A stretch of 64,000 nt of DNA, taken from Paramacrobiotus metropolitanus (lineage: Eukaryota; Tardigrada; Eutardigrada; Parachela; Macrobiotidae). A model generated the notes under the pieces. It searched no databases. It was not told where the DNA came from and saw nothing but the letters and a program-made list of their open reading frames with translations. This document shows, piece by piece, positions 1 through 64,000 of this stretch. The position numbers and the translations under genes are program-made. How positions within the stretch are numbered: the stretch's first letter is position 1; every line of letters starts with the position of its first letter. The stretch spans positions 2,232,001 to 2,296,000 of the forward strand of contig NW_026570225.1 in assembly GCF_019649055.1 (NCBI RefSeq), in the 5' to 3' direction.

Positions 1-244
1 CTGGCAGGTACTGTAGTTACTGTAAGGTTGTATACCTTACTACAGCTTACCAGTTACCAAGTTGTGATTTCCTGACGCAACTAGTCCAGGACAAAAAATA
101 AAGTATAAAGGATCGCTGATGGGCCCAATCATGAAACAATAGCTCAATTCAGCAACAGTACAAGTACAGTGAAGTACGATGATAGCACGACAAAGACAAC
201 GTGTAACATTCGTAAATCTACCGAACAATAAAGACAGTCAGACA

Positions 245-900
245 AAACAATATCAGCATAAAACTCAGAATCTCCACACGCCACACCAACTAGATCACTG
301 GTTGAATGGCGAAAACGCGCCGAAGCGCTTTGGGGTAATACTCGCCCCAGATCCCATCGGGCATGACACACAGAGACTCCGAATTTACACCTCCACGTCC
401 CATCCACCCATCCAGAGGGTTCGGGAGATCCACTCCACGGTCCAATGTGAGCGAAACGACAGCTTCCAGAATGAACATCCATGCGTTCCCGAAAACAGAA
501 AACACAGAGCCCCCGAACGCTGCACCAACTAGGTCACTGGTTGAACGGCGAAAACGCGCCGAAGCGCTTTGGGTTAATACTCGCCCCAGATCACATCGAG
601 CACAACATCCAGAAACTCCAGGCTCCCCACCCTCAGGCCGCATGAATCCGGAATGCGAAAATGACGTATGCAAGCGACGGCAGGTCTCGGAGTCAGCGCG
701 GCTCCCGAGCGCACATCCATGGTTTCCAACCTCACCGTTCCCAAAAGCAAAAACAGCAGAATCCCCGAACGCTGCACCAACTAGGTCACTGGTTGAATGG
801 CGAAAATGCGCCGAAGCGCCTGGGGTTAATACTCGCCCCAGATCACATCGAGCACAACGTTCAGAAATACCGAGCTTCCCGCCAACAGGGCCGACGAAGT
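245..900. repeat. Tandem array, three ~240-252-bp units
   Basis: Three diverged copies of one unit lie head to tail. The conserved core begins at 290, 529 and 781 (CTAGRTCACTGGTTGAAYGG) and continues through a GCGCCGAAGCGC block to CCCCAGATC. The spacings are 239 and 252 bp. Outside the core the units differ by many substitutions and small indels, so the array is old. Long reading frames stay open on both strands (for example 290-940 on minus, 363-947 on plus), repeating the same peptide motif, but I recognise no protein in them. It is probably minisatellite-like DNA. Confidence 0.8.
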
Positions 901-1241
901 CTTCTCCGCGGGATGAATTCAGGAACCGATTCAACTCCATGATATGAGAGACGGATGAACAAAGCGAATCAGATCCACCAGATGAGTATGGCGAAGTGAG
1001 ATGTTACACGGGTGCTAGAGAGCCTCCAGTGGCGGATGCTGGCAGAACCCGACCGTGAAAGCGCTCAGGACTTGTCCCTGCCAATCTGGCGTTAACCAGA
1101 ATGGCAGGGCTCAGTTTACCACACAAAAATATCCGCAAAAACAAAATGACAACACAGGAAATTCAAAACTCTAGACAAAGACTCGATAGAATATTATATT
1201 GTATAGCAGTGACTATAACTAACTCGTACAACACAGATAGC

Positions 1242-1283
1242 TCAATATTACAGGGAAAAACATCAATATTACAGGGAAAAACA
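1242..1283. repeat. Perfect 21-bp tandem duplication
   Basis: The 21-bp unit at 1242-1262 is repeated exactly at 1263-1283. It reads TCAATATTACAGGGAAAAAC followed by A. Confidence 0.9.
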
Positions 1284-1529
1284 TCGTGCCACCACCAGTT
1301 TCACAACGGCATTTACGCTGTCAAACATAATTACGTCGCGTCCGGTAGGCTTACTGTACTTTGGCTTAACTGTCTGACAGCATTTTCTTTTCTCTGACCC
1401 TATGTTTAGGCCTCATCTCAATTTGTGCTGTTTCAAGATTTGAAAACACAAAGGTTAACACGGTTACGCGACCGTTTCGCTTTCGCCGTTCTGCGCAAGC
1501 ACGCAGTGCAACTTAATACGTAATTGTAA

Positions 1530-1840
1530 ACTAGTGGTGGTTGTCAACCACATTGCACCGGACGCGAGCGCCAGTGCTACTGGAAAATGGTATTACTATT
1601 GGACTTGTGGAATTGGAAAAGCGTGACAGACGGTCTTTTTCGGTTTTGGCTCTGCTGTGGAAAATGCATGCTCTGCTATGGAGCGTGCATCACTTGACGA
1701 AGGCTTATCGCAGCACATCGGGTGTATAGATAGATATTACAGCGTAACAGGCTTCGTAAAGTTTAAATTTAAATACCAGTGGTGGACCGGTGGTTAATAA
1801 CCACATCGTTGCACCGAGCGCGAGCGATACTTACCGACAA
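1530..1840. repeat. Pair of diverged direct repeats
   Basis: The segment at about 1532-1580 resembles the one at about 1780-1831. Both contain an AGTGGTGG box, a GTGGTT...AACCAC inverted pair, then TTGCACCG and GCGCGAGCG-like sequence. The two copies lie ~250 bp apart with no clear boundaries, and could be the ends or remnants of one element. Confidence 0.5.
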
Positions 1841-2071
1841 AATAATGTTTGAAGTAGAATAATAAAGTTGAATTAGTGAATTGTACACAGCACATGTGTT
1901 TTTTGAACTTTTTGTTCAGATACCGCTTTCATATATTGAGAAAATCCGTCATAAATTATACACAGATATGTGTGACAGAATTTTCAGAGTTGACTGACTG
2001 TTGATACACGACACCTAAAATAGTTTTAAGTCAATTTCAAGTTAAGTCTTGACCCCGGCGGTACGACCGTA

Positions 2072-2093
2072 ATTCATTCATTCATTCATTCAT
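2072..2093. repeat. (ATTC)n microsatellite
   Basis: Five uninterrupted ATTC units lie in non-genic DNA. Confidence 0.9.
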
Positions 2094-3159
2094 GTATCAG
2101 GAGCAGACAACCCGTTTAACAGGACTTCAATGTCTGGTCGGTGAAAAATGCATCAAAAAATTACAGAAGAGATTATTTAGACAGATCAACAGTTTTCAGA
2201 GCAAACTTGGAGAATCTAACACCGCTAACACTGAGTATCTGTGAATTAACTTTTTGAATCCGCCCAAAAACGTTCTTTAACCGCATGGCCAGCGTGCTTT
2301 CTTCGATTTTCTGTTTCGCTCTGGCTTGGATTCGTTTCGGCTTCCGGAGATTGTACTGCGATGCTCGAAGTCGATCAGTTCAACCAGGTAGGGCGGAAGT
2401 TTGTACACTTCATGGTTGTAGATCTTATACAACCAAACGGCTTCCGACTGCTGCCAACGGTCAAATACCGTATCTTGCTCGGAAAATCGAATCTTGCTCG
2501 GACACGGTCATGTCGCCAAATATAGAACTAAGCCAACCCACCTTCCGTACGAACTGAGACGCGCCTTTTCTCATCTCCAAAAGTCAGCGTGGCGGCGTGC
2601 GTAGGCTGCGGCGGGCGCAGCCCTTGCAGTTTTGTCATCTCACGAATGTTTTGATTTTCACTCCGTTCGTTATAATGCAATAAATGTACGCAGTGGTATT
2701 GACTCGTATATGAAAACATGATAACATCTTCTAAGAGTAAAAATTAAAAGTAATAAATAAAAATTCCTGGGAAAAACAAGATCTTGACGATTTAAATTTT
2801 TTTTGCATTTAGTCTAGGACTCTAGGTGTACGAGTACAGCTAGAGTGAAATGTGAATAATGGAATTTGATGGTTTGACTTTGCATCACTTTGCAGTATAA
2901 ACTTTGCATGAAACAAAAATCCTCGTGAAATGGCAAACCTCAACCTGCAGGGGTTGCCCAGTACACACGCCGACTCTCGAGGAGTTCTTTTCGTTAGTAT
3001 GTAGTATGTACTGTACTCCAATTCTCCAAAGTACTTTAACACTTCTACCAAGGTATAAAATAATAATAAGTATTATTAATTTTTGTACCGTTCTTTGTAT
3101 TGCTCGTAAAATTACTGTAGTTAAACTTAATTTTAACATTTAGTTTAATGTTGCTGACT

Positions 3160-3180
3160 AACAGTTAGTCACTAACTGTT
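3160..3180. repeat. Palindrome, 10-bp arms
   Basis: AACAGTTAGT is followed by one base and then its exact reverse complement ACTAACTGTT. No gene was found nearby to explain it. Confidence 0.7.
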
Positions 3181-3597
3181 GTGGACAGTGGACTGTTTAG
3201 TGTTATTAAATTACAACACTGTTTTAACGTTCAGTGTTTGCTTATGGTTAGACCGTTAGTGTTTACCTTTGCTGGCTTTGCAGTTTGCACTACTGTATTT
3301 TTTGGACGAAGATTTTCACGGTCGACACAGGACTTAGTCGTGCAGAATTATTTGTGGAATGCATTGACAGTGTCTGTCTACCGTGGAAAAATAAAAGCAT
3401 TTGAATGGGCGAACATACGATATACAGTGTTCAAAAGACGTACTTTTTCAGACAGTACGTCAGTAGCCACCTGCGGATTTGCAGTTATCAAACCTCTTTT
3501 TTTCCGATACACCTGACAGTTGTTGTGGTTTCCTCGTGAGGTGAAAAAAATTTGCAGTTTTGGCCGTTTGAGCCTCCCGAGCTCGGTAAGTCTGATT

Positions 3598-3621
3598 CTA
3601 CGAGTACTTTCGTACTCGTAG
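3598..3621. repeat. Perfect hairpin built on TACGAGTA/TACTCGTA
   Basis: CTACGAGTAC, a TTTC loop, and GTACTCGTAG form a perfect 10-bp stem. The 8-mer TACGAGTA recurs several times in the first 8 kb. Confidence 0.8.
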
Positions 3622-4225
3622 ATCCTAGATCATAATATCTGGAATTCGAACGTTGCAGAATTTAGCCTTATAAATATATAAATAACACAAATATATAAAG
3701 TATATATAAGTATCGTATTTTCGTATATAAAACTTTAGGCTTTTGCAGTTTGTGGTTGAAATTTTTAACACTTGTACAGTGAGCGCTTCTCGCTTATGCT
3801 CTTAGTTATGCGACTTATCATTTATGCCTTTATAATTTTATGTACTGGTAACATTTTGTAGGGTCGCAGCATAACGTACTTTCTCATGTTAAGTAGTGTG
3901 AAGTTGAAATTACTACTTTAATACGAGTACTCGACTACTCGTTACTTATAGAATTGAATGCTTTTCGGGGCATTTTGATTTTGTGCGAATAAAGAAATTT
4001 AAATAAGAGCTTGTGTGATCATGGCGCCCAAAGCCCCTGATTTAGGTTCCCATAAGTCATAAGTGACTGGAATGTCACCGGATGGATAGCTCACCATCCA
4101 AAGACTGATCTTTGATTTTTTTGACCGGGTTATTGATTCCACCATCGAGGTATCCGTTTTGAATGACTTTTGCTCCCCTGGTTCAGAAACAGACATTGTG
4201 AACTGCCGCTATGTTCCGATCGTGA

Positions 4226-7200
4226 ATGCGCAGAATGCCACTGTCGTCCGAAAAATCCATCTCGGCCTACACTAGCCCGATCAGTGTGACGCGCTTCCTG
4301 AATGCTGCGCGAGAGGACCATGAAGGGCCGGGAGGAATCTCGCGGGGATCGTCGACGATGGGCCATGTGGGTTTCGCGGATCTCATGCCTGCTTGTCGAG
4401 CGCGCGTCCACAGCATGGAAGAAGTTAGTGTTACTGATTGGCATCTTTTTGTTTCATTTTTAAGTCCTTTAGCTTTGTATCGTAGTGACATGGTCTAACA
4501 CCCTGACGCATCGACGGCATCGTGTATCTGATATTCGCTCCGAGATTTAAAACAAAGTGGGAAATCGAAGAATTTAAATTCCTTATTGGTGTTGCCGTTT
4601 GTAATGGTTACTTTAGTTGTAATTCAACCTTCCAGTCTGCCTAAAAAATTTGCGGCTGTTTATTCTAATCTACAGTGCCCAAAACGAACTTTACATAGCT
4701 ACCCTCAACGTTTATATGACGCAATTTTTCTGCGACGAGAACTTGTGCATATCGTACTCGTATAATTTGAATTTTTTCAGTAGTTGCTTGCTTTGCTATA
4801 TTCAGATTAGTTATTGTCAGAGTTCTTTTCAAAAAGTTTTATTTTCTATGCAGTTTTCCGTATTTTTTCGTGTTCAGCTTGAATGAAAATTGTTTGTTTT
4901 TGAATATTTGTTTCGCATTTCGAAGTGCTGTGCGTTTCACTGTGACACTCAGGGTCGACGGCAATATCTTGGCGTGACTAATTTAAGCGGAACTGCATAC
5001 CGCACACATGTTCTTATGGCTTGCATTCTCTGTTTCGCGTTCAATACACGGAATAATTTTGGTGTGCGTTACTAATTATTCTCCTACTTGTCCCTTTTTC
5101 ACAAGTCAGTATAGATAGTTTTGTTTGCTTCTATATAAATTGTGCAGTTGGGCTGATAATAGGGTAAAGCGAATTGGATTTAACCATGGAAAGAACAGTT
5201 TTATGATCTGAAAAACCTGTGTCCGTTGACTACGTAATTGTGGGCATTGAGCACAAGTACAGTTCAGTACCGCGTGTATGTGCGCGAAGCATCTCTCCCT
5301 ACTGTACATACGTAGATTAAGTGGGTTGCCAATTTTTAATTGCAGTCTTTTTGCAAAAAACTGCTCATATTTCCCTTGTGGATCACTGTGAACAGCTGGC
5401 ATATTCATGCAACCCACTCGTGATCCGCAATATTTATTATTAGCAAGGTAATCTTTGGGGCAAGATTGGTTGCAAGAATACGGGGGGCGCGTAAGGTACG
5501 TAAAGTAATGGACTGAATCGCATAGCCTGCCCTGCAGGAAGGTGCGTCATCGGCACAATCGATCCGGCATCCTCTGTAGTACCGGAAGTTGCCAGAGATC
5601 GTCCACCCCGTCCATCTGTCAAAGTGTACGGCCTTTGATGTAATCATTAGGCATCCATTTCCAGTGCGAATGGCGGTGGGTAAAATCGATAACTGCGAAG
5701 ACTCAGCACCTTTCACCAGAGAGCACCGCTGTTTTTGCTACCGTGTAGCCATCACTGCCGCTAATCTCATGAATGAGTCATTAATTTTAAAACGCGCACC
5801 CCGTTTGGCTTGGCGAAAAGTTGAATGGCAAGATCGATGAGAGAGTGGTGTTCAGATTATACAACATATTAAGCGCAATTGCCGTGTCTTGTTTTTGCTC
5901 AACATTTTGCAACTCACACAGAATTTCGTTTTTAACACACGTTTGGCAGGTTGCTTGCGACAACGCGAGTCTGCCACTATGGAGCAGTGGCAGCACGCTA
6001 ATTGTCACCTGTTTTGGTGTCCTAATTTTTATTTGGGACCTTATATGTTTTAACTTGACATATTTTTGGACCGACATGTAAAGGAGTTACTTTATTCCGG
6101 ATCTAACCTGCACATCTAAACCGAATTGGTTGGGTAGGGCAACATGTCGTGTACCGCCAGGAAACAGTCGGTATGTACTGCATAGTATCAGTTTGAAAAT
6201 TTAGAGTGATTTTATGATGGTTTTCTTTAGCAAAGGCATCTGTTTTACCATCTCTGACAACGTGAGCCGCGATCGAAGTTTCTAACAGTCACGATAAAAC
6301 GGTCACGATGCTCATGATGCGGTGACAAGTGTTGTGTGGCAGATAGTACATAGTACTTATCGTTAGATAGTACTTTTTAAGTTACTAATTTTATTAGTAA
6401 ACGGATCATGAACACAGGTGGTCATTGTTGCAAACAAGATTTGGTTGCTTTTCATGTAACCAATGCGCTGAACCCAAGGCGTACAGCCGGAAGTGATTGT
6501 TTTTATGTTCCCGACGAAGATCAAAATCCGCGTCATCACTGACTGATTGCGATTGGCTTGAATTCCTCGATATGGTTGAGAACAAGAACTATAGAACATG
6601 TTTCTCTAAAGGAAAGTGACTCGGGCGAGCTACTTGTTATGTTCCCAAAAGATTTTTAAGTTTTGGCAACATTTTTCGGGGAAATGGAAACGCCATGCAA
6701 CCGCCGTTGTTTTATGCAGCATGCACGACGGTTTCGTGTCATTTTGTCTGATTTGCAACAAAATTAACAATAAGTTTCTTCTAAAACAGTTGGCAGATAT
6801 AGGATACCTTTAATTTACTCTACTCGTAACAGTTCTCCGGCTTTTTGAAATCCTTTATTCTGCGGGCGGCGTGCCTATAAGTACATCTGTAGGGACTAGG
6901 GAGTGGAGTTGGACTAGGTACCTAATATGGAGGAACTCCTGTAGCTTGGTTTTCCTGGTTGACCGTTCATACCGTAGACAGATACATCTAACTGCAAACA
7001 CGTTGTGCAGTTATAGTGTGGAAGGCATAGGGAAATTATTAACGATACAGTTTAAAGTTTAACGATACAATTTTGAAGTTTTGCTGACTTTAATACTGTT
7101 ATGGACAGCAGGATTTAGAATTTTACTCGGTCACGTTGAAACCGGTCTACTTCTGCCTGTTTGTTTATGCGAGATCGCACTCGCTTATCTCTCTGGTTAC

Positions 7201-10200
7201 TTTACACGAAGCGATAAAACTCTAAACGTGTCAGTTCCGTCGTCATTTTCGAAAATTTTGTAACGTGCTTATAACTTTTTGTGTGCAGCTGCATAGCTGA
7301 ATGCTACTCATAATCGTCTATAGATATATTGTTCTCACAACCAGTTCAAATTCGAAATTACCTTTGTCACCTGTTGGTGATCACTGAATTCATGCTGAAT
7401 TCGGTATGAATTTGAGAAAATGTTAATTAAACCTTCGTTCACCGTTTTTTTTTTTAAAAATAAACATTTTGTGTCTGCTCTGTTGGATTTTTTAGTGTTT
7501 CTGTTATACAGATAGTTATTGCGGTGTATCCAGTTTGCTGCTGTTGGTTAAGCCGTAATGGACGGAAAACAGCGGCGACGCTCAGGATGTTTTTCTGTGT
7601 ACGGGCAGTTGCCACTTGAGTGGTCCAAATCGCCGATTTTTATGGATGGTATTCAGTTCATTCCTTCAAAAAATAATGTAAGAGTGCTCACTTCTATGTA
7701 TATTGTGCTGTACATTTTTGCCGTACTTTTCTCGTTTTTATTTTTGCCAATATTTTGCCATGCTCCTGCAATAAGCCAGTTTTTTTCTTTGTTTATGCTT
7801 TATTAAAACGTATTTCAAATTTGTTAAAAAATATATCGGCAATAAAGTAACACGTAACTGTACTGAAACCACATAATTATTAACAATTGTCATGTCAGTG
7901 TAGTACGCAGTCAACATGGTCGTACTCGTAAATAGTACTCGTAAATATGACCGCATAAATTATATTTTATTACCCAAAAACCAAATCGAATTTTCTTTAT
8001 TTTACTGTTTGATTTTAGCAAATTAAATATAGATTAAATCAGTCTATATTTGATTGTGCTAAATTCACTTACTAGTATGCTAAAGCTCGATACATTTAAA
8101 AATCCATTTATCGTCGAGGTGGTCAAGTACACGTGATGTAGAGTGTGGACTGATAGAATTCTTGCTATCAGAGATTCAGAATGATCGAAGAACTATCCCA
8201 CTTGTGCACATGTAACCGTACGAGCATCTGAAATACTTAACGCAGTTTCTTCTGGCAGTAAATGCTTGATATACGATGATGATTACGATCCCAGTTTCGT
8301 TTCCAGTTGCATCGCCTCAGGTTCTTGAAAAGACAACAAGTCATTGAGTTTTCGCAAAATATTACTGGAGCAGTTTCATAGATATGTTGATGAATATGGA
8401 GTGCTGGGTGATTCTTGCTACGGTTTTGATTTACTCAGTCGCTGGCATAAATCCAACTGTCTCATTGCGAAAATTGTAAACTTGAAATCGCCAAGGATCC
8501 AGTCATAATGTCATACATACATAGTAATATCGTTTTATTATGGATTAGCTGCATCTTTCAACTGCAGAAACATATGCACGTAAGTAAAGTAATAAATTTT
8601 GACATTTTGATGATAACGTTAATACAGAATTTGGATACTAAAGTATATTGGAGACTGTTGAATCGGTTATCGATGGGGTAAAAAAGCTTGGATGTTAAGT
8701 AAGCAAACAACGGTATCTCTGAGCTGCGCACTTTACATAAACGGTTAGCATTGGCAGAGACGTAAATAATCCGTTTTGCTCGGCCGAAGCGCATCAGCTC
8801 GTGGTTCTCGTCCGGAATATTCACGATTAGCGATCGCCGGGTTCCACACTGCTCACCTTGACGTGTGGCCGGTTTAGATTTTAATGTACGCCGCCGCTGA
8901 GAACAAGAGAACAAGCTCCGCCCCCAGCTCGTATACCGTTTTCAGCGGAGGAAGTAATGTTTTTGCGATGCTTATGTCGAAGTGCTTAAGCGATGAAAAT
9001 GCCATTTTATGATGACTGACAACCAGTTTGGTTAGTAAGTAATTTTTCTGTGCTTTACGGTACATATATCTGCAACAACGGGAAATATGAGTTTTTAGCT
9101 GGCCTTGAGTTTATTGGATCTGTTATTGGTTTTGGAATTCTTACTGTTGTATGCTGGGTTTAAAAAATGGGACGTTCCATTAAAGTGAGTACTTGGGTTT
9201 ATTGAAATCCGCTCTTAATATTATCTGTATTTGATTTAAAAGTTTGATTTTCTTGGTACAATCGGGGAAATGAAGGCAATATGGCCTGGAACGATCGTCG
9301 CTCCATGCTGCCATGCAGTGGAACTGAAATTTATTTTGTCTGTCCCTTTGGTTGTTTAATGTAACGTGTTGCATGTAAAAACGCAGAAAACATTCGATTT
9401 GAAATTTTGAAGGGAATTTAAATTTTAGAATAAGATTTCCGTACAAAGTTTGAGATAGAGGAGGTTTTTTTTAGTTGGTGCAATCTGAATATAAGCAACA
9501 TTAAAAATTTCATGATTACGAGCACTGTATCAAAGGTACTAAATCAGTTTCACAAAACTAACTCCAGTTATTTTGGCAAGTCATGCTCGTTGCAACTGTC
9601 CTTTATAACATTTGCAGTCATGATTGATTCACAATCGTTTGCCGACTCTTTTTCTCCCTGAGATGTTTATCTCTAACTTTTAAAAAAGCTTTGAAGTGGG
9701 TATACCGGTGGAACAATTGCAGTTTAATTGTTTAAACAGGCAGCGCACAACGTAATCATTAATGTCCGCTTAAAAAGCAGAACAAGTGGCTAATTTGTAA
9801 CCGCGATGTTTTTGGCGTATTGGACTGTAGTACTTTGCATACAGCTCATCTCATTTGAGTAACATGTTGTGCTTATGTAGGCACTTGATTCGGAGAGGGA
9901 AAGCTTGAATAAACTAAAGAAAGCCGTCAAAGCCATCAACAACTCTGCTACCGGTATGTTTCTGGTTCTGTTTTATGGAGATTAAGTGCAGTTTAAAATT
10001 CAAGAGGCATTTGTGTAGTTATGAAAATGTATCTTTAGGGAATATTTTTAAAAAAATGGTTAATGTCTGTACAAAACTGGAGCTTTGCCTGATTTGGGAT
10101 AGTAAAATATAATGAGTAATAATGTCGTTCCTTGTTTTGTGAATGACTTTTGAAACCAGTTTTGGTAGCATGTTTATGCATCGTAATATTTATTTTAGCA

Positions 10201-13200
10201 CTGGGCACAAGCGAAGCAGAGTTCGGGCAGTGTCTTAGAAATCTCGGGGAAATGGCACTGCAAAATGAGGATTATCAGCCGGAAGCGTTGGGTAAGAGCT
10301 CGGTGATCTGGTTTGTTGCTGTTATTCTTAATAATCTACGCTATATAAGTGCACTGGGCTTACTTGTTGGTATAGTTGACAATTAATGCGGATTAACGAT
10401 TTTGTCCCTAATTAAGTTCTTTATCTTTCGGTTATTTGTAGTTAGAATGTGACATACTTTATGTTTTGTGATCTCACTCATTCCGTGATTATTTCCGTGT
10501 ACTGCAAGCTTGTAGGCAATAATGTTTCGGCAAGAAAGAAAAAGAACATTGGTATAGATGATGGATCTCAGTGTGATATACGCTAATAATTGCATCGCGT
10601 AGGTAAAGGCTTCATGAATTTCGCCGGCTTAATGGACGCAGTAACGAAACATTCCCGAGCTATGGTATGTGGCGTAGCCGCTAGCCAGAACGCTGTACAT
10701 ACATTTGTCGTTGCTTCCAACGCTTGTCAGCTAAATAACAATCTGATTTTGCAGTATCAGGCCTTTACGGATTTGTTTCTCTATCCCTTGGAAACCCTGC
10801 TCAAGAACGAGTCCATTGCCTCGAAAGGCGTACGTGGTTGGCTTGCATGTGCCATTGTGTTTTTGTGACCGGTGTTGTGGAATGTAGGACCTGAAGAAAG
10901 CCATTGACAAAGCGTGGAAGGATTATGAAATCAAATCGTAAGAAATCTCGCTGTGAAGCTGCTTGATTGTGTTCATACCGATATTTTTGCTCTGTTCTCT
11001 TCGTCTTCTGTCGAAATTTACCTATACAACTTACTTCATTCCCTTGTGTCGGGAAACTTGAATTTGCAGTGTAATTTTTGAACAACGAACGAAGATAGTA
11101 TGCATGATTTTGGACAGAAAACTGCAAATCCGGCATGTACGCATAGCTTGGTCATACTTATTAACTATTATACTTATTTGCGCGTGGGACTAATGCTTAA
11201 TACTTGCATGAAAATTTTAATTTTGAGCCTCATTTTTGCTTTTCTGCTTGGCTCTCCTGATAGTTTTGCTATAGTATTGTTTTCAAACGGATATAATTTG
11301 CAGAAGTAAAGTAGAAAAAGAGAAAAAACAAAGTTCCAAAGAGAGCGGTGGATCAAAGAGCGACTACGTCACTCCGGCTGAGGTCAGTCATTGCTTACCA
11401 GCGGGCTGCAATGACCGCAAAAGAATAGTTGTTACTGCAAAAAAATGCATTTCCGTTCATGTAATTTGGTATTATGTTATGGTTTAGCTGGCCGATGAAT
11501 TATTGGAGGAGCGACGAATGTTTCAGTTGCAAATGTGTGAGGTACGCGGTGCATGTTGACAATGCAGTGCATCTTCATTGCAAATGGCCCACTTGCCGTG
11601 CGATGGGGAAAAAATGTCATGATAACCTAAAGAGTGACCGGTGTGTTTTGCCTGGACAGTGCCTCATCAAGGAAAACGATATTCGTTCGCGTAAAGGCGT
11701 CGATCTACTCAGTCAACTGATTCAGTACTACTATTATTTACTGGGGTACGTTTTGTATGCAAAAAAGTAAACATTGTGCTCGTTCGCGGTAGGGTGCCGG
11801 TGTTTTAGATTTGGTTTTCGTTATCAGAACTGGTTCTTCCAAATGCTTCCCAGGGTCTTTTGTTGTTCAATTTTCAACCGGTTTTTTCTTCAGTCTGAAC
11901 GGCAGTCTTTTACCTCTTACTGAGTTTTCTTGACTTGTTTTTTTCGTTCTGGTAAATTTTATGGGCCCATAAAATGTGACAGCAAAACGAATATAGTTTT
12001 GCCGTAAGTTTTACTTGGCTACTGGTATTGCGTTAATTTGCTACTGCTGTTGCATTTTTGATTATCGATAATAATATGATTAACTTCAGTTTAAGGTTTA
12101 GTACTGTTTGTGATGGACTTCTTGTGTGGTTCGATTTTGACGAAGGTTTGGTATTTCCGTTAAGACGCCTAGGCGGAAGTTCTTAACGTTCATTACTTAT
12201 GTTAATTGAATTCCTGATGAAGTTGTTGATTTGTAGATATTTCGAAGACGGAATGAAAACATTAAAGGACTATCAATCGTTCATTCACGATATTGCCAAT
12301 AAAGCCCAAGAGGTAGATTGTGCTGGCATTGTGAAGATGATAAACGAGCCCTATTTATTCGGCGTGACCGTGCACACCGCATTGTTGATTTTGTTCATGT
12401 TTATTTATTTCGTCCTTTGCGATTAATGCAGATTAAAAGCAAGCAAGATGAAGAGAAGAAGCAATTGTTGGAGATGCGAGCGCTGTTGAAAGGCGGTTCC
12501 AACGCGCATATTTTACGCGAGAAAACGGTGAGCCATCATCTTTGCATGGTAAAGGCCAGCGATAAATGCAAGAGATCTAGTTGGTTAAAAACGTTACTGG
12601 CCTTGGAAATGAAATGTTCTTGCATCAAGCCACCGCGTTTTCATTTCATTTAATACCGTTGTCTTTTATAAAAATAGGTTCTATAAATAATTTCTTTTAC
12701 ACAAAACACTACAGTTACCAGTTTAAAATCATAAAACCTTGTATAAAAATCAAGTTCGTATTTTCTGACTGTGGACATTGCTGTACTTCCTACTTGCTTA
12801 TTAACGTCTTATGCAATCCCTATTAAGAAACAACCGATGCTTACAGAATGTGAATTATGATGAAATAGTGTGGATTCTTCGCCAGAGAAGTAACCGAATA
12901 TGGCACGCACGTTCATGAATAGTTTTTCGATTGAGACAAATCCAGATTAGTAAAATCAGAACTGCAAAATACGTATTGTTTTGCACATTTAGACGTCGTA
13001 TTCAAATATCCCGAACGCGGCCGCCACTCCTGCCACCAACGGTACTTCGCACACCGGCTACAATCTCCATCAGCTGCAGGGCAACCACGTCCACGGGACG
13101 AATAAAAAGGGCGTCCTGTACAAAAAGTGCGAAAGTAAAATGCGGCGGAAACAATGGCAGAAGCGAAAGTGTGAAGTGAAAGATGGCTATTTGTCGGTGG

Positions 13201-16200
13201 CCCATAACGATGTAGGTCGTGTTCTGTGATTACCTCCCCGTAGCTTATAATCGTCCGCTAATTTGACCGTCTCTCGTCAATTGCTACTTGTAGGAAAGTA
13301 AATCGCCTGTCAAATTAAACCTTCTTACTTGTCAAGCCAAAGTAAGTGGAACGACTTTTTACCTGGTCTTTAATTGGCGTTTGTTACCGTTTTTAATCTG
13401 GTTCAGTGCTTCCGAAGCCAGTCGGTGTTCACGTTGGTTCTGTGTATAGGTGGTAGTCGATGACAAGCGATGTTTCGACCTGGTGTCAAGTAGGTTTACT
13501 GCCTGCTCCTTTTAAAAACATAATGAATGCTTTACTTCATAATTTTTAAGAAGTCAAAAAGTTACTCTAATTGTAATAATTTATTCTCGCGTTATGAATC
13601 TTGTTGCATGCTTTTGTGTGAGAGTGATACATCAGTTCTTATCTTCTAGAATTCCGAACGTACCACTTCCAAGCGGAAGACGAAAACGAAAAAGAAGTCT
13701 GGTTAAGCGTCATTCTGAACAGTAAAGAACAAGTACTGCAACAAGCCTTTGGTCGGGACGCCACGGACGGTGGACGACGCTTCTCGACAAACATTAGTGA
13801 AATTCGAGATACGCTGATCAAGCAGGTTCAGAAGCTGCCGGGAAATAATCGTTGTTGCGATTGTGATGCAGAGAAAGGTGTGTAAGCGGTTTTTAAGCGT
13901 GGGAAGTGATTATTGAATTTCGTGTGGTGGTGATTGTAGATCCGACGTGGCTAAGTACGAATTTCGGCGTGCTGACGTGTATTGAGTGCTCGGGTGTACA
14001 TCGTGAGATGGGAGTCCATATTTCACGGATACAATCGCTGACGTTGGACAATTTGGGCACGGCGCAGCTACTTCTGGCACGCACCATGACCAATCTGCTC
14101 TTTAACCAAATTTTTGAAGGCAGCTTAAATAACGTACGCAAGCCAACGGCAGCTAGTACAATGTAAGTTCTTATTATGCGAGGAATTGAATTGATGGCCG
14201 AAATCAACAGTTTAGGGTGTTAGTGAATACATGACGACGACTTATTTACTGATCCTTATGTGATATTTAAAAGAATGTAGGATATAGAGTTTTCTCGGGT
14301 ACGATGCCGTGTCAAGTTACTTTTCTTCTAAAACTAATTTTAAATTAGAATTATTAGATTATCAATCTGATCACTTTGTAATGCAGGAATTGTGAATAAA
14401 TTAATTATGGTGCACATGCAGGGCTCCAACTGCGACGGGTGTCTGAATTATTTTGGAATATATGCATGTGTTTAAAGTCACTGCCGTTCACGAAGCGGCA
14501 GGTATATTAGACAGGATTCGTGTGTGATGCGAGTTATGCATGTGTCACAAGTAGTAGTTTAGCCTAAAACAGTGTTCTCAGATTTAGATTTCCGTTCGGT
14601 TACAAAATTTGTTATCATAAGTTTTCCGTTTTGTATAAAAACGGGCGGCTAAATTAGATGCGCTGTGCCTTTATAGCGTAATTAAATAAAATATTAAATT
14701 AAGTGTCTCATAGCGTTTGCGAACCATGAATGGGATTTTTTAAGCTAGATATCACATACTCATTGTGCATGCTTGACTGCAGGGACGATCGGATGCAATT
14801 TATCCGCGCCAAATATATTGACAAGCGCTTTGTTACGCCATCCTGTCAGTCGGATGAGCAGCGTCAAGAGAATTTGATGAACGCATTACACAATCGCTAC
14901 CTGCATGGACTAGTCCAGTTGTTTGCCGAAGGTCAAGATTTGGCGTCCCCGCTTGCGCAGTCGGTAAGTAGTGCTTGCGATCTTTACAATATAACTTGGA
15001 ATAAAAATAAATTGTCGACTTCTGTAAAAGTGCTTTTATTTGGTTGTGCTTTAGCTTTTATTTGTTTCACAAAATCTTCCAGAATTCTGTTGTATGCTAA
15101 CTTGAGTTTTTATAGCTTTGCTGATTGTAGTGTACTTAAAATATTAACGTTGAGAAGTTTGAAATTACCTTTTCGAGTGATATTAAAGTAACCAGCGTTA
15201 CCTATACATTGATCCTGTGATCGTAGGTTATTGATGAGACGCCTCTGCATTTTTTGATTCGCGCTGGTGACGATAGTCTGACGTTACCGTGTGCCGATTT
15301 CATAATTCAGAGCAGGTAGGTTGGCGGTTGCTGCGGCGAGTGTTTTCGATACTTCTATGAATAGTTAATATTGCATGTGCATATTACGCCGTGATTGCAG
15401 CCGAAGCATTAACCGGGTGGATAGAAACGGTAATACTCCTCTGCACATTTGTGCTGATCTCAACCGCACCGAATCCATGAAATTACTACTGAAAGCCGCC
15501 GCTGAGCTGGATGTTAGAAATCATGTCGGTGAAACCCCGCTGGATATTGCCCATCGGAAGAGACACTCTCGCTGCATCGATCTGGTGAGTGACCCTGCAA
15601 GACCTAATCCTTACTGTCCTCCTACCTGTAAATGTTCTGTAAATAATCAGTGTTGATTGCTTAATTCTTTCTCACTTGGATCGTTCATTTTGCAGTTGCA
15701 GTACGCGCAAAGCGGTAAAAAGGACAAGTTTGAGAACGTGGAAATCGATTGGTCACTCCTTGATGTAAGTTTATGTTGGGAAATCGAATTCCTGTTTTAT
15801 AAAACACTGTAAGTATTTCCAGTACGCGGAGCTTTGCATAAACATACTGTACTCATGGTTTGTAATCTAGCGCAGCCACAGTAACCGCTGCAATTGGAAA
15901 CATTATGGAATTTGATTGTTGTTTTAGGATGAAATGGCATTTGACAGCGGCGATTATAGCGACGATGAGGGAGAAAACGGTGACTTGTCCAGTCATGCTG
16001 CCAGCCAGCGTCGTTCCTTTCGCCTACCCCGTCCCGGCAATACCTTCACGCCACTCCCGCCCATGTCCGTCCACCCGGTCTCGCCGCTCAAACCCAATCC
16101 ACCGCCCAATCTGCACAATTACTTCTCGGGTCTCTACCAGAAGCCAGTCCTCAACACCTCCCAATCCATGACCGGATCCTCCTCCAAGAACAGCTCTGTG

Positions 16201-17108
16201 ACCTCCTTCACCACCTTTCTGCCGCCGGCCGTGCCGCCGCAGCCTCGCAAAGAGACGGCGCTGAACAGCAGCCAATCGCACTATGCTCCCGTCCCTAAAC
16301 CCGTGGAGACTGGTCTCAAACTCCGCACGCAGTCGACACCCAAGGAAGACAGTGAGTACAAAGCCATGGGGCATCGCCGCTCGATGGTGCTGGATCAACG
16401 GCATTCCCGAGCGACGAGTGACCCGAAAACGGTGCAGGAAATGGTACGGGTGGGCTCCGTGTCGGAGATGCCGAATCTGCCGCCCAAAAATAAGTTTGTC
16501 GGGATGCATCCAACCAGTGCAGCGACACCACCGGCGGTTGCTCAGAAGCCGTTAGCGTTAACCGAAAGCTTTGGGAGTGCGGAGTTTCGGAATAACGGGG
16601 CCGCATCCAAACCCAAAGTGGCGCCTAGAAGGCGAAATGAGCGCGGGAAGCGGTGCAAAGCACTGTTTGACTGCGACGCGGACCATCCAGGTGAATATCT
16701 TAACTTGATTGCAGTTTTCCAGTGTGGGATATGTCTTTTCCGGAATTTGCGACATTGTGTAATCAGTAATTTATCAGATGAAAGCGTAGAAAACTTTGTG
16801 GAATGTGAACACTGGAACTGAACACAGCTGGTGGCTGGTGATTTTTTTCATTTACATACTCGCGATCTTTTTAGATGAATTAACTTTTGAAGCCGGTGAA
16901 ATCATCACCATTGTTAATGACCAAACGGATGACGAGAATTGGATGGTATGCGTAAACTTTTGTGCTGGTTATAATCGAATTATATCAGAATGCGGAGTAA
17001 TGCTTTTTGCTTTCCTTATGATTATAGGAAGGTATTATTGAAAGTGCGGTTCCTCCTCGACGTGGTCTGTTCCCGGTATCCTTTGTGCATATGCTCCCCG
17101 ATTCCTGA
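4226..17108 (+). CDS. ASAP: ASAP-family ArfGAP (BAR, PH, ArfGAP, ankyrin, SH3)
   Basis: GTPase-activating protein for Arf GTPases at membranes and actin structures. Exons: 4226-4423, 9881-9953, 10199-10291, 10603-10664, 10755-10829, 10888-10937, 11304-11382, 11488-11541, 11660-11745, 12237-12312, 12432-12527, 12993-13211, 13294-13341, 13450-13489, 13650-13877, 13940-14162, 14783-14963, 15227-15315, 15401-15584, 15696-15764, 15928-16690, 16875-16945, 17028-17108. The joined length is 3138 nt, or 1045 residues, close to human ASAP1/2. The BAR region covers residues ~30-310 (ISVTRFLNAA, then KAVKAINNS). The PH domain is at ~350-450 (KKGVLYKK). The ArfGAP domain is at ~470-590, with CCDC...CIEC zinc ligands and the catalytic Arg in HREMGVHISR. 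Ankyrin repeats lie at ~630-720 (NGNTPLH, GETPLDIA), a Ser/Pro-rich linker in the 763-nt exon, and a C-terminal SH3 (ALFDCDADHPDELTFEAGE...GLFPVSFVHML). The start follows an in-frame stop. An ATG at 4235 is equally usable. Confidence 0.95.
7558..7677 (+). CDS. Possible alternative first exon of the ASAP gene
   Basis: An ATG opens exactly 40 codons that end at a good donor (AAT|GTAAGAG). The phase-0 end matches the phase-0 start of ASAP exon 2 at 9881. It would replace the N-terminal 66 residues with an unrelated peptide (starting MDGKQRRRSG) and remove the first part of the BAR region. There is no similarity support; this is inferred from splice signal and phase only. Confidence 0.3.
8015..8062 (+). 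repeat. Imperfect ~20-bp stem-loop in ASAP intron 1
   Basis: The left arm TTAGCAAATTAAATATAGA pairs with the right arm TCTATATTTGATTGTGCTAA, with one mismatch and a one-base bulge around a 9-nt loop. It is shorter than a typical miRNA precursor, so no RNA gene is claimed. Confidence 0.5.
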
Positions 17109-17387
17109 AAGAGATTCTCTTGATTTGTTTTTAGCAATTCCTTAAAGAGTCAGAGATATGACCAGTGTATTTAAATTGTATCTGTCTGAGGCCGAAATGA
17201 GAAATGGATTTTTTGTTAGCCGCTTGTTGGCTGTTCTGGTTATAATCGCCAGATGACGAGTCAGATACACGATTATTTGTTCTGTTTTATGTTTTGAAAC
17301 GGTTTGAAATTTTGCCGGTTTTTATGATTTTGTATATGGCTCTGCCTTTTGGTTGGTATGAGTTGAGTCACTCTTAGATCAGGAATA

Positions 17388-17985
17388 TTGTCGGATTTGT
17401 TGATAACAGTAAAACAGTGGATCACACTTGCTTCCGTATTGATGGCGATGAGTTTTCATGTCAGTATTGCTTACAAGTCATGTCAAATACAAACCCAACG
17501 TCAGCAACACACAAGTACTAATTTCACCACGCGTAAACGTACGAGATCCCGAAAAAAGATAATATGCCATCGAATAGGCGAAGCGTGCGTTGCCATATTG
17601 GGCGCCAACACCGTAATTAAATGTGACCCCGAACCGGTTATGCCCGGCCCACTTCCGGTGGACAGCCTGACGAAGCGCCTGATCGTTGGCGTGATCGTCG
17701 AAAGCCCTATGACAAAAAAGAAGAGGTGCTGGCCGCTAATTTCCGTGCAATGATAAAAATTAATATTATGTGATTTTCTGGTTTTCTAGGTTCTAAATGG
17801 GATTAAACAAGAACTGGAGCCTTTTGATAATTACGATCCTGAAGATGGATTTGAGTTCGCAATCTCTAACTTCCCGCTCCCTGAGAAGGAATATGGAAAT
17901 AATTTTTTAAACATGTTTGACCTGCTGTATTAAAGACCGTTACAGCTGCACTTCCAATCCGACCAGTGGTTGCGTGCGGGGCAGT
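17388..17985 (+). pseudogene. Degenerate gene fragment, copy 1
   Basis: A small two-exon arrangement can be read. One frame ends DRRKPYDKKEE at a possible donor (GAG|GTGCTG, ~17726). After a short intron, the acceptor TTTTCTAG leads to VLNGIKQELEPFDNYDPEDG and on through NNFLNMFDLLY to a stop near 17934. Downstream DNA matches copy 2 in another frame (SGCVR). IKQE fits a sumoylation consensus, and the segment is acidic and transcription-factor-like, but I do not recognise the family. The homology to the stretch at 20.6-21.0 kb is clear. Whether this copy still works is unknown. Confidence 0.4.
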
Positions 17986-17999
17986 TGCGGTGCGTTACG

Positions 18000-19240
18000 T
18001 TTGATAGCCTGCTACTGTTGTGCATTGTTTGCGGATCGCAATGGAGTGCTGGTTAATGGTGAAATCACAACGCCGGAAGTGTTGTTTGCACGATGCTGAA
18101 GGTGGTTGTAATTATGTTGTGGTTGTAAGGTGGTTGATTCGAGGAATGTGATAGAGAAAGGTTTTGCTTTTTGTACGCAGTTTGATGGTATTATTTTATT
18201 TTGTTATACGTGGCTCTCTCCAACATGTATAAATCGGTTTCTGACTGTAAATTATCGCTGTACACTGCATCACCATATACTCCTGCACAACGGAGACTGG
18301 GCACAGTGACACAGTCGAGGAAGTATTCAACTATAATTTACATAGTTATCGAAGTGTTACGGAATCAAAGTTCGGGAATAGCATCTGCGGTGCGTCTGAT
18401 TTTAGGCTGGAACCTTCGCAGAAACAATCAATCAGTCCCAATTTATCCAACACGCAGCTGCCGTGCCGAACAGAAACCGCTCAAATCGTTTTATTTTCTG
18501 CCTTCTATTCCATATTTTTATATCGATAAAGTACATTATTCCAAACCAAAGAAAACGCGTATTAAATATATAGGAAAAAACACCAGTTCGGTAATCTCAA
18601 TTTGCATTTTTACGGTTTTCTGCCGTTTTCACCTCGTGCATTACCGCGCGTTTTCACCTCCGTGTACTTTGAATTCCTTCGGATACTCGGTTTTTTCATA
18701 GCCTTTGTAAAAGCTTTTGCAGCTCTCTTTGTTTCAACATGCAGCAAAAAGGTGTGCTATGGATTTAAAAAATTAAGAACCGCTGTACCTAATACCGAAA
18801 ATTATATAATAATAAAACATTCATAAAAAAATTAGAACCGAAAGTTGCAATTACTCAGTGTAGTTTCCAGAAAACATGTATAGTTTAAATCGAAATCAGC
18901 AGGGGAAATGTTTTTCAAAGCTCACTGTATACAAACTACAAAGGTCACCCAGAAAGAATAAGGTAAGCAGCAAAACATACATATTTTTATTGTTTCAGCA
19001 CCAATCCAGGCACTAATACAGGCACTGCATAATAAATTAATACAAGCGCATCTTCAAAGTGAACAAATCAAGTCACCAGTAGTAATTGCATACCGAAAGT
19101 TACAGGATGAAAGATGAACTGTATGTGCTTAAGTGAAATCGGTGGTGCATGCCTTGCGAAATAACCTACACACAGCACGCTACTGTTTTGTGGTTGTGTC
19201 CTCACTCGACGGAATACGTATTTTGTCCAGTCTGTAACTG
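18000..19240. other. No recognisable gene
   Basis: The stretch is AT-rich. A 166-codon frame is open at 18201-18701, but its composition is not protein-like and it has no similarity I recognise. AATAAA occurs near 18812. It may be 3' flanking sequence or relic DNA. Confidence 0.4.
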
Positions 19241-19290
19241 TCCGTTCACTTGCCGATGAGCAACCTCGCAAGCAAACCGGAAAGCCTTAA

Positions 19291-19455
19291 CGCCTTCCAA
19301 ACGTTCATTTTATCGCCGCATCAAGGATGTACAATGCCCAACGCCACAACAGAAAATGGAAATATGATGCTCATCTGGGCATGCCCAAACCACGTCCGGT
19401 GGAATTCTCCAAGAAGTTTGATGAAGGCAATTCTGGCCTGCATCTTAATGACTAG
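19291..19455 (+). pseudogene. Unidentified protein-like fragment
   Basis: An open stretch ends at a TAG at 19453-19455. It encodes a strongly protein-like basic/proline segment (RKWKYDAHLGMPKPRPVEF, then SKKFDEG). An in-frame TAA precedes it at 19288-19290. A neighbouring frame just upstream (SKRSFYRRIKD) also looks coding, so the piece appears frame-disrupted. I do not recognise the family. It sits between the two related fragments at 17.4 and 20.6 kb and may be part of the same decayed locus. Confidence 0.3.
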
Positions 19456-19844
19456 CCGTAATGGGAACGCATTTTCATTCCACCACGCGTTATCATACAT
19501 CTATCTGCCGTTTTTGACCTCTGTTGTTATATGAATACTAAACATCTCTTGCAGACCTTCGGCTTCTCTTGAATGTAACGGGTGATCTCCGTTTCTACTC
19601 AGTCGATTTTTCTGCTTCAAATTGCACAAGAATCCCCCCAGTGTGGGGAGTGTTCTTAGACTCTTGACCTTTCGCCATCGCGATCGCGGTAGGCCCACTG
19701 GTCACTTGAAAGCTTGTTACCATGGATGCCATAGGGCTAACATGGGCTAGTCTGTTACCACGGTCACAGTACACTGTATGTACTACTCAATTAGCTCAAA
19801 CATGAAACAGCTTTGGCTTCGCCTCTGCGTTTCTTGCAGTATTT

Positions 19845-19940
19845 CACTTGATCACTGTGACACTGTCGCACCTTGCGGCCCAGTGCACTGAGCTGTATCA
19901 ACAGTTCGGTCAATCTTGCAGCCCAGTTCACTAAACAGTA
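19845..19940. repeat. Short diverged direct repeat
   Basis: CACCTTGCGGCCCAGTGCACT recurs about 40 bp downstream as a diverged copy (ATCTTGCAGCCCAGTTCACT). The surrounding sequence has no gene. Confidence 0.5.
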
Positions 19941-20774
19941 ATACTACGACGTTATTCTGCGACTGCTAGTAACAACAAATCCTAACTCACTTATTCACAG
20001 TACCTAGTCGTAAGCCAATATTCATCCGTGCTCAGCTTGTTAAGTATACAGCTGCATACCCAACAACGAAGGTCACCGCTGATTTCGATATATACTTGTG
20101 TGCATGAAATTAAACGGTAAGGTTAATAAGTTCATGAAGTGCGCAAAGGAGAATGTGGAACCTGGTTTTCAATGCCTTATTGGATTTCACTCGACCTGTG
20201 TGGTGCAGGATAGTTAAGTAGGTTGTTGGATTCTGTTTGTTAAATCACTTGATCCTAATTGTCGCGTGCGGTGTCAGTTGGTTTGGTTTATTTGATATCA
20301 GTAGTGACTGAGTGCTGCCAGCTACCGCTAAGCTCTGTTTCATGTTTGCAGAACTCATTAAATTTCTTGGTATGCCGAAGCCGTAGCGCAGAAAGGAGAG
20401 TTTGTGGCTGCTTCTACGAAAAGTTTTGTTACAATGCAACTGCAAGTCTGCAACCCGACGAATGATTTCAGATATGTAGCAAGAATTTTTCGTTGCCAAT
20501 ACGCAGTTGATGATTTCATCCTCGCATTTGCAGGATTTGCGATGAAAATCAAGTCCTGCCGGTATGAGAGTGAAACAGGAAGAGGAAGCCACTGAAAACG
20601 ACGAGAATGTCACCGCCCTCACCGAACAGGTGGTGGCCGATAATTTCGGTGCGATTAGAAAAATTAATATTATTATGTACGCAATTTCCTGGTTTTTCAA
20701 GTTCTAAATGGCTTGATTAAGCAAGAATCGAACGAAATGTGAGCCGTTTCCTCTGATATCGTCAAATCCACCGC

Positions 20775-20811
20775 CAGCCTCATAATTATTATCATGATAA
20801 TTATGAGGCTG
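20775..20811. repeat. Perfect 15-bp hairpin in copy 2
   Basis: CAGCCTCATAATTAT and ATAATTATGAGGCTG flank a 7-nt loop. The right arm aligns with copy 1; the left arm has no counterpart there. Confidence 0.9.
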
Positions 20812-20842
20812 ACGATGGATTTGTGGGTGTGATGGCTATAAG

Positions 20843-20911
20843 CGAGCATGTTTAGGAAACCATGATCATCCCATATAATATGGGATGAGCAAGGTTTCCT
20901 AAACATGCTCG
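20843..20911. repeat. Nested hairpin, 19-bp outer and 10-bp inner stems
   Basis: The outer arms CGAGCATGTTTAGGAAACC (20843-20861) and GGTTTCCTAAACATGCTCG (20893-20911) are exact reverse complements. Inside, CATCCCATAT (20867-20876) pairs with ATATGGGATG (20878-20887) across one base. Only the right outer arm has a counterpart in copy 1. Confidence 0.9.
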
Positions 20912-21586
20912 ATCTGTTTATTAAAAATAAATACCGGTACAATTGCGATTCCAACCTGACCAGTGGTTGCATGCGGGCGTCGCAGATTCGCAGTCACATT
21001 GCACATCACCGAACATGTTCGATGGTTAAAAAACAAAGTGGAGTTACACTGCACATTGCACTAACAATTGCAAATTCAACAAAAAATCCCTGATGAGTGA
21101 TGGCTAGGGTCTGGTTAACGTTTTCTTTTTATCTACAAAGGTACCGTATTGAAAACCTCAATGGTGCAACTGAACGATACAATTTCGATTCAGCGGGTAC
21201 CGATTTACGATTAAATCGAGCGATGAATAGTATGAAACTGGTCAACTTGCAGGGCCTGCACTCAAGGGAACGCTAAGTGGAATTGCAACAGCTGTTACTA
21301 TGCTGAAAACTATTAATCCAATCAAACATTCTAGAAGCGAGTCAGTTTTTTTTCGAAGAAGATCGTAATTCGAGCACGCAGCAGTGTTCGTAAGCATTAC
21401 AGATGTTAAAGTGGGTCGAGGCGTCGGCAGAATAGTAGCAGACTAACAGTACCAGTACATATGTAAGCAAGCAAACAAATTCAAGAATGCAAATTTTTTT
21501 CAGCTGGGTTTTGAATTAAAGCGAAAAGAAATGACAGAGAAATTTTTTTTAAATACTTCCATCAAACAACCAATGTTCCGTCGTCA

Positions 21587-25288
<3,702 letters not shown>

Positions 25289-25537
25289 CTGCAAATAATT
25301 CAAAGAAATTTACTTGAGCTGTCAACATATGTGATGTCATTATTATTTCCCCGTAGGTTGCAGTTGAAAACCACAACGTTTTATTTGCTCTGAATACATT
25401 ACAATAGCATATCGACAGAGCAGTTAGTGCCAACAATATGAACAATGTTACAATACATTCAAAATATCACGAGAACCTCGGGAGCTCGAAATTAAGGATC
25501 TCTGCGAGAAAGAAACCGAAGAAACAACAAGATACTT

Positions 25538-25597
25538 TTAGTGCTTGTGCCAGTGCCCAGGTTTCCCTGTACCGGGTGTCACAAACTGACCGAGAAT
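25538..25597 (-). CDS. Possible terminal exon of an unidentified gene
   Basis: On the minus strand an acceptor (AAACCGCAG|) is followed by 19 codons and TAA, ending FVTPGTGKPGHWHKH. The peptide looks like a conserved C-terminus, but I cannot name it, and no upstream exon was found. It could also be chance. Confidence 0.2.
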   Translation of the reverse strand: MLGQFVTPGTGKPGHWHKH

Positions 25598-27240
25598 CTG
25601 CGGTTTAAAATTAAATAGTACATTTGAAATTTTTTCGGCAAAACGTAATTTCGAAACCTCTTTAATTTAAAAAATAACAAAAATTGTCGAAGTAAACATA
25701 TTCCAACCATTAAAGACCAAAAATTCAAATCTGAATGACTCAATCTGCATCTAAGATTATGGGAGTGAAAGTAAGAAAGTTCCTAATTTGAATGGTTCTT
25801 TTCGATCGAATCATAAACTTTCAGTTTCATAACTTTATCAAAAAATGCTTCGCCAACGAAAAACTTTTGCAAAAAAACTGTTTTAGTTATCCTAAAGCTG
25901 CCATGGAAACCCTGACAGAAAGGCAGAAATTTCTCAACAGGACAGGAAATCTCTCCTGCTGTTGCAACAAGTTCCGCGTTATGACGCAACAGCACGTGCC
26001 TCTCAGACAAACTGCTGAACGAAAATCCGAACATACTGCTCACTTACTTTCGGGAATAATAGTCCTGGGATTTTAGTCTGTCATGAAGAAGCTGAGATAC
26101 GCCCGACGTTCTTCTAAGAACGTCGCAAATATAAAAACAGACAAACTACTGCGACAACGAAATTACTGCTACCTATGTACTGCACCTGCTAACGCGTACT
26201 ACTGCCGAAAAGAGAGAGCTGCAGCGAGCTCCTGCAACCTACGCTACCAGATGCTGCCATAACAACCATTCCTGCAGTGCAGTAAGTCAAGTAACCACTA
26301 GTTATTTCACGCGATTATTTACGACACTTACCCAAAAGATTCGAGAATGGGTCTTTTTATGGATTTTTTGAGTGAAATAAAATTTTTTTGGGATTTTTTT
26401 GTAAAAATTACGCAAATCTATGGAAAGGAAAATTTACGCCTGTACTCGAACCCGTGCCACGAGAACACTGATCGGCTGCAAAAAGATCTCTCTCACGGTC
26501 GGTCAGTGCGCCGCCTATACGCGGGCTTTGTACCGCCTACAGGTTCACGAACAGAATTTTGCCCCCTTAACAGCAATTCTCGTTGAATAGAATAAATCAA
26601 ATCTTTTCTTGCCTAGCCGAACACATAAAACTTTTCCGAAATTTTTTTGCTGCAGTTATTAATATTATGCTTGCTGAAATCTTGAACAGATTTTTGTAAC
26701 TTTTGATGAAGCGCTGTACTTAAACATTTTCATGAATGAGCGCGGCAGTGCGTATTATGGTGCGCAAAAAGCATGGAACTTGTATTGTATGGTATTGGTA
26801 GCAGACTAGTACTGTAATGCCGGTTACAGGTCGATTGGTATTCACCTTTGATAATACCCGGTTTCTCGGTTTACAGATTCCCGAATGTGACACGCTTATT
26901 CATATTGTTGTAAGATTTATTCTATTATGCCTGAGATGGCAAAAATTTTTAAAGCCATTTTTAAAAATTTGGAAGAGGATCGAAGCGGATTGAATGCGAT
27001 TGCTAGATACCGTATAGTAACGTATATAAAACCATCAGATACTAATTACTGCGCACGAGCTCAAATGCCAGTATATTTAGCACCAGTATGCTGTTGCGCG
27101 CAGAGCGGTATGTTCCGTCGCTCTGCCATGTGCTAAACCGGAGAACCAGAAACTTAGGCTGCAAAGTGAAAATACTTAATACAGGAAAAAGAAGTTCCTG
27201 CGTTTGTTGGGTTCTTTAGTTCTGATCTGGTTCCATCGAA
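25598..27240. other. Intergenic region between the PABP and eL6 genes
   Basis: No gene recognised. It contains a perfect palindrome at 26104-26125 and AT-rich sequence. It should hold the upstream control regions of both divergent genes. Confidence 0.5.
26104..26125. repeat. 22-bp palindrome
   Basis: CGACGTTCTT, two central bases, then AAGAACGTCG. The arms are perfect. Confidence 0.85.
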
Positions 27241-27249
27241 ACCAAATCT

Positions 27250-27349
27250 GACTTGGGATATTTAAATACTTTTATATCTTTTCTGAAAAGGTAAGAGCAG
27301 TTCATACCGTATCAAATACTTCAGCATAACACAGTGCGATGCGTTTCAG
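27250..27349 (+). promoter_or_regulatory. eL6 core promoter, TOP-like start and 59-nt leader intron
   Basis: AT-rich TATTTAAATACTTTTATAT precedes a pyrimidine tract (CTTTTCT at about 27278). Then comes GAAAAG|GTAAGAG, a donor at 27291. The matching acceptor GCGTTTCAG ends at 27349, eight bases before the ATG. A pyrimidine-tract start is typical of ribosomal protein mRNAs. The exact start site is inferred. Confidence 0.5.
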
Positions 27350-27357
27350 ACGACACC

Positions 27358-28137
27358 ATGCCAGCGACTAAGGAGAAGAAAACGCAGAAGCCCCGCAATT
27401 TCCAGCTCTCCGCGGGTATTATGCGCTTCTCGAAATCAGCCATGTACAAGAAGCGCGGTATCTGGAAGAAGAAGAAGGCCGGCCAGAAGCCCAAGGAGGC
27501 CGCGCCGCGTCAGGCCAACACCGTGGAGAAGACCATCGGCGGCGACAAGAACGGAGGCAAACGCAAGGTCCTCAGCCGCAAAGCACCGCGCTTCTACCCC
27601 ACCGAAGACCGTCGGGGTAAGCGTAATCAGCGCAAATCCCACCGCATTGACACCCGCGAACGCATCACCGGCCACAGCAAAAAGCTACGCAAATCCATCC
27701 AGCCGGGAAGTGTGCTGATCCTGCTGGCGGGTCGCCATAAAGGTAAGCACGTTGTGTGCCTGAAACAGCTGCAGAGCGGACTGCTCCTCATCACCGGACC
27801 CTGGAAGATCAACGGTGTTCCGCTGCGGCGTGTCAATCAGCGCTACGTCATCGCCACACGCACCCGTGTCAACATTGAGAAGGTGAAACTGGCGGAAAAC
27901 CTCAACGATAATTACTTTCGGCGAGTGAAGGCCAAAGCGCCGAAAGATGCTGGCATCTTCGATCAGAAGGCCGAGGCCTACAAGCCGTCGGAGCAGCGTG
28001 TCAAAGACCAGGTGGATGTGGATAACCAAGTGCTTTCCGCCATTAAAGCCGAGAAAGATGGTAAATTGCTGCGGGATTATTTATCGTCGTTGTTCCAGTT
28101 GAAAAATAAGCAGTATCCCCATCAAATGGTTTTTTAA
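27358..28137 (+). CDS. RPL6: 60S ribosomal protein L6 (eL6)
   Basis: Structural protein of the large ribosomal subunit. It is uninterrupted, 259 residues, and highly basic at the N-terminus (Lys/Arg-rich to about residue 110). The conserved eL6 core follows: SIQPGSVLILLAGRHKGKHV, then GLLLITGPWKINGVPLRRVN and RYVIATRTRVN. The C-terminal part ends KNKQYPHQMVF, as in animal eL6. The ATG at 27358 gives MPATKEKK. An in-frame ATG at 27334 lies inside the apparent leader intron and was not chosen. G/C-ending codons dominate, as expected for a highly expressed gene. It is divergent from the PABP gene, another classic TOP-mRNA gene. Confidence 0.97.
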   Translation: MPATKEKKTQKPRNFQLSAGIMRFSKSAMYKKRGIWKKKKAGQKPKEAAPRQANTVEKTIGGDKNGGKRKVLSRKAPRFYPTEDRRGKRNQRKSHRIDTRERITGHSKKLRKSIQPGSVLILLAGRHKGKHVVCLKQLQSGLLLITGPWKINGVPLRRVNQRYVIATRTRVNIEKVKLAENLNDNYFRRVKAKAPKDAGIFDQKAEAYKPSEQRVKDQVDVDNQVLSAIKAEKDGKLLRDYLSSLFQLKNKQYPHQMVF

Positions 28138-29352
28138 TTGCTGTTTTTCTTTACTGGTCGGTTCGATAAATTCTGCATAAAGTTAAAAAAAAATTCATCT
28201 TGATTACTGGTTGCTCGACTTCGTTTGCGTAGCAGTAGCGGCATTGTAGTATAGTAAGGTACAATTTATGAAAATACACCTCGCTTTTGACATATTAGTT
28301 AGTTCGTGAAGCTACCTTCTTCGGATCCATGCTTCCGTATGCAAAATGAAAAAACGCATTTTGATTTGAGTGTTCGACTGTTCGTGGTTAGGCTTACGCA
28401 GAGCATCTCGAGCAGGATGAAGCTTACACCCAAAAGGAAGAGACGATCTGTGAGGGATTCGTTTTACTTTTTAGTTTGAACTTTCTTGGTTAGCGAATTT
28501 AGGGCAGTTCTTATTCAGCAAAATGCTGGATCAACAGATTCGTCAGACTAGCGACAAAACGCTAGTCTGGTGAAGTAGGCTGTGAAGGTCTTTCTGTTCA
28601 ATTTTTCCAAACATTTATATTTAATGCAAAACAGTAAACAAATATGGGTATGATTTTCTTTATTTATTAGTTTTATTTATTTGCGAATTGTCGTAATAAT
28701 TTTGTATAGATGTCGTCTTTTGCAAATCGGTTACTGGTTAGCTCTTGTATACTTACTTCTCTATGAGCAGCGTGTTGAGAAATTGTTGCGTAAATTAATT
28801 AAATGGTTGATAATGATACAGTTGTTTTACTGTAATTAGCTGTTACAGCCTATTGTTAGTTTTGAGCTGCCTCAATGTGGAATTCATCGTCAGTATCGTG
28901 ATTCGTGAGATAAGCAGTAGTCACTAGTCGGCATTTCCGACTCTATATGTTTTCAGGCTGCAAAAATATTTTCGCTCTATTAATTTCTACACAACAATCG
29001 AAGCTGTTCTGTGCTGAAATTTGCAGTTCTAGGACTGAAGCCGACAAGACGCATAATTATGAAAGTTTCTTTGGAACTTTGCTTTGGGATTGTGAGGCAA
29101 TACTAGCACGTCAACAGTGCGAAACCATTATCTGTAGTCTGTACGTCACAAACCAGGAAACGCAAACAGGAATACAAACACCAACTCCATAAAATCAAAA
29201 TTAAAGGAAGACATAAATAAAAATTCTGTGTAACCGTAAAAAAAGAAAAGCAGCCGCGACTCAGGTATCGAGTGTCTGACCAGAAACTAGGATCATATCA
29301 CATCTCAGTTGAATCAAAAAGGGCGCAAGGATACAGTATACTGTAAACAGGG
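28138..29352. other. Convergent spacer between eL6 and KIF13
   Basis: Holds the two 3' flanks. No gene seen. A CATAAAG sequence near 28174 could be the eL6 polyadenylation signal. A perfect hairpin lies at 28544-28569. Confidence 0.5.
28544..28569. repeat. Perfect 10-bp hairpin
   Basis: CAGACTAGCG, a six-base ACAAAA loop, then CGCTAGTCTG. Function unknown. Confidence 0.85.
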
Positions 29353-32300
29353 TCACTCTTTAGCAGCATTTTTGCGACGACCATTAGGGACTTTGGCACT
29401 GTTCGACGTCTGATTTTTCTGCGTGCGGCTGGCGGGAGGGTTTTTACTGGATGTAGGCGTTTTAGGCGTTCCATTCTGTACCGGTTTCATGGGGGCTTTC
29501 CGGTTAGAAGCTGACGGAGGCTGTGAAGGCGGGAGACTGCGGCTAGGGGTAGTGATTTTTGGATGAAAGGGAATGATGTGGGCAGGACGAACAAAGACGC
29601 CGTGCTTGGGTGAACAAGTGAAATATCGCTTTCCTTCCAAACTCCCGTCGTTTTTACCTAAAATCGCAGTATAATTTGCACATCGTCGAATGATATTCTG
29701 ACTTGCAACTTAAATGTGAGTAATTAGTGATTACCATGAGCTCCGTCAAGAGCCACGCCGATCCATTGCCCATCGCCTAAACTCGTTGGTCCAATGAATC
29801 GAACTACGCCCAAGTGGTTACCCCGGACCAGCGTAACTTTCTTTCCCACAATTATCCAATCCGTATCTGACGAAATTAGCGAGGGCTCATTTAGCGATTC
29901 TGGAATAAAAAAAGATGTAACATTTTCCACAACAACATATTTTACCAATATAAAAATATACAACTGGCCAGTGGCCGTTAGTATAACAAAATATACACCT
30001 ATGTACTGTAGATGTACGGTATAAATTGAACGCCTACACGTCTATAAATTACTCGATCACTATCGCACAAGACACGACACCTGTACTTGTACAGGTGTGC
30101 TGGGATGCATAAACTACACGGAAGTTGGACATAAGAAACAATATCTGGGTATATATAAGAACTGCTTTGCCTACCTTTGGATGTTTCCATCTCAGCGGTA
30201 TAATGCGGCAAGGATGCCTCCACATCCATTCTCTCTCCGTCATCTTGCTCAACAGAATCATCCTTAACCGCTTCTTCCAGACTTTCTTCCGGCGCCCCGT
30301 TTTCTTTTTCCCCCTGAATTTCTTCCGATTCCTCTACCTTTCCCTCCACAAAATCACTCTTCACCATTGTGTCTGCTGGCTCGCGATATCCCGAATCGAT
30401 GTCTGGGGATACGTTGGAACTGCGGATGCTTCCATCGTCCGACACCGACGACTGCGTATTGGTCTGGGAGCCCACGCCGCTAGAGATACCGCTTAAACTT
30501 GAACTGTTCTGCATCGTGCTCTTGATCAGCGGTGAGTCATGTGAGGAATTGTTCCCGCCATCTATTTCCAGCGAAGTATGCGAATGTAGGCTGTGATTGC
30601 TGTCAAAGAGCTTCTCAGGAATGGTCCGAATGGGCGACATTAAGCATTCACGTTCCGGAATGTCTTCATTCTGCTGCTCTTCCACCAGCGGCATCATTTT
30701 TGAAGCGAATTTCGAAGGAGTTGGAGTGTAGATTTCATGGGGTGAAGTTGGTGCTAGATTACGAAATAGTGATTTGCAAAACAAACTTTCAAGACAAACG
30801 AAGAAATCTCCATAGACACAACGCTCAAGAAAGTAAAGGTCACACATACATAGACTGCCCACCACCGGTCGTATATTAAGGAATGTTGGACGCCCTGTCA
30901 CAATTTAGCAAGTTCAGACGCACCATCAAAACCACACAAACAACTTAATCTCCCACCTCGGAAAGTTTTGCGTTCTTTTACTTCCGACTGTCCGTCGGTT
31001 ATATCCGATATGCTGGCATCCAACGACGGCCGTAGCTCTCTGATACTGGATATGACGTCATGGGAGCGTGAGAACTAAGCGGGCAGGTAAAATAATAATT
31101 ATGACAGGGTCGATACATTCGACGTACTGCTACTGAAAACTCAAATACTGCATAATATTATACGTAACCATGTCTTTCATAAGTACTGTAGTCACCTAAT
31201 CTTCCTCACAGCAATAAACGTAATACATACTGCCAATCTGCCCGCCGTGTTATAGAGCAAAGAATTCACTGCTTGAACTCTACGTAACATAAACAATTTT
31301 GGGAACTCTTGCGTCGGCAATGAACACTCTGAACTTACATGGCCGCCGATGCTAGTGGGTACGCTGGCGGTTTTCCTCAGCGGTTTACCCATTCTCTGCA
31401 AGAGTTCTTTAATCTTGAGCTCCTGCCGATCACGCTCTCGCTTCAATAGCATCTCCACACTAAGCACATTTCGCAGGTAAAGATCAATATACGACTCTCC
31501 CTCAATTGTACCGCTTCCGGGATCGGCCGCAGCTGCCAGAAGCGCTAGTTGTTCACGGTTTTCCGATTCCTCGGATGCCTAATGTAACAAAGTGTCACTA
31601 GTATTCACTACCATCGTAAGCAGTAGACTAACAGTATGGTATAAGTTTATAACCTACCTTTGGTAAACTGGACACGATATGATACGTCACGCCAGTGAAT
31701 GTTAACATTTTCCCACCGGATGCGATGGCGTTTAGCACGGATTTGGCGAACCACATCACCGAAGTGCGCTTCTTGACGATGCGGACACAGATGCGTTTGC
31801 GAAGCACTAGATCGAGAGGGGCAGGATGGGTGAGGCGTAATACCGCTCGCACAATCAGGTAGATGCAGTTAAACGGTGGGGTTTGACAATTAAGTGCCGG
31901 AGAATCGTGGCGGGAAGAATCCCAAGAAAATGTCGCTTCAGCCTGCAAATCACAGCATCGAGACAATCAGCCAGTTGCGCGCCTTTGGCAGAGGTGCCGA
32001 AATGGAAAAATCTTTGCACTGGAGACCCTACCCGAGCGCTGTCGCCCTTTACGAGATGCATTTCTAACATCGTGTCACTGTTTTCCCTTGGCAATTTCGT
32101 AAATGCTCCCACCACTAAAAACTCATCGTTCAATGGTGCGAAAGCTCGAACATCGTCCGGATGGAGATCCATGTACAAAACAGGAAAATGCATTTCCATT
32201 CCCTCAATCCCTGGGCTTAAGTCCAGATAACAAAATTTATTAATCAAAATACAAGCGGCAACTAATTACGATTTAGTAAGGCAAAATCCAGCCATATCGC

Positions 32301-35300
32301 AAACTTACCCTTGAGCCGTCGCTCCCGGTATACCGCTATCCGGCGATGGAACATGCATGGAGCTTAGTTCCTGAGTGTAAGTCAGAAACTGATCGTGCAG
32401 ATTCTTTTCCCTTTCGACATCGCTTTCGGATTTGGCTAAATTACAGAGTACTAAAATTATCAGCAAATAAAAAAGCCCGTCACTGTTTAAATGTTCAGCA
32501 TACCTCGCTTATCTGCTAACTTCTCCAACTCTTCGGTCAAATGCTGCCGGCGTTTCTGCAGCGCCACTTCCCATTTACTGCGAAGCGTTCGTAAGTCGTC
32601 TTCCTGATAGGAATCTAATCCTTTCTGTTGCCGCAGATCCCGCTCCTCCACGTTACCAATGGAAGCGCTGACAATGGAGAAGACATCCACCGGCAGAAAA
32701 CCGCCCTTGAGCGCCGGTGTGACCTTTATGTGAACATGGCGCTGCTGCCCTTGACGCAGCTGGTACACGCCACCCGTCAGTACTTTCCGGCTGTCTCCGG
32801 TATCCACATCCACGGGAGAGTACACGCCCTGATCGTTTAGTTCACGGATTTCCACCAACATGTCTAGTTTGCGACTAACTTCACTCCAGCTGAAGAAAAT
32901 AAAAGTCCGTTTATTAAAACATTTGCAACTTGGAGAGAATGATAATCTTGCCGAACATGACGCAAAATGTGGAAACGGCTTAAAATTTTAGTGCGTTTTA
33001 TTACGATCAATCCTGTATATTAATTCTCTAAGCCTTAGCGAATTCCATTCTGTCTCCCTTTTGTGAGCGAGCCATTGAACCAATCTTGGATGTCTATATG
33101 TCATTTAATAGCGGCGAGTTTGCAGATTTGCAGAAACCAGTCAGTTTTTTGAAAGTATGTAAAATTTCAGAGAAAATCTTAAAAGAACAGAACATACAAA
33201 GTCTACGGAAAGAGTGGAGAACCCACCACTGCAAACCCGCCCACTCCACCACTGTCACGAACAGTATAGGAAACGCATCCATCTGTTGTACACTTGGTGG
33301 CATTTTGGCGTCCAAGTTATCCGACCGCCTTTAGTTCATAAGATTTTTACTAAGGGTTAATTTTTAAAAAACGTAGGCTTTGAAAGCAATACTTCTTAAA
33401 GACTGAACACGCGAAATCTCTTGGGAAGTGATGGGAGCAACTCCAAGTATCAAGTATTGTAGTTCCCGTCCGCAACGGGTTGTATTGAAACTGCTTCCAC
33501 GGGGCGGTTGGCTTTGGGAATATTGTACTAGCTCATGTGAAACTTGCCAATAAACATTATTTTGTGAGAGACTGAAAGTCGATTTTTGGAAATTTTGGTG
33601 TTCGACTGGAAATGTTGTGGACTGTTTAAGCAAAACAACGAGTCCTAACTCATAGTCCGGACGCACGGATTTGAGTCTGAACACCGCCCGGAGGAAGGCG
33701 TCCGCACTTCGCACGGGAGGGGAGGTTAAGATATTTTTCCGAAAGAAAACTCAAAGGAACGTAGAAGAAACGGTTTTATGAAAATTTAAAACGCATATTC
33801 AGTTTTGAAAAATCTAAAATACAGAAGATTCAAAAAGCCAAACATATCCGCTTTCTGATTTATCTTTGTAAGTGGTCAAAAGGGTTACATAGGTGGTCGT
33901 ACCGTCCGCCGTCGTATCACTGGATCATTATTGTATCGGTCACAACGGACAGACTAAAATTTAACGAAGCTCCGAATGGTATCTTAACCAGCAGAAGTAA
34001 TACGGCTATGAAAATTCCAGTAATTATTGAGGTGTTTCTTATTTGTAGTTCTGGGCAACCGACCGGCATTTGCTGCTGATTGGTTTGGGAAAAGCTTGAA
34101 AAGTTTGGTTTATAACTGCAAATAAAAAGGGCATGTTTCTGGAAAATTTCTAATTTTCGGGTTTCATTTAAGGTTATTACTTAAGTCAGCGGGACGGGAC
34201 AATGTTTTTTCAAAACTTTTTTTAATTAGTAAACTGGATACCGGCTAACTGTTACTAATCTGTCAGTGAACTATGGGCAAAATTAAAAGAATAGTTTACA
34301 GTAATCAACCAAATAGATATATTTTGGCAAATATGTACTATGCGTACCCGGCAGTGAAACTACAGTATATTATTATTGTTATACGTTCCACTCAATAAAT
34401 CTAAATTTGTAGTCGGGTTTGTGGTTTTCTTAAATAGCATTTTATCGCCGATTTATTCCGCGCAGTTTGCGCGGGGTCTACTAGTTCATTTTAATCGCAC
34501 TAAATCTAGAGTCTGCTGCTTCAACAATAAACACTTACTGATCGGCAATGCTCTTTGTCTTGAAATCAAGTTTGTTGACTTCCCACTCGGAATCATTCCC
34601 TGACTGCTTATGTCCCCATACCTGGATAGACAACGAGCCATCCTGACAGAAATCAAGGAAGTCTTCGTTCATAGAAACGGTGTGGTCCTGATAAAAATGC
34701 AACATTCAGTTAGTTTGCACCATACTCCAAAGAAAACTGTTGACAGGAGTGGCATACATAGGTAAAGTTAAACAGAAGTCGGGCGCCTTCTTTAGCTTTC
34801 GTTTGTTGTCGACGGATGCTAAGTGTAGGTACCATTACCGGATCGCGTTCACCCCAGAAGACATACTGACAGAAGACAAAGTTGGCGAACGTCGGCGGCA
34901 GTCCTGTAGCTTCGATTATGGAGATCTAATTCAGAGTTAAATAGTCAATTGGTGACACCGTACAACGGCAAACTGTGGCAAAAACAGCTGTTTCATACTC
35001 GGCAGACCACTTCATTACGACGGTAGCACCGTCGCTCATCGGATTCGGCCTCCGATTCATCGTCTTCGTCCCAGTCCTCATTTTCACTCTCCTCCTCATC
35101 CTCATCAGTTTCCTCACCGGCATCGCCCTCGCGGTCTTCCATACTCAGATCGCCACCGACGCGAGAGATTTGTACATGCAGCCGCCCCACAATCTGCGTC
35201 CAAAGGAGGTGAATTACTGCCAAGCGCATTTTAAAAATTTCCCTATCGTTCTGTTTAGTTTCTTTCTATTCGGGAAACACTTGCTGCAGATACAATTATA

Positions 35301-38300
35301 TTGCGTTTGCAGTTAACATCTTTTCGCACCGCTGTTTTCACCAAAATACACTAAAGATATACACCAAAAAATAATAAATGACTCATGAACCTTGAAAAAG
35401 AAGTTGTTCTCACTTTGTGAACTGTATGTTTTCTGTCAATGTATGATCGTTCAAGTCAAGTTCAGTTTTTATACCTCTCCCTGCTGTGAAATGATGGGAA
35501 CATGGCAGTCCAAGGTCACATTGTGAAACAACACTGTCATGAAGACATTCGCCACTCCAATCAGATTGTGATTTTCTTCATGTTCATAAAACGGATCAAC
35601 ATCCACGGCCGTTAACAGTTGATCATCCTGCATAAAAAGACCATTTCCCTCAAACACAATTTCCCTTCATTGTCTAGCAATCACGCCAAGTTACAGGATA
35701 TCCTACGCTGGGGATTTCCGGTCCCTTCCATAAATTATACAGCTCGCGCATGTCGATCAGCTTATTCTGCAGCTTCTCCACTGACCAGATTTGATTTGGC
35801 TGGTGTTTGCGTTTAACGACAATGGCTGCCTCACTCAGGCTGGAATAGATCTATGGTCCCAATAAAAAACAGGCCGTTAAATGGTGCTTTACGACTGGGT
35901 TGGGAAATGCGATTGATCAGGCAACACATACTTTGCGATTGGGTGTCAGATTGCTGACCGGAATCTGCAGTGTCACTTGATAATCGGTTTCTTTGCCCAG
36001 TTCCTTTGCCAAGTAGCGTGCTTCTTGGACAAATGTATTGGCGCGAATCACCTCGGATTTCAACTGCGCTAAACACTTATTGAACCACTCTTCCCTAAAA
36101 ATGCACAAATCATGTCAATAAAATAGTTAAAAATATCCAGTTCTTATGGAAGTCAAATGAAATCTGCACAAACGTTTAACTGCAGGGCAGTGTAAAAAAA
36201 AGCAAAAGGTCGGAAATCACAATAAAATGCGGTTACCGCTCATGATTCCACACTTCGTATCTCGGCGTCCCGGGGTAGGAAGGCGTAGTTGCGCCAGCGA
36301 AGTTCCAACTGGACCGATACAAAAGATCCCTGGATGAGCCGTATACTCCAGGAGTACTGACCGGCGTCCCGGCCATGGAAAGGTTACTCCGGTATTGTTC
36401 CTGTTGTCTCAGCTGTTTCTCATACTTTTGACTCTGAGCCAACAGTGCACCTGCAAATAAAAAAGTCGTATGTAAATTCTAATATGCACTAGCAAAGATC
36501 TCATTTCTTACGCTGTTTTTCCTCGTGATACTGTGACTCTAAAGCATGAAACAGTGAGGCGGTGGCGGGATCGCTCATTTTGTTACGGAACAGTTCCTCC
36601 CGTGCTGATTCGAAATTTACCGGTTCTTCCGGTGTCGAACCCGAATCTACAGCATTCGTAAAACTGTACACAAGAAAAACAGGATATGATAAAAAAGCTC
36701 ACTTTCGGTTTTTGGACAGTTGACACGGAAGAAGTGATTATTCCCGAAAATCAAACGATCGCGATTATACAAACGTGTCTTGCAAGCAATCTCCACTCCA
36801 TTAACACACGTTCTGAAGCACGAATGGATTATACAAAGACCTTAGCACAGCTAGGGAGACAACGCACTAATAACGCACTTGGCATCGTCGATGGGGATCA
36901 CATGCAGTTCCTGGGCTTCGATCAAGAGGACGGCGTGGTTTGGTCGGATGCCGATGCCACTCAGCTGAATGTCAGGCTGCTCGTCCGCTTCCGGTCGGCC
37001 AACTGAATTCACGTCCTATGAAAACGTGCAACACATTTTAAAAATCTACAAGAGGATTTGGCCACAATTTGTTTTGGACAAGATTTAATTCACTATGGCA
37101 CGAACCACCCAGACAGCAGACACATCCCAGGCTTACCATTTTTTACGACTGTACGTATTTGTACAAAACAAAAATCAGACTATCCATCTCGAAATAGCAT
37201 TCCGTTTAAAAGGATCAAACTGGAGCTGATCAATTTATAAATAAAACCGTACACAATCACTTGCAATATTATACAAGTAAGTACCAAAAGCGAGTTAACG
37301 TAATTAAAATTATTAGCGAGAACCGCATTTACCTATGTATAAACATACTTTCTTAAAACATTTATGCAAGATTTACCGCAGTACTAGTAGTAAGGTTCGG
37401 ACACATGACTTCTTCATATACTTGTACTTTGTGCTGAACATGTAGACGAAATTACTAATCAAAAATTACTCTCACACAAGCCGAAACAACTAAATAAAGA
37501 CAAATGTTGACACTTTCACTTACCTTGAGGTAGTAAACCAAATTCTCATTAAGGGACGGGTCATCGTTGAGGTTGACAAGATAATAGCGGCCCTGTTCAA
37601 CTTTGATACCAGACGACTGAACTGAAATGCCCATCTGCTCCAGCGCGTGCTTGCGGTCCTTTAATAAGAAAACCGACCCGAATGAGTCGACAAATCGGAA
37701 GGGAATCAACGGGATAGATACATGTACAAATAAGATGAATGAGCAAGACAATCAAATTGAATTCGCTGCGATTTGGTTGGGTAGAGATCAGAATTGATTG
37801 CTTTTTTATACACGCATTTAATGTTCTTCCGCTGACGTCGATAGCCATACAAATCCTAACTCAGCCCTCCCGGCAAAAACATCCGTAATTCAAGGACCAT
37901 CAAATATTCATAATAAGCGTAATTCTACGTGGCATTTTTGAAATCGAAACCTCAGATTATTTTTAAGCTTAAAGCAATGACAAAAACAGGAGCAAAACTG
38001 ACGGTCGCAGAATGTGGAAAGGCAAAAGATGTATGACTGGTCATTGTACACAATTTGACAACAGACACAAAATGATGTGACAACAGACCCATATGATCCA
38101 TTTTTGTACTGTACAAAATTTATTAATTTTATTGACCAACTGCCACATCACAATTTGCAAACTTATTAGAAGGAAATAAGCAAACTTTCCGCATTCTGGA
38201 TACTGCTTTGAACCAATTATTTTGGTGAAGTTGTGGGCTTACCAAAATAATTATTAATTAATTACAGAAAACATTTCATGGCTAGTGGTCAAAAGGCGAT

Positions 38301-41300
38301 TTTGCAGGTAACGTTTTCCGAACTATAGTAAATATCGCATGTAAAGCGGTTGCAGAGGTTCAGATTTAAAGCATGAAGTGCCCGAAGAACGTTACAAAAT
38401 CAAGCAAGGAAGAGCAATGTTAACACAATTTCATTCCGCTCCCCTTCCCGCTCAACGATGCATGGCCAGAAATGGGACGATAATCATCCAGTCAAAAAAG
38501 TCATTGGTTCTTTAACAAATCATCCAACAAAGTGTAAAACATTTTCCCGAAATCAAAATAGCACAGCTAATCAGTGAGAAGAGATAGCCAGCTTGTCACT
38601 TAGCGCTTCAATACACCAATCGATTTTTCAAAAAATGTATACTTAGTCAAAACTCTTTCTATAAGGACGGAATCTCTCCAAGACGCCGTTATTTTTGGGA
38701 ACAGCTCCAATAGTCGCAAAAATTAACCCCAGACCTGATTTTCTCAAGTAATGAAAGAAAACGTTTTGAGATATCATCGGTAGACAAATATAGTTTAATT
38801 GCAAACTGGATAGATACAAGTACGTACAGAGTACATGCGGGCAATTTGAGCCTAAAATTTTTATATTTAAAGATACTGAATGTTAAAATTCAGTATGATT
38901 GTCGCTCTGTACAACACAAAACTTCAAGCACTAACTTAGAAAACGTTGTACTTGTACTACTGAAAGAAGAAAGATTGCAAACATGATAAATAATGATAAT
39001 CCCGTCAGTTGAACATGCATGGTAAAAGCTGAATTTCAGATTACGCAAGTCGCAGCACGCAACGAGATGATCCGCTACCGCTTTCCAGTGTCAGCACCAC
39101 ATCTCATAATTAGCTGGTTGAACAAGAGAAGACCCTTACATAAGTTCCGTTGCTGATCATCCCGTTTCATTTTTCTCAGCGCCCATAAGCAGTATTAATG
39201 ATGCATCTCTGACGACCTTTTCGTCTACCACACGGGTTGACTTACCTCATGTAGCTGCTCGGCTTCCTTCAGCTTGACCTCCCATGGTTTGTTCATGTTG
39301 TCCAGAATTGACTTGGATTCTGCGTAGCGCTCCTCGATTTCTTTGCCCTGAATTAACAACACATCACTAGCTCATGGAATTAGGTCGCATTGGCACGCAC
39401 CAATGAATGTAAAGTGTTCTGAACATCCTCACAGGCACACTTATCGGCTTCGTGTTACCATCTTTATCAATAATTCTTTGGCAACAAAATTTGCATGCAA
39501 ATTTTTCGAGTTTCGACCACGAGTAGGACAATGCTTGGTGCCGTCTGCCTTCCACATTTTCCGGCAAATATACACCGGTAAACCGTCACCAAATTTTCGC
39601 CTTCTCTTTTTTTTGTTAAATTTTGCAAACAGTTTTGCTTTTAATTTTGAAATTCGACTCATAAGCTACAGGGAGGTACTGGTAGCAATCAAGCCGGTAA
39701 TAATTTCAACTGTTTCAATCCAAAAGTCGAAACCGTAATTTCCCCGGTGAATTCACGAGAAATCCCCACCTTAGTCAGCAGCAACTGTTTTCGCAGCATC
39801 TCTACTTCTTCCCGCAGTTCCCGAATAATCTTCGCATTGGGATCTTCGTTGATGACTGCATGGTTGACAATGCGTTTTGTCCGATCAGCATAGCGCAGTG
39901 TCGAGAGCGTCTCTTCATACTCGTCAGCAGCGGCACTTATTGTGGCAATCATCACCGTTCTACTGTTGCCACCAAGGTTATCCTAAAACAAAACCCACAA
40001 ATAAATACCGCACACTATTGTATTACATTAAATTTAATTTAAATATTTTCATTAATATGCAAATGTTATTATTCATTACAAAAAACTGGTTTCAAAGTGT
40101 TGTTTAAAGGTCACAGCAGCACATTAGGGTATCATACAAAAAAATTGTATTCACGATTCAATTTCATTGACATACGAACGAGTTGTACGTACGTAATCTT
40201 ACAATGCATACGTAGCAATTGGAATGATTATGAAACTGGTTGTACTAGAATTTGCAATTACTACTAAAATTTAGTACAAGGTAATAATTCAGTAATATTT
40301 ATTGGTAAATTATTACTAACTGAATTTAATAATACTGATAAATTAATACGCAACCACCTCAAACTCTGGTAAAAAGACAAACTGCATATTTGTTTATGAA
40401 AGGGACCTACAAGGGCCAAAATTATAAGGAGACAAATCTCGTGCTACACCTAAACTCGTGCACTCGTGCTACACCTAAACCTGGTTATAAAAAATTCAGT
40501 TTCAGTTTTCGTTCGCCTTTAACCGGTGACTTCAAATTGGCTCACGTCATTTACATTTTTTATTACCCAGGTCAGCAGCTGTACAGAACAAACTATTGAA
40601 AAATTTAATTACTTCGTCCGTTTGAAAGGAAAATCGCAGTCAGCGAATTAATCCCTGAAAAATAATCCTCATTTTTACACCATTCCGAATTATTTCCCGA
40701 GAGTAAAATTGATCCCCGTCGTCAAAGATTATTCCTCAGAATAAAAGCTGCCATGCGCAGAAAATCACATTAGCGATGCTGCAGCAATATTATCGATACA
40801 CTCTACACACACTCCCTCGAGAACGCACCAAGATACGTTTTCCCCGTAAATGCTCACTTTTCCGGTTTTGCCACATACAATAAGCAAAGCTAGAAGCCTG
40901 AGAGTCGCTCAGATACGTTAACAAGTTCCATCGTAAGAGAACATGAGTACTGAAAGCGCCAAAAACGATAATGATCCAAGAGGCACAGATCCGTCAATGT
41001 TGGATCATTGAATTAAAAATCTTATTTTCGCAAAATCGTGAATATTTTTCGCATACAGACGCAATACTGCGACCGCAGCACAATGTCTCCCATTCTCGGT
41101 TTTCTGAGCTTTTCTAGTTAAGGATCCATTTGTATCCTTTCAATACACAATTCTCAAAAAACCTAATTAAAATTATGTTCATTCTGTGGAGCTAATCGCA
41201 ATCAGCAAAACTCAGCTTCACTTCACTTCTCAGAATCTACACTTCAATACTTTGCTACCCCAATTTTATTACCCCAATTTTCGCCACATTTTTATCAAAC

Positions 41301-44300
41301 TTCCTATTTTGCGTACCAAAAAAATGATTGTACAGAAAAGCCAGATAACAAAACAAAAATATTCCCGAAGTTTCTGCGCTAGAATTCAGTACCTTTAGCA
41401 GCCATGTCAGCACGGAATCACGGTAAGGAATAAACGCATTTTTTCCTCTGTTGCTGGACTGATCGGCCAACGCAGAAATAACCAAACCAAGTGTTGACAA
41501 TGACCTGCAATATCCAGTTAAAGTTCAAATTTGAACAATAAAAATAATGTTGCAGAACAGATACAGAAGAACAAATCGTTCATAATCCTTTTCTATTATT
41601 TTGATATGAACCAACTTGTTAATGTTGCTTCCTTCCTTAAGACGTTCGCCTTCTGCGCCCGTTTTCGAAGCTCTTTCGCTTCCGGCCAGATCCACCAAAC
41701 TAATACGACTAACTTTTCTCCCCGCGAACCTACAATCAGGTAAAGTCTTTAATCGCATAACGTCGTACACGATTAAAAACATGATAATTTATTCTCCAGT
41801 ACGTAATTTTTAATTTCTTTACGCTTTACGATAAGCTGCAAACCAGCAACACATACTCCACGTTCTGAAAGACGCAGACAAAAAAACCTTTTTGTCGAAA
41901 ATAAGTTTTTAATTACAGTATATTTTAAAAATAGTTTTCATAAGATGCCGTTTCCAGTTTTAAAAATTTCTCAACCTGCTAAAAATGTTTCCTAAAAGCA
42001 TACCTTCTTAAGTTAAGTTTGAACAAATTAAAAATAAGTAACGAGAACAGATAAATTAAACATTTCGAAATGAATGAAATAATCCTTCCAGTTCGTCTGA
42101 AATAGTTTTATTTCGCGGCAGTACTGGAATAAACGGATCCTTCGGAAAAGAACTATTCTTACACCAGATGCCACATCCTCCATGACCTGCGTCAGTACAA
42201 TTGTGAAAACCGCGTGTGAACGGCTGCTTTCGCTGTTCATGTTCGTGGCTGCAACCGTTCGCGCCTTGTTCCCTTCTGCCATCAAAACATCGATATCCTA
42301 AAAAAGCAGATTTACGTATCAAAACCCCCGCAGTCCATACTGCAATGCTGCAGTGCACACTATAAAAGCGCTGACCTAGTAAATAAGTACTAGTAATCGA
42401 AAAATCTACTGGCAACACAAAGCAGATGTTTCCATATTTTTCAAGCCGCAATTACAAATACATTCGTTTCAAAACTCTCAGTGATGATTGTGCCATAACA
42501 GGTGACTAGTCACAAAAGCATTACGCTTCACAATTCACAGGTAAGGGTTAATCATATGGAACTACCACAAATTACATTAGTTTATCTATTGCACTTTTAG
42601 AATACCATTAATCGGCATTTCTAGCGATAATAATTCTACTGTTAACCATTTCCAACCGCTTCGTCCACGTGGCATTAATAACCATAATACACACTGCGTG
42701 ATGCAAAAATTCCGAGACCCACGCCCAGCAAAAATAATTAATTTACCAACCTCAAACGATTCAACCGCTGCTATAGTCAAGCCGTCCACGTAAGGGCCCA
42801 AAATGTTGTGTTCCCTTACACGCAAACTCTGTTTGGTTCTACAAAAGTCGTACTAGATGAGTATTACAATGCATGAGGACAATAAATCCTGCATGTGGTC
42901 AAGGTAATATGAAGTAGATCTTTGCATCCACCCAAATCCTAATGTTATTTTACCCTCTCGGACTAAGCAGGTCGTAGACCTTCTCGTTGTAGATTTCGAT
43001 GTACGATACTTCCACTTTGTACAGTACATTCTTCCTGACATCATCCTCCACTCGCAGAAATAAATCACTACATAACCGCGGGATTATACCCGGCTGTTCC
43101 AGTGAGCCCATCATCGTGTAAGACTTCCCGGAACCTACAAATATTCACGAAGCCGAATTTAAAACGACAGCCCTGACCATTCTCTTCTTCCCTAAATCAA
43201 TTGTTACACATACCGGTTTGTCCATACGCGAAGATGCAGGCGTTGTATCCTTGAAAGGCATTCTCCAGAACACTGCTTCCCACAGCACTGTACACATCGT
43301 CCTGATCTGTAGCGTTGAAATCCAATTACGTGTATGCACCCAGAACGGTGAATTACGAAAACACGCAAAAAATTACAGCGCCAATTTTTCTCTTACCCGC
43401 ATAATGGGGATCGTCGTGACGGCATGACCAAAAACAGTGATCAAAGGTGAATGGTTTCTGATGCTTCCTGCAAGAACGCATCTACGTTTACTAAACATTT
43501 TTATCTAAAGAACCAAGTGCAATTATTTTCCAGTCACAACAGCATGGAATATAATATTAGTGTACTATGCATCCTTTATTCTAGATTTATTGTCGGTTCT
43601 ACTGACGTTATTTTTATATTATACCAACAGTATTGGTACCAAACTATGGTAAGAAGAGCATGAAAATGAGAATTCACGCTGCGTGCAGCTGCGATGATCT
43701 GGTTTCAATTTAATCACACAGTGTTTATTTTGCAGGCTGCAGACTTATAAATGTTGAAGAAATCAAGGCTCCAGATTAACTGTGAATACACACTAATGCC
43801 TAAACCATAAAACAAACAAGATAGATTCAAATCCCTAATAAACAGGAGAGGTCAAGTGCATCAGACGAATGCGTGAATGCTTCTAAAGCGACCATTAAAA
43901 TTCGCCCACGCTCACAAAAACAGCCGCCACTGACCAACGGTAATCGGCTATTTACGGAGATGGTCTCACAGAATGGATATATTAAATATTTTGTTACGAT
44001 CCATCAAATTTCATTATCCAACCCATTACGACGATGCAACTAACAGTACCGTCTACACTTATAATCATCTATCACCAATCTCCGTAGTATTTGTTCAGTA
44101 TAAAGCCATTTTTCATCTTTTTCTTTATGATATGGGCCATTCCCATAAAGCTATGTCGAAACGCATTTCAATCAAACTGCCGGTCATCGAGCAATGGTCT
44201 AACTCAATCTGCAATACAATTACAACGGAAGTATCTCCCGCCGGCGTAAGTGGACGCGTCCCACATGTGACCTTGCATATTTTATGAGCGAGTGAGTGTC

Positions 44301-47300
44301 ATATGTGTGTATGCTGCACCAGCTCCCTTTTCTCCAACGCCCCCGCTCCAGCGGCACAGGCGCATCAAATCGATTAAAATGCAATCATGTGTCCGCTGAA
44401 TGATTCATGCTCGCACTCAAATTATAACTCTTCAGTTCCGCTTTGCGCTCCATAAATTTACAAAGAGGCCCCCCTCCTGGGCGAAACGGGGTTTGTTTCT
44501 TCTTCGGAGTTCTCACTGAAACTTGCTGATTCGCTCCGCACAGATAATCATGTCGACCTTAAAGCTACCATTAATTTCTTATTGTTTGGCGGGGGTGAAT
44601 ATGACCATAAAAAACAACGAGAACGCTCCCGCACGCTCCTCCCGGACGCGTTTCCGGTACGCCTCTCAGGGGAATTGTGTCGGTGGAGATGCGTGTCAGC
44701 ATGGCGTGCGATTGTTACACAGTCAGCTTTGCATAATAGAAACATCTATTTTTTATCTACTACGCCGTCAACGATTAGTGCCGGCACGAAACGACTATCT
44801 ATGAAAAATTAGGAGTAATTTGCAATGTAAACTACAAGCGAGTTTCGAGAAACACAGGTTATTCAACATCCATCAGGGAGGCTGAACGGATCACAGTCTA
44901 TCGCGAAAGGTGGACGAAAATTACTGAAATTTGCACAAGAAAACTGTAAATGCGGCGAACAAACAGAATCATGATGTTTTCTTTGAATTTATGGAGATTG
45001 TCACGGCCTTTCGATGCCATACTACAGGCGCTGCAATCGAACAAGGAAAAGTGTGTTGTATTGTACACATTTCAAAAACTAATGTTGCAAATTCCCCGAC
45101 ATACAGTAATATGCGTTCACATCTGCCCTCTGCAATTGTGTACACCCATTTGTTGGTTTCATTTTGATTTGTGAGTACCATCACGAAAACATAATGGCAA
45201 TAATCCCAGTAAAATAAAAAATGTATATTTTCAGGAAATGTACTTGGAACACAGCAAAACAGCATAAAAGAATGGCCATAGTATTTTACCACAGTAAAGT
45301 GTCTGTACAACTGCATGGACGTTTCGTTCGCTGAAAAACCACTATTTATTCATCTCAACCATTACGCTTTCGTTTCCGGGTAGTCGATCACTGGAAAGAA
45401 AATCTTTTACCAAGCTGATGATGCCATTTAATTTCTCATGAACAGCATACGCACTTTCCTGTCCTTGATATTTTCTGCCTCCTCCTCAAAGCAAGGGATG
45501 TGTAACCCGGAAAACGAAGGAAAAGTCCCTATTGCATCGATCTGTTTGATAATTTATATTGGGAAAAAACGTCCGCTCAATTCAATACTGCATAATAGCT
45601 TGAACGATACATCACCTTATTTTCCTAACCTAACATTTATTTTGCACTAACATGCCTCTGCCAAACTGCTTTTCTTGCTAAGACTCTTTTGAATAAAAGC
45701 AAACATTTGCATAAGGGTTTTTCAACCGCTTTTTTACAGCTTTCAACCGACAGCACTGTGTGCAGATGTTTCAGTGCTCACTTTTTTTGCTTAAAACAGG
45801 CACCCAATCATGGACGCTTACTTTTTCAGTAGTACCTTACGAACTTCGTCAACTTATTTAAGTTCTTTTACCTATGCAGTCATGTAGGTCACCCGCGTTA
45901 ATTTGCTACTAGCATCTCGCAAAAAAACACAGTTTGTGCGCTAGAAGTACGAAAGAACTCAACTGTACATACTCGTTATCGGCACAATACGCAATGACAG
46001 CAAAGGTCACCCGACTTCTTTCAAAACTCTTTACATATTCTGTTAAACGGAAATCTGATGTTCTGTAGTGCACTTAGGAATTAAGTGGTCACTGCTCTCT
46101 GCGGTAATGATTTTGGCAAATTCATGCATTTTTACAACATGTTCTCCAGTGGATATTACTCGTTTCATTTAAAAATTTAATATTTACCCCATTCCATCCA
46201 ATGGAACAAGATTTATTCAACCTTAAGTACTATGTTAGCCAACGTGTTATCCCAGCAAAATGCCCATACAATCAGTTGTTCAGCACATCGTCGAAGGGGG
46301 CGAACATGATGGAACATATGCGGCACACTCCCAGGGGAGTGCAGAGCATACTGCGCATCCCTATCCTGGTCCATAACGCAAGTGTAGCGTCGAGCGTCAC
46401 AGCTATACCAAACATCGCCGTTTCGATCGCTCCAAGTAACCATAGAACTAATTCAATTTCATCCTCAATATCTTTTCCTTTCCAATTCAGTGATAGCAAA
46501 TTCTTAAGCAAAATAACCGGCACTCGCTAGTCGCTACTCGCTACGACAGCAGCCCACCCCAGTAGCAGACGAACAAGTAGCCAACGCACTTCGTCACAGA
46601 TTGCTGCTGACTTAATTAAAGTGCGTAGCCCCTTTACAGCAGCAGCTGTCCAGAGTTTTTTCTGTCCGACTTCAAGAGCACTTAGCATTACAGATACTAC
46701 CAGAAATCAATGCCAACGTTGACGCATCCTAAAAAAATTTATTAGTTCCATTTCCCAACTAGTAATATCTTAACGTGAGTTTAATTCAAGTAGATGTCAA
46801 CCTGAATCTACTGCATGTTTCAATCTGGACTTTCCGACGATTTTTCCAAAAGAAATGTTTACGAATCATTTTATACAATAAACTGAATCACGAAATCTGA
46901 TAGTACTAATAAACAATTTATTATGGCACTAAAACTCATAATTACAAACAAAACGGGAACGTGTTCACAGTTCACTTGTGTTGTTGTTTAATTTAAAGGC
47001 CACACATTCCATCCAACATATCTCATTGTCAGCAACTTTTTTGAAACTTTATCACAGTTTTCAGTTAACGAGTAACAGGCATGTGGTAGCAACGATTAAT
47101 CGCTTCATAATAGCAGGGTGTCATATGCGGTCATATACATACTGTATTGTGTAGAGTGTAGACCGTAGGCGCACTATTGTACTTATACGTATGTTAATGT
47201 GGGTCTTTCAGATGCTGCTGACGTCTGTCTGGTGCGGCTGTCATCGCAGCGCATCAGGAATTATTTGATCATTTCCAGTTTCCGCTAACTAGTTTCCCGT

Positions 47301-50300
47301 TTGGCCAGTCACGGTCAAAAATGCTCAAAGTACAGTGTCACACATTTCATAAATCCCGTCGGCGTCAGTGCCTGCCACACAGGGGGCAAGACATGCAGAG
47401 AATGTACTGTTATTATTATGTTATGCGCCAGCATCGCTTTCCTTCCGATCCCATCATTCGCCATCCTACGAGCGGGCTTCTCAATACAAATCAGTTTCAA
47501 CATAAACAGACTACGACAGAATTTATCCACAGGCATTTATCATTCTCCGCTACTGAAAAGAACTGCTATCTTAATCTAAAGCAAAATCCACAGCAGAAAA
47601 ACTTACGCTGATACTCCAAACATAAAGTTTCAAACTGTTACTTAATTTAAGTGGATGGGAAAAAATTCAAAAAAACTGTCAACCCACAAACACAAAAAAT
47701 GCGCGAAGGCTCAAAATTACCATAACATGCCAAACGTTTTTTCAAAGGAAAACTTCAGCGTTAAGTGGCAAACACAATTACAGAACGATCTTTGTGAATT
47801 GATTGCAGCTCTTTACCATAAGGACAGACAATAATAGTAAAGTTGATATTCCTGTACTGTTGTTATAATGCAACCATTCGCTTAAAAATAAAATTAACAG
47901 CGATTTCTTTGATTCCGTACATATGCAGGTCCTACCAACTAAAATTACTGACCCAGAACAAATCTATGGAAAGTCTAAAGAAAATTGTGAAGTGATTTAT
48001 CTTCATTTGTAGCCGAATGAATGCTTCCACGTCTGAGACTATTTGCTACTCTGCAAGTATTTAGCAAATCAGCAGCGCTCAAGCTGGAAAAAAGAGATAA
48101 AACTCCAAAAGGCGATGAAGCATGTTTGCATGAAGGCAAATGTAACCAAACCAAACAAAACTATCCCGCGATGGCCAACGCTACTTATTCAGATATCCAA
48201 GACGGACAGCAGCCATTAAACCAGATCGCGGTATTTGCTCCCACACGAAATTGGGAATTCCGTCTCTGTCTTGGACAGATAAATACCAGTTTAACCTCAG
48301 TCAGTTGTCCATACGGTTGAATAGAGAAAACAGCGGATTTTCTAACCGGTAACCCGATACCGAAAAGTGCAGCTCAATTTCCAGTTTGAATCTAATGTTA
48401 TTCCGGCTGTATTGAGTCGCGATACTGCATATTATGGTAACGAACGATCACATATTCACCAACATCTTCAAGTCATGCATCTGATACCTATTCGTACAGC
48501 CAAAAAGTTTCCAGTCGTGCAATTGTGAAGTGAACTCTTCGACGGTTTTCATGCTCCACTTGCACTCTTATAATAAATAGCATATAGCCCATGCGATCAA
48601 TTCGTTCACAATTTTATAAAATTAATGCTTTGCCGGCTTCTTAATGGGACAATAACTTGAAAAGTAAAAAACATGCAATGCACTCATTTCCGTACCAAAA
48701 TGACGCACGGGTACTCTTGTGTCCTATTCCATTCATACATAAAGCCACCTGTGCAATAAGTTTGCACCGCCATGTAGCCAGACAAATTGTTTTACATAAA
48801 ATATGCAAAGATTTCTCACAATGAGTTTCCACATCGGGATCATAAATATAAAATAAGCTTCAGCCGATTTGAATTAAGTAAATTTTAACAAGAAAATTTC
48901 TCTACATTAAAGTGCCTCGTCGTGTGCAGCTACGGTATGCAGGTAAATTACTCCTTATAGCTAAAAGCTAAAACAGTCAGTAACCCAACTGGAAATAATA
49001 GTACTGAAATGCAACTCCATACGAATTTGTTATTACGCTCCATTTAACGCACGAAATCTTTACAAAATATGAGTGCGAAGCTGACCGTTTTCGTGTGCGG
49101 AAACTTATGCATGCTTGATTAAACCCATTCAGCGTAATTTAACCGCAAAAAATTACCCTACATTACATTTTGGTTCGATTACACCTCGCGGCACTACAGG
49201 CTTCGATCACTACGAAATGTGCACAGCTAGTCCGGGCATGCCAGGTAATGTATGCTTAAATCCTTTTTTACAAGGATAAGCAGCGGTACGGGGGCAAACC
49301 AAAGCTTGTACGCCGCTACGGATCAGCCAGCAGCAGTCACTAAAAACAGCGCGAAATAAACTTCGACAGCCGGTGTCAAAAATAATTTCCTAGCCACTTT
49401 TTCATAGCACCAAGTTGTGAACATTCTGCTTCGATAGATACCGACTGGAACTAATAATGGAAGATTGATGCCCGCAGTATTACATTATCCAAAGGGTTGG
49501 ACACGCACGCGGAATAACTACCGGGAAGGTCTGCCGTTCTCTTCCGCGATTATTACACGAATTGAACAATATACAGTATGTATGCGTATCGCGGAGATGC
49601 GGTTTTTTTAAACACAGCCAGTCATTCCCGCTAGGAGAGCGATATCCTCGCTTTCGAGAAGTTGCCTAAGTGGACGCACTTGGACCATCATGTCTCTCCC
49701 TTCCCATGAATATTATTTGTGTATCGATATTTCGCTAAGATAAAAGTGCTAGACTTATCCGTGCACTCCATTTTTCTAGTGGACGAAATATTGATTTGAT
49801 GGGCGCACTCCCAGTTAGCTACACTTCTATACCAAGTATCAAAGCTGTGATTGAACCGCTTAAACAATTCCCACCGACCAAACCCATTTACTGTTGCCGT
49901 TTCCGGCATCAATTTTTGATATTTCTTATTTTAACAAAAAAAGCAAAGCAACGACTGAAGGTATAGCGGCACGTTAAAGCATCCACCAATTCCAAACTCG
50001 TTGTCAGCATTATGCTGGATGCACGGAAGCGAACTGGAAGGCACGGTGGGAGTCGGTTGAGCAAGTGGCCAGCACAGAAGCCCTTTCCAAGTGGCTGTTA
50101 CATCGTATCTAGCGTATCTCGTTGTCCATGTAGCCCTGCGGCAAACTGCATCCCAGCCTGCGCATTTCCCGGTGCAATTAAAGCTGGATTAACTAGAAGC
50201 TTGGCCAGTGTTCACTCCCGGAGATACTGATCCCTGTCATCTCCTGTACCGCCACAAGCTGATTACAACCGATCGCAAATTCATATTAAATAGAGCAAAA

Positions 50301-53300
50301 AACTCACAAACCCCCACCAAACGTGCCAGATACAGCCTTCCATCGACAAGTCTGCAACTTTTCACATCTAAGTAGAAGCTCTTTCAGTGTGTATGTAGTT
50401 TTAAAAAATGAAAGAGCTACAGTAAATTTCCCCTGCTTAAACACGCGTGGAGGGGAACCAGGATGTTTGACTGAAAAGATGATACCAGTTAGGTAAGAAA
50501 TTAAATGCATTCGTTTTTACAATTCCATTTACGAAATGCAAACCGACCAACATAGAATAAATAAAAGTTTCACCATGGTCAGACAGGCACATATTTTTAA
50601 AGGAAATGATACAAAATCGCGGCAAAGGCTTTTCAGTCCACAATAAACTACCTATGATTTTTACGAAACGAAGAGCATTTGTGTAAATTAAACACGTGGA
50701 TCACGCAGACAAAGCACCTTCTAACGAAAATTCGACAAAATTAGCTCTAAATTTAATATCCTCACAAAGCGTACGAAACATTCGGCCTCCCCAAACAACA
50801 GAGACAAGGAACGTTATCCATCGATACAGACTATTGTACATATACTTCTATCAAAGAACGCGACCGAACAGGCCATGCAGCCAGTAGTGTATTGTACATA
50901 GCAGAGTACAACAACAGAAAGGGTAGCCAAAAACTTTCTGGAATGAAACAGACGCAGGAAACAATAAAGTCATCAACAAATTGACGGATATTATCCTAGC
51001 ACGGGATTCCCCACTGAGCCAACCGTGAGCACACATGTAACAATCCCGGCATCGCAACAGGCGACGAGAGGCTAGAGCAACAAAATCACTGTACTACAGT
51101 AATTTGTATCAAATAGAGTATGTAGTCAGTACCAGGCATAAAATCAATATTACAATAATTAAACAAGTGCCGGTTCTCCGTTACATATGTGCAGCCCGTT
51201 AAGATCACATCCAATCGCTTTTTGTCGTGCTAACAATAATCCATATTTACATAACCACTGACAAATAATCACCGTATGTCGTTTCGACACACCATACGTG
51301 CACGCGCCACGCAGCATCCACATTATCCCTACGAGTCTGTAAAAGGCCAGCCTAGTGCCTACATAAGGATTAAGGAATAAGAAACCTTTTTTTAAAAAAA
51401 TTCATTTTTACACTCTAACTGCTGAAATTATGTGAATGGCTAATAATATTAAAACTTTTTCAATTTTCAAATACAGAAACCTCCATAAAAGCGGGAAATA
51501 CGTAAGAAAACGTTTTAAGATAACTGCAAAATAATTCTTTTCGGCCATAATACAGCAATGAGTAACCTCTGCAATTTTTTGCAATGTAAGAATGTCCGGT
51601 GTCGCTTGACTTGTCGATAATTGTACAGTCATGAGCTGATAGCCCGATCGACAAAGATTAGACGGAAATTAGAATTCTGCGTTAGATCGATCATCACTAA
51701 TCAGGATGATGCAGTCCAATGGCATCTGCCACCGACAACACATTAACAATCTCGACCATAACGCTCTTTGCTCGAATTAAGCATTCTATCTACAAGTAGT
51801 CATACAATGCCTACGGGTAAAAGCAGCAGGTTTTTAATATCAGAAGCCAGAATCTGATCTCAGCAGTCAACTAGCTGAGACTGTATTGTCTGACGGCAAA
51901 TCAACCGGTACGGTAGCGTGACCACTGACTGATTTTTTTACGAGCGCTGGTCAAGGCCTCTTGCTATCTTACCCACTTATTAACACCAGCTTTTATTGAA
52001 AATACCATATCTGCCACCGGTAAAATATAAATTTAAATTTGACTTCACACCAAAACGTGGAAGAACGCCCATAAAGCCTCAAAGACTTAATTACATCATA
52101 TTAATAATTCTAATCCTAAAATACGCAAGTCAAGAATTAGTAAACAAGCCGAGAGTAGGGTAATTGTCACCCTTTGAATATTCAAGAAACAGATACGTGA
52201 CTCTCGTTACTTCAGGCTAGTCCAGACATTTGTAAATCCATAACCAGTGTCCACTGTCATTCAAAACATTTCTATACAAATTTTGATATAAACTCTATAC
52301 TACAAATAAGTACCTACAATCTGCCAAGCCTACTGAAATTCGCTTACAAGGCAAAACAGAAAAAAACAAGCTTGCAGAACATAATGTCAATCAAAAAACA
52401 TGTAAGAAAAACTTCAAATTATGTACTCTGCCATCTATCATCCCAGAAAATCTTACGTTATGAAACCATAAACATAACGCCAAAGCGTATACGTTATTCA
52501 AATTTATTCCATATTTGAATCGTAAATGGCTAAAAGACTAGCACAAGTGCACAACAGCACAACGACGTTACCAAAACATTAAAACTGTCAAATATATTGG
52601 GGAAATATGCAATCCAAACCACTGCAATTTTTGTCCACTAAATTGGAGGAAAAGGTGCAGACTGCCCGACAATACCGTTTGTTTACCGCTATCCCAATGG
52701 GTGTTTAATAAGGTCAAAACGCTATCTATATGCATCCTTAACAAATATTGGCCGGCCACTTACTTGTGATCCTGTCCACCGGAAGTCTGGATAGAATAGC
52801 GAGGGTCGTGCAAAATGGTCTGGTCATTGCGCATCTCCACGACGCATTTTGAAGATAAGGCAATTTCTATCAAAATAAATTATCGTGGAATATGTAAGTA
52901 GCGTAAGTATTTAGAGTTTTGCAGAAAAGTGGATGTGCACTGATGAGCGTAAAGTATAATTACGGGAGCACTGGAACGGAACGATAAGCACCTGATACCG
53001 CGGCATAAGTTCATAACCGGTATCGTCGACGAGACGCATAGTTCAGTTATAAAGTAGTGTTTTTTACGTATAACTGTTTGATAATAAAAATAATCCCATT
53101 CTTTACAGATCATCAAATCAACAGAATACACTATGATATTTCACAATTCATTCCATTCATTTAATAAATTTTAACCATGCAGTTGTAGAAGAGTTGGAAA
53201 AAGTTTATTTTGGTTAAAGCCTCGAAGTCTGAAAAAGTAAAGGGTATTTTGATTTTGTTTGATTTCTTTTTCTTTTGCTTTACTATGAAAACGTATTTGG

Positions 53301-54048
53301 TATTGGTTAGGGTGTAACTGTTAATTGCATCGTTGGTTCGCTTTAAACCGAGACTGGAGAACATGAGTAATAAACAATTTCTATGCGAACTTTGCACCTA
53401 ATTGGGAATGGTGGCTTTTTTGGAAAGCACGGCGTTTGAATGATTAATCAACAATTCAAGTGGCGTGCGCATATTGAGTGAACAACAATATCGTTTTTCC
53501 AAAACTAAACAACCTATTCATGAGAGACCACATCCGACACCGCCGAGTAAATTCATGCATAGTCAACATGTTAAACATTTGTTTTTATTAACAACACCGG
53601 TAATTTCATACAGCTGGGAAGACCATTTCATTAAGTACACAAAACAATCTTGAAAGGATAATTCTGACAACGAAAATTACACAAGATAGAGGTAACAAAA
53701 TTACTTTGATAAAAATTTCAAAATAAAACATTGCACTTATGTAACTTGTTAAAAAACAAATGAACAAATGAAATGAACCAATGAAAAGTTACAAATTAAA
53801 CAATTAGCTATCGAATCGAAGGTCAACTTCTATTGTGTCAGAAATTACAAACTACAGTAACTGTTTTTCGTGTCATAATTATACGAAACTTGCCACCCTG
53901 TCACCCGAAATCAATCACACTTTTAATGGGGTTTTTTAAGACCTTTTCGTGATAAAAAACTGTTCTGTGCGCGTTTTATGAATGTTCACTCACCCCGGCT
54001 GTTCAGTGGCCGAACACGCACCGCCACACGAACTTTATCTTCTGACAT
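29353..54048 (-). CDS. KIF13: Kinesin-3 family motor KIF13 (kinesin-73 type, CAP-Gly)
   Basis: Plus-end vesicle motor. Exons, 5' to 3': 54048-53994, 52866-52764, 43467-43397, 43306-43214, 43134-42954, 42838-42751, 42297-42163, 41729-41616, 41504-41393, 39982-39770, 39347-39246, 37658-37524, 37015-36879, 36812-36703, 36646-36512, 36450-36237, 36094-35932, 35850-35707, 35627-35475, 35193-34999, 34925-34758, 34687-34539, 32889-32504, 32435-32309, 32215-32032, 31942-31658, 31578-31339, 31074-30957, 30753-30175, 29899-29735, 29657-29353. The motor is at ~1-360, with P-loop GQTGSGKS, switch I SSRSH and switch II DLAGSE. An FHA domain lies at ~440-545 ([17 protein letters not shown]). Coiled coil and KIF1/13 central domains follow ([11 protein letters not shown], RWxE-type repeats, [20 protein letters not shown]). 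The C-terminal CAP-Gly is at ~1645-1715 ([20 protein letters not shown]). The total is 5358 nt (1785 residues; human KIF13B has ~1826) only if one extra base at 41714-41717 is skipped. Confidence 0.93.
32890..34538 (-). other. KIF13 intron 22
   Basis: A 1.65-kb intron. It includes a GC-richer patch at about 33.4-33.72 kb with an open minus-strand frame of 116 codons that I do not recognise. It may be a decayed mobile element, but no terminal repeats were found. Confidence 0.4.
37659..39245 (-). other. KIF13 intron 11
   Basis: A 1.6-kb AT-rich intron with no gene or element recognised. Confidence 0.5.
43468..52763 (-). other. 9.3-kb second intron of KIF13
   Basis: The intron separates KCVVEM...QDHK (exon 2) from [13 protein letters not shown] (exon 3), and its phase is consistent. 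It is mostly AT-rich, with GC-richer islands near 44.3-44.75, 46.27-46.55 and 50.0-50.25 kb. No nested gene could be established. The minus-strand frame at 46523-46272 is discussed as a candidate. Confidence 0.6.
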
Positions 54049-55156
54049 TTCCTATTATAATAAAATGGACAAACTGGAAGCAAAATGTGGATTTGGTGCT
54101 TCTTAGCGATTATTGACGAGATCAAATACACTCCATAAAAATGGTTGTAGGAATGCCAGTAAAACCGGTGTAACGACGCTGGCCCAACACTCGAAAGTTC
54201 ATGTTTTCTCAGTTTAAATCATAGAGGAATGTACCAATTCCGCATCATACAGTCATCCGAAAATATGCAATTTATCCATCCATAAACCTATTGGGGCTAT
54301 TATAATAACAGCTACATGAACAAGTCCACTTGCGACGGCGATGTATCGCCGTGATATCGGAATCTCTACACCTGTTTTCAAAGGCGCAATCATTTGGAAA
54401 TGCGAGAAACAATCGCGCTATCGCTTTGCCAATACGGCTCTGATTCCAAAGCTAACTCAACTGCCCAGAAGGCCATTTAACTCGCTCCATGGGCCTGTGC
54501 AGTTATCAGTTATCACCACATCGATAAACAAACAAGAGCGCAAGACCCGAGCAGCGGGCGGTTCTCGTCAGATTCTGAATAAATTGTACGCAAATCCCCA
54601 TGTATCTCTCACATATTTCGCAAATTTTATTCGCCAATAGGCTAGAGGCGTATCTTAGAATTAATCCAACCACTCAGGCATGCTTGCAGAGCTAAAGTAG
54701 TGCGCGTTCGTTGGGTGGTAGTCATGTACAATGGTCAGTGTGCTCCTTAATCCAACTTCCCATACGTGAATTCCCCGTAAAGCTTTTTCTCGACAGGAGT
54801 TTGACCGTACAGGTATCTAATGAATTCAAGTCGGATAAACCAATTTTTTCGCGCCCTAACATTCGCAACACTTCTCTGACATTCACGGTGTAAAGTGTAG
54901 AGCTGTGTAAAGTAAGTAGTTTTTTTTGAATGCTTATTAGGGACCTTCCCTAAACACCGATGAATTTTCGTGATATTATATCGGACAACCTGAGGTTGAA
55001 CGAAATCCTTTAAGCATATTAATATGAGTTTTGTAGTAATGTTAAACGAGGCAAATGTTTGCAGATTCCATAGCTCGAAGTGTCAGTGATCCAGAGTTTC
55101 GCATCTTTTGATCAGCTGTTTTCTTTTCTGTACTGGAACAGTGGAACGGCTTATCA
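54049..55156. other. Head-to-head promoter region of KIF13 and MSH6
   Basis: A 1.1-kb spacer between two divergent start codons. A 99-codon plus-strand frame at 54341-54640 is not protein-like. No clear core promoter motif was identified. Confidence 0.5.
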
Positions 55157-58100
55157 ATGCCACGAGCGCAACCTACACCTTCTACGCCTTCCAGCGGAAG
55201 TAAAACGCAGTCGAAATTAACATCATTTTTCACTAAGACGCCGGAAACGACAAGCAGAAAGAAGAGCGATGTCCAAGTTTCGCTCACAAAAAGTGCCGCC
55301 ACGGTCTCAACGGAATCTCCTGCACACCGCACAGCACCAGTTCCTCGTTCTCCACTGCAGCTTCCTTCGACCAATCGTTCGTTCACTGCAAACGTTGATG
55401 CGAAAGGTAAATGGGCTCGCTATCTGTGTATCGCGCTCTTTGTCTATGTATAATGTATCTCATCGGTGAAGCAAGCGCAGTTTGTAGTCTTGATATTCTG
55501 GCTGGTTAAGTTGTCAGCCGGCGCAACATTACTTAAACGGCATTTAGTATAGTATTGCTTGTAATCGAAGAAAAGCAAAACCTCAGTTTTCATGGATAAA
55601 ATGTTTTTGGAATGCTATCCATGTTTGTAGCCGCTCAGTATTCTGCCGTCACTGTTTGGATTGTGCCTTTGTGAAGAGTTTCCGCAACATTCTTTTGAAT
55701 ATTTGGATCGTTGTGGTTATTTAATTTTCTTTCGAAACGATTTAAATAAAATGAACCGATTCTTTGTTTTATAGAGGACAGAGATGTAGAAGATGATTCG
55801 GATGGCGAACCAACAACATCTCGGCGCGCCAGGACCAAGACTGCTAGACCAGTAATCGACGACAGCGAGTCTGGTACGTTTGTAGGTATTATAAAAATAT
55901 GCTGATATTCAGCAACCGACGGACTTCACGTACTTCAGCCAACGTATACGTCGCTCGTGTCTGATAATACCTGGAGATTGGAAATTTCGGGATTAGAAAT
56001 TTTTCGTTGTGTGCCACAACGCATGTTTTCCGTTGATTTTGTGTGCTTTTCGGTGTTTTTAGAAGTGGAGAATGCTGTCGAAAAGGATCCTGATTTTTCC
56101 GCAGATGATTTTGATCTGCAGTCCGAAAGCAGCGCTTCCGAAGGAGAACCCGAAGAGCAGGCAGTGACAGAGTCAGAGAATGAAGACGCTTTGGGTGAAG
56201 CAAACGCTTTTAAGGTATTAGTATCAGTCTATCAGAAACTACCATTTAAGCATTAACTGAAATCTATACTTCTAGCTGCAATAAATATTTATGCTTATGC
56301 ATGACTTTTCCCCTAATTTGTAATAGGGGTTTTTTGCTGTATAACAGCAAACGGAACTCAGTAAAGGTTGATATATATTTTGATGGGAAGTAAGCCTTAC
56401 GATTGCTTTTAGACACCTAAGAAGCGAAAGAAAAATGATTCCAAAAAAGATGTGAAGAGACAGGCGGTACAATCTTCCCGTGGCAAAGTAGTTTCTCGGT
56501 CAAAACAAACCACAGCCATTTCTGCTAAAGCGGCAAATGGGAAAACCAAGAAACAGAAGAATGATTCCGCGATGGATATTGATGAGACTGCCAATTCAGA
56601 AGGTACAGAGCGTGTATTCAGTACGAGCGTGCCCAGGTACATTCTTATAGTTCAAGTACTGTAAATAGTGAATTGTTATAGTGCGTAACAGAGCTGGTCC
56701 GATAAGTCATCGGAGGCCTCCGCTTTGTACGATAATTCCGATGTTTTCATCGGAAAAAGCGGTAAATTTTGATTTTTCCAACGGACTTTTGAAGAAAAAA
56801 AGTGAGTCCGAAGGTGAATTTCTATGCCGGCGCCTCCCTAAAAGACGTCACGAATTTACTAAAACGCCTTTTCAGCAAAAAGTCAACAGCTTATTTTTCA
56901 AAATTGTAAATTCAGTTCCGAGGAACGCACCGGTGAATGTCGGCCAGTGCGAATTTTCACGTAAAAATTTTCGTTTTTTAATCGGTTTATCGTGTCGGAA
57001 ATTTTGAGCAAAATCGTAGCGGTATCGGAATCGTATCGGACAGTTTAGTTATCGGATCGGTATCGTAGCGGAGGCGAAAAATTCATATCGGACCAGCTCT
57101 GGTGCGTAATGTGTTGTTTTTGAGTGCGATATGTTTATTGGTGGTCTTAATATGCTAATCAGAATAGTTACGGTAGTTCTGGTGACGTACTTCTGTAGTT
57201 TTTCTTTTTCTTCTTAGACAACGGGGACGATGTTCAGGACGACGGAGAAGGAGAAATAGTTACGAAGCACACTCATGAATCACTGTCATGGTTGCAGCCA
57301 AATGTCGCAAAGTAATGAAAGCCTAGTCACATGGCTTACATATAAATTTTCAGTCAGGTGTTGCTGTTACACATACTTTAGGGATAAAGAGGGAAAATTA
57401 CACAGAGATCTGTTGGAAAACGGAATCGTTCCACGAACACTGTCCATTCCTCCAAATTTTCTCGCCAAAGACTGCACGCCGGTATTCCGGATTGTCCCTG
57501 TACAGTTTCGTTTTTTGGTGCATTGGTCTTGCGTTATTCTGAATTGCAGGGTCTACGACATTGGTGGGAAATCAAGTCGGACAACTTTGACTGCGTATTA
57601 TTTTTTAAAGTGAGCTGCAAGTTTTCCGCATTCTTTGTAATTTATGTTGAGATTTCTGTTTTTAGATGGGAAAATTCTATGAAATGTGGCACATGGACGC
57701 TGATGTGGGTGTGAACGAGCTGCAACTCACTTATATGCGGGTGAATCAATCGGCATTGATTTTTGCCTAGTTGCCCCTTGATTACGTATTTTGGGACTCG
57801 CCTCAGAATATCACTTATTGTTGTTATTGCTAGGGTGATCATGCACATTGTGGATTTCCGGAAAGATCAATGCCTCGGTACTTAAATTTGGCTGTGTCGA
57901 AAGGGTATAAGGTAGTTAGAGTGGAGCAGATGATGACTGCACAACAGCTGAAGGAAACGAAAAGTACATCGTTCTTTGGAATTGCCCACCTGGATTGTAG
58001 TTGTCTCTTATATGAGCATCGTTCGGCATTGTAGACAAGCAAATGCCACGAGAAGTTGTTCGGATCCTGACACCCGGCACCCAAAGCGTTAACACTTTGG

Positions 58101-61100
58101 ACTGCGAAAGCGAAAAGCAGGGAACGAATGCTTCGTGCCTGCTCGTGATAGCGGAAAAGGTTCGTTCCGCATTGCTGTTCAGTATTGTACCACGTATGTT
58201 CCGTATACTGTAGCTTTTGTTAATACTCAAATTGTTAAACGGAAAATTCATTGTAGGTCCGTGCAGACAGCAGCGGCTCACAAGAGCACGAGTACGGCAT
58301 ATGCGTTGTGTATCCTGGCCCGGGGAATTTTTGGGTACGGACACTCTTTTCTTCCAGCAAAATTTATCGTTCAGATTGCATTCATTATTGTTTGGGCATG
58401 AAGAATTATTTGAAGTATGAAGCATTTAGAGGGTATCAGGGTTCGATGTTACAGGTTGGACAGTTTCAGGACGACCGCTATCATTCGCGTTTGCGAACTC
58501 TTCTTGCCATCCACTCTCCGACTGAAGTATATCTGATTGTTGTTTCAGATGAAAGACTCTGAGCTAAAAGTGATGTTTATTTCCAGATTATCTTGGAACG
58601 AAACAATGTTTCACCTGCTTTGATGGAGTTACTACGTACCAACACAGAGACAGTGTGTCGAGAATATTTGGCTCCGAATAAAGAGTTTCTTTCGGTTAAA
58701 GAGGCCGTGAAATTCTTGTTGGAACGAGAATATTTTGGTCCTGTGATGAATCCCTCATGGCCGGAAGTTATACGTAGCATGTTGGACTTGGAAGGTAGTA
58801 GCTTGCCTACACCGAAAGCTTCATACGATTTAGCCATTCGATCACTTGGAAGCTGTGCTTGGTAAGCCAAAGCCGTTTTCTTATACTTCGAGGAAATGTT
58901 GTAGCTGTTTGGTTTACAGGTATCTTCACAGATGCAAAATCGATTACGATATCATTTCCTTGAAGAACTTCGAGTTATACGCGCCGGCTGATGGTAGCAG
59001 TGCCAATGTTGTGAAGAAAAATAAACAAAAGCAGATGGTATAGTCCCAGGAAATGAATTAATTATTAATCAGCTTAATGACGGTTAAACATTGGTTTAGA
59101 TACTGGATGGAATGACGCTAATTAATTTGGATATTGTTCCTGGCCCCAGAAGTGATCCATCTTCTTGTCTGTTGAGGAAGATTGACAAATGTAAAACCAG
59201 ATTTGGTATGATAATCATGACGTTCTTTAGTTTTCATGCATTACATTATTTGCATTGATCACAGGACTGTTTGCTTATTAGGAAGGCGCCTGTTGAAAGA
59301 ATGGCTGGTTGCGCCTTTGTTTCGTGTTGAAGAAATTGAAGATCGGCAAAAGGCTATGGAAGAAATTGCGACATTCAGGCAGGATCATAACAACATTTAC
59401 GCCAGTGTCAAAAAAATGTTACAGGAGTTGCCGGACTTGGAACGGTTGCTGAGCAAGTACGCTTGTTTTTTCTTAATAAATTTTCATGGTTCTCAGTTTT
59501 TTTATGCTCTTTCAATCGCAAATGTGATCGTATTTTCTCAGAATCCACATTGTTGGATCTTTGAAGCGTCATAAAGAGCATCCCGAAACACGTGCAGTGA
59601 TGTTTGATGACACTCATTATGGAATTAATAAAATAAAAGGATCTGATCGCCGCCATTAAAGGATTTGATTCAGTTATGAATATCAGCAGACAGCTCAGTA
59701 AATGTTTTACAAATGCACGGTATGGAGTTATGCACGATATATTCTGAAGCTTGGTTCGAGTATTATCACCATTGCTTTCCTTTTTGCAGCTCTTTGGTTC
59801 TTCGCCAGGTGATTGGGTGTTGCACTGATAGCATTTTTCCCGAAGGTCAAATTCCAGATTTAACCAAAGTATTACGGCATTTCGATGTAAGAAATCTTCG
59901 TGTCCCTGTGTTCATTAAGTTTTGCTTTATTTGACAGAAGCTGAAAAGCAGTAACTTTTTTAGAAAGCGTTTGACAAAACGGAGGCAGCGAAAGCGGGTA
60001 AGATCGTGCCGTTACCTGGAGTGGATACACAGTTTGACGACGCTTTAAAAGAAGAGCTAGCAATAGCCGATCAACTAGAAATACATCGCATGGACGTTAG
60101 CAAGAAATTGAAATGCAGAGTAAGAATGATTAATATTCTTATTTTTATGAGCACAAGTTTTTGATTTTGACGCTTGAATTGCATTTGCTGCTTGCAGACT
60201 GCCTACTTCCATCAGGCTCGAAATCGTTTCCAGTTGGAAGTACCGGAAGATGTTAAAGTCCCTGGTAATTTTGAACGGAAATCTGGGAAGAAAGGCTTTA
60301 TTAGATATTGGACAGACGAAATAAAAGAACTACTTCCCTCACTGGTGTCTGCGGAGGAGCGTAGGGAAGAGGCCGGAAAAGGATTGCACGCGGAGGGTAT
60401 TCGAAAAGTTTGACCTGCAGTAAGACAGTTGCTTCTGTCCCATTTGTTTTGCAACGTATTGCATCCACCAGGTTCTAATTTTCACTCTTTTTAGTTACGC
60501 GGACTGGATGTGTGCAGTTAAATGCACGGGAAAACTGGATATCTTATTCAGCCTTGAGGAATACTCCAGTAATCTTTTGCCAAACAGCTGCATGCCAAAG
60601 TTCAGAGAAGCTGTAGCGGAGCAGCAGTCGTTCATCGCTGTTCGTGACGGTCGGCATCCATTGGTAATGACAACATTTTCCAAAGGGGAATTTATTCCTA
60701 ATGATACCTACATTGGTACTGGCGAGGTAATCACGACTACACGTTTAGATGAAATTTAGAAAAAAGCCTTAAATGGGTAATAAAAGAACATTTTTAATTA
60801 TGTGCAGCCAGATCAGCCATCAAGGACGGGGACTGTAGTTCTGGTAACTGGACCGAACATGGGCGGGAAAAGCACTTTGATGAGACAAGTTGGAATTATT
60901 GCTGTTTTGGCGCAGCTCGTAAGTTGGGGACTAAACATGAGCTGAACCTTTTATTTGTGTTTGTGGAAACAGAAGTGAACGACAATTAGTAAAATGTTCA
61001 TCACATAACATACATAAGTTTCCATCCGGCCTAGTATAATAGGCAGCGCAAAAAGTGGATAGCTTGGTATGTGGAAATTACTGCTTACCCCTTTTTTGTT

Positions 61101-62065
61101 TTCGCGCAGGGTTCGAGAGTACCGGCAACTTTCTGTGAACTGACACCAGTGGATCGTATTTTCACTCGGATCGGAGCTTCTGACAACCTCCTTGCCGGTT
61201 TGTCTGTGTTCTGAGCATTTGGTCAGCTCAGTTAAGTGTTTTGTTTTCTAACTTTTCTTCTCTTAGGTGAAAGTACATTTTTTGTGGAACTGAGCGAAAC
61301 TAGCAGCATCCTTCAGCATGCCACGACCAACTCCTTGGTGCTGATTGATGAGTTAGGCCGAGGTACAGCCACATTCGATGGCACCGCCATTGCGGCAGCC
61401 GTTCTCAAGGCCCTGGCTACTCGTGTGAAATGCCGAACTTTGTTTTCCACACATTGTACGTGGCTTCTTTTCACGAATCCAGTAAGTAAAATGATCCACC
61501 TAACATAAAACTACTTATTTATAGATCACTCTTTGGTGGACCGTTTCGGAAGCTGTCCGGATGTTAAACTCGGCCATATGGTAGGATGTGTTTTCCAGAA
61601 ACTAGTTCTTTCCCCAAAATCAGAAAATATTTTTGCATGTGTACGTTTGTGGTTTCAGGCCTGTTTAGTTGAAAACGAAGACGAAAACAATCCTACAAAA
61701 GGAGACTGTAACGCTGCTGTACAAGTTTATGGCCGGGGACTGTCCCAAGAGTTATGGTTTTAATGCGGCCCGTTTAGCTGGCATTCCTGATGAGGTACGA
61801 GGTTGTCGTTTTTATATTTTGACCTCTCGTTCTAATCGTGCCTTGTATGCATGCTTGAAATTATTTTGTTGGAGTACGGGAGCGTTCCGTTATATCGAGC
61901 CTACATTTTAATCATCTTATAGATTGTGACACGTGCTCGTATTAAAGCCGTGGAAATGGAAAAAATTATGCAGATAGGTAAGTTACAGTAATTTCCTCTG
62001 GAAGGCGCTATGGACTTGCGAAGAATGAAGTTATGGTTTCTAGGAAAAGTAAAACTGGATGCCTG
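55157..62065 (+). CDS. MSH6: DNA mismatch repair protein MSH6, with three apparent frame disruptions
   Basis: With MSH2 it recognises mismatches and one-base loops. Exons: 55157-55406, 55775-55873, 56063-56214, 56413-56602, 57218-57311, 57382-57481, 57550-57609, 57666-57740, 57834-57963, 58035-58159, 58257-58334, 58455-58526, 58587-58861, 58920-59037, 59100-59205, 59282-59456, 59542-59719, 59790-59886, 59964-60119, 60198-60419, 60495-60726, 60808-60918, 61110-61197, 61267-61455, 61525-61580, 61659-61794, 61923-61977, 62043-62065. Seen: PIP box QSKLTSFF (residues 18-25); acidic/basic linker with PKKRKK; mismatch-reading GKFYEM; Walker [33 protein letters not shown]. No PWWP domain. The sum is 3642 nt. 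One surplus base each at 59635-59640, 60369-60374 and 61697-61702 must be skipped to give 1212 residues. Confidence 0.93.
56689..57101. mobile_element. hAT-type MITE in MSH6 intron 4
   Basis: A 413-bp element with perfect 16-bp terminal inverted repeats (CAGAGCTGGTCCGATA and TATCGGACCAGCTCTG). It is flanked by an exact 8-bp target-site duplication, GTGCGTAA (56681-56688 and 57102-57109). The 8-bp duplication and CAGAG-like ends are hallmarks of hAT transposons. It has no transposase and so is non-autonomous. Subterminal TATCGGA/TCGGTATCG motifs repeat near the right end. It accounts for two-thirds of the intron. Confidence 0.95.
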
Positions 62066-62246
62066 AACTTTGGGGTTGTGATATAGTGTTGGACTGCCTT
62101 TTCGTTGATACTGGTCCGTTTATCTCAGATTGAGCTGTGAAAAAACGCGCTTGATGTCGTTAGTGACCGCTGTGCAAAATTTGAACTGGTCATTAGAAAG
62201 TGTGCAGTTGATGGTACATCTTCTCCTTTGTGTGAATAGTTTCTAA

Positions 62247-62324
62247 TTTTGAAATATCTGTACATCTTATCACTGTACATATAATTTTGAAATATCTGTA
62301 CATCTTTTGAAATATCTGTACATA
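62247..62324 (+). repeat. Triplicated 19-mer with Pumilio-like sites downstream of MSH6
   Basis: TTTTGAAATATCTGTACAT occurs at 62247, 62285 and 62305. TGTACATA, matching the Pumilio/PUF consensus UGUANAUA, occurs at 62274-62281 and 62317-62324 on the MSH6 strand, within about 260 nt of the stop. It probably lies in the 3' UTR. The poly(A) site was not located. Confidence 0.6.
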
Positions 62325-62559
62325 ATTATACTGTGTTTCGTTTCGAAATCATTCATCATGAATGAAGACTGATAAATTTCGATCTTTCATAATATGCGTG
62401 CGTATACGGTCTTTTAAATCGGACGAAAAATCAGTTCCGAACGACCGATAGGGTACTTTAAGCTTAAGTACTGTAACTGTAGTCAGCGAAATGTGTTACG
62501 TATGTGAGTTTAATTAACCACTATAGACCTATGCCGCATAGCTATTGTATGTACAATAT

Positions 62560-62580
62560 GTACGCATAGCCTATGCGTAC
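62560..62580. repeat. Palindrome between MSH6 and the GNAT gene
   Basis: GTACGCATAG, one base, CTATGCGTAC. It lies in the convergent spacer 62066-62646, which otherwise shows no gene. Confidence 0.8.
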
Positions 62581-62646
62581 TGTACACAGTACAGCTAGAC
62601 AAAAGCTCTGTTTTCTTCACATCATGATATTTACCATTAGATCTGG

Positions 62647-63455
62647 TTAAACTTTTAATAATTCCTGTCCTGTAAAACGCAGATAATCATTGAACCATTT
62701 AATCATTCCATCGTCGGCGGCCACCACCTTCGGTTTGTACAGCACGTACACCAGTTTCCAGGTATCGTCTTTCATGGCGCCCCCCTTTGTGGCGGACTTC
62801 TGGGATGCTGTGTTGCCCTCGTAGACAAAGGCAAATACCGTTTCCTGTCCAATATCCATCATCTGTCGACAGATACCGGCCCCGACAAGATTATGCAGTC
62901 CGCGTCCGCGATATTCCGGTAGCATGTAGCCAGCGCCCAGCGACATATCATCGCCGGTAATGTTGAAGCCAATCAGTTTGTTATCATCCGTATATATACC
63001 GGTGGATGGGAAGTGGTGATCATACAGGTAATACAAGTATTTCAGGGTTTCCGGTGAGCGACCACCATAATCCCACAAATCATGTACCACTTTCATCTCT
63101 TCGCGAGCTAGCGGCCGAACTGTGAATCCTGGTGGCATTCTCTTCAACCTGGAAATCATGAAAATACGTAACTGGACAACATATTATATGTGTTTACAAC
63201 TTCTTGATCGCAGCAAAACACGAGTACAGTACATATTATTGTAACGATGCGTTATGCGCGCAGTTCATATAGATATTCTATTCAAATATGCATTGCTGTA
63301 GTAACGTATTACTCGTGAAACATACGCTGCGACTACGTCAGCCGGTTTGGCAGTCCATCCTGTGGTGGTCAGATCCGCCCGCTGTTTCGGTCCAATGGTT
63401 TCGCCATGTCTGTCGAAAACTTCTTCTAATATTTCAAGAAGATTTGCCGGTATCT
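62647..63455 (-). CDS. Glycine-N-acyltransferase-like GNAT protein, 5' end unresolved
   Basis: Predicted acyl-CoA-dependent N-acyltransferase of the GLYAT/FR47 branch of the GNAT fold. Two exons are supported: 63455-63326 and 63148-62647, joined in phase (GTCGCAGC|G...TTGAAG). The first has an acceptor (TATTTTCAG|) and encodes LLEILEEVFDRHGETIG, so at least one upstream exon is missing from the model. The second gives ~166 residues, with HDLWDYGG, then GFNITGDDMSLGAGYMLPEY and the acetyl-CoA-binding-type loop YRGRGLHNLVGAG, and ends at TAA at 62647. The order YGG...LPEYRG...G fits vertebrate GLYAT proteins. The substrate is not predictable. The gene converges on MSH6. Confidence 0.8.
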
Positions 63456-64000
63456 CTGAAAATATTTATTATATGAACGCCAATATAAACATATATAAAC
63501 ACATATCGCCGGTATAAACAACGCATACGGCTACATAGAACCTGTAAACATATTCGTAATTCGTATGCAGTGATTACCTAATACAATTATTCGTATCCGG
63601 TGATTTTGTAGCTCTACCGCGACCAGGTTTTACAGATCATTTGCATTGTTGTCGTTTAGGTTGTACGGGCTGTTCTGGATATCATTGTTTGGTCTTTATC
63701 AAGTTGGACTGCTCAGTAGCCCAGTATAATAACTGATAGTTGATACTATTATATCTATATCATCTATATGATGATCATAAAATTAGGTACGAGTATTGTA
63801 CTTGTAGAACCGTATGTAGCATTAATACGGTATTCCATCAATTTAATTACGAAGTACCGAAGTCAGTTTACATTAGAGTTCTTATCAGAACTTGGTATTA
63901 CGTAACATTATATTTATATACATCTCCTGTCAAGTTCGATCAAGAGATTCTAAAAGAGGTATTTATCAATATTTATGTGCACCAATAGTTATTGTGATAA
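63456..64000. other. Right edge, 5' side of the GNAT gene
   Basis: The first coding exon of the GNAT gene should lie here or beyond the window. Candidate ATG-donor combinations (for example near 63640) do not have the needed phase, so none is claimed. Confidence 0.4.

What the first reader, a model, noticed from the sequence alone, without database searches (positions are those of the whole stretch)
59635..61702. Three single-base frame disruptions in the 3' half of MSH6
At 59635-59640 (ATA AAA GGA), 60369-60374 (GAG GCC GGA) and 61697-61702 (ACA AAA GGA) the frame that matches MSH6 moves by one surplus base. Conserved sequence on both sides matches the family (HYGINKIK / [15 protein letters not shown] / [22 protein letters not shown] / ETVTLLYKF). 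With three bases removed the 28-exon model gives exactly 1213 codons. Possibilities are assembly or base-calling error, an inactivated allele, or +1 ribosomal frameshifting. Loss of MSH6 would itself raise one-base indel rates.
Basis: partly seen in the sequence, partly recalled or inferred. Interest (0 to 1): 0.7.

Follow-up and report, generated by a model that had tools for sequence, protein, structure and literature searches.

The report
Three identical frameshift sites in MSH6
An apparently intact DNA-repair gene (MSH6) of an unidentified animal has one surplus base at three places, each at the same seven-letter word in the same reading phase, which looks more like a ribosome-skipping signal than random errors, although sequencing error is not excluded.

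Summary
MSH6 (55157-62066, +, 28 exons) is one base too long at three places. A spliced aligner that I wrote finds these three +1 shifts even at a cost of 25 each; forbidding shifts costs about 206 half-bits. Skipping one base after AAA gives Lys-Asp, Lys-Asp, Lys-Glu; human MSH6 has Asp, Asp, Glu there. Of 74 in-frame AAA-G contexts in 4,799 modelled codons, the 3 reading A AAA GGA shift and the other 71 do not. With the observed placement ranges, random insertion triples share an in-phase 7-mer in 6 of 300,000 trials, run-lengthening ones in 26-278. The 44 runs of 5-7 bases in the models are in frame. Best reading: programmed +1 frameshifting by slippage of tRNA-Lys from AAA to AAG, three times in series, about 0.55. 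Context-specific sequencing error (0.27) or a dead allele (0.12) remains possible. No reads, transcript, own genome or relative could be examined. Species unknown.

The parts
55157..62066 (+). MSH6 gene, 28 exons, 1213 codons including the stop if one base is skipped at each of three sites
   Evidence: Exon model (exon 28 without homology support); Pfam MutS_I, III, IV, V above the curated cut-off and MutS_II just under it (24.7 against 25.0); human MSH6 E 7e-179 for the last 600 residues
59635..59641 (+). Frameshift site 1, AT[A AAA GGA] T; skip after AAA reads I K D L I
   Evidence: Skip confined to 59635-59640 by alignment, 59634-59657 by stops; called by the spliced aligner at penalties -8 to -25
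60377..60383 (+). Frameshift site 2, GG[A AAA GGA] T; skip after AAA reads G K D C T
   Evidence: Allowed range 60367-60382; the spliced aligner calls a shift here, placed at 60375
61697..61703 (+). Frameshift site 3, AC[A AAA GGA] G; skip after AAA reads T K E T V
   Evidence: Best skip 61697-61702; called by the spliced aligner
59657..59663 (+). Comparator: in-frame T AAA GGA in the same exon as site 1, read without a shift
56081..56087 (+). Comparator: AAAAGGA in another phase (GAA AAG GAT) in MSH6 exon 3, no shift in the model (this part has no human alignment)
15718..15724 (+). Comparator: AAAAGGA in another phase (AAA AAG GAC) in the ASAP-like gene, no shift

Best explanation
The gene is intact and the ribosome moves +1 at A AAA GGA three times. 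Inferred mechanism: peptidyl-tRNA-Lys (anticodon UUU) on AAA slips one base onto AAG, a pairing it can also make, while GGA waits in the A site; translation resumes at GAT, GAT and GAG. Shown from the sequence: the frame breaks, an in-phase heptamer common to all three placements, conserved coding on both sides, and the amino acids that a skip after AAA predicts. Inferred: that ribosomes do this, which tRNA slips, why a preceding A matters, and how efficient it is. Three sites in series need high efficiency or leave little full-length MSH6; without any shift the product is a 738-aa protein lacking the ATPase.
For: All three sites fit xxA AAA GGA in one phase. Random insertion triples share an in-phase 7-mer at the insertion in 0 of 200,000 trials; with the observed placement ranges (6, 16 and 9 positions) in 6 of 300,000, and run-lengthening insertions in 26, 82 and 278 of 300,000 under three weightings (7, 31 and 126 with sharp placement). 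Of 74 in-frame AAA-G contexts, 3 of 3 A AAA GGA shift, and 0 of 2 (B AAA GGA), 0 of 8 (B AAA GGB), 0 of 9 (A AAA GHN) and 0 of 52 (B AAA GHN) do (in the first place B = not A, in GGB B = not A, H = not G). Skip after AAA predicts D, D, E, matching human D, D, E; a skip after GGA would give Gly each time and a -2 slip an extra Lys. The MSH6 ATPase is well conserved and the part before site 1 aligns to human over 345 residues without a shift. Precedents: Euplotes shift sites, mostly AAA before a stop, and the yeast heptamer CUU_AGG_C at about 40% on its own (passages).
Against: GGA is not a rare codon here (87 of 308 Gly codons), so a starved A site is not evident. No common downstream RNA structure (z 0.71, -0.96, 0.14). 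No other gene in the window shows this site; one weak +1 call in another context (KIF13-like) has an ordinary micro-exon explanation. The heptamer rule was chosen after seeing the sites. Site 2 could lie up to ten bases upstream, and alignment alone prefers 60373-60376 by one half-bit. One assembly only: no reads, RNA, protein or relative.
Confidence: 0.55

Rival explanations
1. Sequencing or assembly error: a context-dependent overcall (AAA to AAAA, or G to GG) before GGA, three times in one gene; the animal's real gene has no surplus base.
For: The commonest cause of isolated frame breaks in draft genomes (general knowledge). Every site can be written as an A3 to A4 or G to GG insertion. The phase and gene clustering alone is weak evidence: of 26 coding loci one insertion away from AAAAGGA, 15 are in the shift phase (three random ones all in it: 0.175) and 8 of those are in MSH6, so three hits there has probability 0.02 (56 of 2600, my arithmetic).
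Against: 170 coding homopolymers of 4 or more bases, 44 of them 5-7 long, are in frame in the models (not all of that sequence is covered by a reference alignment). AAAAGGA is not in excess in the window (11, expected 14.6), and its precursors BAAAGGA (30, expected 27.7) and AAAAGA (81, expected 76.7) are not depleted. T AAA GGA 15 bases beyond site 1 is unaffected.
Confidence: 0.27
2. Inactivated MSH6 allele or pseudogene copy: three real insertions, no functional product.
For: Three frame breaks in one gene and none firmly elsewhere; an intact second copy could lie outside the window (no own genome held).
Against: No stop in the 27 exons once the three sites are bridged, and every intron has GT and AG; the ATPase motifs are conserved. 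Random insertions would rarely choose the same in-phase heptamer three times.
Confidence: 0.12
3. The base is removed or bypassed at RNA level (editing, or splicing around the sites).
For: Not excluded without cDNA; an acceptor 10 bases downstream (exon from 61669) would bypass site 3 and was used by the gene finder.
Against: With frameshifts forbidden the best spliced alignment loses about 206 half-bits, runs through an in-frame stop and loses conserved residues. At site 3 the other acceptor replaces [14 protein letters not shown], which matches human, by unrelated residues. No one-base editing of nuclear animal mRNA is known to me (recalled).
Confidence: 0.05

Closest known systems
Euplotes +1 frameshifting, mostly at AAA followed by UAA or UAG (PMC10235951, passages)
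   Same: AAA is by far the commonest codon in the P site; +1 re-pairing of tRNA-Lys was proposed; one-base insertions next to AAA create sites; no stimulator needed
   Different: There the A-site codon is a stop and AAA is not strictly required; here it is the sense codon GGA. Ciliate, not animal. There the sites are abundant in the transcriptome; here three are seen in one gene
Yeast Ty1, ABP140 (CUU_AGG_C) and EST3 (CUU_AGU_U) +1 frameshifting (PMC5009743 and PMC10235951, passages)
   Different: Different codons; one site per gene (recalled); the A-site codon of Ty1 is served by a single-copy tRNA gene, whereas GGA is not a rare codon here
Antizyme +1 frameshifting in animals (PMC5009743, passages)
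   Same: Nuclear animal gene needing +1 frameshifting for full-length protein
   Different: One site at a stop codon, stimulators, polyamine control; here three sense-codon sites, no structure found
Single-base insertions tolerated in animal mitochondrial genes (PMC5009743, passage)
   Same: One surplus base in a conserved gene, tolerated by frameshifting
   Different: Mitochondrial; here a nuclear gene with 27 introns

Membership tests
Programmed +1 ribosomal frameshifting (sense-codon type) | Conserved coding continues in the +1 frame beyond the site | tested here: met
   human MSH6 aligns on both sides, without a gap at sites 1 and 2; at site 3 a one-residue gap a few residues upstream
Programmed +1 ribosomal frameshifting (sense-codon type) | A defined short shift word in fixed phase, separating shifted from unshifted contexts | tested here: met
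   3 of 3 A AAA GGA, 0 of 71 other in-frame AAA-G contexts; rule found post hoc, site 2 placement not sharp
Programmed +1 ribosomal frameshifting (sense-codon type) | P-site tRNA can re-pair in the +1 frame | tested here: inconclusive
   AAA to AAG is pairable in principle at all three sites; no tRNA gene in the window and no genome held
Programmed +1 ribosomal frameshifting (sense-codon type) | Slowly decoded A-site codon | tested here: inconclusive
   GGA is 87 of 308 Gly codons: not rare by usage; tRNA supply unknown
Programmed +1 ribosomal frameshifting (sense-codon type) | Trans-frame protein made | not testable with these tools
   Needs peptides, ribosome profiling or a reporter
Euplotes-type frameshifting | Stop codon in the A site | tested here: not met
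   A-site codon is GGA at all three sites
Stimulated frameshifting (antizyme or -1 type) | Downstream RNA structure | tested here: not met
   62 nt downstream fold no better than shuffles: z 0.71, -0.96, 0.14; pseudoknots and upstream elements not tested
MSH6 | MutS domains I-V and best match MSH6 rather than MSH2, MSH3 or MutS | tested here: met
   MutS_II 24.7 bits against a cut-off of 25.0; an N-terminal PIP-like motif QSKLTSFF is named from recall; no PWWP family reported

The most novel reading that the evidence does not exclude
This animal decodes nuclear mRNA with a fixed non-triplet rule: every in-phase A AAA GGA is read as Lys plus a one-base skip with high efficiency, so such insertions are nearly neutral and scattered through its genes. 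That would be an Euplotes-like code in an animal, with a sense codon instead of a stop as the trigger.
Probability: 0.25. Interest if true: 0.92.

Novelty: new variant of a known kind. Interest (0 to 1): 0.66.

Why it matters
[quoted passage not shown] That would show that efficient, stimulator-free +1 shifting is not confined to yeasts and Euplotes, make the origin of non-triplet decoding testable in an animal, and warn that such genes may be discarded as pseudogenes by annotation. It may also tie mismatch-repair level to frameshift efficiency.

Tried and rejected
Self-trained gene finder: ran away into two giant genes; discarded, apart from the gene names it suggested. Fixed-codon gene finder: its control on MSH6 failed, because it routed round the shifts with false introns, so its silence on shifts elsewhere is not a tested negative. 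I replaced it by a spliced protein aligner that does recover the MSH6 sites.

Possible fourth site: in the KIF13-like gene the aligner called one +1 skip at 41717 (-) at penalties -12 and -16 but not -25, at GAG AAA AGT TAG, another context. Joined at the best-scoring local donor and acceptor the frame does break there, but an 8-base micro-exon (41857-41864) restores it with a three-residue longer loop, so I do not count it. If it were real, the A AAA GGA rule would not be the whole rule, only AAA in the P site. The labels of the joins were off by two bases (its first and third joins are not valid); one search repeats the two-exon joins correctly.

AAAG read generally as one Lys codon: rejected, 71 in-frame AAA-G contexts are plain triplets in the models. 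GGAN read as Gly and a -2 slip: disfavoured by the residues. RNA families and tRNAs in the window: none. Relatives: one scan of viral contigs kept 80 of 299 matching stretches, at 47-51% identity, which look like bacterial or phage mutS (not examined further). Genome of the window: not held.

Literature: ten searches. In the rows listed I saw no nuclear animal gene with this heptamer as a shift site; three lists were cut (12 of 35 papers, 20 of 276, 25 of 263), and preprints and most subscription papers are not held. Of two papers I saw passages only (PMC10235951, PMC5009743); of the rest the search listing.

Full report
What the window is. The window is eukaryotic and, by gene content, most likely from an animal (inference): an ASAP-like ArfGAP gene, a poly(A)-binding protein, ribosomal protein L6, a KIF13-like kinesin whose gene seems to end in a CAP-Gly domain, MSH6 and an FR47-type acetyltransferase. 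Its genome is not held, it has no tRNA or Rfam hit, and I could not place the species.

The observation. I built MSH6 exon by exon with GT-AG introns (27 exons; a possible exon 28 at 62044-62066). Straight reading breaks at site 1, giving a 738-residue product. The last 600 residues match human MSH6 at E 7e-179, without a gap across sites 1 and 2 and with a one-residue gap a few residues upstream of site 3. The part before them aligns too and needs no shift (345 residues). The first 250 codons or so have no alignment and were not tested for shifts.

Independent test. I wrote a spliced protein-to-DNA aligner that allows introns, gaps and frameshifts. Over 59050-62060 it finds exactly three +1 shifts, at these sites, for penalties from -12 to -25; at -8 it adds one at the very edge of the region. 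It places them at 59636, 60375 and 61698. With shifts forbidden the score falls from 1333 (penalties removed) to 1127, with false introns and an in-frame stop. Splicing does not rescue the gene.

The shared word. The alignment allows 60367-60382 there, with 60373-60376 best by one half-bit, and the next codons are GGA AAA GGA. Thus all three sites fit xxA AAA GGA in one phase: ATA AAA GGA, GGA AAA GGA, ACA AAA GGA. If one base is skipped after AAA the next residues are Asp, Asp and Glu. Human MSH6 has Asp, Asp and Glu at exactly those places. Skipping after GGA would give Gly three times, which fits human worse; a -2 slip would add a Lys where sites 1 and 2 align without a gap.

How surprising this is. 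Three random one-base insertions in this coding sequence shared an in-phase 7-mer at the insertion in 0 of 200,000 trials, and a 6-mer in 2. Granting each site its observed placement range (6, 16 and 9 positions), 6 of 300,000 share a 7-mer; if insertions only lengthen runs, 26, 82 or 278 of 300,000 do, depending on how strongly long runs are favoured (one search gave 7, 31 and 126 with sharp placement). In 4,799 modelled codons there are 74 in-frame AAA followed by G. The three that read A AAA GGA are the shifts. The other 71 are read normally: 2 B AAA GGA, 8 B AAA GGB, 9 A AAA GHN, 52 B AAA GHN. One split in 64,824 would separate them so cleanly (my arithmetic), with the caveats that the rule was chosen after the fact and that the models outside the aligned parts assume no shift. 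Three further AAAAGGA words in the second phase, one of them across a splice junction, go with no shift.

Is it an error? Not excluded. Against it: 170 coding runs of four or more, including 44 of five to seven, are in frame in the models; AAAAGGA is not over-represented in the window, nor are its precursors depleted. For it: all three are insertions next to an A run, and 8 of 26 coding loci one insertion away from the word lie in MSH6 in the shift phase, so the clustering by itself is only mildly unlikely (0.02, my arithmetic).

Other genes. With the same aligner and PDB references, PABP (374 residues), the ASAP-like ArfGAP-ankyrin part (269) and RPL6 (242) need no shift at any of the three penalties tried. 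The KIF13-like motor (306 residues) got one weak call at 41717, which vanishes at -25 and is explained by an 8-base micro-exon. The remaining parts of these genes were checked only by a gene finder whose control failed, so further sites there are not excluded.

Mechanism. The simplest model is P-site slippage: tRNA-Lys(UUU) on AAA re-pairs with the overlapping AAG. The like was proposed for Euplotes, with a stop in the A site (PMC10235951, passages), and it resembles CUU_AGG_C in yeast, which alone gives about 40% +1 shifting (PMC5009743, passages). No structure was found after the sites. Unexplained: why GGA, which is not rare, and why the preceding base must be A. tRNA-Lys lacking its wobble-base modification would be one cause to test (inference; search listing only).

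Verdict. Probably real recoding (0.55), a new variant of +1 frameshifting; error 0.27, dead allele 0.12, RNA-level removal 0.05. Reads over three positions would settle most of it.

Noticed in passing
56684-57106: MSH6 intron 4 holds a short element with 21-nt inverted ends (90% complementary) containing CAGAGCTGGTCCGAT, flanked on both sides by GTGCGTAA as read from the sequence: looks like a hAT-type MITE (type named from recall).
   Followed up: partly
41857-41864 (-): Likely 8-base micro-exon in the KIF13-like gene, keeping the frame between the exons at 42163-42297 and 41616-41729; without it the frame breaks there.
   Followed up: partly
245-898: Three direct copies of a 163-nt unit, the outer two 70% and 84% identical to the middle one.
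   Followed up: no
62273-62324: Short tandem repeat of about 20 nt some 200 bases downstream of the possible MSH6 exon 28.
   Followed up: no
55157-62066: This MSH6 shows no PWWP family hit before MutS domain I, and with exon 28 its C terminus ends soon after the ATPase domain.
   Followed up: no
28432-28438: An AAAAGGA word downstream of RPL6 in sequence that I could not classify as coding.
   Followed up: partly
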